This document shows, one piece after another, positions 1 through 37,826 of a stretch of DNA of 37,826 nt (position 1 is the stretch's first letter; every line of letters starts with the position of its first letter). The notes below the pieces were generated by a model that had not been told where the DNA came from, did not search any database, and saw only the letters and a list, made by a program, of their open reading frames with translations. This DNA comes from an uncultured Clostridia bacterium. Lineage in GTDB: Bacteria > Bacillota > Clostridia > Christensenellales > Borkfalkiaceae. The DNA lies in contig CANRLK010000014.1 of NCBI GenBank assembly GCA_947631465.1, positions 1-37,826 of the forward strand, written 5' to 3'. Position numbers and translations under genes: made by a program.

Positions 1-77
1 TGGAATTGGCAGACGCGCTGGACTCAAAATCCTGTGGTAGAAATACCGTATCGGTTCGACCCCGATCACCGGCACCA
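1..77 (+). tRNA. tRNA-Leu (anticodon CAA), 5' end cut off by the window edge
   Basis: The sequence starts inside the D arm. The anticodon loop reads CTCAAAA, giving anticodon CAA (leucine, codon UUG). A long variable arm follows, as in class II tRNAs. The T arm is clear: ATCGG at 50-54, TTCGACC loop, CCGAT at 62-66. The acceptor 3' strand CACCGGC is at 67-73, with discriminator A74 and an encoded CCA at 75-77. About ten bases of the 5' acceptor strand lie outside the window. The second anticodon-stem pair appears to be a T-T mismatch. Confidence 0.93.
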
Positions 78-101
78 CGTCGCAACGCGACACATTTTGC
101 A

Positions 102-125
102 AGCCCTTGTCGTTCGGCAAGGGCT
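102..125 (+). terminator. Possible terminator hairpin after tRNA-Leu
   Basis: AGCCCTTG (102-109) pairs with CAAGGGCT (118-125) across an 8-nt loop. The T tract that follows is short and interrupted. It fits a weak terminator for the tRNA or a processing hairpin. The rest of the leader up to 282 holds an imperfect hairpin near 189-215 followed by six T (about 215-220). I see no consensus promoter there, so the next gene may be cotranscribed with the tRNA. Confidence 0.4.
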
Positions 126-282
126 GTGCTTTATTCATTGTCTCGCATGGACGTTTTTCAGTGCATGCGGGCGAAAAATGAGGTTTTTACCGAAGAACGG
201 TCTTTCGGCGGGTATTTTTTCGCGTCCGTCGGAGATAATGAAGCAAAAAAGCATTTTCGTTCATCAAATTAAGGGAATCAAC

Positions 283-2007
283 ATGCAAAATTTTCAAACA
301 TCATATGAACTTTGGAAAACTTCACCGCTCTTTGACGAAGAGACCCGCAAGGAAGTCGCTTCGCTCACCGACGAGAAGGAGATTTTCGACCGTTTTTATA
401 AGGATCTCGCGTTCGGCACGGGCGGCATGCGCGGGGTCATGGGCGCGGGCACGAACCGCATGAACCGCTATACCGTCGGCAAAGCCACCCAGGGACTCGC
501 GAATTATCTTACTCGCGCTTACAAAACTCCAAGCGTTGCGATCGCCTACGACAGCCGTCTCAATTCCCGCGAGTTCGCCAAGGAAGCCGCGCGCATTCTC
601 ACGGCAAACGAAGTGAAGTGCTATCTCTTTGAAGATCTTCGCCCGACCCCCGAGCTCTCCTTTGCCGTCCGAAGCCTCAAAACTTCGGCGGGGATCGTCA
701 TCACGGCGAGCCACAATCCCCCGCAATACAACGGCTACAAGGTCTATTCCTGCGACGGCGGACAGATCGTTCCGCCCGAGGACGGCGAGATCGTCAAGAG
801 CATTGCGTCCGTCCAAGATTTCGGCGCGATCAAGCGCATTTCTCTTGAAGAGGCGGCAAAGAGAGGACTTTTGGAGGTTTTGGGCGAGGAGACCGACCGC
901 GCATATCTTGCCGCCGTCAAGCGGCTTTGTCTCAACGCGGAGACGTCGAAAAGAGCGGGGAAGACGCTTAAAATCGTCTATACGCCGCTTAACGGCACGG
1001 GGAATGTGCCCGTGAGACGGATCTTGAAAGAGACGGGCTTTGACAACGTCTATGTCGTGCCCGAGCAGGAATCGCCCGACGGGCATTTTCCCACCCTTGA
1101 ATTTCCCAATCCCGAAGACCCGAAGGCGTTCACGCTGGCGCTGAAATTGGCAAAGGAAGTGGACGCGGACCTCGTGCTTGCGACCGACCCCGACGCAGAC
1201 AGGCTTGGGGTGTATGCGAAGAATGGGGACGGGGAATATCTGCCGTTTACGGGGAACATGAGCGGGATCTTGATCGCGGATTATCTTCTTTCCGAGCGGG
1301 CGAAGCGGGGGATGTTGCCCAAAGAGCGGGGGAAGGGCGCGCTTGTGACGACGATCGTCTCGACGGATATGGCGAAGGCGCTTGCGAAGGAGTATGGGCT
1401 GACCCTTGTCGAGGTGTTGACGGGGTTCAAGTACATCGGCGAGCAAATGAAGCGGTTCGAGGAGACGGGGGAGAAAGCGTTTGAGTTCGGGTTTGAAGAG
1501 AGCTACGGCTGCCTTGCGGGGACGCACGCGCACGATAAGGATGCGGTGATAGCGGTCTGTTTGTTGTGCGAGGCGGCGGCTTGGTACAAAGAGCAGGGGA
1601 TGACGCTCTGCGATAAGATGACGGAGCTCTTTGAGAAGTACGGATATTACCGCGAAGGGCTGGTGAGCTTGACGCTTGCGGGCGCGGAAGGTGCGGAGAA
1701 GATCGAGCGGATGATCAAGGAGCTGCGGGAAACGCCGAAGGATAATTTTGCGGGAGAGAAGGTCATAAAGGTCTTGGACTATTTGACGGGGAAGAGTGTG
1801 AATGTTTTGAGCGGAGAAGAGGGGAGGTTGACGCTTCCGAAGAGCAATGTATTGTATTATGAATTGGAAAGCGGGAGCTGGGTGTGCGTGAGACCGTCGG
1901 GGACAGAGCCGAAGATCAAGTTTTATTTCGGAGTGAAGGGAGCGACGGCAGAGGATGCGGAGAGGAAACTATCGCGTTTGGAAACGTCGATCCGAGAAAT
2001 GGTTTGA
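283..2007 (+). CDS. pgcA: Alpha-phosphoglucomutase (phospho-sugar mutase)
   Basis: Interconverts glucose 1-phosphate and glucose 6-phosphate in the cytoplasm, feeding glycolipid, polysaccharide and glycogen synthesis. The 574-residue length is typical of the PgcA branch. The phosphoserine loop TASHNPPQYNGYK has its serine at residue 143, the metal loop DPDADR is at 302-307, the sugar loop GFEESYG follows, and the phosphate-binding VRPSGTEPKIKFY is near the C terminus. I start at ATG 283, where the conserved family N terminus begins and AAGGG lies 7 nt upstream; the reading frame stays open upstream but runs through the tRNA. A hairpin terminator follows at 2090. A second, different phosphohexomutase lies at 5487-6998. 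The family is certain; sugar preference is inferred from the subfamily. Confidence 0.95.
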   Translation: MQNFQTSYELWKTSPLFDEETRKEVASLTDEKEIFDRFYKDLAFGTGGMRGVMGAGTNRMNRYTVGKATQGLANYLTRAYKTPSVAIAYDSRLNSREFAKEAARILTANEVKCYLFEDLRPTPELSFAVRSLKTSAGIVITASHNPPQYNGYKVYSCDGGQIVPPEDGEIVKSIASVQDFGAIKRISLEEAAKRGLLEVLGEETDRAYLAAVKRLCLNAETSKRAGKTLKIVYTPLNGTGNVPVRRILKETGFDNVYVVPEQESPDGHFPTLEFPNPEDPKAFTLALKLAKEVDADLVLATDPDADRLGVYAKNGDGEYLPFTGNMSGILIADYLLSERAKRGMLPKERGKGALVTTIVSTDMAKALAKEYGLTLVEVLTGFKYIGEQMKRFEETGEKAFEFGFEESYGCLAGTHAHDKDAVIAVCLLCEAAAWYKEQGMTLCDKMTELFEKYGYYREGLVSLTLAGAEGAEKIERMIKELRETPKDNFAGEKVIKVLDYLTGKSVNVLSGEEGRLTLPKSNVLYYELESGSWVCVRPSGTEPKIKFYFGVKGATAEDAERKLSRLETSIREMV

Positions 2008-2089
2008 GAAAGGACGGTACGGAATTAAATAAGGTATGGAATAAGGATAAGAGATAAGGGAAATAAGGATAACATATAAAGAAAAAGCA

Positions 2090-2114
2090 GCGCGCCGAAG
2101 TCCCTTCGGCGCGC
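2090..2114 (+). terminator. Hairpin terminator after pgcA, GGCGCGCC family
   Basis: An 11-bp perfect stem, GCGCGCCGAAG (2090-2100) with CTTCGGCGCGC (2104-2114), around a 3-nt loop. The tail CGCGCTTATAAATAAG is poor in T. The stem contains the GGCGCGCC core seen in four other intergenic terminators of this window. Confidence 0.7.
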
Positions 2115-2128
2115 CGCGCTTATAAATA

Positions 2129-2311
2129 AGGTGACACCCCCTCAGTCTCGGCTAACGCCTCGACAGCCTTGCGGCGGTCGCCCCCGCCGCAAGTCCGCCT
2201 CGCCACCAGCTCGGCTGTATTCGCCTTCGGCTCGTGCGCCTCGAATGGATAATCAATAGAATGGCGCGTCTTCGCATTGCGCCAATGGTTGATAACCATT
2301 GGCGCAATGCG
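2129..2311 (+). repeat. Dispersed repeat element, copy 1
   Basis: The element opens with ACACCCCCTCAGTCTCGGC at about 2135, followed by a hairpin CTTGCGGCGG / CCGCCGCAAG (about 2167-2192), then CACCAGCTCGGCTGTATTCG and ATAGAATGGCGCGTCTTCG. The same order of blocks recurs at 12064-12290, and the later blocks recur at 3137-3366. After the last block this copy continues into a perfect 18-bp palindrome (2273-2311), whereas the other copies carry different hairpins at the same place. I see no coding pattern. Its function is unknown; it resembles the intergenic repeats common in gut Clostridia. Confidence 0.75.
2273..2311. repeat. Perfect 18-bp inverted repeat with a 3-nt loop
   Basis: Positions 2273-2290 (CGCATTGCGCCAATGGTT) are exactly complementary to 2294-2311 around the loop GAT. 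No T tract follows, so it is not an ordinary terminator. It sits at the variable end of repeat copy 1. Confidence 0.85.
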
Positions 2312-2423
2312 ACAGGAGTGAGCGCATTAGAGGCGCGAACGGCGACCGAACACGGGGTTCTACCCGTGTGAGACCGTGGCGCACAAACGTGCGCCGAAAG
2401 GGGTGTGTTGCAAACGAGTTCGA

Positions 2424-2530
2424 CAATAAGGCACACCCCCTCAGTCTCGGCTAACGCCTCGACAGCTCCCCCTCCGATGGGGAGCCAAGGGGGGGGCTTG
2501 CTACCCCCTCGAAGGGGGGAGCCAAGAGAG
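2424..2530 (+). repeat. Dispersed repeat block (CCCCCTCAGTCTCGGC type), second local copy
   Basis: Repeats the opening AATAAGGnnACACCCCCTCAGTCTCGGCT of the element at 2129, then continues as CAGCTCCCCCTC...GGGGAGCC, whose two halves can pair (about 2464-2485), and a second C-tract/G-tract pair, CCCCCTC at about 2504-2510 with GAAGGGGGG just after it. A related copy in inverse orientation lies at 27613-27680. Confidence 0.65.
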
Positions 2531-2706
2531 GGGCGCTCGCGCCGCTCCGCCCAATGGAGACAGCGAGTGGGGTGACGATGCTCACCCAAGCAAGACAGTG
2601 GGGTTGGGATACCCGATGCGCCGCCCTCGTTGGGTTGCGATGTGCTTGTTTTGCGGCGGCGCAGGGAGTGAAGGCGCAAGAGTTTGCAAAAATGCGCTAC
2701 GGGGTT

Positions 2707-2739
2707 CGGGACACATCGCAAGTGTCCCGAGCCTTTTTT
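2707..2739 (+). terminator. Orphan rho-independent terminator
   Basis: CGGGACAC (2707-2714) pairs with GTGTCCCG (2722-2729), followed by AGCC and six T. It is one of the most canonical terminators in the window, yet there is no credible protein gene on the plus strand between 2007 and this point. The segment from about 2550 to 2740 could be a small RNA, a remnant of a mobile element, or only a repeat that carries a terminator. Confidence 0.65.
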
Positions 2740-2830
2740 GCTTCTTTTTTTCATTGAAAAAAGAAGAACAAGAAAAACGATATGTTTGCAAGATTCTTTC
2801 ATGCCCTTAAAGAACAATCCTTTCTTGCAT

Positions 2831-2968
2831 TAAGCCGCAAGCGGCAAATTGAGTGAAAGCATCATCACAACACCATCTTTATCTAAAATTCGTATAGCAT
2901 TTTTTAGGCGGAATGGAGATAAATAAATCCGCGACATGCTTCGTTTCTAAGCCGCAAGCGGCAAATTG
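2831..2968. repeat. Two direct copies of a short palindrome-bearing repeat
   Basis: TAAGCCGCAAGCGGCAAATTG occurs at 2831-2851 and again at 2948-2968, 117 bp apart, followed in both by a similar GTG(G)AA...TCATCA stretch. Each holds the small palindrome GCCGC-AA-GCGGC. The sequence between the copies is AT-rich and shows no gene. Confidence 0.7.
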
Positions 2969-3017
2969 GGTGGAATATTCTCATCATATTATAGCGTCAC
3001 GGGTTGGATTGTTTGAC

Positions 3018-3080
3018 GCCCCCTCAGTCACGCGCAAACGCGTGATAGATCCCTTTGGGCGGCAGAGACCCGCCCAAAGC
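3018..3080. repeat. CCCCCTCAGTC-type repeat fragment with two hairpins
   Basis: Begins with GCCCCCTCAGTCACGCG. It carries a small hairpin CACGCG / CGCGTG and a 10-bp hairpin CTTTGGGCGG (3053-3062) / CCGCCCAAAG (3070-3079). It matches only the first block of the repeat family at 2129 and 2424. Confidence 0.55.
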
Positions 3081-3136
3081 CCGTACTTTGCGCTACGCGC
3101 TCGTGCCACCTAAGGAATCATGACAGTAGAAAAGCG

Positions 3137-3366
3137 GGGCGCGCCACCAGCTCAGCTGTACTCGCCTTTGGCTCGTGCGCCTCGCATGAAATAACAATAA
3201 AATGGCGCGTCTTCGCATTGCAGCTCACAGCCCACTGTTGAGCAAAATTTACAATGCTCCACCCCTCAAAGGGGAGGGGGTCAAGTGGTGGGGTGACGGG
3301 GGGTGCGTTTCGCGCCGCTACACTGTAAAATAGAATTTGCGCTGCTCCACTCAACGGAGACAGCAA
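3137..3366 (+). repeat. Dispersed repeat element, copy 2 (lacks the first block)
   Basis: Shares CACCAGCTCAGCTGTACTCG, the CTCGTGCGCCTCG stretch and AATGGCGCGTCTTCG with the elements at 2129 and 12064. Downstream the copy differs, with CCCCTCAAAGGGG (about 3266-3278) and other short inverted repeats. No coding potential is evident. Together with the entries above it accounts for most of the gene-free stretch 2008-3485. Confidence 0.65.
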
Positions 3367-3374
3367 ATTTTTGG

Positions 3375-3431
3375 CATCAGCATTAGCCTTGCTTGAACCA
3401 CGCGACGATCACGTGGTTTTCTTTGTAGACT
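3375..3431 (-). repeat. Hairpin repeat, likely remnant of an IS200/IS605-like left end
   Basis: Read on the minus strand it matches 37713-37768: GTCTA, then GAAAACCACG, a hairpin AACCACGTGA / TCGCGTGGTT with loop TCG, then TTCAAG and GGCTAATGCNGATG. This copy lacks the sequence that follows on the right edge copy, so it appears truncated. The link to IS200/IS605 elements is inferred from the short subterminal hairpin and leader-like context; no transposase is visible here. Confidence 0.5.
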
Positions 3432-3437
3432 AAAAAT

Positions 3438-3466
3438 GCGCGCCTTCCCGAATGAGGAAGGCGCGC
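3438..3466 (-). terminator. Terminator of the manB-tkt operon, GGCGCGCC family
   Basis: GCGCGCCTTCC (3438-3448) pairs perfectly with GGAAGGCGCGC (3456-3466). On the minus strand the stem is followed by ATTTTTAG, a short U tract. It lies 20 bp beyond the transketolase stop codon. Confidence 0.85.
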
Positions 3467-3485
3467 AGCCGTTTTGTGGGAGATA

Positions 3486-5474
3486 TTATTTGCCGAGGAC
3501 CTTTTTTGCCTTGTCGACGACGTTCTGGACGGTGAAGCCGAACTTCTCGAAGAGCTGCGGGGCAGGTCCGCTCACGCCGAAGGTGGTCATCGAAATGATC
3601 TCGCCCTCGTCCGTGGCGTATTTGTACCAGCTGTAAGGGCTTGCCGCTTCGACGCAGACGCGCGCCTTGATCGAAGAGGGCAGTACGCTCTCCTTGTATT
3701 TCTCGCTCTGCCGTTCGAAGAGTTCGAAGCAGGGCATCGAGACGACGCGGGCGTTGATCTTTTCCTTTTCGAGTTCTTTTTTCGCCTTGACGCAGAGCTC
3801 CGTTTCAGAGCCCGTCGCAATGAGCAGGACGTCGGGCGTGCCCTTGCAGTCATCCAAGATATAGCCGCCTTTGAGGGCTTTGAGCCCGCTCTCTTCGTAT
3901 TGGGGAAGGGATTGGCGGGAGAGGACGAGCACGGTCGGTCCTTTGCCCGTGAGCGCTTCGACCCAAGCGGCAGCCGTCTCCTTGCCGTCCGCGGGACGGA
4001 ATACCTTCAAATTGGGAATGGAGCGAAGCCCGACGAGCTGTTCGACGGGCTCATGGGTCGGTCCGTCCTCGCCGACGCCGATCGAGTCGTGCGTGAAAAG
4101 GTAGATGACGGGAAGATCCATGAGCGCGGACATGCGGATCGCGTTCTTGCAATAGTCGGAGAAGGAGAAGAAGGTCGAGCAGTACACTCTCAGTCCGCCG
4201 TGCAGGGCGATACCGTTTGCGATCGCTGCCATCGCGTGTTCGCGAATGCCGTAGTGCAGGTTTCTGCCCGCGTAGTTTTTCGGCGAGAAATCGCCGAACT
4301 TTACTTTGTCCGTATCCTTCATCGCCGTGAGGTTGGAGGGCGCGAGGTCCGCGCTGCCGCCGACGAGGTCGGGCACGAGGGCTGCGACCCGCTGTAAGAT
4401 CTTCTCGGACGTCTGGCGGGTCGCCATCGGCTTGTCAAAGGAGAAGAGCTCCTCGTCCGCTTTGACGTCATAGATGTCCCTGCGCATCGCCCGCTTATAA
4501 AGCCTTGCAAGCTCGGGATACCGCTTTTCGTACTCCGTGAACATGAACTTCCATTCACGCTCGCGCTTTCTGCCCCTGCGTCCCGCCGCCGCCGTATGGC
4601 GAAGAACTTCCTCGGGTACTTCGAAGGGAGGCATCGTCCAGCCGAGCTTTTCCTTGGTCTTTTGAAGATTCTCTTCGCCGAGCGGCGAGCCGTGGCACTT
4701 TTGGCTGCCTTCGAGCGGCGAGCCGTACCCGATCTTGGTCTTGCAGATGATGAGCGAGGGCTTCTTGGTCTCCCGCTGTGCTTTTTTGATCGCGTTGGAG
4801 ATCAAAAGGACGTTGTCGGGGTGGTTGACGAGATCGACGACGAGCACTTGCCAGCCCTGCGCCTTGAAGCGGGTCGCCACATCCTCATTGAAGGTGATGT
4901 CGATGTTGCCCTCGATCGTGATGTCGTTCTTATCGTAAAAGACGATGAGCTTTCCGAGTTCGTTCGCGCCCGCAAACGAGCAAGCCTCGTAGGAGATGCC
5001 CTCTTCGAGGCAGCCGTCGCCGACGAGCGCATAGGTGAAGTGATCGACGACGGGGAATCCCTCGCGGTTGAATTTTGCCGCAAGATGCGCTTCCGCCGCC
5101 GCCATGCCGACCGCCGTCGCAATGCCCTGTCCCAAAGGCCCTGTCGAGGTCTCGATCCCAGGTGTGTGCCCGTATTCGGGATGCCCAGGCGTGCGGCTGT
5201 CGAGCTGACGGAAATTTTTGAGGTCGTCGATCGTGAGCCCCAGCCCATAGAGGTAGAGCAGGGAATAATTGAGCGCGGAGCCGTGCCCCGCAGAGAGGAC
5301 AAAACGGTCGCGGTCGTCCCATTTCAGGTCCTTGTTGTTGAACTTCAAAAAGTTCTGCCACAGGGCATAGACGATGGGCGCTGCGCCGAGCGGAAGCCCT
5401 GGATGTCCCGAGTTCGCCTTCTGGATCGCCTCGCAGGACAAGATCCTTATGGCATTGATGGTGGTCTGTTTCAT
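3486..5474 (-). CDS. tkt: Transketolase
   Basis: Thiamine-diphosphate enzyme that moves two-carbon units between ketoses and aldoses in the non-oxidative pentose phosphate pathway. At 662 residues it is full length. The N terminus has the SGHPGLPLGAAP substrate motif and LSAGHGSALNYSLLYLYG. The ThDP/metal motif is GDGCLEEGISYEA...NDITIEG. The middle pyrimidine-binding domain holds GIREHAMAAIANGIALHGG, and a transketolase C-terminal domain follows. The ribosome site AAGGAG lies 5 nt before ATG, and the gene starts 12 nt after the stop of the phosphomannomutase gene, so the two are cotranscribed from the promoter at 7028-7056. Family assignment is secure. Confidence 0.96.
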   Translation of the reverse strand: MKQTTINAIRILSCEAIQKANSGHPGLPLGAAPIVYALWQNFLKFNNKDLKWDDRDRFVLSAGHGSALNYSLLYLYGLGLTIDDLKNFRQLDSRTPGHPEYGHTPGIETSTGPLGQGIATAVGMAAAEAHLAAKFNREGFPVVDHFTYALVGDGCLEEGISYEACSFAGANELGKLIVFYDKNDITIEGNIDITFNEDVATRFKAQGWQVLVVDLVNHPDNVLLISNAIKKAQRETKKPSLIICKTKIGYGSPLEGSQKCHGSPLGEENLQKTKEKLGWTMPPFEVPEEVLRHTAAAGRRGRKREREWKFMFTEYEKRYPELARLYKRAMRRDIYDVKADEELFSFDKPMATRQTSEKILQRVAALVPDLVGGSADLAPSNLTAMKDTDKVKFGDFSPKNYAGRNLHYGIREHAMAAIANGIALHGGLRVYCSTFFSFSDYCKNAIRMSALMDLPVIYLFTHDSIGVGEDGPTHEPVEQLVGLRSIPNLKVFRPADGKETAAAWVEALTGKGPTVLVLSRQSLPQYEESGLKALKGGYILDDCKGTPDVLLIATGSETELCVKAKKELEKEKINARVVSMPCFELFERQSEKYKESVLPSSIKARVCVEAASPYSWYKYATDEGEIISMTTFGVSGPAPQLFEKFGFTVQNVVDKAKKVLGK

Positions 5475-5486
5475 AGTATCTCCTTG

Positions 5487-6998
5487 TTATTTGGTTTCGC
5501 TGTTCAATAGTTGTTCGGGCGATAAGAAGTCGTATTCCTTCATCATCTCATAGAGGATTCTTCGGATCTGATCGACCCCTCCGATGCTGTCGCTCTCGCA
5601 GTTGATCGGCAACACGGGGTCGTGCAGGCTCATCCGCACGAGCGCCCAGCCGTCGCCGTGGGCTTTGTCAAAGTCGATGCGAACGCCCTCATAGTTGTTG
5701 GGCGCAAGCGAAAGCCCGTCTTGCCGCTGCGCCTTTTGTTGAAGCTCTTCGATGACCTTCGCCCCGAGCGCCTTAAAATCCGTCCCGACCGCAAAGGAAA
5801 GACGGATCTCCACAGCTTCCGCGGGCTCTTGAAGGTCTTTGATGAGGTCGGTGAGCTTTTCGCCGCGCTTTTTCGCGTTCGCAAGCTCGATCAAAAGTCG
5901 CGTGACGAGGTATGCCCCGTCGTCGAGGAAGAAATTCTCTTGGAGCGCGGCATGTCCGCTCGTCTCGATCGCAAGGGGAGTTCTGATCCCCGCGGCATTC
6001 AGCCGTTTTGCCTCGTTGATGACGTTTCGGTATCCGCGTTTGAAACGGTGATGTACCCCGCCGTGCGCTGTGATAAACGCCGAAAGCCCGCGGCTCGTGA
6101 TCGAGTCGGTCACAATGCACCCGCCCGCCTCTTCTTTGAGCAGGATCGCCGAGATGAGCGCGATGAGACGGTTGCGGTTGATCTCTTCGCCGTTTCCCGC
6201 GACTGCGCCCGCGCGGTCCACGTCGGTGTCGAAGATGATGCCAAAGTCCGCCTTATGCCGCTTGACCGCGCTTGTAAGCGACGCCATCGCTTCTTCGTTT
6301 TCGGGATTGGGGACGTGATTGGGGAAGCGTCCGTCTGGTTCTAAGAACTGCGAGCCGTCCGTGTCCGCGCCGAGAGGGCGCAAAACGAGCGTATCGTAAA
6401 ACCCGCCCGCGCCGTTTCCCGCATCGAGGACGATCTTCATCCCTTCCAAGGGGCGCATTTCGCCCGTGCCTTGACGGACGAGCGCGCAAAGACCGTTTGC
6501 GTATTGCGCCATGTATGAGCGTCGGATGATCGAGCCCTTTTGAGCCGCGGGGGGGAAGTCCTCTTCGCCTGCGGCTTTGAGGAGGGCTTTGACGTCGCTG
6601 CTTTCAAGCCCGCCGTCTTTCAAGAAGAACTTCATGCCGTTTTTGCGGTAGGGGAGATGGCTCGCGGTGATCATGACAGAGCCCTGCGCGCCGAAGTCGT
6701 CCTGCAAGAGCATGAACATGGCGGGGGTCGAGGAGAGCCCCGTCAAGATGACGTCGCCGCCGAGGGAGACGATCGCCTCGGCTGCCGCTTCTTCAATCGT
6801 CTCGCTTGAAAGTCTCGGGTCATGCCCGATCGCGATGCAGGCGCGCTGTAAGCCCGTGCGATCGAGGACAAGCGCGTAAAACGCCTTTGAGATCGCTTGG
6901 ACCGCTTCCGCCGTCAAGGCGGCGGGGTCGTTTTCCGCGGCGATCGCCGTCCCGCGCACGTCGCTTCCGTTTTGTAAAGACAGATAGTCCGTCATACC
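5487..6998 (-). CDS. manB: Phosphomannomutase/phosphoglucomutase, alpha-D-phosphohexomutase family
   Basis: Probably interconverts mannose 6- and 1-phosphate and/or the glucose phosphates for nucleotide-sugar synthesis. With the start at 6998 the product has 503 residues. The phosphoserine motif TASHLPYRKNG has its serine at about residue 112, the metal loop is DTDVDRAG, and a sugar-binding stretch ETSGHAAL follows. An in-frame ATG exists at 7022, but it coincides with the predicted transcription start of the promoter at 7028-7056, while ATG 6998 has AGAAGG at a good distance, so I prefer 6998; the N-terminal eight residues of the longer form are basic and unconserved-looking. The sequence differs clearly from the PgcA-type enzyme at 283. 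Exact substrate preference cannot be read from sequence. Confidence 0.88.
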   Translation of the reverse strand, partial: GMTDYLSLQNGSDVRGTAIAAENDPAALTAEAVQAISKAFYALVLDRTGLQRACIAIGHDPRLSSETIEEAAAEAIVSLGGDVILTGLSSTPAMFMLLQDDFGAQGSVMITASHLPYRKNGMKFFLKDGGLESSDVKALLKAAGEEDFPPAAQKGSIIRRSYMAQYANGLCALVRQGTGEMRPLEGMKIVLDAGNGAGGFYDTLVLRPLGADTDGSQFLEPDGRFPNHVPNPENEEAMASLTSAVKRHKADFGIIFDTDVDRAGAVAGNGEEINRNRLIALISAILLKEEAGGCIVTDSITSRGLSAFITAHGGVHHRFKRGYRNVINEAKRLNAAGIRTPLAIETSGHAALQENFFLDDGAYLVTRLLIELANAKKRGEKLTDLIKDLQEPAEAVEIRLSFAVGTDFKALGAKVIEELQQKAQRQDGLSLAPNNYEGVRIDFDKAHGDGWALVRMSLHDPVLPINCESDSIGGVDQIRRILYEMMKEYDFLSPEQLLNSETK

Positions 6999-7027
6999 GA
7001 CCTTCTTTGAACTTCGTTTCATAACAT

Positions 7028-7056
7028 ATTATAACGTCCTTTTGCTTTTTTTTCAA
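7028..7056 (-). promoter_or_regulatory. Sigma-A-type promoter of the manB-tkt operon
   Basis: On the minus strand: TTGAAA (7051-7056), 17-bp spacer, TATAAT (7028-7033). The predicted start is close to 7021, which falls on the upstream in-frame ATG at 7022. Confidence 0.85.
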
Positions 7057-7136
7057 GAGGTTTTCGGGTCTTTTCGGCTTTTTTCCCGCACAACGGTGAA
7101 AAATTTACGCGTGGCGGGGTTTTTTTCGAAAATTCC

Positions 7137-7165
7137 TTGCATGCTTTCGAAAAATATGGTATACT
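7137..7165 (+). promoter_or_regulatory. Sigma-A-type promoter of the first degV gene
   Basis: TTGCAT (7137-7142), 17-bp spacer, TATACT (7160-7165) with ATGG just before the -10 box. It lies 29 bp upstream of the ATG at 7195. Confidence 0.8.
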
Positions 7166-7194
7166 GTCCGTATCATGAAAATGGGGGAGCATTC

Positions 7195-8085
7195 ATGCAC
7201 CGCTTTACGGTTTCGACCGATTCCACCTGCGATCTTTATCAAGATTATATTGCCGAAAACGACGTCAAGATCGTGCGGCATGTGTTCACCGTCGAAAAGG
7301 ACGGCGCGATGGAAGAGCGGCTCGACGACTTTCAAAGCCTCGACGACTACGTCTCCTTCTACAAAGAACTTCGAGAAGGCGCGTTTTCGCGCACGTCCAT
7401 GCTCAACTATGAGCGGCATCTGAACCACTTTCTTCGCCTTGCAAAAGAGGGCGCAAAGGACGTATTGCACTTTACGATCTCCTCGGGGCTGTCGCCGACC
7501 AAGGACGTCGCGGCAAAAGCCGCCGAAGAAGTCAAAAAACAGTATCCCGAATTTCGGGTGCTCGTCGTCGACCCGCTCACGGCGACGATCGGGCAGGGCG
7601 CGCTCGTCATGCTCGGCGTCAAATGGCGGGACGAGGGCAAGGGCGCGGACGAGACGTATGAATATCTCAATTCCCTCCGCCTTCACATCCAGCACTTCAT
7701 CGTGGCGGACGATCTCAAATACTTGAAGAAGGGGGGACGCATTTCTTCGGCGGCGGCAGCGGTCGGCGGGATGCTCTCCATCAAGCCCATCATCTCCTTC
7801 GACAACGAGGGCAAGCTCTTCGTCCTCGACAAGGTGCGCGGCGCAAAAAAGGCGATCTCCTTCATCAAGAAAAAACTCGAAGCCGAAGGACCTGACGAAC
7901 TGCACTATATCTTCGTCATCCATACCGACAACTTCCCCGCCGCCGAGGAGCTTCGCGCTCTCGTCAAGGAGATGTTCGGCTACGAGCCCCACGTCTCGCT
8001 GATGGGTCCTGTCATCGGCTCGCATGTAGGGCCGGGGGCGTTCGCGCTCGGGTATATTTCGAAGAGCCTTCGGAATACCTTCTGA
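7195..8085 (+). CDS. DegV family (FakB-type) fatty-acid-binding protein, copy 1
   Basis: DegV/FakB proteins bind a fatty acid and present it to the kinase FakA for phosphorylation and entry into phospholipid synthesis. This 296-residue protein has the family N terminus FTVSTDSTCDL, the FTISSGL and DPLTATIGQG loops, HIQHFIVADDLKYLKKGGRIS, and the C-terminal GPVIGSHVGPGAFALGY motif that helps hold the carboxylate. ATG 7195 is preceded by GGGGGAG at 5-nt spacing; longer in-frame starts would precede the promoter. A close paralogue of identical length follows at 8211. FakB-type activity is known for the family; the bound lipid is not predictable. No fakA gene is in the window. Confidence 0.9.
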   Translation: MHRFTVSTDSTCDLYQDYIAENDVKIVRHVFTVEKDGAMEERLDDFQSLDDYVSFYKELREGAFSRTSMLNYERHLNHFLRLAKEGAKDVLHFTISSGLSPTKDVAAKAAEEVKKQYPEFRVLVVDPLTATIGQGALVMLGVKWRDEGKGADETYEYLNSLRLHIQHFIVADDLKYLKKGGRISSAAAAVGGMLSIKPIISFDNEGKLFVLDKVRGAKKAISFIKKKLEAEGPDELHYIFVIHTDNFPAAEELRALVKEMFGYEPHVSLMGPVIGSHVGPGAFALGYISKSLRNTF

Positions 8086-8210
8086 ACTTTTTTTGAAACG
8101 GCGAAAGGTTCTCGTTTTCTGGGACAACGGGACTTTTTGATAGATTGGCACAGGCGTTTTATGTTCTGCGCCGAGACGGCAGTAAAAATTTATTTTTGGG
8201 AGAGGAAACC

Positions 8211-9101
8211 ATGTACAAATTCACGCTATCGACCGATTCGACCTGCGATTTGTATCGGCAGGAATACGACGAGAACGACATCAAGCACGCGCCGCTGACC
8301 TTTACGGTGGAGAAGAACGGGAAAATGACCGATCATCTCGACGATTTCACCGAGTACTCGCAGTATGTGGACTTTTACAACGAGCTTCGCGGGGGCGCGT
8401 TTTCCAAGACGTCCATGCTCAACTATGAGGCGCACCTCAGCCACTTTACCAAGCTCGCCGAAGAGGGCGCGGAGGACGTGTTGCACTTTACGATCTCTTC
8501 GGGGCTTGCGCGGACGCGCGAAGTCGCGGCGCAGGCGGCAGCCGATGTCAAGGCGAAGTATCCGAGGTTCAACGTCTATGTCTGCGACCCGCTCACGGCG
8601 ACGGTCGGGCAGGGTTGTCTCGTGCGGCTCGCGCTTGAATGCAGGAACAAGGGCATGACCGCAAAGGATACCCTCGACTATGTCAATTCCCTGCGCCTTC
8701 ACATCCAGCATTTCATCGTCGCCGACGATCTTCAATACCTCAAAAAGGGAGGCAGGATCTCGCCCGCGGTCGCGGCGATCGGGAGCGTCCTCAACGTCAA
8801 GCCCATCCTCTCCTTCAACAAGGAGGGCAAGCTCGAACCCATCGCAAAGGTCCGCGGCGTCAAAAAGGCGATCGCCTTCATCAAGGAGAAGATGGAGACC
8901 GAAGGTCCTGACGAGCACAAATACGTCTTTATCGTACATACCGACAACGAGCCCGCGGCAGAAGAGCTGACCGAGTACGTCCGCGAACGCTTCCATATCG
9001 AGCCGCACACCCAGATCATGGGTCCCGTCATCGGCTCGCATGTCGGACCGGGAGCATTTGCGCTCGGTTATATTTCGAAAAGCGAACGCAACGAGTTCTG
9101 A
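8211..9101 (+). CDS. DegV family (FakB-type) fatty-acid-binding protein, copy 2
   Basis: Tandem paralogue of the gene at 7195, also 296 residues and alignable without gaps, roughly two thirds identical by eye. It keeps FTLSTDSTCDL, FTISSGL, DPLTATVGQG, the KKGGRIS loop and GPVIGSHVGPGAFALGY. Differences cluster in the segment after residue 15 and around residues 145-155, which in this family can bear on ligand choice, so the pair may handle different fatty acids (inference). GGGAGAGG precedes ATG 8211. The 125-bp gap from the first gene shows no strong promoter. An imperfect hairpin GGGGAATTTT (9105-9114) / AAAATTTCCCC (9125-9135) follows the stop and may terminate transcription. Confidence 0.9.
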   Translation: MYKFTLSTDSTCDLYRQEYDENDIKHAPLTFTVEKNGKMTDHLDDFTEYSQYVDFYNELRGGAFSKTSMLNYEAHLSHFTKLAEEGAEDVLHFTISSGLARTREVAAQAAADVKAKYPRFNVYVCDPLTATVGQGCLVRLALECRNKGMTAKDTLDYVNSLRLHIQHFIVADDLQYLKKGGRISPAVAAIGSVLNVKPILSFNKEGKLEPIAKVRGVKKAIAFIKEKMETEGPDEHKYVFIVHTDNEPAAEELTEYVRERFHIEPHTQIMGPVIGSHVGPGAFALGYISKSERNEF

Positions 9102-9144
9102 AACGGGGAATTTTACGAAAATTCAAAATTTCCCCTGCATTTTA

Positions 9145-9173
9145 TCGACAAATCCCAAAAGATATGGTATAAT
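9145..9173 (+). promoter_or_regulatory. Promoter of the proS-asnS operon
   Basis: TCGACA (9145-9150), 17-bp spacer, TATAAT (9168-9173), with TGG directly before the -10. The -10 box lies in the centre of the inverted repeat 9157-9187. No T-box leader fits between this promoter and the gene. Confidence 0.8.
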
Positions 9174-9187
9174 GTACCATATCTTTT
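9157..9187. promoter_or_regulatory. Perfect 13-bp inverted repeat spanning the proS -10 box
   Basis: AAAAGATATGGTA (9157-9169) is exactly complementary to 9175-9187 around TAATG. On the plus strand the second arm ends in TCTTTTT, so it could act as a terminator for the upstream degV transcript, as an operator, or both. Confidence 0.7.
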
Positions 9188-9206
9188 TGTTAGATCGGAG
9201 AACAAG

Positions 9207-10640
9207 ATGGCAAAAGACAATCAATTTGTTTCACAGATCGCGGACATCGAGACCGATTTTCCGCAGTGGTACACAGACGTTGTGATCAAGACCAAGCTCG
9301 TCGACTACGGGCCTGTCAAGGGGACGATGGTCATCCGTCCCTACGGGTATGCCGTTTGGGAGATCATCCAGAGCGAGATGGATCGCCGTTTCAAGGCGGC
9401 GGGCGTTGAGAATGCGTATTTTCCGCTGCTCATTCCGATGAGCTTTATGACGAAAGAGGCGGAACATGTGGAGGGGTTCGCTCCCGAAGTTGCCGTCGTG
9501 ACCCATGCGGGCGGGGAGAAGCTGCAAGAGCCCTTGGCGATCCGTCCGACTTCGGAGACGATCATCGGGCACATGTACGGCAAATGGGTGGAATCCTGGC
9601 GGGATCTGCCGCTGCGCTATAACCAATGGTGTAACGTCATGCGTTGGGAAAAGACCACCCGTCCCTTCCTTCGGACGAGCGAGTTTTTGTGGCAGGAAGG
9701 GCACTCCGTGTTTGCGTCCTCCGAGGAAGCGGAGCGCGAGACCCTCGCAATGCTTCGTCTCTATGAAGAATTTGCCGTGAACGTCCTTTGCATGCCCGTT
9801 TTGACGGGGAAAAAGACCGAAAAAGAGAAGTTCGCGGGCGCGCTTGCGACCTACGGCATGGAAGCGATGATGCACGACGGCAAGAGCCTGCAATCGGGCA
9901 CGACCCATTACATGGGACAGAACTTCGCGAAGGCGTTCGACATCCAATTTACCGACAAGGACGGCACGCTTCAATACGGATATACGATGAGCTACGGCGT
10001 ATCGACGAGGCTCATCGGCGCGCTGATCATGACGCACGGCGATCAAAGGGGACTTGTCCTGCCGCCGCCCGTTGCGCCCGTGCAAGCCGTCATCGTGCCG
10101 ATCGCGGCAAAGAAAGAAGGAGTACTTGAAGCGTGCGGCGCGCTCTTGAAGCGGCTCAAAGCGGCGGGGATTCGCGCCTCCCTTGACGATTCAGACAACT
10201 CCCCGGGCTGGAAGTTCAACGAGTGGGAGATGAAGGGCGTGCCCGTCCGTATCGAGCTCGGACCGCGCGACATCGAGAGCGGGAAGATGACGATCTTCCG
10301 CCGCGACACCTTGGAAAAGGCGGACGGATACGATCTTGCCGAGGCGGAGACGGTCGTTTCGGAATTGCTCCAAGAGATCGGCAGAAATCTCTATGCGAAA
10401 GCGGAGAAGCGGATGCACGACCGCATTGTCGATGCGGAGACTCTCGACGAACTGCTGAAAGGGGTCGAAACGGGCAATTTCGTGCGCGCGGGCTGGTGCG
10501 GTTGCCGCGAGTGCGAGGACAAGGTCAAGGCGTATTCCCAAGCGACGGCGCGCGTCCTCGATGAAAAGCATACCGCAAAACGCTGTGTTGCCTGCGGGAA
10601 AGAGGCAAAGCATACCGTGTTCTTTGCAAGGGCATATTAA
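9207..10640 (+). CDS. proS: Prolyl-tRNA synthetase, archaeal/eukaryotic-type (ProS type 3)
   Basis: Class II synthetase that charges tRNA-Pro. At 477 residues, without an editing insertion between motifs 2 and 3, it belongs to the short ProS type found in archaea, eukaryotes and many Clostridia. The motif 2 region begins with RWEKTTRPFLRTSEFLWQEGH (R146), motif 3 is in THGDQRGLVLPP (about 276-286), an anticodon-binding domain follows, and the C-terminal zinc-type domain has C431, C433 and C436 plus a later CVAC. GGAG precedes ATG 9207. The gene is followed after 24 nt by asnS, so both are likely cotranscribed from the promoter at 9145. Confidence 0.96.
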   Translation: MAKDNQFVSQIADIETDFPQWYTDVVIKTKLVDYGPVKGTMVIRPYGYAVWEIIQSEMDRRFKAAGVENAYFPLLIPMSFMTKEAEHVEGFAPEVAVVTHAGGEKLQEPLAIRPTSETIIGHMYGKWVESWRDLPLRYNQWCNVMRWEKTTRPFLRTSEFLWQEGHSVFASSEEAERETLAMLRLYEEFAVNVLCMPVLTGKKTEKEKFAGALATYGMEAMMHDGKSLQSGTTHYMGQNFAKAFDIQFTDKDGTLQYGYTMSYGVSTRLIGALIMTHGDQRGLVLPPPVAPVQAVIVPIAAKKEGVLEACGALLKRLKAAGIRASLDDSDNSPGWKFNEWEMKGVPVRIELGPRDIESGKMTIFRRDTLEKADGYDLAEAETVVSELLQEIGRNLYAKAEKRMHDRIVDAETLDELLKGVETGNFVRAGWCGCRECEDKVKAYSQATARVLDEKHTAKRCVACGKEAKHTVFFARAY

Positions 10641-10664
10641 AGGGCTATTTCAGGGAGAAGGATC

Positions 10665-12038
10665 ATGAAGCATACCGATATTTGTAATATTTTGAAAGAT
10701 CCTGCCTATGTGGGCAGGGAAGTGACCGTCTGCGGGTGGGTCAAGACCTTCCGCGATTCTGCGAAGGTCGCCTTTTTGGAGCTCTTCGACGGGACGAGCT
10801 TTTCACGGCTGCAAGTGGTGCTCGACAAAGAGGCGATCTCGTTCGACCCCGAGTGCACCCACCTCGGCGCGAGCGTTGCGGCGGAGGGGATGGTCGTCAA
10901 GGCATTTAAGGGCGAGGGAAACGAACTGAACGCCAAAAAGCTGACCTTGCTCGGCAAGTGTCCGAGCGAGTTTCCCATCCAAAAGAAGCGCACGACGCTG
11001 GAATTTTTGCGCGGCATCCCGCATTTGCGTCTGAGGACGAATACCTTTGCGGCGGTGTTCCGCGTCCGTTCGGTCGCGGCGCAGGCGATCCACCGCTATT
11101 TCGCGGAGCGTAGATATTACTATATGAATACGCCGCTCATCACGGCGAGCGATTGCGAGGGCGCGGGGGAGATGTTCCGCGTCACGACCCAGCCGTGGAA
11201 GACGGACTGTAAGAGCGAAGAGGAGTACTATAAAAACGACTTTTTCGGCGTGAAAGCGGGGCTTTCGGTGTCGGGACAGCTCGAAGGGGAAGTTGCGGCG
11301 ACCGCGCTCGGCAGGATTTATACCTTCGGCCCTTCCTTCCGCGCGGAAAATTCCAATACGACGAGACATCTCGCGGAGTTCTGGCATGTCGAGCCCGAGA
11401 TCGCCTTTGCGGAGCTTCCCGATATTTTGGAAGTTGCCGAAGAGATGTTGAAGTATCTCATCCGCGCGGTGATGGATGAATGCCCCGAGGAACTCAAATT
11501 CTTCGATTCCTTTGTCGAGAAAGGACTTTTGAGCAAGCTCGAACACGTCGAGGGGAGCGACTTTGCGGTCTTGGAGTACACCGAGGCGGTCAAACTCTTG
11601 GAAAAGGCGAACGTCAAGTTCCAATTCCCCGTCTTTTGGGGATGCGATCTTCAAACCGAACACGAACGGTATCTCACCGAGGAAGTGTTCAAGCGTCCCG
11701 TGTTCGTCATCAACTATCCGAAGGAGATCAAGTCCTTCTATATGAAGCAGAATGCGGACGGCAAGACGGTGGCGGCGTCCGATTTGCTCGTGCCGGGGAT
11801 CGGCGAGATCATCGGCGGGAGCGAGCGCGAAGCGGACGAAGAGAAACTGCTTCGGGCGATGAAAGAGCGCAAGATGGACCTTTCGGCGTATAAACAGTAT
11901 TTGGATCTTCGCGTCTTCGGTTCAGTCCCGCACGGCGGGTTCGGGCTCGGGTTTGAGCGGTTCTTGATGTATGTGACGGGGATGGAGAACATCCGCGACG
12001 TCACGCTCTTCCCGAGAAGTGTCAAGAATATCATGTGA
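10665..12038 (+). CDS. asnS: Asparaginyl-tRNA synthetase
   Basis: Class II synthetase that charges tRNA-Asn. At 457 residues it is full length. The N-terminal OB-fold anticodon-binding domain (about 15-110) starts with VTVCGWVKTFRDS. Motif 2 is FRAENSNTTRHLAEFWHVEPE (from F225) and motif 3 is GFGLGFERFLMYVTG (E431, R432). The asparagine rather than aspartate assignment rests on the AsnRS-like length and on the motif 2/3 context, and is well supported. AGGGAGAAGG precedes ATG 10665. It is the second gene after proS; only a weak hairpin (AGGGC 12044-12048 / GCCCT 12058-12062) follows it before a repeat element. Confidence 0.95.
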   Translation: MKHTDICNILKDPAYVGREVTVCGWVKTFRDSAKVAFLELFDGTSFSRLQVVLDKEAISFDPECTHLGASVAAEGMVVKAFKGEGNELNAKKLTLLGKCPSEFPIQKKRTTLEFLRGIPHLRLRTNTFAAVFRVRSVAAQAIHRYFAERRYYYMNTPLITASDCEGAGEMFRVTTQPWKTDCKSEEEYYKNDFFGVKAGLSVSGQLEGEVAATALGRIYTFGPSFRAENSNTTRHLAEFWHVEPEIAFAELPDILEVAEEMLKYLIRAVMDECPEELKFFDSFVEKGLLSKLEHVEGSDFAVLEYTEAVKLLEKANVKFQFPVFWGCDLQTEHERYLTEEVFKRPVFVINYPKEIKSFYMKQNADGKTVAASDLLVPGIGEIIGGSEREADEEKLLRAMKERKMDLSAYKQYLDLRVFGSVPHGGFGLGFERFLMYVTGMENIRDVTLFPRSVKNIM

Positions 12039-12063
12039 GAAAGAGGGCGCGACAATTGCCCTT

Positions 12064-12290
12064 GTAAATAAGGAAACACCCCCTCAGCCGCTCCGCGTTG
12101 CGTCGCTTTGCCTTGCGGCGGTCGCCCCCGCCGCAAGTCCGCCTCGCCACCAGCTCGGCTGTACTCGCCTTCGGCTCGTGCGCCGCGCATGGAATAATAA
12201 TAGAATGGCGCGTCTTCGACGGCGCAGTTCGCAGCCCACTGGGCTGTCGAACAGAAGTTGCGCCGCTCCACCCTATTTGCGCGCCACTGC
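12064..12290 (+). repeat. Dispersed repeat element, copy 3
   Basis: Same block order as 2129-2311: TAAATAAGG, ACACCCCCTCAGCCGC, the hairpin CTTGCGGCGG / CCGCCGCAAG (about 12112-12137), CACCAGCTCGGCTGTACTCG, then ATAGAATGGCGCGTCTTCG (ending near 12216). After that it carries its own hairpin, with GGCGCAGTTCG and CAGCCCA in one arm and TGGGCTG and TTGCGCC in the other. The rest of the 12039-12424 gap is AT-richer and shows nothing but the inverted repeat at 12362. Confidence 0.75.
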
Positions 12291-12361
12291 ACGCAGGTTG
12301 TTAAATAAGGCATGCAAAGTGGCGGGCGATAACGTTCCATGAAATCAACAATGCTGAATCC

Positions 12362-12405
12362 TCGAAGGAAATATTTCAAGCGCAGCGCAGAAAGATTTCC
12401 TTCGA
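12362..12405. promoter_or_regulatory. 11-bp inverted repeat just before the nucleoside hydrolase ribosome site
   Basis: TCGAAGGAAAT (12362-12372) pairs exactly with ATTTCCTTCGA (12395-12405), separated by 22 nt. The ribosome binding site AAAAAAGGAG follows about 6 nt later. It is probably a 5' UTR stem-loop; there is no T tract after it. No consensus promoter is seen in the 60 bp upstream. Confidence 0.55.
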
Positions 12406-12424
12406 AACTAAAAAAGGAGTAATT

Positions 12425-13225
12425 ATGAAACTCATTCTATTATGTGATTACGGTCTCGATGATGCGGCGGCAACGGTCGACGCACTGTTCCATGCCGAAG
12501 CGGACGGGTATTCCTCGGTCGATCTCGTCGCGGTCGGCGGCAACGTCCCGTGCGACATTGCCCTCAGAAACGTCAAAAAGCTCGTCTATGCGCTCGATTT
12601 TCCGCATCCCAAGATCACCATCGTCGATACCCGCGCCCTGCCCCAACCCGCCGTGTTCTTGCAAGACATCCACGGCTGCGACGGCATGGGCGACTTGTTC
12701 GCCGATTCCCCCGAGGCGGACGCGCTTGAAAGCGTCGAATTTTCAGATTGGATCGAATGTATTTCGGACGAGTTCGATCTTGTGAGCCTCGGTCCTATGA
12801 CCTTGACGCCCTACGTTCTTGAAAAGAATCCGCATAAATTTATATTCATGGGCGGAAACATCAACCAGCCGCCCAACTTCCACGGCTATGAATTTAACCA
12901 TTATATGAACCGCGAAGCGTTTGCGTGTTGCGTGAAAGCTCCGCACGTCGCGATCACGATGGACACTTGCATGAACCCTGCGCTCGACGCGATGAAAGGG
13001 GACTTTTGCGGTTGCGAACTGCTTCAAAGGATCATTCTCCGCGCGCGGGAGCTCGCAATGAGCCGCAATGAGCAAAATTGCTACGTTTGGGACGACATCG
13101 CCGTGAAATATCTTCGCCACCCCGATTGGTTCGAGCTCTCCTGCGAGACCGACCGCGATTGCAATTTGCTGAACGTTGCGCATTACACGCTCTGTGCGCC
13201 GTATGAGGAGATCATCGATCTATAA
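12425..13225 (+). CDS. Inosine/uridine-preferring nucleoside hydrolase-like protein
   Basis: Expected to split the N-glycosidic bond of ribonucleosides for base salvage. The N terminus has CDYGLDDAAAT, matching the DxxxDDxxA calcium-binding signature (D8, D12, D13). Also present are VGGNV, HGCDGMGDL, a LGPMTLTPY stretch like the family's GPLTNLA, FMGGN, and a late WDDIAV (D223, D224) in place of the usual HDPLA. The product has 266 residues, shorter than the usual 310 or so, and the canonical histidine of the HDP motif is replaced, so substrate or activity may differ. AAAAAAGGAG precedes ATG 12425. The gene stands alone, ending at the bidirectional terminator near 13259. Confidence 0.82.
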   Translation: MKLILLCDYGLDDAAATVDALFHAEADGYSSVDLVAVGGNVPCDIALRNVKKLVYALDFPHPKITIVDTRALPQPAVFLQDIHGCDGMGDLFADSPEADALESVEFSDWIECISDEFDLVSLGPMTLTPYVLEKNPHKFIFMGGNINQPPNFHGYEFNHYMNREAFACCVKAPHVAITMDTCMNPALDAMKGDFCGCELLQRIILRARELAMSRNEQNCYVWDDIAVKYLRHPDWFELSCETDRDCNLLNVAHYTLCAPYEEIIDL

Positions 13226-13258
13226 ATTTTTGAAGGAATGTATATTTTAAGACAGTTT

Positions 13259-13285
13259 GCGGCGCGCCGAAAATTCGGCGCACCG
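13259..13285. terminator. Bidirectional terminator between convergent genes, GGCGCGCC family
   Basis: GCGGCGCGCCGA (13259-13270) pairs with TCGGCGCACCGC (about 13274-13285), with one mismatch, and is followed by TTTT on the plus strand. It lies between the nucleoside hydrolase (plus) and the DUF1508 protein (minus). Confidence 0.75.
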
Positions 13286-13329
13286 CTTTTATCAAGTAAT
13301 CGATTTTGAACATTCAGTCGCGTTTCAAG

Positions 13330-14196
13330 TTACGGCGTGACAATGACCGTCGTGCCCGCCCAGCGGCGGATGGACTCTGCGGCGCTCTCGGCGCTTGTGC
13401 GGGTCTTGTAGTCGGCGCTCGTCGCCAAGAGCCGCCCGCTCGCGTTGTTGATCTTCACGAAAAAGCTCCCGCTCTTCGTCTCCACGATTTCCAGCCGCCC
13501 CGCGCTCACGTTGTCCTGATAGGTCTTAATGCCCGATTTCGCGCTCTGCAAGCTCGAATAGGGCGCGCTGCTCAAAAGCATCACCTCGCCGTTGGACGCC
13601 ACGAGCTTGAACCCGAACCCGCCGCGCTCCTCTTCATAGATGATCCACTTCCCGCCGCTCGCCGTCTTTTGCGCCGCCGCCGCAGCAAGCGCGGGCGCAG
13701 TCTTTTTCTCGGGCGCAGGCGCGGGTTTTTGCGCCGTCTTCTCGGGCGCGGGTTTTTGCGCCGTCTTTTGCGTCGCGGGGGCTTTCTGTGCGACTGCGGG
13801 CTTTTGTTCCTTCTTCTCGGGTGATTTCTTCATTTCCTCGTTCTCCTTTTTCTCTTCGGTCTCGTTTGCGCACTCGCTCTGCGCGTCTGCGCTATTTTCT
13901 TCCGCTTGCGCCGCTTGCGATTCCTGCGCTTCCTCGGGCTTGTCCTTCAAGGGCGCTTCTTCGGCTTCGGCTTCCGCATGTTCCTCCGTTTCTGCGGGGG
14001 GCGTATCCGATTCTTCGGGATGTTCTTCCGAAGGCTGTTCGGCGGTTTTCCTGCGGTCTTTTCTGATTTGAAGGATCAAGAGGATCGCAAGGACGACGAT
14101 GAGCACGAGAATGGCGATCATGGCGATGGTCAAACCGATCTCATCTTTCATATATTGAAGTAGACTTCTCGATGATGTAGATAAAAATTCATTCAT
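13330..14196 (-). CDS. Membrane-anchored protein with two DUF1508 (YegP-like) repeats
   Basis: The 288-residue product has a single hydrophobic segment (about residues 24-46), then RKDRRK, a long Glu/Ala-rich and Lys/Pro/Ala-rich linker (about 50-175), and a C-terminal pair of DUF1508 units. The first is GKWIIYEEERGGFGFKLVAS...SLQSAKSGIKTYQDN; the second is GSFFVKINNASGRLLATS...SAESAAESIRRW. DUF1508 proteins usually are small, soluble and made of the tandem repeat alone, so the anchor and linker are unusual. The positive cluster after the membrane segment suggests a cytoplasmic C terminus. ATG 14196 lies only 6 nt after the -10 box of its promoter and has no ribosome site, so it may be leaderless; ATG 14148 is an alternative. 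Function unknown. Confidence 0.82.
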   Translation of the reverse strand: MNEFLSTSSRSLLQYMKDEIGLTIAMIAILVLIVVLAILLILQIRKDRRKTAEQPSEEHPEESDTPPAETEEHAEAEAEEAPLKDKPEEAQESQAAQAEENSADAQSECANETEEKKENEEMKKSPEKKEQKPAVAQKAPATQKTAQKPAPEKTAQKPAPAPEKKTAPALAAAAAQKTASGGKWIIYEEERGGFGFKLVASNGEVMLLSSAPYSSLQSAKSGIKTYQDNVSAGRLEIVETKSGSFFVKINNASGRLLATSADYKTRTSAESAAESIRRWAGTTVIVTP

Positions 14197-14202
14197 ACCA
14201 AC

Positions 14203-14231
14203 ATTATAACAGTGAAATTTCGATCTGTCAA
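14203..14231 (-). promoter_or_regulatory. Consensus promoter of the DUF1508 gene
   Basis: Minus strand: TTGACA (14226-14231), 17-bp spacer, TATAAT (14203-14208). Predicted transcription start at about 14196, on the start codon. Its -35 box is back to back with that of the divergent promoter. Confidence 0.88.
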
Positions 14232-14234
14232 CCC

Positions 14235-14262
14235 TTGACAAAATTTTTTCGGCGTGTAAAAT
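14235..14262 (+). promoter_or_regulatory. Promoter of the flavoprotein operon
   Basis: TTGACA (14235-14240), 16-bp spacer, TGTAAAAT with -10 TAAAAT at 14257-14262. Predicted start at about 14269, the A of the start codon. Together with the minus-strand -35 it forms TGTCAA-CCC-TTGACA (14226-14240). Confidence 0.8.
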
Positions 14263-14268
14263 GGAAAT

Positions 14269-15408
14269 ATGAAAAAAATAGCGATCATCGGGGGCGGGGC
14301 GTCGGGCATGGCGTGCGCCGTCCAATTGGCAAGGCGGGGGGCGGACGTGACCGTGTTCGAACGCGGCGAACGGCTCGGGCGCAAGCTCTCCGCAAGCGGC
14401 AACGGGCAGGGGAACGTCACCAATACCGACATGTCCGCCGCGCATTATTTTTCGGACGACAACGAAAAGGTCGCCCGTCTCTTGTCGCGCTTCGGCTTTG
14501 AGGAGACGATCGGATTTCTCGAAAGCATGGGCGGGCTGTTTTTGCCCGACGGGCGGGGCAGGGTATATCCCGCGTCGCGGCAAGCCTCGGCGGTGACCGA
14601 CCTTCTCCGCTTCGAACTTGCCCGTCTCAACGTGCAGACGGTCTTTCGCGCGCAAGTCAAGAGCCTGACCTTTTCGAAGGATTTCTTTCTCGCCTATGAC
14701 GGCGGGGGCGTACATGCGGACGCGGTCGTGCTCTCGGCGGGGGGGATGGCTGCGCCCAACTTCGGGACGGACGGCAGCGCGTATCCCTTAGCCGAGGGAT
14801 TTTCCCATACCGTCGCGCCGCTCTCGCCCGTGCTCGTGCAGCTCAAATGCGACCCCTCGTCCGTGCGCGGGCTCAAAGGTATCCGCGTGGACGGCATTCT
14901 TCGCGCCGTAAAAGACAGCGGGGAATTTTCCTGCCGCGGGGACATCCTCTTTACCGAGAGCGGCATTTCGGGCGACTGCGCCTTCCGCGCTTCGTCCCAT
15001 GTGTCCGCGGGGGACAAGATCGAGATCGACTTTTTGCCCGACGTGCCCATAGAGCGCCTTAAAACTGCGATCGAGCGGGGGGAGTCGGACGATACGCGGC
15101 TTCTTTGCATTGTCAACAACGGGCTCGGGCGGGTTTTGCTCAAAAAAGCGGACGGGGACAAGGACACCCTTCTGCGCCTTCTCAAACATTTTCCGCTCGA
15201 AATCACGGGCACGCTCGGCTATGCGTATGCGCAGGTCACGCGCGGCGGCATTCCCTTGAAGGAGACGGACGATCATCTCATGAGTATCTTTCAACAGAAT
15301 TTATTCTTCACGGGCGAGATCTTGAACGTGGACGGCGAGTGCGGCGGCTACAACTTGCAGTGGGCGTTCACGTCCGCGTATGCCGCCGCGGAGGGGATCT
15401 TGTCATGA
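14269..15408 (+). CDS. FAD-dependent oxidoreductase of the HI0933/YhiN family
   Basis: Flavoprotein of unknown substrate. The 379-residue chain starts directly with the dinucleotide-binding fold MKKIAIIGGGASGMACA (G8, G10, G13), followed by an acidic strand end in TVFERGERLGRKLSASGNGQGN, the family hallmark, where most members have GRCN and this one has GQGN. The late FTGEILNVDGECGGYNLQWAFTSAYAAA closes the FAD site. The start cannot be moved downstream, and lies 6 nt after the -10 box with no ribosome site, which suggests a leaderless message. Its stop overlaps the next start (ATGA), so it is translationally coupled to the COG2509 flavoprotein. Family assignment firm, reaction unknown. Confidence 0.9.
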   Translation: MKKIAIIGGGASGMACAVQLARRGADVTVFERGERLGRKLSASGNGQGNVTNTDMSAAHYFSDDNEKVARLLSRFGFEETIGFLESMGGLFLPDGRGRVYPASRQASAVTDLLRFELARLNVQTVFRAQVKSLTFSKDFFLAYDGGGVHADAVVLSAGGMAAPNFGTDGSAYPLAEGFSHTVAPLSPVLVQLKCDPSSVRGLKGIRVDGILRAVKDSGEFSCRGDILFTESGISGDCAFRASSHVSAGDKIEIDFLPDVPIERLKTAIERGESDDTRLLCIVNNGLGRVLLKKADGDKDTLLRLLKHFPLEITGTLGYAYAQVTRGGIPLKETDDHLMSIFQQNLFFTGEILNVDGECGGYNLQWAFTSAYAAAEGILS

Positions 15409-16931
15409 TCGTCAAGGATCTGTCTCTTCCGCTCGGCGCGCGCGAGGAAGAGCTCTGGGCGCGTTGTTCCAAACTGCTCCGCGCTCCCTGCAAGGATCTT
15501 CGTATCCTCAAAAAATCCATCGACGCAAGGAACAAGCGGGACATCCGCTTTGTCTATACCGTTGAGTGCGATACAAAGCCGCTCAAAAAGGAGACGCCCG
15601 TCTATCCACAGATCACAAAGCCCGCGCCTCGGGTGGTCGTCGCGGGGGCAGGTCCTTGCGGACTTTTCTGCGCGCTCACCCTCATAAGGCACGGGATCAA
15701 GCCGCTTGTCGTCGAGCGCGGCAAGAAGGTCGAAGAGCGGAAATCGGACGTCATGCGTTTCTTCGAGACGGGAATCCTCGACACCGAGAGCAACGTGCAG
15801 TTCGGCGAGGGCGGCGCGGGGACGTTCTCGGACGGGAAACTCAACACCCAGACCAATACCCCCGAGGGGAAGCGCGTTGCAAAGCTCTTCGTCGAGTTCG
15901 GCGCGCCCGAGGAAGTCGGTTACCTTGCAAAGCCCCACGTCGGGAGCGATCATCTCGGGAAGGTCGTTCAAAATCTTCGCAACTACATCCTCTCGCAGGG
16001 CGGGGAATTTGCCTATTCGACGCTGCTTTCCGATCTTGAAATCAAGGGCGGGAAACTGACTGCCGTCTATTTGAACGGAGAGAGGCGGGAGGTCGATCAT
16101 TTGGTGCTTGCGATCGGGCACAGCGCGCGGGATACCTTTGAAATGCTGCTTGCAAGAGGGCTCAAAATGGAACGCAAGGACTTCGCGGTGGGGGTGCGTA
16201 TCGAGCATTTGCAGGAAGAGATCTCGAAGGCGCAGTACGGGGAGATGTTCCGCCTGCTGCCCGCCGCCGATTATAAACTCGTCTCGCATGCGGGCGAACG
16301 CGCCGCCTTCACCTTTTGCATGTGCCCGGGCGGGGTCGTCATTCCCTCTGCGTCCGAAGAGGGGGGCGTCGTCACGAACGGCATGAGCGATTTCGCCCGC
16401 GCGGGGAAAAACGCAAATTCCGCCTTGATCGTGCAGGTCGGCGGGGCGGATTTCGGGGACGAAGGTCCGCTTGCGGGGGTCAAATTTCAGCGCAAGCTCG
16501 AACGCGCCGCCTTTCTCGCCGCCAATGAAGCGGGAAAAGCGGGATACCGCGCGCCCGTCCAGCTCGTCGGGGACTTCTTGGAAAACAGGGAGAGCACCCG
16601 CTTCGGAAAGATCTTCCCGACCTATGCCCGCGGCACGGCGTTTGCGCCTATGCGGGCGATCTTCCCGACGTTCGTCACCAATGCCATGCAGGCGGCGATC
16701 ATGGATATGGGGAACAGGCTCAAAGGCTTTTCCGAGCCCGACGCAGTGCTCACGGGCGTGGAATCGCGGACAAGCTCGCCGCTCCGCATTTTGCGGGGCG
16801 AGACCCTTGAATCGGTCTCCTGCGAGGGGATTTATCCCTGCGGCGAGGGCTGCGGCTATGCGGGCGGGATCACGTCCGCCGCCGCCGACGGCATCCGCGC
16901 CGCCGAAGCGATCGTAAGAAAATATTTGTAA
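15405..16931 (+). CDS. FAD-dependent dehydrogenase, COG2509 family
   Basis: Uncharacterised flavoprotein family widespread in Bacillota. The 508-residue product has an N-terminal domain of about 75 residues (MIVKDLSLPLGAREEEL... with KKSIDARNKRDIRFVYTV), then the FAD-binding fold VVVAGAGPCGLFCAL (G81, G83, G86), an ERG acidic strand, and FGEGGAGTFSDGKLNTQT. FTFCMCPGGVVIPSASEEG is typical of this family. The C-terminal GEGCGYAGGITSAAADGI completes the FAD site. Start ATG 15405 overlaps the TGA of the upstream gene by 4 bp, with GGAGGGG about 10 nt upstream. Linked pairing with an HI0933-type flavoprotein suggests a shared pathway; none is established. A strong terminator follows. Confidence 0.9.
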   Translation: MIVKDLSLPLGAREEELWARCSKLLRAPCKDLRILKKSIDARNKRDIRFVYTVECDTKPLKKETPVYPQITKPAPRVVVAGAGPCGLFCALTLIRHGIKPLVVERGKKVEERKSDVMRFFETGILDTESNVQFGEGGAGTFSDGKLNTQTNTPEGKRVAKLFVEFGAPEEVGYLAKPHVGSDHLGKVVQNLRNYILSQGGEFAYSTLLSDLEIKGGKLTAVYLNGERREVDHLVLAIGHSARDTFEMLLARGLKMERKDFAVGVRIEHLQEEISKAQYGEMFRLLPAADYKLVSHAGERAAFTFCMCPGGVVIPSASEEGGVVTNGMSDFARAGKNANSALIVQVGGADFGDEGPLAGVKFQRKLERAAFLAANEAGKAGYRAPVQLVGDFLENRESTRFGKIFPTYARGTAFAPMRAIFPTFVTNAMQAAIMDMGNRLKGFSEPDAVLTGVESRTSSPLRILRGETLESVSCEGIYPCGEGCGYAGGITSAAADGIRAAEAIVRKYL

Positions 16932-16950
16932 AGCTGTGAACGGATTTCAT

Positions 16951-16984
16951 GCGGCGCGCCGAAATTCTTCGGCGCGCCGCTTTT
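16951..16984 (+). terminator. Terminator of the flavoprotein operon, GGCGCGCC family
   Basis: Perfect 13-bp stem, GCGGCGCGCCGAA (16951-16963) with 16968-16980, loop ATTC, then TTTT. It separates the flavoprotein operon from the envelope operon promoter at 17067. Confidence 0.9.
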
Positions 16985-17066
16985 CGGAATCATCGAATGA
17001 ATTTTTCAAAATTTTGGAATTTTCGGGCACTCAAATTCATGAATATGTAAATTTTTTTGTTTTGTC

Positions 17067-17095
17067 TTGACAAAATAGCCGTCCGATGGTATCCT
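17067..17095 (+). promoter_or_regulatory. Promoter of the six-gene envelope operon
   Basis: TTGACA (17067-17072), 17-bp spacer, TATCCT (17090-17095). A better -10 match, TATAAT, lies at 17096-17101, but with a 23-bp spacer. Both lie in the palindrome 17090-17108. Confidence 0.7.
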
Positions 17096-17108
17096 TATAA
17101 TAAGGATA
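17090..17108. promoter_or_regulatory. Palindromic operator candidate on the envelope operon promoter
   Basis: TATCCTTAT-A-ATAAGGATA is a perfect 9-bp inverted repeat with a one-base centre, covering the -10 region and the likely transcription start. No cognate regulator can be named from sequence. Confidence 0.55.
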
Positions 17109-17144
17109 AGTATCAGCATATATTCTGCGGACAAGGAGGTCGTC

Positions 17145-18710
17145 ATGAAAAAGAATAAAAATGTAAAATTTATCATGCTCTTATGCGCCTTTGTCCTGTG
17201 TTTTGCCGCGCTCTTTGCGTTTTCGTCCTGCGGCGAAGAAAACGACGGTCACGTCCACGACTACAAGGATTGGGAGCTGTCCAAAGCGCCCACCTGCACC
17301 GAAAACGGCTCGGAGCGCGCCGTCTGCACGATCTGCGGCAAAGAGGGCACGCGCTCGGTCGAAAAACTCGGGCATGATTACAGCGGCGAGCCGATCGTCG
17401 TTGAGCCCGCGACCTGCCAAAAGGAAGGCGAAGTGCGCTATGTCTGCAAAAACGGCTGCGGGATCGACAAGACCGAGCCCACCGCGCGCACCCAGCACGA
17501 TTTCAGCGGCGAGGAGAAGCTCACCCCCGCGACCTGCACCCAAAACGGCGAGAGACGGGTCAAATGCCTGCACTGCGACGAGGAAAAGGTCACCGTTCTG
17601 TCCCGTCTCGGACACCAATACGACGAAGAGGGGTCTGTCACCAAGCCCGCGACCTGCGAAGAGGACGGCGAGCGCGTCTTTACCTGCGAGCGCTGTAAGG
17701 AGACCGTCACCGAGACCATCGAAGCGCTCGGACACGAATACGGCGATTTTATCGTTGACAAGCCCTCGACGTTTACCGAGGACGGGCAAAAGTCCCGCCA
17801 TTGCATTCACAAGGGCTGTATTTCGACCAAGGACGTCACCCGCCTTCCCGCGGGGGAAAACGTCGAATATTGTATCATTCCCGTCCGAAGCGGCGGGATA
17901 GACTATCCCTTCCCGAGCGAACTCTCCGTCGTGCTCTATGACGAAAACGGCGAAAAAGCCGACGTCGGTCCTTATAAATTGAAGGACGGCGCTGCGACGT
18001 TCACCGTCAAAGACCGTCCTTACCGCGTCAAGATCGAGGGATTGAGAGAGGGCTACGCGCAATCGCGCGAGGTCGTGCTCAGCCGAAACGAAGTGGACGT
18101 CAAGGTCGAGATCGGGGCTTCTCTCGTGCTCGGGGAAGAGAAACAGCCCAAAACGCCGCTCTTCACGGGCGATCCGATGCACGATTTCCTCGTATACGAC
18201 GTGCACAGGGACGGCGGGGCGGTGAAGTTCTCCGACCTTTTGAAGGGCAAGAAAGGAGCGTATTTGTACTTCTTCTATGTGGGCTGCGGCGCGTGTTCGT
18301 CCCAATTCCCCGTGTTCGTCGAGGCGTACAACGCCTACGGCGAGAAGAAGAACGATCTGCTCGTGATCATGATCAACGTTTACAGCGAGGATATGAGCGG
18401 GCAGAGCCGAGCGGATATGAAAAAATACGCCGAAAAATATCCCGAAGAGATCTTGATGACGACGGGACGAAGGGACGGGATCTATCTTTTCGATTGGGTG
18501 GAGCATACCTATAACGCCGTGCCGTTCAGTTATTTTATCGACGGCGAGGGCGTGATCGACGAGATCGTCTACGCAAACAGCCGCGCGGAGCTTGAAAAGC
18601 AGTACGATCGGGTGCTGACGCGCCTTCTCGGCGAGCGTCCCGCGGGGGAGAGCGGGGCAAAGCAAGCCGCGCTCTTGCCGCAAAACGGGCGCAAGCAACG
18701 GTTCGTATAA
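17145..18710 (+). CDS. Lipoprotein with zinc-ribbon-like Cys repeats and a TlpA-type thioredoxin domain
   Basis: 521 residues, exported by a signal peptide (residues about 8-28, ending FAFSSC) with the lipid-attachment cysteine at about 29. Residues 35-235 hold about five repeats of the form ATCxxxGxxxxxCxxC...LGHxY, each with a CxxC-type pair, so the domain could bind metal or be disulfide-linked. A beta-rich stretch (about 245-340) resembles carboxypeptidase regulatory-like domains. The C-terminal part (about 345-500) looks like a thiol-disulfide oxidoreductase, with FYVGCGACSSQFPVF carrying C381-G-A-C384 and a later cis-Pro-like VPFSYF. AAGGAGG precedes ATG 17145. First gene of the operon, 10 nt before the DUF58 gene. 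Redox handling of surface proteins is a plausible role, not shown. Confidence 0.82.
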   Translation: MKKNKNVKFIMLLCAFVLCFAALFAFSSCGEENDGHVHDYKDWELSKAPTCTENGSERAVCTICGKEGTRSVEKLGHDYSGEPIVVEPATCQKEGEVRYVCKNGCGIDKTEPTARTQHDFSGEEKLTPATCTQNGERRVKCLHCDEEKVTVLSRLGHQYDEEGSVTKPATCEEDGERVFTCERCKETVTETIEALGHEYGDFIVDKPSTFTEDGQKSRHCIHKGCISTKDVTRLPAGENVEYCIIPVRSGGIDYPFPSELSVVLYDENGEKADVGPYKLKDGAATFTVKDRPYRVKIEGLREGYAQSREVVLSRNEVDVKVEIGASLVLGEEKQPKTPLFTGDPMHDFLVYDVHRDGGAVKFSDLLKGKKGAYLYFFYVGCGACSSQFPVFVEAYNAYGEKKNDLLVIMINVYSEDMSGQSRADMKKYAEKYPEEILMTTGRRDGIYLFDWVEHTYNAVPFSYFIDGEGVIDEIVYANSRAELEKQYDRVLTRLLGERPAGESGAKQAALLPQNGRKQRFV

Positions 18711-18720
18711 AGAGGTTTTT

Positions 18721-19614
18721 ATGGCATCGATCATCAACAGCACATTTTTCAACCGTTTGGAGTCGCTGTCCCTGCACATGGACCGCAATCTGCGGGGCTT
18801 TTTCGGGGGCAAACATCTCGTCAAGTCCTACGGGCAGACCATCGACTTTGCGGACTACCGTGAATATGCCCTCGGCGACGACATTCGGCGCATCGATTGG
18901 AATCTCTATGCACGGCTCGACAAATATTATATCAAGATGTTTACGGACGAACGGCAGATGCACGTTCGGATTTTCCTCGACTGTTCCGCGTCGATGGGGC
19001 TCGACCCCGCGAAGGGGGAGTATGTGATCGGCGTCTTGGCGGCGCTCGGCTATTTGGCGGTCCGAAACATGGATAAGCTCACGCTGTACTTTTTGAAGGG
19101 CGAGAAGGCGGAAGACCCGTTCGGCAAGATCATCGGCAAGGATTCCTTCTTCCGCATTGCGCCCGAGATCGAGCGCGTGCGCTTCGAGGGAGAGACGGAT
19201 TTCGCGCCCGCCATCACGCGGTGCGACCCCGACAGCGCGAGCGACGGGCTGTGTATCCTCATCTCCGACTTCATGACGGACAGCGATTGGAAGCGGGCGG
19301 TCAAATTTCTTCGCGCCAAGAAAAAACAGGTGCTTTTGCTTCAAGTGCTCACGCCCGACGAGGCAGACCCCGCCTATATGGGCAGAAACCACTTGATCGA
19401 CGTCGAGGCGCAGGACATCTTGGACGAGCGGAATTTGCGCATGCGGATCACCCGTTCCATGCTGCTGTCCTATGAGGAGGTCATGAATGAGATCTACGGC
19501 GAGATCCGCGCGTTTTCGATCTCGCAGGGCGTCGATTATGTCTCGGTCAGAACGGACGTGCCCGTCGAGAAAATGCTCTTTTATCAATTGCTCTCGCGGG
19601 GCGTGCTCGTATGA
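18721..19614 (+). CDS. DUF58 domain protein (MoxR-associated, VWA-like)
   Basis: 297-residue soluble protein with the DUF58 hallmark GDDIRRIDWNLYARLDKYYIK (R57, D59, W60) and an adjacent VWA-like metal site FLDCSASMG (D87, S89, S91), followed by ILISDFM at about residues 178-186. DUF58 proteins usually work with MoxR AAA+ ATPases and membrane VWA proteins in assembling or activating envelope complexes. Here the VWA partners follow, but no MoxR gene is in the operon. AGAGG precedes ATG 18721. The stop overlaps an ATG at 19611, but the next gene more likely starts at 19638. No membrane segment is present, in keeping with a cytoplasmic protein. Confidence 0.9.
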   Translation: MASIINSTFFNRLESLSLHMDRNLRGFFGGKHLVKSYGQTIDFADYREYALGDDIRRIDWNLYARLDKYYIKMFTDERQMHVRIFLDCSASMGLDPAKGEYVIGVLAALGYLAVRNMDKLTLYFLKGEKAEDPFGKIIGKDSFFRIAPEIERVRFEGETDFAPAITRCDPDSASDGLCILISDFMTDSDWKRAVKFLRAKKKQVLLLQVLTPDEADPAYMGRNHLIDVEAQDILDERNLRMRITRSMLLSYEEVMNEIYGEIRAFSISQGVDYVSVRTDVPVEKMLFYQLLSRGVLV

Positions 19615-19637
19615 CGAGAAAAAAGGAGGGGAAGTTT

Positions 19638-21410
19638 ATGAAAGGTTTGATCAAGGCGTTTTCCGTCGTGCTCGGCGCGTGCATGGGCTTTTTGTTCTGC
19701 GCCTGCGAAAAGCAGGAAGCGCATGTGCATATCTATTCCGACGAATGGGCTTACGACGAAAACTATCATTGGCAAGTCCCGCTCTGCACGGATACCGACG
19801 AGATCGCAAACAAAGGACCGCATAACTATGTCGGCGGCGTATGCCATCTCTGCGGGTATTCCCCGAACGCGGGCGCGGAAGAGGAATACTATACCGTCCG
19901 CTATGCGGTGGACGGGATCGGCGGAAGTATCAACGGGCAGACCCAGCAGCGGGTCAAAAACGGCGGGGACGCTTCGCCCGTCGAAGCAATTCCGAGCGAA
20001 GGGTTTTTGTTCGTCATGTGGAGCGACGGCGAGATCGACCCCAAGCGGCAGGATCTCAACGTCAAGAAAGATCTCAGCCTTCTCGCGTCATTTGAACCCG
20101 ACCCCGAAAATCCCGACATCGACGACGATGAGAATTTCGGCAACGATCACGAGGACGAGGATGATGAAAAAGAGGACAACGAGCAGGGGGGAGAATCGGA
20201 CGAGGAGAACGGGCTCATCTTCACCGAGATCAAGACCCTCACGGACGACACCGTCACGGGCTACTCGGTCAAACAGGCTCAAAATACGAACACGAACGTC
20301 GTCATTCCCAAAGAGCACAAGGGCTTGCCCGTCTTGAAGATCGAGGACAATGCCTTTTCGAATAACAGTTGGATCAAAACCGTCTCCATTCCCAATTCTA
20401 TCACGAAGATCGGCAACCAATCGTTTATGAACTGCTTTTCGCTCCAAGAGGTCGAGATCCCCGATTCCGTGCTCGACGTCGGCACGCAGTGCTTCCAAGG
20501 CTGTTCGTCGCTTACGCGCGTGAAGCTCTCCGAGCAGATGGAAGGCGTCTGGTATAAGATGTTCTTCAACTGCACTTCGCTTCAAGCGATCGAACTTCCC
20601 GACAGCGTGCAATCGGTCGGAAGATACGCGTTCTATAAGTGCCCGATCAAGTCGGTCAAATTCGGCAAGGGGATCAAGAAGTGCGGCGCGAAGTCCTTCC
20701 AGGAGTGCCGAAGCCTCGAACGGGTGGAGATCTCGGACATCAAGGGCTGGTGCGAGGCGACGTTTGACTTTTTCATGCTCGCCCTTTCGAGCACGTTCGA
20801 GAGCAACCCGCTCTACTATGCGCATAACCTCTATTACGAAGGAGAGCTTGTCGAAGATCTCGTCATTCCCGACGGCACGGCGCTGATCAATTCCTATGCC
20901 TTCATCAATTGCAAGTCGCTCAAAACCGTCAAAATTCCTTCGAGCGTCAAGATCATGGGAAAGATGGTTTTCAGCGATTGTTCGGAGCTTGAAGAAGTGG
21001 AATTTTCGGAAGGGCTCATCTCCATGCAGTATTCCAATTTCATGCGCTGTTATAAGCTCAAAAAAGTGATCTTCCCCGATTCTCTCGAATCGATGGGCAT
21101 AGACCCCGAGGCGATGGAAAAGCTCTATAACTACATTTTCTTCGATTGCGATGAGCTCACCGAAATCACCCTTGGGAAGGGGCTCAAAGACTTCGAATTT
21201 CTCCTCTGCGCGGGCAGTGACAAGCTCGCAAATATCACCTTCCGCGGGAGCGAGGAGCAGTGGCGCGCGTTGGAGCGTCCGAAAGGCTGGCTTTCGGGCT
21301 GCGCCGACATCGTCACCGTCCACTGTGAGGCGTCGAATAAAGATATTTCCTATCGCGCGACTTGGGTCGTCGAGGGGAGTCTCAGATATTTGGATTATCT
21401 TGAAGGATAA
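19638..21410 (+). CDS. Lipoprotein with an InlB-type repeat and BspA-like leucine-rich repeats
   Basis: 590 residues. The signal peptide ends GFLFCAC, with likely lipidation at C23. Residues 25-80 hold His- and Cys-bearing sequence ending HLCGYSPNAG, akin to the repeats of the first operon gene. Residues 85-152 are an InlB B-repeat/Listeria-Bacteroides-like unit (YTVRYAVDGIGGSINGQ... GFLFVMWSDG). A very acidic linker follows (about 155-195), then LRR_5/BspA repeats to about 570 (NSITKIGNQSFMNCFSLQEV, DSVQSVGRYAFYKC). I start at 19638 because AGGAGG lies 9 nt upstream; ATG 19611 overlaps the DUF58 stop but gives a poorer signal peptide. Such proteins are surface adhesins or ligand binders in other bacteria; the ligand here is unknown. 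Confidence 0.85.
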   Translation: MKGLIKAFSVVLGACMGFLFCACEKQEAHVHIYSDEWAYDENYHWQVPLCTDTDEIANKGPHNYVGGVCHLCGYSPNAGAEEEYYTVRYAVDGIGGSINGQTQQRVKNGGDASPVEAIPSEGFLFVMWSDGEIDPKRQDLNVKKDLSLLASFEPDPENPDIDDDENFGNDHEDEDDEKEDNEQGGESDEENGLIFTEIKTLTDDTVTGYSVKQAQNTNTNVVIPKEHKGLPVLKIEDNAFSNNSWIKTVSIPNSITKIGNQSFMNCFSLQEVEIPDSVLDVGTQCFQGCSSLTRVKLSEQMEGVWYKMFFNCTSLQAIELPDSVQSVGRYAFYKCPIKSVKFGKGIKKCGAKSFQECRSLERVEISDIKGWCEATFDFFMLALSSTFESNPLYYAHNLYYEGELVEDLVIPDGTALINSYAFINCKSLKTVKIPSSVKIMGKMVFSDCSELEEVEFSEGLISMQYSNFMRCYKLKKVIFPDSLESMGIDPEAMEKLYNYIFFDCDELTEITLGKGLKDFEFLLCAGSDKLANITFRGSEEQWRALERPKGWLSGCADIVTVHCEASNKDISYRATWVVEGSLRYLDYLEG

Positions 21411-21422
21411 GGAGGAAACACG

Positions 21423-22685
21423 ATGAATACGAAGGGTTTATTCAAAAAATACTATCGGCGGGTCGCGTTGCAGGGGCTCTTGAAGGCGTTTCTGCTGGCG
21501 GCTGCGGTCGGCTTTGCAGCGGACTTTTTCGCGGCGTTCGTGCTGTGGTTCGTAAGCCCGTCGGCGAAGGTCGTCCTCTTGGGCGCGGCGTTCACGTTCT
21601 TGGGCGCGGTCCTCATCGCGCTGCCCGTGCTGTATTTCCTGTTCTTCCGCCCGACAACGCAAAAGATCGCAAAGCTCATCGACCGTCTCGGGCTCGAAGA
21701 GCGCATGATCACGATGGTCGAAATGGAACAGGACGAGTCGTATATCGCGCTCTTGCAGCGCGAGGACGCGAAGGAGAAGCTCAAAAAGGTCTCCCCGCGG
21801 CAGATGAAGTTCTCGCTCTCGCGCTTTACGCCGATCGCGCTCGCGGTTTCGTTCGTGCTCGCGGGGGCGATGGTCACCGTCTCCGCGCTTGCGGCAAACG
21901 GGATCGTGCGCCCCGGGTATGAGGTCTTTTCCCCGCCCGACGACGAGGATAAGGACGAAGAGGAAGAAGAGAAAAAGGAATATGTGACGATCGACTATCT
22001 CGCGAGCGAAGGCGGCTTTGTGAGCGGGGAAGCCCATCAAGAGATCGAAAAGGGGAAGGACGCCGACCCCGTCACCGCGACCCCCCTCGAAGGATATGTG
22101 TTCGTCGTTTGGAGCGACGGCATTTTGACCGAACAGCGCTGGGATTGGAGCGTCATGGAGGACCTTGAAGTCGAGGCAATCTTCGAACTTGCGCCCGAGG
22201 GCACCGGCGACGGCGACACGGGCAAAGAGGGAGAAGGCACCGAGGGCGAAGGCGGCGAGGAAGAAACCGAGGGCGACGGCGGCGATGAGGACGGCGGCGA
22301 CGAGGGAGACCAAGACGGCGACGGGAACGGCGAGGACGGCAGCGGCGACGGGCAAGCGCCCGGCGAAGGGGATGGACAAATGGGCCAAGGCGGTCCGAAC
22401 GGCGAAGGCAACACCGACGACACCGAAGGAAACGGCGATGGTGAATCGTACGGCGGCGAGGACGGCGGCGGCGAAGGACACGGCAACACCCATGAAGGGC
22501 AAGGCGCAGGACCCGGGTCATCGCCCGGCAAAAATACCGACAATAACAACATCATCGACGGCAAGACCGACTATCACGACGCGGTGGATACCGAAAAGAA
22601 CAAGCAGGACTTGGCGGAGGACGACTCCATCCCGCCCGCTTTGAAGGATATCCTCGACGGCTATTTCGACAGTTTGAAGCCGTAA
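21423..22685 (+). CDS. Membrane protein with InlB-like repeat and acidic Gly-rich tail
   Basis: 420 residues. Two membrane segments lie at about 18-40 and 46-72, a charged region with TQKIAKLIDRLGLEERMITMVEME follows (resembling membrane proteins found beside VWA genes), and a third membrane segment lies at about 138-162. An acidic stretch precedes an InlB-like unit (about 188-256: VTIDYLASEGGFVSGEAHQ... GYVFVVWSDG) related to the one in the preceding gene. Residues 258-370 are almost wholly Gly, Asp and Glu with no fixed fold, and a short folded-looking tail PPALKDILDGYFDSLKP ends the protein. The tail may act as a flexible or cation-binding arm. AAGGAGG precedes ATG 21423. Function unknown; no confident family beyond the repeat. 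Confidence 0.8.
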   Translation: MNTKGLFKKYYRRVALQGLLKAFLLAAAVGFAADFFAAFVLWFVSPSAKVVLLGAAFTFLGAVLIALPVLYFLFFRPTTQKIAKLIDRLGLEERMITMVEMEQDESYIALLQREDAKEKLKKVSPRQMKFSLSRFTPIALAVSFVLAGAMVTVSALAANGIVRPGYEVFSPPDDEDKDEEEEEKKEYVTIDYLASEGGFVSGEAHQEIEKGKDADPVTATPLEGYVFVVWSDGILTEQRWDWSVMEDLEVEAIFELAPEGTGDGDTGKEGEGTEGEGGEEETEGDGGDEDGGDEGDQDGDGNGEDGSGDGQAPGEGDGQMGQGGPNGEGNTDDTEGNGDGESYGGEDGGGEGHGNTHEGQGAGPGSSPGKNTDNNNIIDGKTDYHDAVDTEKNKQDLAEDDSIPPALKDILDGYFDSLKP

Positions 22686-22734
22686 CTGCTTTTTGGGGCA
22701 GACGGCGTAAATCTTTGGTTACACGGGGTGCGTT

Positions 22735-24702
22735 ATGACGCTACAATGGCTGCTTCCCATCGGCTTTTTGGGGCTGCTCGGGATCGGCATTCTCCTACTC
22801 ATCTATATCATCAAGCCGAGCTATCAAAAGAGGGTGATCTCATCCTCTTATGCTTGGCAGCGGGTGCTCAAACGGCGAAAGGAACTTCCGATCGACCGCT
22901 TCCGCAATATCTTGCTCTTTCTCGTGCAGGCGCTCATTTTGGCGGCGTGCGCCTTGATCTTTGCGCAGCCCAATCTGATGTCGCCCGAGATGATCGACAC
23001 GGCGTATGAAAAGCTCATCGTCATCGACGCGTCGGCGAGCATGCGGGCGCGCTATGCGGGCGATCCGCAGGGACAGACCCGTTTCGACCGCGCGCTCGAC
23101 GAAGTTCGTATCGCGATGGACGACGTCGTCATGAGGGGGGACGGCTTGCTCTCGGTGATCGTCGCGGACGAAGAGCCTTACTATCTCATCGACCGCATGG
23201 ACAAGAGCGGCTATGCGGACGCGATCGCCTCGCTCGAAGGCTTGTCCTGTTCCTACGGGCACGGCAGCGTCGATAAGGCGTTGGAGCTTGCGCGCGACAG
23301 AGTGTACAATGCCTCGACGGACGTCATCGTGTATTCGGGCACGGAGTACGGCGACATGGGCGCGGCGATCGAGTGCGTCAATCTTGCCGACCCGCTCAGA
23401 GAGTGGAACGTCTGCGTGGCGGGCTGCGACGTCGTCGACGAGGACAACGAGTTCGTGTTCCGTATCGAACTTTGCGCGTACGGCACGGTCTCGATGAACA
23501 AGATGATGACGGTGCGGATCAAGGGTGCGGACCTCGGCGCGGAGGAGCTCTCCGACCTTCCCGCCCTGACGATCCCCGTCCATTTCGAAGTCAACGCGGA
23601 GAGCGCGGGCTATGAACAGCGGCAGACGATCGAAGTCAAGGCGACCGACGAGTCGATCGGCGGCAGAGCGGATTTCTATTATTCCTCCTTCCAAGAGGCG
23701 GTGATCCGCGTCGAGGGACTGGAAGATTCCATCGCCGACGACGATGCAATGACCGTCTACGGCGGCATTAAGGACGTCATCAACGTGCAGTATTGCAGCG
23801 GGGAGACCAACGTCTTTTACTATCTCGGCTTTACCATTTTGCGCGACGCCATGCGCGCCATGCGGGACATCTCCTTCAAGCAGCTCGACGTGGAGGCGAC
23901 CCCCGAACTTTCGGGGTATGACCTCTATATCTTCGAGCACCGCATTCCCGACGCCGTGATCGCGTTCGGCTTGCCGACGGACGGCGTGATCTTGCTCGTC
24001 GATCCCAACCGCGACCTCGACGAGCTTGGACTCAAATTCGGCGACAAGGTCACTTTTAACGAGATGAACCCCATGCGGGGCGGCGAGGCGCATCCGCTCA
24101 CCCAATACATCGACCCCGCGCGGAACGGCATTTCCGAGTATACGCGGATCATGGAGTACGATTCGAGCTTCACGCCTCTTCTCTATTGCGGAGACGACCC
24201 CGTCCTGCTTTGCAAGAACACGCCCTCGTCGAAGATCGTCGTCATGCCGTTCTCGCTCAACATGTCCGACTTCATCTCCTGGGATTTCGAGACGCTTTTA
24301 TACAACATCATCGAGTACTTTTTCCCGCTCACGGTCACGAAGTACAACTATGAGCTCGGGGACACGCTCACCTTGAACTGCAAGGGGGAGTCGCTCGTCA
24401 TTGCGAACGACTTTACGTCCTACGTCATGCGGACCTTCCCGACCGAGCTCGTGTTGGACAGGCTCGGGGCGTATTCGTTCACGGTGCACTCGGGGCTTCA
24501 AAAAGAGGACGAAGTGCGCAAGATCATGGTGCGCATTCCCCATTCCGAGAGCGCGATCTTTTCGGTCGCCGACGTGAAGATCACCCTCGACAGGGGCGAG
24601 ATCTATGCGGAGACGGTCAAAGACCTGTTCCCGTACTTTGCGATCGCCGTCATCGTCATGCTCTTTGTCGAATGGTGGCTGCAATTCAGAAACGAGGCAT
24701 AA
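22735..24702 (+). CDS. BatA-type membrane protein with von Willebrand factor A domain
   Basis: 655 residues. The N-terminal BatA-like module has membrane segments at about 4-25 and 58-78 joined by a basic loop (WQRVLKRRKELP). A VWA domain follows, with the metal-ion site IDASASM (D98, S100, S102) and later STDVIVYSG. The middle and C-terminal part (about 250-630) is extracytoplasmic and ends in a membrane segment at about 634-651 (FPYFAIAVIVMLFVEWW). Related proteins belong to MoxR/VWA operons (the BatABD type), where they serve complex assembly or stress tolerance. The ribosome site (GGGGTG) is weak, 4 nt before ATG 22735. It is followed 3 nt downstream by the double-VWA protein, probably its partner. 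Confidence 0.88.
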   Translation: MTLQWLLPIGFLGLLGIGILLLIYIIKPSYQKRVISSSYAWQRVLKRRKELPIDRFRNILLFLVQALILAACALIFAQPNLMSPEMIDTAYEKLIVIDASASMRARYAGDPQGQTRFDRALDEVRIAMDDVVMRGDGLLSVIVADEEPYYLIDRMDKSGYADAIASLEGLSCSYGHGSVDKALELARDRVYNASTDVIVYSGTEYGDMGAAIECVNLADPLREWNVCVAGCDVVDEDNEFVFRIELCAYGTVSMNKMMTVRIKGADLGAEELSDLPALTIPVHFEVNAESAGYEQRQTIEVKATDESIGGRADFYYSSFQEAVIRVEGLEDSIADDDAMTVYGGIKDVINVQYCSGETNVFYYLGFTILRDAMRAMRDISFKQLDVEATPELSGYDLYIFEHRIPDAVIAFGLPTDGVILLVDPNRDLDELGLKFGDKVTFNEMNPMRGGEAHPLTQYIDPARNGISEYTRIMEYDSSFTPLLYCGDDPVLLCKNTPSSKIVVMPFSLNMSDFISWDFETLLYNIIEYFFPLTVTKYNYELGDTLTLNCKGESLVIANDFTSYVMRTFPTELVLDRLGAYSFTVHSGLQKEDEVRKIMVRIPHSESAIFSVADVKITLDRGEIYAETVKDLFPYFAIAVIVMLFVEWWLQFRNEA

Positions 24703-24705
24703 ATC

Positions 24706-27558
24706 ATGACTGATTTCAAAGTTGAATTTGCTTGGAGCCCATGGCTGCTCCTTTTGATCATCCCCGCGCTCGCCTATATCCTGTTCGTGTACTTCCGCGT
24801 GGAGAAGAAATTCCGCCGCCTCGGCAAGCGCAGGGCGTCGCTCGTCCTTCATATCATCATTTCGATTCTCTGCATTGTCGCGCTTTCGGGGATCAATTTC
24901 TCTTGGTCGACGGACGAAGTCGAAAACCAGCTCGTCATTTTGGTAGACTGTTCGTACAGCGAACAGAGCTCGCGCGAACGGGCGGACGGGTTCGTGCACG
25001 ACGTCATCGCGGCGAACAACGGAAAATGCGACTTTGCCGTCGTGAAATTCGGGTTCGATCAAGTGCTTGCCGTCAAGATGGGCTCGCACCGCGTGGAATC
25101 GTCCTTTGAGGACTACCTTGAATCGGACGAACCCGACACGACTGCGACCGACATCCGCTCTGCGCTCACCTATATTTGGGACCCCGTGACAAAGAAGAGC
25201 GGGGGAGATACGAACGAGCCGATCATCTCCGACCCCAAGACCGCGCGGGTGCTGCTCATTTCGGACGGGCTTCAAACCGACCGCGACGCGATGAGCGTTG
25301 CGCGGCTCATGGCGCTCGACGGGCTGCGGCTCGACACCTCGTTCTTCCCCGCAAACTACCCGCAGGACGCTTGGATCGTCGATGCGACCTATCCCGAAAA
25401 GACCTTCGACGTGGGCGAATCGTTCGACATCGAAGTGACCGTCCACAGTTCCTATAACGGGACGTTCGGCTTGAATTTCAGCGACAACGGCGACGTCAAG
25501 TTCCGCCGTGATGAAATGGAACTCAAAGCGGGCTTGCAAAAGGTCAAGATCTCGCATTCCTTCGAGACGTCGGGGCATCACGAGCTAAAATTCGGCATGA
25601 CGAGCAGCGGCGATTCCACCTTGGAGAACAACGTCTTTTATACGACCTACGACCTCGAAGAGTTCAACAGCATTTTGGTCGTCGAGCGGTACGAAGGGGA
25701 GGCGGATAGCATTGTAAAGATCTTGAACAGCCGCCCCGACGCAAAGTATCTGACGATCAAGGTCGTGGGGCTCGAAGCCGTCCCGACGACAATCGAAGCG
25801 CTCTCGGAGTTCGACGAGGTCATCCTCGTAAATGTCGCGCACCATGATATGCCCGCGGGGTTTGAGGATCTGCTCTATGAATATGTCTACAACTGCGGCG
25901 GGGGACTGTTCACGGTCGGCGGATTCGAGAAGAACAGCGAGGGCGGCGTGCTCACGAAGAAGAACAAGGAGGGGGCGGACGTGCCGGTCGCGCACGCCTA
26001 TGACGCCGCCGATTTGCAGGGCACGAAATTGCAGGAGATGCTGCCCGTCAAGATCGAGGAGTATTCCCCGCCGACCGCGCTTGCGATCATCATCGACCGT
26101 TCGGCGTCGATGGAACAGCACCAGGAAGCGCCGTTTGAAGTTGCGCTCGAAGGCGCGCTCGCCGCAGTGGATACGATGTCGCCCAAGGACTTTGTCGGCG
26201 TGATGACGATGAACAATTCCTACCACGTCGAGCTCGATCTCACGCCCATGACCCAAAAGAGCAAGATCGTTGACGCGATCTACCGCGTTGCGGACGAGGT
26301 GGGGGGCTCGAACAGCGAGACGGCATCGATCGAACACGCCTGCCGCGCGCTTGCCGCCATGCGGAGCGTCGAAAAGAAGCACGTCATGCTCATCACAGAC
26401 GGACGCCCCGGCGACCCCGCAAGGGACTATCAAGCCGTCATGCAAAAATATTACGACGAGTTTGGCATCACCATCACGGTCATCTCGGTGCTCGATCCCA
26501 TCATTGAGGATCTCAAAGTGCTTGCGGAGATCGGGCACGGCGGGGCGTATCAAATTACGTCCAACCTCAAACAAGAGCTGCCGTTCCGCTTAAAACGCGA
26601 CCTCGGGATGTCCGAGGAGTTCTCGGGTGCAGTGCCGATGGAATACAAACCGACGCTCAACACCCATACGGCCGTCGTGAACAAGCTCACCCAATCCATG
26701 CTCGACGAAATTGACATGACGGGTTTCTTCGTCTCGCGCGTCAAAAATTCGAGCGTGCAGGTCTCGCTCATGGCGGCATTTGTGCCGCTGTATGCGCAGT
26801 GGAACTTCGGCGCAGGCAAGGTCGGCAGCTTCATGTGCGACCTGTTCGGGTATTTTTCTGGTCCGTTCACCGAAAATGAGGACGCGGGCATTCCGATCGT
26901 CAACAACATCGTCTCCGCGCTCATGCCCGTGATCAACATCCAGGAGCATTCCCTGAACGTTCAATTTATCTATGATAATTACCGCACGCAGGCGAGCATT
27001 GACGGGTATAATTTCGATGCCGAGAGCGACAAAAAGCTCATTGCGTTCGTCGAAGCGCCGAACGGAGCGGTCGCGAAGTTCGATTTGAGCGAGCTTTCGA
27101 TCGGCGGCAACCGCTTCACGTTCGAGAATTTCGAGCCCGGTATCCACGTCGTCACGGTCATGAAAGTCCCCAAGTCCTACGACGTGCTATCAAGGGACGT
27201 CGGGAGCGCTTCGGACGTGCCATCGCGCTATGTGATGGCGATGATCCGAACCTATCGCGCATTCAGCTATTCCGAGGAGTTCGACTCTTCGCGCGATTCC
27301 TTTGACGAGGGACGATCGCTTCTCATCAACATCTCTTCAAACCCCGACGCGGAGGGCGAGGACAAACTCGTCGATTCCGCGGAGGAGTTCGCCTTCTCGA
27401 TCGTGAGCCTTCGCAAGTCCTTTGACCCGAGGTATCTCTTGATCGGCGCGGCGCTCGTCCTGTTCCTCATCGAGATCGCCGTGCGCAAGTTCCGCTTCAC
27501 GAGCTTTACGAAGTTCTTAGAGCGCATCGGGCTCAAAAAGAAAGAGAAGTCCGCGTAA
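24706..27558 (+). CDS. Large membrane protein with two von Willebrand factor A domains
   Basis: 950 residues. Membrane segments lie at about 10-27 and 44-60. The first VWA-like domain has LVDCSYSEQ (D81, S83, S85) and VLLISDGLQT. A beta-rich stretch (about 225-310) resembles adhesive Ig-like domains, followed by a glutamine-amidotransferase-like segment (about 320-415: ILVVERYEGEADSIVKILN... GGGLFTVGGF) as in other VWA membrane proteins. The second VWA domain has a full metal site, IIIDRSASMEQ (D464, S466, S468), and MLITDGRPGDP. The C terminus has a membrane segment (about 918-937) and basic tail. It starts 3 nt after the previous stop and closes the operon. VWA pairs of this kind bind partner proteins through the metal site; the partner is unknown. 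Confidence 0.88.
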   Translation: MTDFKVEFAWSPWLLLLIIPALAYILFVYFRVEKKFRRLGKRRASLVLHIIISILCIVALSGINFSWSTDEVENQLVILVDCSYSEQSSRERADGFVHDVIAANNGKCDFAVVKFGFDQVLAVKMGSHRVESSFEDYLESDEPDTTATDIRSALTYIWDPVTKKSGGDTNEPIISDPKTARVLLISDGLQTDRDAMSVARLMALDGLRLDTSFFPANYPQDAWIVDATYPEKTFDVGESFDIEVTVHSSYNGTFGLNFSDNGDVKFRRDEMELKAGLQKVKISHSFETSGHHELKFGMTSSGDSTLENNVFYTTYDLEEFNSILVVERYEGEADSIVKILNSRPDAKYLTIKVVGLEAVPTTIEALSEFDEVILVNVAHHDMPAGFEDLLYEYVYNCGGGLFTVGGFEKNSEGGVLTKKNKEGADVPVAHAYDAADLQGTKLQEMLPVKIEEYSPPTALAIIIDRSASMEQHQEAPFEVALEGALAAVDTMSPKDFVGVMTMNNSYHVELDLTPMTQKSKIVDAIYRVADEVGGSNSETASIEHACRALAAMRSVEKKHVMLITDGRPGDPARDYQAVMQKYYDEFGITITVISVLDPIIEDLKVLAEIGHGGAYQITSNLKQELPFRLKRDLGMSEEFSGAVPMEYKPTLNTHTAVVNKLTQSMLDEIDMTGFFVSRVKNSSVQVSLMAAFVPLYAQWNFGAGKVGSFMCDLFGYFSGPFTENEDAGIPIVNNIVSALMPVINIQEHSLNVQFIYDNYRTQASIDGYNFDAESDKKLIAFVEAPNGAVAKFDLSELSIGGNRFTFENFEPGIHVVTVMKVPKSYDVLSRDVGSASDVPSRYVMAMIRTYRAFSYSEEFDSSRDSFDEGRSLLINISSNPDAEGEDKLVDSAEEFAFSIVSLRKSFDPRYLLIGAALVLFLIEIAVRKFRFTSFTKFLERIGLKKKEKSA

Positions 27559-27612
27559 AGTTTCCCATCCCCATTGACTTCACCCCTCAAAGGGAACAAC
27601 GAGATTTCTTCT

Positions 27613-27680
27613 TGGCGCCCCCTTTGAGGGGGAGCTGGCGAGGCGAAGCCGAGACTGAGGGGGTGTTACCTTATTTGAAG
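27613..27680 (-). repeat. Dispersed repeat block (CCCCCTCAGTCTCGGC type), inverse copy
   Basis: On the minus strand it reads AAATAAGGTAACACCCCCTC, then AGTCTCGGCTTCGCCTCGCC, then AGCTCCCCCTCAAAGGGGG. It matches the blocks at 2129 and 2424, with its own C-tract/G-tract hairpin. It lies between the end of the envelope operon and its terminator. Confidence 0.7.
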
Positions 27681-27697
27681 CAGTAGACAATAAGTTT

Positions 27698-27727
27698 GGC
27701 GCGCCCCATTCGGGGCGCGCCGCTTTT
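27698..27727. terminator. Bidirectional terminator between the envelope operon and the PadR fusion gene
   Basis: GGCGCGCCCC (27698-27707) pairs perfectly with GGGGCGCGCC (27712-27721), loop ATTC, then GCTTTT on the plus strand. On the minus strand it is followed by AAACTTATT. It serves two convergent genes. Confidence 0.88.
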
Positions 27728-27746
27728 ATGCTTGATTTTAATTTTC

Positions 27747-30700
27747 TCAATCGTCGTCGTTCGGGCGGATCAACAGGTAGTAGACAACGCCGAATACGAT
27801 GATGTTCAGGAAGAATCCCGCGGGGAAGATGATGTAGGTCATGAGATCGTTGATGCTCGTAAAGTCGATCTGCGTTGCGAGCGCATAGATCAAGATCACG
27901 ATGAGGATTAACGCATAAGTGACGATCACGTTGACGATCATATTTCCCGTCTGTCTCAGCGCGCGCTCGCCGTAGCGGTTGATGAACATCAACGCCGTCA
28001 CGAGCAGCAGTGCAAGCCCCGCGCCCCAGATAAAGAAGGAGTAGAAGATGGGAAGATGGAAGGTTCGCCTCAGTCCCAACGCAAGACTGCCTTCGGCGAC
28101 GCAGAGCAGGAACACCATCAAGGCGCTCAAAAAGAGGGCGCGTCCCTTGTTGACAAGACTGTCCGACTTCACCGTGAGCTCTTTGGTCTTGCTCCCGCCT
28201 GCAAGTGTGATCAAAATGCCGTCCTGGCGTGCCCGCTCTTCGAGATCATAGAAGTCGATCCCGTCCACCGAACGGGCAGAGCGCGCCTTTTCGCGCTTTC
28301 CCGTCTCCCGCTTCTCGTCCGCTATGGGCTGGATCGGGGGCGCTGCGGGTTCGGGCTGCGCCGCCTGCGGCTGCGGGGGATAGGGGGGCTCGGAGGTACG
28401 CACGGGAATCGTATCCTGCGGCTCATCAGGGAGCTGGTATACGCAATAGGTTTGTCTGTCGACAAGGGGGGGAGGCGGGGTCGGCTCTTCGCCGCGCTTT
28501 GCCGAAACATAGATGCGCGTAAGCGGAGCGCGGAAGTCGTCTTGCGGCGCTTCATAAGCCGCCTCTTCGGGTTGCGGCGCGCCATCCTGGTAGTTCTGCG
28601 CCTCACCGCCGAGATTGTTGACAATGTGCCGCATGTTCGTCTCCAAAAGATCGAACTCCCTGCGGCGGAACTGCTCTTCGTCTTGGCGGCGCACTTCCTT
28701 GATCTTCTGCTCCATTTCGAGGTCGTGACGGCGGTTGAGCTCGTCGATCTCCTGCCGATGCCGCTCCTCGATCTCTTCGCGCTCCTTCGCAAACGGTCCC
28801 ATTCTCACGATGCGCTCGTTCTGCTCGCTCTTTTGCGCGTTCTGCGCGATAGAACGGCTGCGCCCGATCTCATCGTCCTGGGCAAACGCCTCATCTGTTC
28901 CCGCCTCTTCTTCAAGACGAGCCTCTTCCGCACGCCGCGCTTCTTCGGCTCTTCTTTCTTCTTCCTCTTGACGGGCGCGCTCCTCTTCGAGCCGCTGGGC
29001 TTCCGCCCTGAGCCGTTCTTCTTCGGCTTCCGCTTCAAGGCGAAGCCGCTCTTCTTCGGCTTTTCTCGCCTCTTCTTCAAGACGAAGCGCCTCGGCTTCT
29101 TCTTCGGCTTTTCTCGCCTCTTCTTCAAGACGAAGCGCCTCGGCTTCTTCTTCGGCTTTTCTCGCTTCTTCCGCTTCCGCCTCTTGGCGAAGTCGTTCTT
29201 CTTCCTCTTGACGGCGGGCTTCTTCGGCGCGGAGACGGTCTTGTTCGAACTGACGGATCTCCGCCATTTGGACCATGAAGGCGTGCGCCTTTTCCTCTTC
29301 CTCGCGCTTTGCGATGAGGGCGGCGATCGCCCGTTCGCGCTCTTCTCGGCTCGCTTCTTCCTGCGCCTGAGCGATGGTGCGCTCATGCTCTTCGAGCGCG
29401 GCTTGTTCTTCTTCCGCCTGCTGCCGAGCTTGTTCTTCCGCCTCTTGCTTTAAGCGAAGCTCTTCGGCTTCGGTTTCGGCTTGAAGGCGGGCCTCTTCCT
29501 CCTCGCGGGCGGCTTCTTCCGCCAATCGTGCCTCTTCTTGAAGTTCGCGCTCATGCGCCTCTTCCTCGCGAAGCCGCTCGGCTTCCTCGGCGGCGCGCTT
29601 TTGCTCTTCTTCGAGATTTTTGAGACGCTCCGCTTCCGATTCAAGGAACTGCCGCTGTTCTTCGGCTTCGCGCTCTCTGCGCTCCTGTTCGGCTTGCAGC
29701 GCAAATTCCCGCTCCAAGAGCTCCTGTTCGCGGCGCGCGCCCGCCTCTTCGCGGATGCGGATCATCTCTTCGCGGGCGTTCATCGCCTCTTCCATCCGCG
29801 CACGCGCTTCTTCGAGCGCAGCGCGCTCCGCCTCGTATTTTTCGTCCTGTTCGGGCGCAGGCGTCGGCTCTTCGCGCACCTCTTCCTCGAAGGGCATGTC
29901 CTCGCCGTCGTATTCGAACTCCTCGTCCTCTTCGCCCGTGCCGCGCGCAGGCGAGACGCTCTTTTTGAGCACCCGCATATCGACGGACGTGGGCGCGGGA
30001 GAACCGAAATCAAACGCCTTGTCCGAAATGAGGGAATCGATGACCGTGCGCGAGTACTCCCATTCCGATTGGTTGCGCTCGGAGATCTCCTTGCCCTGGT
30101 CGGTGAGGGAGAAGTACTTGCGCCTGCCCCCGCTGACCGACCCGCCCCAATACGAGGTGACGTAGCCCTCCTTTTCCAGCCGTTTGAGCGCGCTGTAAAG
30201 CGAAGGCTGTTTTAAGGTGTATTGATCGTGGCTCTTGCGCTCGATCTCGGCGATGATCTCGTATCCGTATTTGTCGCCGTCATAGAGCGCGCGCAAAATG
30301 ATCGTGTTGATGTGCCCGCGGATGAGATCGGAACTCACCGAATGATCGCGGTCCTTGTCCTCATCCTCTTGGGAAGTTTCCTGCTCCTCGGCATCGTCCG
30401 CTTGCGCCGCTTGAACTTGTTCGGGCGTCGGCGCTTCTTGCACGGTTTCTTGCGCTTCGGAAGATGGAAGCTTTTCGGCTTCCTCGGGCTCGTCGTCCGA
30501 TTGGTCGGAAGGAGCGAAGGCGGTCTCGTCCGAAGTGTTTGCAAGGTCGACGGGCTCTTCTTCCTCGTCGAAAGAGGTCGGCTCAAACGCTTCGGATTCT
30601 TCTTCCTCGTCCTTCCTTTCAAACGGGGTCGCCGTTTCCTCGGGCGCTTCTTCCTCCTCGTCGGGCTCGTCTACGGGCTCTTCCTCCTCGTCGGGCTCGT

Positions 30701-31262
30701 CGAACGGCGGTTCGACCGCTGCTTCGTCATCCGTCTCGGCGATGTCGCTCCAATCGCCCCGCGTGTAGGGGGCAAATGCGGGCGTGCCGATCGAGTCGTC
30801 TTTCTTCTCGGTCTCGGATTCGGATTTTTCGGATTCTTCGGGCTCTTCCGTTTCGTCCGCCGCCCCGAACACCGCGTTCACGGCAGGGGCTTCCGCAAGA
30901 TCCGAGGAAGGCTCGTCCGCCTCGTCGTCCGTTTCGTCCTCGCCATCCTGCGCTTGCGAGCGCACAAAGGCGCGCGGGGGAGAAGCGGGCGTCTTGGGGA
31001 AACGACGCTTTTTGTCGAGCATGAAATCGTCCTCGAAGGGATCGTCGTCCGAAGAGGGAATGGGCTCAAACGCCCGATCGCGCGCGTCAAATTCCTCGCC
31101 ATCCGTCTCGTCGGGCTCTTCGGACTCGTTCATTTCTTCGGTCACCTCGTCCGTTTCGCCGAAGGGGGAGTCCGACGGGAACTCTTCTTCGGGGTCGGTC
31201 TCTGGCGTGCCGTCAAAGGGCTCGTCCTCGTCCGAATCGTCGTTGAAAAAATCGTCTCTCAC
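27747..31262 (-). CDS. Membrane-anchored PadR-type regulator with long acidic and coiled-coil regions
   Basis: 1171 residues from a GTG start with AGGAGG 7 nt upstream. Residues 1-300 are disordered and extremely Glu/Asp-rich. Residues about 308-412 form a PadR winged helix: RGHINTIILRALYDGDKYGYEI, QPSLYSALKRLEKEGYVTSYW, SGGRRKYFSLTDQGKE. Residues about 460-900 are a charged coiled coil (Arg/Glu/Ala, with a 16-residue tandem repeat). After a Pro-rich part, residues about 1036-1165 contain four membrane segments, beginning FLSALMVFLLCVAEGSLALG, and the chain ends RPNDDD. Typical PadR proteins have 100-200 residues and are soluble. The operators at 31302 and 31357 suggest autoregulation. A signal sensed at the membrane and passed to the DNA-binding domain is an inference. 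Confidence 0.88.
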   Translation of the reverse strand: MRDDFFNDDSDEDEPFDGTPETDPEEEFPSDSPFGETDEVTEEMNESEEPDETDGEEFDARDRAFEPIPSSDDDPFEDDFMLDKKRRFPKTPASPPRAFVRSQAQDGEDETDDEADEPSSDLAEAPAVNAVFGAADETEEPEESEKSESETEKKDDSIGTPAFAPYTRGDWSDIAETDDEAAVEPPFDEPDEEEEPVDEPDEEEEAPEETATPFERKDEEEESEAFEPTSFDEEEEPVDLANTSDETAFAPSDQSDDEPEEAEKLPSSEAQETVQEAPTPEQVQAAQADDAEEQETSQEDEDKDRDHSVSSDLIRGHINTIILRALYDGDKYGYEIIAEIERKSHDQYTLKQPSLYSALKRLEKEGYVTSYWGGSVSGGRRKYFSLTDQGKEISERNQSEWEYSRTVIDSLISDKAFDFGSPAPTSVDMRVLKKSVSPARGTGEEDEEFEYDGEDMPFEEEVREEPTPAPEQDEKYEAERAALEEARARMEEAMNAREEMIRIREEAGARREQELLEREFALQAEQERREREAEEQRQFLESEAERLKNLEEEQKRAAEEAERLREEEAHERELQEEARLAEEAAREEEEARLQAETEAEELRLKQEAEEQARQQAEEEQAALEEHERTIAQAQEEASREERERAIAALIAKREEEEKAHAFMVQMAEIRQFEQDRLRAEEARRQEEEERLRQEAEAEEARKAEEEAEALRLEEEARKAEEEAEALRLEEEARKAEEERLRLEAEAEEERLRAEAQRLEEERARQEEEERRAEEARRAEEARLEEEAGTDEAFAQDDEIGRSRSIAQNAQKSEQNERIVRMGPFAKEREEIEERHRQEIDELNRRHDLEMEQKIKEVRRQDEEQFRRREFDLLETNMRHIVNNLGGEAQNYQDGAPQPEEAAYEAPQDDFRAPLTRIYVSAKRGEEPTPPPPLVDRQTYCVYQLPDEPQDTIPVRTSEPPYPPQPQAAQPEPAAPPIQPIADEKRETGKREKARSARSVDGIDFYDLEERARQDGILITLAGGSKTKELTVKSDSLVNKGRALFLSALMVFLLCVAEGSLALGLRRTFHLPIFYSFFIWGAGLALLLVTALMFINRYGERALRQTGNMIVNVIVTYALILIVILIYALATQIDFTSINDLMTYIIFPAGFFLNIIVFGVVYYLLIRPNDDD
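29052..29165 (-). repeat. 48-bp tandem repeat inside the coiled-coil coding region
   Basis: Two nearly identical 48-bp units (29052-29099, 29100-29147) and the start of a third. They encode the 16-residue unit KAEEEAEALRLEEEAR. The number of units could vary between strains by slippage without breaking the reading frame. Confidence 0.85.
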
Positions 31263-31301
31263 TGAGTACCCTCCTTGTCATTTTTTCAGAAGTACAATAT
31301 C

Positions 31302-31323
31302 AAGTACTATATCTGACATAATT
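31302..31323. promoter_or_regulatory. PadR-like operator, copy A (downstream of the -10 box)
   Basis: 22-bp element AAGTACTAT-ATCT-GACATAATT, 20 of 22 identical to copy B at 31357. It holds the imperfect dyad TATATC-T-GACATA (31308-31320). It covers the last half of the -10 box and the transcription start of the PadR fusion gene, a position suited to repression. A partial third copy, AGTACAATATC, lies next to it at 31291-31301. Confidence 0.72.
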
Positions 31324-31349
31324 ATACAAGATTCGCCCGTCTTTGTCAA
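31321..31349 (-). promoter_or_regulatory. Consensus promoter of the PadR fusion gene
   Basis: Minus strand: TTGACA (31344-31349), 17-bp spacer, TATAAT (31321-31326). It lies exactly between operator copies A and B. Confidence 0.9.
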
Positions 31350-31356
31350 CGATATG

Positions 31357-31378
31357 AAGTACTATGTCAGACATAATT
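31357..31378. promoter_or_regulatory. PadR-like operator, copy B
   Basis: AAGTACTAT-GTCA-GACATAATT, a direct repeat of copy A, 55 bp away (start to start). Its core TATGTC-A-GACATA (31363-31375) is a perfect dyad. It lies 7 bp beyond the -35 box of the minus-strand promoter and about 36 bp before the -10 box of the divergent YkvI-like gene, so it could act on both. Confidence 0.72.
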
Positions 31379-31413
31379 TTCCATATTTTGTGGTATTTTT
31401 CGATTTTTCGGCA

Positions 31414-31419
31414 TAAAAT
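31414..31419 (+). promoter_or_regulatory. Candidate -10 box of the YkvI-like gene
   Basis: CATAAAAT with TAAAAT at 31414-31419, six bases before ATG 31426. No good -35 box is found (TTGTGG at 31388 has a 20-bp spacer). Expression may depend on an activator or on the divergent promoter region. Confidence 0.45.
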
Positions 31420-31425
31420 CGGGAA

Positions 31426-32574
31426 ATGGGAGTTTTCGGAGCAACGGCATTCATCGTGGGGACGACGCTCGGCGCGGGATTTTTGTCGGGCGCGGAGCTC
31501 GTGTGCTTTTTCGGCGCGAAGTTTTTCCTGCCGTCCCTGCTGTTTTCCTTTGCGCTGTACTTTTTGTTGACGCTCAACTTTCTCCTGCTCGGAAAGCGGC
31601 ACGGCGGCTTTGACGGCGCGCTCTCGCGCTTCGGACGGGCGAAGGGGGCGGTCAAACTGTCCTTGACGTTTGTCTCCTTCGTGCCCTGTGCAGGGATGCT
31701 CGCGGGACTTGACGCGCTGCTTCCGAAGTTTTCGCCGCTCTTGTCCGTTCTCGGGCTTGTCCTTTGTCTGCTGTTTTTGAGAAAGGGGATGAAGGGGATC
31801 GGCGCGCTCAACTCTCTGCTCGTGCCCGTGCTCTTATGCTTTGTCTTTTTTGCGGCGCGGGGCGGGCTGGAATTTTTCTATCCGTCGTTGAGCGGCGTCC
31901 GACCGCTCGGCGGAATGTATGCGGGGATGAACGCATTGCTCGCCGCGCCCGTCTTGATGGATGCGGGCAAGACGATGAAAAAGCCCGTTCTTTCCTCGGC
32001 GCTTGCGTCGGCTCTTTCGGCGGTCTGCGCGGTGTGCGTGCTCGGCGTTGTCTACCGCGAGGGGGCGGGGGCGATCTTTGCAGAGCTCCCGTTTTTGTAT
32101 GCAATGCGGCAAAGCCGCGTCTTTTTCATCGCATCCGCGCTTGCCATTCTGACCTCGCTCGCCTCGGCGCTCTATCCGCTGCTTTCGATCTGCGAAAAGA
32201 TCCAAGGCAAGACAAAAAAGAACGCCGCAAAAGCGGTCTTGCTGCTTGCGGCGTTTGCCCTGTCGAGATTGGGCTTGCAGGGCATTGTGAAGTTTTTCTA
32301 TCCCGCGATGGGCGCGGTCGGGCTGATCTTTTCAGTTGTCTGTGTTTTTTACGAGTATTTTTTCAAGCAGAACGACCAAAAAGTACATGCCCGCGGCGAG
32401 CACGCAAAGGATGACGGTCGCACTCATCACGAGGTCGAGCTTGAACACCTGCCCGCCGTATACGATGAGGTAACCGAGCCCCGCGCGCGATACAAGGTAT
32501 TCGCCCATGATCGACCCGATCCAAGCCATGCCCACCGCCACTTTGAGCATCGAGATAAAGGCGGGCAGGGATGA
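31426..32574 (+). CDS. YkvI-like membrane protein (COG3949) with an antisense-derived tail
   Basis: 382-residue protein with about ten membrane segments in its first 312 residues. FIVGTTLGAGFLSGAELVCFFG matches the GAGFASGQE signature of YkvI, a family related to amino acid/sodium transporters with no proven substrate. The last membrane segment ends at FYEYFFKQ; the following 70 residues are rich in His, Arg, Glu and Asp and overlap the ABC permease gene on the other strand by 243 bp. That tail mirrors codons for the permease's membrane helices, so it probably arose by loss of the original stop. No ribosome site is seen, and the start lies 6 nt after a -10-like box. The start is set by the family N terminus. 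Confidence 0.8.
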   Translation: MGVFGATAFIVGTTLGAGFLSGAELVCFFGAKFFLPSLLFSFALYFLLTLNFLLLGKRHGGFDGALSRFGRAKGAVKLSLTFVSFVPCAGMLAGLDALLPKFSPLLSVLGLVLCLLFLRKGMKGIGALNSLLVPVLLCFVFFAARGGLEFFYPSLSGVRPLGGMYAGMNALLAAPVLMDAGKTMKKPVLSSALASALSAVCAVCVLGVVYREGAGAIFAELPFLYAMRQSRVFFIASALAILTSLASALYPLLSICEKIQGKTKKNAAKAVLLLAAFALSRLGLQGIVKFFYPAMGAVGLIFSVVCVFYEYFFKQNDQKVHARGEHAKDDGRTHHEVELEHLPAVYDEVTEPRARYKVFAHDRPDPSHAHRHFEHRDKGGQG

Positions 32575-33147
32575 GGGGATGACGAGCTTTTTTAAGATTT
32601 GGAACTTGCTCGCTCCCATCGACCTTAAAAGCAAGATCTTGTTCGGGTCGGTTTCGAGGAAGGCGGAGAGCATGTGCATGATGACGACGATGAGCCCGAC
32701 GGCGACGGTCATGAACACGATCGCCTTGCTTCCCGTGCCGAACCAAATGATGATCAAAGGACCTAAGGCGATCTTGGGAAGGGCGTTGAGGACGACGATA
32801 TACGGTTCGAGGACGCGGCGGCAAAGGTCGCTCCACCAAAAGGCGAGGGCGACGATACAGCCGACCGCAACGGCGATGAAAAAGCCGACAAACGTTTCGA
32901 GCAAGGTCACGCCGATGTGATAGAAGAGCGTGCCCTCTTTGTAGAGCGAGCCGATCGTCGAGAGGATGCGGGAGGGCGAGCTCGTCAAAAAGGGGTCGGA
33001 CCATCCGAGGCGGGTGGACAGCTCCCAGAAAAGGAGAAGAAAGAGGAGCAAGCCCACCCTCAGCGCTCGGACGATCGCGAGATCGATCCTTCGTTTTTTT
33101 AAGAAGAGCAAATGCTCTTTGGAGTAGTTTTTCTGATCTTTTTTCAT
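32332..33147 (-). CDS. ABC transporter permease, NitT/TauT (SsuC/TauC-like) type
   Basis: 271-residue inner-membrane subunit of an ABC importer. About six membrane segments are visible, with the coupling-helix signature SMGASKFQILKKLVIPSSLPAFISMLKVAVGMAW, which contacts the ATPase. LNALPKIALGPLIIIWFGTG is typical of the nitrate/sulfonate/taurine/pyrimidine-precursor group. The start at 33147 overlaps the ATPase stop (ATGA) and has GGAAGGAG 8 nt upstream; a longer reading frame upstream lies inside the ATPase gene and is not credible. The last 243 bp overlap the convergent YkvI-like gene, yet the protein ends normally (VLLEKILVKN). Last gene of the three-gene transporter operon. Substrate not predictable. 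Confidence 0.9.
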   Translation of the reverse strand: MKKDQKNYSKEHLLFLKKRRIDLAIVRALRVGLLLFLLLFWELSTRLGWSDPFLTSSPSRILSTIGSLYKEGTLFYHIGVTLLETFVGFFIAVAVGCIVALAFWWSDLCRRVLEPYIVVLNALPKIALGPLIIIWFGTGSKAIVFMTVAVGLIVVIMHMLSAFLETDPNKILLLRSMGASKFQILKKLVIPSSLPAFISMLKVAVGMAWIGSIMGEYLVSRAGLGYLIVYGGQVFKLDLVMSATVILCVLAAGMYFLVVLLEKILVKNTDN

Positions 33148-33881
33148 GCGTTGAGCTCCTTCCAAAGCAGTTCGAACCACTCGGAGAACTGTTTGTTTTC
33201 GCGGCGGCGAAGGGGATCGTTTTCCCCGTCGAAGCAAAGTTCGTGCTCGGCGGCGACGCGGGCGGGACGTTTGGTCAAGACGACGACGCGGCTCGCGAGC
33301 GAGATCGCCTCGGAGATGTCGTGCGTGACGAGAAGGGCGGTCTTGCCCTCGCTTCGGATGATCTTGGCAACGTCCTGCGTGACGAGAAGGCGGGTCTGGT
33401 AGTCGAGCGCGGAGAAGGGTTCATCCAAGAGGAGCACGTCGGGGTCGAAGGCGAGGGTGCGGATGAGCGCGGCGCGCTGCCGCATGCCGCCCGAAAGCTG
33501 CGACGGATAGCTCTGCAAAAATTCTCCGAGCCCGTACTTTTCGGCGAGCGTTCTTGCCCGCTCCAACGATTCGCTATCGAGCCTGTGCTGCACTTCGAGG
33601 GGCAGGCGGATATTTTTTTCGATCGTGCGCCAAGGGAAGAGCTCGTCGCGTTGGAGCATGTAGCCGATCGAGCCCCTTCGGGACACTTCGCCCTCGGACG
33701 GGGTCAAAAGCCCCGCCGCGAGGGACAAAAGGGTGCTTTTCCCGCAGCCCGAAGGTCCGATGAGGGCGACAAACTCGCCTTTCTCCACCGTAAAGGTGAG
33801 GTTTTCGGTCGCCGTCACCTCGCCCCGCACGGTATGATAGATGTGTTTTACGTCGTGAAACGACAGCATTTTTTCTTTCAT
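33144..33881 (-). CDS. ABC transporter ATP-binding protein, NitT/TauT type
   Basis: 245-residue ATPase that powers the importer. The Walker A motif GPSGCGKST (about 42-50), Q loop YMLQRDELFPWRT, signature LSGGMRQRAAL, Walker B VLLLDEPFSALD and the switch histidine in LLVTHDISEA are all intact. RDELFPWRT and FSALDYQTR are typical of the SsuB/TauB/ThiZ group. AAGGAAG lies 4 nt before ATG 33881. The gene follows the binding-protein gene after 53 bp and overlaps the permease start by 4 bp, so the three are one operon. Confidence 0.93.
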   Translation of the reverse strand: MKEKMLSFHDVKHIYHTVRGEVTATENLTFTVEKGEFVALIGPSGCGKSTLLSLAAGLLTPSEGEVSRRGSIGYMLQRDELFPWRTIEKNIRLPLEVQHRLDSESLERARTLAEKYGLGEFLQSYPSQLSGGMRQRAALIRTLAFDPDVLLLDEPFSALDYQTRLLVTQDVAKIIRSEGKTALLVTHDISEAISLASRVVVLTKRPARVAAEHELCFDGENDPLRRRENKQFSEWFELLWKELNA

Positions 33882-33934
33882 GGTACTTCCTTTGCGTCCG
33901 CGGCTTTGGTTCGGCGCGGAGAACGGTCATTTTC

Positions 33935-34933
33935 TCATTGAAGAGATGCGTACACTTCCTTTACATAGCGGTTGTCGACGAGCTTTTCAAACTCTCCGCG
34001 CTCGGGCAGTTCGCCCGCCTCTTCGATCACGTCCTGCAAGCGGTCGAAGCTCTCCTTCGTCATCGCCATATCGGTCGGCCAGGAGTCGATGGACTGATAG
34101 CTCTTGACGCTGGTTGCGATCGAGTTGAGCGAGGTGGACGGGAACGCCGCATAGAGCTTATCGGCGATGTCCTCGGGCGAGTTGTTCTGCGCGTATTTGA
34201 CGGCGCGGAGCATGGCGCGGAGAAAGCCCTTTGCAAGGTCCTCGTTCTTGTCGAGCCAGGAGCGTTTTGCGATGTATGAGGTGTAGGGGATGACCCCGCC
34301 CGCCTCGCCGACGGAGGCGACGATATAGCCCTTGCCCGCCGCCTGATATTCAGACGCGCCGGGTTCGAACATGGTGCAGTAGTCCGCGACGCCGCCCTCG
34401 AACGCGCTCGTCATGAGGTTGAAGGCGACGTCGAAGTTGAGGGTATAGTCCTCGGGGGTGAGTTGATGTTCTTTGAGGATGTATTCAAAGGTCATCGCGG
34501 GCACGCCGCCCTTTCTTCCCGCGAGGATCTCCTTGCCTTTGAGGTCTTCCCATTTGAAGTTGGGCTCTTCGTTGCGCGAGACGAGGAACGAGCCGTCCCT
34601 TTGGGTGAGCTGACCGAACACGGTCGGCACGTCAGCCGAGCCGCCGAGCAGGACATAGAGCGCGGCTTCGGGCCCGCAGAAGCCGATGTCCGCTTCGCCC
34701 GACAGCACGGCCGTCATGACCTTGTCTGCGCCGCCGCCGTTCGTGAGTTCGATCTTGATGCCTTCTTCCTCGAAATAGCCGAGGGAGTCGGCGAGATACA
34801 TGGGCGCATAGAACACGGAGTGGGTGACTTCGTTGATGCGCAGGGTATGAAGGTCGGTTTTATTTTCTCCGCAGGCGGAGAGGGGGAGCGTAGCGAAGAG
34901 CAGCGCTCCGAGAATGACGAATAATTTTTTCAT
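33935..34933 (-). CDS. ABC transporter substrate-binding lipoprotein, NitT/TauT (NMT1-like) type
   Basis: 332 residues. The signal peptide ends LPLSAC, with the lipidated cysteine at about 21, so the protein is anchored outside the membrane. The mature part has the type II binding-protein fold: RINEVTHSVFYAPMYLADSLGYFEEEGIKIELTN, then GEADIGFCGPEAALYVL and GRKGGVPAMTFEYILK. This group binds nitrate, sulfonates, taurine, riboflavin or thiamine precursors; no TPP or FMN riboswitch precedes the operon, so the ligand stays open. GGAG lies 7 nt before ATG 34933. First gene of the operon, divergent from valS. A plausible promoter is CTGACA (34971-34976), 17 bp, TAAATT (34948-34953) on the minus strand. 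Confidence 0.92.
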   Translation of the reverse strand: MKKLFVILGALLFATLPLSACGENKTDLHTLRINEVTHSVFYAPMYLADSLGYFEEEGIKIELTNGGGADKVMTAVLSGEADIGFCGPEAALYVLLGGSADVPTVFGQLTQRDGSFLVSRNEEPNFKWEDLKGKEILAGRKGGVPAMTFEYILKEHQLTPEDYTLNFDVAFNLMTSAFEGGVADYCTMFEPGASEYQAAGKGYIVASVGEAGGVIPYTSYIAKRSWLDKNEDLAKGFLRAMLRAVKYAQNNSPEDIADKLYAAFPSTSLNSIATSVKSYQSIDSWPTDMAMTKESFDRLQDVIEEAGELPERGEFEKLVDNRYVKEVYASLQ

Positions 34934-34947
34934 ACGATTCTCCGAAA

Positions 34948-34976
34948 AATTTAGTTTATATATTCTATGTTGTCAG
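34948..34976 (-). promoter_or_regulatory. Probable promoter of the ABC importer operon
   Basis: Minus strand: CTGACA (34971-34976), 17-bp spacer, TAAATT (34948-34953). The match is moderate. It lies 8 bp from the divergent valS -35 box. Confidence 0.5.
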
Positions 34977-34984
34977 CGGATTTA

Positions 34985-35013
34985 TTGACAACGCCGAAAA
35001 AAAGAGGTATAAT
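34985..35013 (+). promoter_or_regulatory. Consensus promoter of valS
   Basis: TTGACA (34985-34990), 17-bp spacer, TATAAT (35008-35013). The leader is only about 25 nt, so there is no T-box. A small dyad GGTAT (35006-35010) / ATACC (35023-35027) spans the -10 box, recalling the palindrome at the proS promoter. Confidence 0.9.
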
Positions 35014-35044
35014 AGCCAAGTAATACCATTTTTCGGGGCGAACC

Positions 35045-37669
35045 ATGAAAGAAATGCAAACGACGTACAATCCCAAGGAATTTGAAGAGCGGATCTATTC
35101 GGAATGGATGGAGGGAAAGTATTTCCACGCCGCGATCGACAAGAAGAAAGTCCCGTTTACGGTGATGATGCCGCCCCCCAACATAACAGGGCGTCTGCAC
35201 ATGGGGCACGCGATGGACGAGACCATGCAGGACGTCATCGTCCGCTTCAAGCGCATGCAGGGCTACTGTGTCCTTTGGCTTCCTGGGACAGACCATGCGT
35301 CGCTCGCGACCGAGCATAAGATCGTCGAAGAATTGCAAAAAGAGGGCATTAAGAAGGAATCGCTCACGAGAGAGGAGTTTCTTCGCCGCGCCTGGGCTTG
35401 GAAAGAGCAATACGGCGGCAAGATCGTCGAGCAGCTTCAAAAGCTCGGCTCGTCCTGCGATTGGGACAGGCTCGCCTTCACGCTCGACGAACGCTGTTCG
35501 AACGCCGTGCGCGAAGCCTTTTGCAGGTTGTACGAAAAGGGGCTCATCTACCGCGGGAGCAGGATCATCAATTGGTGTCCGACCTGCGGGACGGCGCTTT
35601 CGGACGAGGAAGTGGAACACACCGAGGACGCAGGCAGCTTTTGGTATTTCGACTATCCCGTCGAGGGGACGGACGAAGTGCTCACGATCGCGACGACCCG
35701 CCCCGAGACCATGCTCGGCGATACGGCGGTCGCGGTCAATCCCTCGGACGAACGCTATCAACGTTTGGTCGGGAAGAAGATACGGCTTCCGATCACGGAC
35801 AGGATCATTCCCATCGTCGCGGACGACTATGTCGATCCCGCCTTCGGCACGGGCGCGGTGAAGATCACCCCCGCGCACGATCCCAACGACTTCGAGGTGG
35901 GGCTGAGGCACGATCTTCCGCTCATCCGCGTGATGAACGACGACGGCACGATGAACGAGCTTTGCGGCAAGTTCCAAGGGCTCGACCGCTATGCGGCGCG
36001 GAAGGCGGTCGTTGAAGAGATGAGATCGCTCGGGCGTTTGAGAAAGACCGAGCCGTACAGTCACAATGTGGGGCATTGCCATAGATGTCATTCTCAGATC
36101 GAGCCGCTCGTGTCCAAGCAGTGGTTTGTCAAGATGGCGCCGCTTGCAAAGCCCGCGATCGACGCCGTCGTCAAGAACAAGACCCGTTTCGTGCCCGACC
36201 GCTTTGCCAAGATTTACTTCAATTGGCTTGAAAATATCCGCGATTGGTGCATTTCCCGCCAGCTTTGGTGGGGGCACAGGATCCCCGTCTGGTACTGCGA
36301 GTGCGGAGAGACGATCTGCGCGCGCAAGCAGCCTTCGGTCTGTCCCAAGTGCGGCGGCACGCATTTGAAACAGGACGAGGACTGCCTCGACACCTGGTTC
36401 TCGTCCGCGCTCTGGCCATTCTCGACGCTCGGCTGGCCCGAAGAAACAGAGGAATTTCAGTATTTCTACCCGACGGACGCGCTCGTCACGGGCTATGACA
36501 TCATTCCGTTTTGGGTGATGCGCATGATGTTCTCAGGAATAGAGTACACGGGCAAAGTGCCGTTCCGCGACGTGCTTATTCACGGGCTCGTGCGGGACGA
36601 ACAGGGGCGCAAGATGAGCAAGTCCCTCGGCAATGGCATCGACCCGCTTGAAGTCATCGACAAATACGGTGCGGACTCCCTTCGGCTCTCGCTGATGACG
36701 GGTATCGCGCCCGGGAACGACACCCGCTTCACCGACGTGAAGGCAGAGGCGTCGCGCAACTTTATCAATAAACTCTGGAACGCCTCGCGGTTCGTGCTCA
36801 TGAACGCCAAGGGCGAGAAGATCCCGCCGCTTCAAGAGATCAAATTGCAGCCCGCGGACCGCTGGATCATCTCGCGGCTCATGACGACCATCCGCGACGT
36901 CACGCTTTCCTTGCAGAAGTACGACCTCGGGATCGCGGCGGACAAACTGACCGATTTTGTCTGGAACGATCTTTGCGATTGGTATATCGAGCTTTCCAAG
37001 CCCGCGCTCTACGGGGAAGATCAAGACCGCAAGCGCGCGAATTTGGGCGTGTTGATGTTTACGCTCGAAAACGCGTTGAAGCTGCTTCATCCCTTCATCC
37101 CGTTCGTGACCGAGGAGATCTACGGCTTTTTGCCCGGGAAGCGGGGCAAGATCATTGCGACCGACTACCCGCGGTACGATTCCAAGCTCTCCTATAAAAA
37201 GGAAGCGAAGGCGTTTGAGGGGGTGATCGAGCTCATCAAAGCGGTTCGTGCGATGAAGGTCTCGGTGAACTGTCCGCCCGCGAAGAAGGTGCGGCTCTTT
37301 GTCGTGACCGAAAACAAGCGGCTTTTGAGCCTCAACAAGAACTCTATTTTGCGGCTTGCGGGGGCGAGCGAGCTTGACTTTTTGCCTGCGGGCGCGAAGC
37401 TGGAAGAAAAGACGGTCTCCCAGGTCGTGGAAGTGGGACATCTCTTTGTGCCGCTCGGCGAGCTCGTTGATTTGGACGCGGAGCGCGAACGCTTGCAGAA
37501 GGAACTTGACCGCGTGATGGGGGAGATCGCCCGCGCGGGAGGAAAACTTGCGAACGTGAACTTTATGTCCAAAGCGCCCAAGAAGGTCGTCGAGGACGAA
37601 AAGGCGAAGCTTGAAAAATACATCGACATGAAGGGAAAGATCGAACAGCAGATCAAAGATTTGTCATAA
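35045..37669 (+). CDS. valS: Valyl-tRNA synthetase
   Basis: Class I synthetase that charges tRNA-Val. 874 residues, full length. The HIGH-type motif is in PPPNITGRLHMGHAMD (H52, H55). WCPTCGTALSDEEVEH (C178, C181) starts the editing region, which includes TTRPETMLGDTAVAVNP and the GTGAVKITPAHDPNDFEVG loop. A zinc-type cluster CECGE...CPKCGG lies near residues 418-440. The KMSKS motif is GRKMSKSLGNGIDP (K523-S527). An anticodon-binding domain and a C-terminal coiled coil (about 800-874) complete it. ATG 35045 follows a GGGGCG site, a weak ribosome signal. A strong terminator follows the stop. Valine rather than isoleucine or leucine specificity is supported by the coiled-coil tail and NITGRLHMGHA. 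Confidence 0.97.
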   Translation: MKEMQTTYNPKEFEERIYSEWMEGKYFHAAIDKKKVPFTVMMPPPNITGRLHMGHAMDETMQDVIVRFKRMQGYCVLWLPGTDHASLATEHKIVEELQKEGIKKESLTREEFLRRAWAWKEQYGGKIVEQLQKLGSSCDWDRLAFTLDERCSNAVREAFCRLYEKGLIYRGSRIINWCPTCGTALSDEEVEHTEDAGSFWYFDYPVEGTDEVLTIATTRPETMLGDTAVAVNPSDERYQRLVGKKIRLPITDRIIPIVADDYVDPAFGTGAVKITPAHDPNDFEVGLRHDLPLIRVMNDDGTMNELCGKFQGLDRYAARKAVVEEMRSLGRLRKTEPYSHNVGHCHRCHSQIEPLVSKQWFVKMAPLAKPAIDAVVKNKTRFVPDRFAKIYFNWLENIRDWCISRQLWWGHRIPVWYCECGETICARKQPSVCPKCGGTHLKQDEDCLDTWFSSALWPFSTLGWPEETEEFQYFYPTDALVTGYDIIPFWVMRMMFSGIEYTGKVPFRDVLIHGLVRDEQGRKMSKSLGNGIDPLEVIDKYGADSLRLSLMTGIAPGNDTRFTDVKAEASRNFINKLWNASRFVLMNAKGEKIPPLQEIKLQPADRWIISRLMTTIRDVTLSLQKYDLGIAADKLTDFVWNDLCDWYIELSKPALYGEDQDRKRANLGVLMFTLENALKLLHPFIPFVTEEIYGFLPGKRGKIIATDYPRYDSKLSYKKEAKAFEGVIELIKAVRAMKVSVNCPPAKKVRLFVVTENKRLLSLNKNSILRLAGASELDFLPAGAKLEEKTVSQVVEVGHLFVPLGELVDLDAERERLQKELDRVMGEIARAGGKLANVNFMSKAPKKVVEDEKAKLEKYIDMKGKIEQQIKDLS

Positions 37670-37685
37670 AGAGAAAGGATGAAAG

Positions 37686-37710
37686 AACCCCGCGAATTTC
37701 GCGGGGTTTA
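37686..37710 (+). terminator. Terminator of valS
   Basis: AACCCCGCGA (37686-37695) pairs with TCGCGGGGTT (37699-37708), loop ATT, then TTATTGT. Unlike the other terminators of the window it does not contain GGCGCGCC. Confidence 0.9.
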
Positions 37711-37712
37711 TT

Positions 37713-37826
37713 GTCTAAACGAAAACCACGCGATCGTCGCGTGGTTCAAGAGAGGCTAATGCCGATGAGGTAGACAAAGAAACTCCGATTGGTGTAGAAT
37801 TGAGTAAGACCTGCCAGTCTGAAAAG
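37713..37826 (+). repeat. Hairpin repeat at the right edge, possible IS200/IS605-like left end
   Basis: GTCTA, then GAAAACCACG and a perfect hairpin AACCACGCGA (37724-37733) / TCGCGTGGTT (37737-37746) with loop TCG, then TTCAAG, GGCTAATGCCGATG and GTAGACAAAG. The first 56 bp match the minus-strand repeat at 3375-3431. The sequence then runs on for about 58 bp to the window edge without a start codon of a recognisable gene. A short subterminal hairpin with a leader before a gene would fit an IS200-like transposase unit, but the gene itself, if any, lies outside the window. Confidence 0.5.

Follow-up and report, generated by a model that had tools for sequence, protein, structure and literature searches.

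A conserved PadR–membrane fusion and its polar palindromes: a candidate terminus-binding system in Clostridia

FtsK and SpoIIIE combine four membrane segments and a long linker with a winged helix that reads the polar, terminus-directed KOPS and SRS sequences. The matS sites are not known to be oriented, and the MatP/matS system needs no polarity. MatP/matS of the E. coli terminus macrodomain and its Caulobacter counterpart ZapT are tied to the division machinery or the envelope (PMC8242196; here and below, statements on cited papers refer to the available part of each text). Among PadR proteins, cdPadR1 of Clostridioides difficile binds the promoter of its own gene at TACT(N11-12)AGTA repeats, and of the 200 sites predicted for it, about half lie within genes or between convergent genes (PMC5050560).

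The window, i.e. the whole stretch of 37,826 nucleotides analyzed here, contains a PadR gene of a different form, and it is the only PadR match that the profile search found in the window's genome. PadR proteins are normally small, soluble and free-standing, with ca. 100–200 residues, while this one has 1171 residues and four membrane segments. Its host is a gut bacterium. The features of the locus are as follows.

27747–31262, minus strand: single frame of 1171 amino acids comprising PadR, a charged helix and four membrane segments; GTG start, stop at 27747–27749
31270–31275, minus strand: ribosome-binding site AGGAGG, 7 bases 5' of the GTG
31321–31349, minus strand: promoter TTGACA-17-TATAAT, 12/12 match
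31360–31378: palindrome copy 5' of the -35 box, one mismatch to the degenerate consensus (TACTATGTCAGACATAATT)
31305–31323: second palindromic site, two mismatches; it overlaps the -10 box at its end as well as the likely start of transcription
30345–31262, minus strand: residues 1–306, acidic low-complexity N-terminus, unconserved, 40% Asp/Glu
30003–30344, minus strand: residues 307–420, PadR winged helix and C-terminal dimer helix (Pfam part, residues 322–392, at 30087–30299)
28653–29852, minus strand: residues 471–870, long charged helical region (spacer); its length differs among species
28158–28652, minus strand: residues 871–1035, Pro-rich linker, then a short conserved stretch that precedes the membrane domain
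27750–28157, minus strand: residues 1036–1171, membrane domain of four segments, to which no Pfam model matches clearly
27697–27722, strand not assigned: GC-rich hairpin 3' of the gene, a possible terminator by a pattern search yielding 10 matches vs 7.7 expected

The ORF translation from the GTG at 31262–31260 on the minus strand has no internal stops, and the original prediction of a frame open and intact through low-complexity sequence holds for all 1171 residues. In the relatives' genomes, the PadR and membrane parts lie within one frame at all 29 orthologous loci and at 78 of 80 further loci, the remaining two being cut by contig ends; separate genes for the two parts were found at none of the 29. 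As the relatives carry the fusion in one frame, a sequencing error joining two genes is ruled out, and the predicted architecture, a PadR domain built into a 1171-residue membrane protein, is confirmed.

The PadR winged helix, predicted at about residues 308–412, agrees with the Pfam profile search, in which PF03551 (PadR) matches residues 322–392 (score 67.8 bits, cut-off 27), and with solved PadR proteins, which align at approximately residues 309–415 (1xma, E = 3.6e-26; 9qbc, E = 2.7e-25). Matches to NCBIfam PadR models do not reach the cut-offs of these models (TIGR03433, 71.5 of 101.8 bits). The domain is 82–92% identical in the other loci of the genus. The signature residues of the family are present, namely YGYE at helix 2, Tyr and Arg in the recognition helix, and Trp in the dimer helix, with the roles assigned after PMC3506622 and PMC5050560; Y332-G333-Y334, Y356, R361, and W401 are invariant in an alignment of 11 sequences. 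The Pfam search of the whole protein yielded only PadR and a sub-threshold match to DUF350; in particular, neither a MatP family match nor an ATP-driven DNA translocase domain was found.

The flanking parts are conserved to different degrees. The 300 acidic residues of the original prediction are present here (40% Asp/Glu in residues 1–306, net charge -103), but they lie outside the conserved design, as more than 150 residues precede the PadR motif in only 14 of the relatives' 80 frames (median 51, measured from the preceding stop codon). Judging by sequence, the acidic N-terminus is dispensable in most relatives. The predicted long coiled coil is recovered as a long charged helical stretch, residues 471–870 being 35% acidic and 20% basic, but its heptad periodicity is weak (phase fractions 0.23–0.37), and hence the region may for the most part form a single charged helix. 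The four membrane segments expected at the chain end correspond to hydrophobic segments at residues 1037–1055, 1076–1094, 1108–1126, and 1142–1160, identified by hydropathy only. Since a basic loop joins segments 2 and 3, both ends of the membrane domain are suggested to be cytoplasmic. A profile search of this domain against solved structures returned nothing useful (best E = 0.82), and for DUF1129 there are weak matches in three of the 11 membrane domains (best E = 0.007).

The palindrome TACTATGTCWGACATAGTA, which is of the TACT-N11-AGTA type, flanks the promoter of the padR gene itself; such predicted inverted-repeat sites in the own promoter are as in the PadR family. The copy upstream of the -35 box recurs at the equivalent place in the same-genus orthologues listed, except for locus L015, where the gene start is misplaced. 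On one side, the palindrome has an asymmetric extra arm with the consensus TTTTGCATAG.

The sites are not limited to the promoter. We found 39 of them at up to two mismatches in the window's genome, compared with one PadR gene, which weakens a reading of the palindrome as an operator only; at up to three mismatches there were 41, vs 2 per strand for the reversed control. In this genome, many sites have an additional ∼30 bases in common on the side of the arm, and some sit in frame inside genes, while most sites in other genomes do not have the long flank. All 29 same-genus genomes searched carry sites, from 1 to 36 each, and the reversed control palindrome had no matches in 201 genomes of the family. 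Throughout the order, 27 of 151 genomes contain palindromes, and, among the matches listed, a PadR frame of 417 amino acids or more is present in at least 24 of these 27. For G307, with one palindrome, the matches listed contain a 113-residue PadR alone, and for G218 and G229, also among the 27, the PadR frames are outside the matches listed. As the order-wide reversed control gives one match in each of seven genomes, single palindrome matches should be treated as background. Families f3, f6, f8, f14, and f24 have the same fusion but no palindrome of the TACT-N11-AGTA type.

Contigs with the padR gene hold 68 of the 235 sites in 19 genomes against 15.0 expected, given genome sizes rounded to 0.1 Mb and fragmented MAGs throughout. 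This count leaves out G028, G066, and, due to incomplete site lists, G150 and G346; in G066, one of 11 sites is on the padR contig. In five of the 19 genomes, including that of the window (0 of 34), the padR contig carries no further site. The genomes G343–G348 were selected for a long or named PadR contig. On six PadR contigs of related species, again from fragmented MAGs, the sites cluster around a point at which the GC skew and the gene strand switch. The skew goes from plus to minus in all six contigs, and the gene strand turns there in five; in contig C6 of G155, the switch is at the contig edge only, and the gene-strand change is not clear. We infer that this switch point is the replication terminus. 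Because dnaA does not lie at a switch of the skew in either of two contigs checked, it was dropped as an origin marker, and the term "terminus" refers to the convergent switch itself. For the same reason, the absence of palindromes from the dnaA contig in the 15 genomes with whole site lists (G000, G009, G027, G028, G042, G055, G066, G075, G084, G117, G155, G170, G180, G190, and G200) says little. A search for dif with an approximate Bacillus subtilis query at up to eight mismatches found nothing.

The orientation of the sites follows the same switch. With 65 sites scored, the arm points toward the presumed origin in 54 cases and toward the terminus in four, seven being tied, so that the arm flips at the switch point in 54 of 58 scorable sites; orthologous sites in different species are not independent, which makes P values look stronger than they are. 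Thus, as in RTP/Ter, polar sites have opposite orientation on the two chromosome arms. Gene direction partly confounds the orientation; outside codirectional contexts, the count is 12 vs 2 of 18 sites. In the window's genome, the respective counts are 28 vs 5 by local gene strand and 27 vs 5 by local skew. Many site positions are common to several species, some of them within spoIIIAE, dxs, and miaA, and at four in-gene sites the codon identity is higher than in the rest of the gene. Of the sites of the window's genome, 23 could be mapped, and 13 of them have a G343 site at most 400 bp away from the syntenic position (null 0.185); seven of its 24 site loci could be placed on none of the six PadR contigs.

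Considering the fusion, the sites, their clustering, polarity, and shared positions, all computed here, we think it reasonably probable that these genomes encode a membrane-anchored terminus-binding system, MatP-like in place and RTP-like in polarity. The PadR domain would dimerize and bind the palindrome with the extra arm on one side, and dozens of such sites would flank the terminus on both sides over one to three hundred kilobases. The long charged helix would bridge the DNA to the four-segment anchor, presumably in the cell membrane, and, as it would reach from one to the other, the terminus region would be kept at the membrane, perhaps until division. The sites in the own promoter would set the protein amount through autorepression. 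Given that the arm keeps one orientation relative to replication on each chromosome arm, the bound complex probably discriminates replication forks or other tracking machines by direction.

The same polarity could also reflect a replication fork trap of the RTP/Ter or Tus/Ter kind, where bound sites admit forks to the terminus region and block their exit, the membrane anchor being secondary. The arm orientation flipping at the skew maximum (54 vs 4) would be expected then, RTP shares the fold and dimer arrangement with PadR-s2 proteins (PMC3506622), and the RTP and Tus genes bear a ter site in their own promoters, like padR here (PMC10331603). However, RTP and Tus are soluble proteins, fork arrest does not require a long helix or four membrane segments, and the protein has no RTP match in Pfam at E up to 1, making a fork trap rather unlikely.

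We consider it still less likely that the protein is a one-chain membrane sensor and transcription factor, its membrane part serving to sense the envelope state and its PadR part to repress dozens of genes as a regulon. It would be a fused counterpart of the HAAS–PadR pairs, which link membrane proteins with PadR regulators (PMC11237479, where DUF1129, the weak match of three membrane domains, is tied to HAAS); yet none of the HAAS domains (DUF1700, DUF1129, and DUF1048) was found in the whole protein by Pfam at E up to 1. The sites in the own promoter agree with a sensor, and so do 30 of the 55 sites on the six PadR contigs, which are between codirectional genes, some sites being at most 100 bp from the next gene start. 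On the other hand, 13 sites are within genes and 11 between convergent genes, and the single site between divergent genes is the padR promoter itself; this context weakens a plain regulon, for which the clustering in one region and the polarity are also unexpected. The original prediction suggested that a membrane-tethered PadR would either hold its target DNA at the membrane or link the envelope state to transcription: the tethered form is real and conserved, and the site map favors the former role, while the latter fits the site positions poorly. That prediction did not extend to the sites, their clustering or their polarity. Finally, a dispersed repeat element like the Rickettsia palindromic elements, with an incidental link to PadR, would account for the in-frame sites and for the shared arm-side bases in the window's genome, but is very improbable, as site positions are common to other species, most sites elsewhere have no long flank, the palindrome is the padR promoter element throughout the genus, and the sites cluster at the terminus.

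Returning to a membrane-anchored terminus system, we tentatively suggest, with a little less than even confidence, that it evolved from a PadR repressor into a membrane protein that anchors the terminus on polar palindromes and reads the replication direction, and that it is ancestral to several families of this Clostridia order. In open-licence full texts, we found neither a terminus-organizing protein of this kind reported in Bacillota nor a PadR protein reported as tied to the terminus. If true, a family known for drug- and stress-responsive repressors would have given rise to a chromosome architecture protein, with the terminus–membrane attachment, elsewhere usually indirect via the division machinery, contained in one chain. 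The terminus question becomes directly testable through the polar site array, and it bears on other PadR proteins, whose many predicted in-gene or convergent sites were taken for transcription sites.

Compared with the described systems, the predicted one resembles MatP/matS and ZapT, in which a single dedicated protein binds numerous short palindromes limited to the terminus: here, numerous short palindromes are strongly concentrated around the convergent skew switch of fragmented genomes, and one protein would bind them, but the protein family is unrelated, the protein has its own membrane anchor, and the sites are polar. FtsK and SpoIIIE also share the predicted four membrane segments, long linker, winged helix, and polar sites; here, the motor domain is absent, and the sites are palindromic and few. 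The HAAS–PadR dyads similarly couple PadR with a multi-segment membrane protein, but they consist of two genes rather than one chain (29 of 29 and 78 of 80 loci here), have a HAAS domain, for which only the weak DUF1129 matches in three of 11 membrane domains were seen here, and no terminus site array is described for them in the available part of PMC11237479. cdPadR1 belongs to the same domain family (PadR-s2) and has a TACT-N11/12-AGTA site type in its own promoter, but it is a free-standing PadR with no membrane part, described as a transcription regulator (PMC5050560). RTP of Bacillus subtilis is small, soluble, and matched by no model here, and the PadR sites are far more numerous in some species; still, RTP is a winged-helix dimer arranged as in PadR-s2 (PMC3506622), and its Ter sites, like the sites described here, are polar, have opposite orientation on either side of the terminus, and occur in the promoter of its own gene (PMC10331603).

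The minus-strand padR gene of the window has a good ribosome site and a sigma-70 promoter with a 12/12 match. Its product and the domain found in it are as follows.

31262-27747, minus strand: open frame, 1171-residue PadR membrane protein
Residues 322-392 of this protein: PadR domain (Pfam)

Solved PadR proteins (e.g. 1xma, 9qbc) align over about residues 309-415, and the DNA-binding and dimer residues, which are the ones highlighted in excerpts of PadR structural papers, are present and invariant in all 11 aligned relatives. Outside this domain, the protein comprises an acidic N-terminus, a 400-residue charged helix, a Pro-rich linker, and four hydrophobic segments. The Pfam domain and the four segments bear out the original prediction of a PadR winged helix built into a 1171-residue membrane protein. 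For the membrane domain, the Pfam search yielded no convincing relative, and the search of solved structures yielded none. Two large membrane proteins, the second with von Willebrand factor A domains (Pfam), adjoin the gene on the plus strand (22735-27558). Upstream of it are three minus-strand genes (32332-34933) which presumably resemble a nitrate/sulfonate-type ABC transporter, that is, a permease, an ATPase, and a binding protein; the neighbours of this trio are found beside the PadR gene in the contigs of six out of six relatives.

A sequencing error joining separate PadR and membrane genes can be dismissed, as both parts lie in one frame at 29 of 29 orthologous loci and, among the best 80 loci of relatives found by name (MAGs of Clostridia, three titled Candidatus Gallimonas), four segments follow PadR in one frame at 78, the other two being cut off where their contigs end. 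In the wider order, all 16 long PadR frames at the fetched loci (two of them from the same family) finish in hydrophobic segments at the C-terminus; where only two segments are present, in four frames, the locus end truncates the frame. Judging by these sequences, the PadR-membrane fusion is real and old. The predicted architecture was conserved as regards PadR and the membrane segments, but the 300-residue acidic N-terminus showed no conservation among the relatives. At same-genus loci, identity to the window's protein is 82-92% in the PadR domain versus 41-62% in the membrane domain, which makes the DNA-binding surface the part under the tightest constraint.

Upstream of the same-genus orthologues compared, a palindrome of the form TTATGTCTGACATAGTACTT lies just before the -35 box, the exception being L015, a locus whose gene start was misplaced by our script. 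The window contains two copies, versus none expected from shuffles.

31360-31378: palindrome copy 1, on one side of the PadR promoter
31305-31323: palindrome copy 2, on the other side of the PadR promoter

The full palindrome, TACTATGTCWGACATAGTA, is a TACT-N11-AGTA predicted site at the gene's own promoter, and in this it is similar to the TACT(N11-12)AGTA repeats that C. difficile cdPadR1, in the text available, binds in its own promoter (PMC5050560). The window's genome (92.65% complete) yielded a single PadR match.

With up to three mismatches, this genome has 41 matches per strand versus two for the reversed pattern, a palindrome match being counted on both strands; with up to two mismatches, there are 39 palindrome sites. 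In the family search, sites were found in 29 of 29 same-genus genomes (1 to 36 each), and the reversed control pattern was absent from all 201 genomes. Where strict sites are few, a species may carry weaker ones that escape the search pattern. Across the order, palindrome sites are present in 27 of 151 genomes (families f1, f18, f19, f20, f30, and f32); the reversed control had a count of 1 in 7 genomes. Among the matches listed, at least 24 of the 27 genomes have a PadR frame of 417 aa or more, and G307, with one site, has a short PadR only. Families f3, f6, f8, f14, and f24 have long PadR frames and, in the same pattern search, no such palindrome; hence any PadR site in these families has a changed sequence. 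An AGTATTA-like half is retained ahead of the -35 box in some of these families. At six loci of other families of the order (L061, L063, L040, L066, L064, and L068), the long PadR gene has an AGTATTA- or ATAGTAT-like element immediately ahead of its -35 box; this element may be the altered site recognised by the PadR membrane proteins of those families.

The sites cluster on the contig of the PadR gene. Leaving out the gene's own promoter sites, it carries 68 of 235 sites in 19 genomes versus 15.0 expected by its share of sequence; 14 genomes are above the expectation, and five, including the window's own, have no other site on this contig. The same bias is seen in another family, f19, where 4 of 5 non-promoter sites (G316) and 3 of 4 (G284) share a contig with the long PadR gene. 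All six PadR contigs of related species that were joined from fetched segments show a plus-to-minus switch of GC skew, and the coding strand turns together with it in five; in G155 C6, the switch is at the contig edge only. Such a switch with convergent genes has the look of a replication terminus. In the two contigs read, dnaA is not at a GC-skew switch (G155 C4, about 42 kb; G075 C1, about 175 kb), and so the origin may not adjoin dnaA in these bacteria. For 17 of the 24 site loci fetched from the window's genome, the neighbours recur in one or more of the six contigs; for the other seven, and for two loci that lack good sites, they do not.

The sites are also polar. With the sites oriented according to replication arm, the outer arm reads TTTTGCATAG on the side of the presumed origin, and the opposite side is unconserved. 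The better arm is on the origin side in 54 of 65 sites and on the terminus side in four, with seven ties (58 versus 5 and eight ties with own promoter sites included); at 18 sites whose neighbouring or containing genes do not all follow replication, the ratio is 12 to 2. In the window's genome, site orientation agrees with the majority gene strand (28 versus 5) and local skew (27 versus 5), and the same holds for further contigs in four relatives (31 versus 9 and 30 versus 6), although the sites counted are related by descent and so not independent. The window's genome has about 30 further arm-side bases common to many sites, more than other species. This longer flank, roughly GAAATCTCGTTTTTCGGCGTTTTGCATAG, seen at many sites in loci L081-L104, resembles a piece of a dispersed element, and the window contains no match to the flank pattern by itself.

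Site positions are partly shared between species: for 13 of 23 own sites mapped onto G343 C1, a site lies no more than 400 bp from the corresponding position, versus 18.5% for random places in the same loci. A variant with TACTATGCGTGACATA replacing TACTATGTCWGACATA recurs at shared positions (e.g. 15144, 148547, and 175265 in G343 C1) and may form a second site class. Some sites lie inside genes, namely, spoIIIAE, dxs, miaA, and those of an HI0933-like oxidoreductase and a penicillin-binding protein. At same-amino-acid positions, codon identity in the site versus the rest of the gene is 19/28 versus 0.48 and 21/25 versus 0.48, and for two further sites 12/12 versus 0.55 and 9/9 versus 0.58, these genes being chosen for having a site, which biases the comparison towards conservation. 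In miaA, the palindrome is kept while seven adjacent residues come and go; in the HI0933-like gene, two species with quite different codons have no site. Four in-gene sites (L096:11109, L088:3060 and 9349, and L103:1511) are read in one frame as HSTMSDI or HSNMSDI, and hence the DNA site gives the same short peptide to the unrelated HI0933-like oxidoreductase, SpoIIIAE, DXP synthase, and MiaA.

Among 55 sites (up to two mismatches) in the six contigs, 30 are codirectional intergenic, 13 in-gene, 11 convergent, and one, the padR promoter in G165, divergent. The 39 sites of the window's genome include 22 codirectional, nine inside called genes, six convergent, one divergent, and one at an open end; genes were called with a simple codon model, and individual assignments may be in error. 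Where a codirectional site is close to a gene start, an effect on transcription is possible. Still, because the predicted sites crowd the presumed terminus and rarely lie between divergent genes, the PadR membrane protein most likely holds the terminus region at the membrane, its PadR dimer being the part that would keep the DNA there. A tether would not call for polarity, and this feature points towards interactions with forks or translocases that depend on direction. The chief rival reading is a fork trap, either combined with a tether or on its own, since PadR-s2 proteins are described, in the portion of the paper available, as having the topology and dimer form of RTP, the B. subtilis fork-arrest protein (PMC3506622), and since RTP and Tus, by a similarly partial source, have a site in their own promoters, as does the PadR gene here (PMC10331603).

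In open-licence full texts, we found no report tying PadR to the terminus or chromosome architecture, and none with PadR together with the 13-base palindrome core. As to the membrane-tether reading, terminus tethers, MatP and ZapT, have arisen from unrelated proteins, according to the accessible part of one account (PMC8242196). HAAS-PadR pairs, as far as the available text goes, are a precedent for the coupling of PadR with membrane proteins, by separate genes there, unlike the one chain here (PMC11237479). The PadR array would belong with the terminus-site systems, and there is a fair chance that it is a new kind of system.
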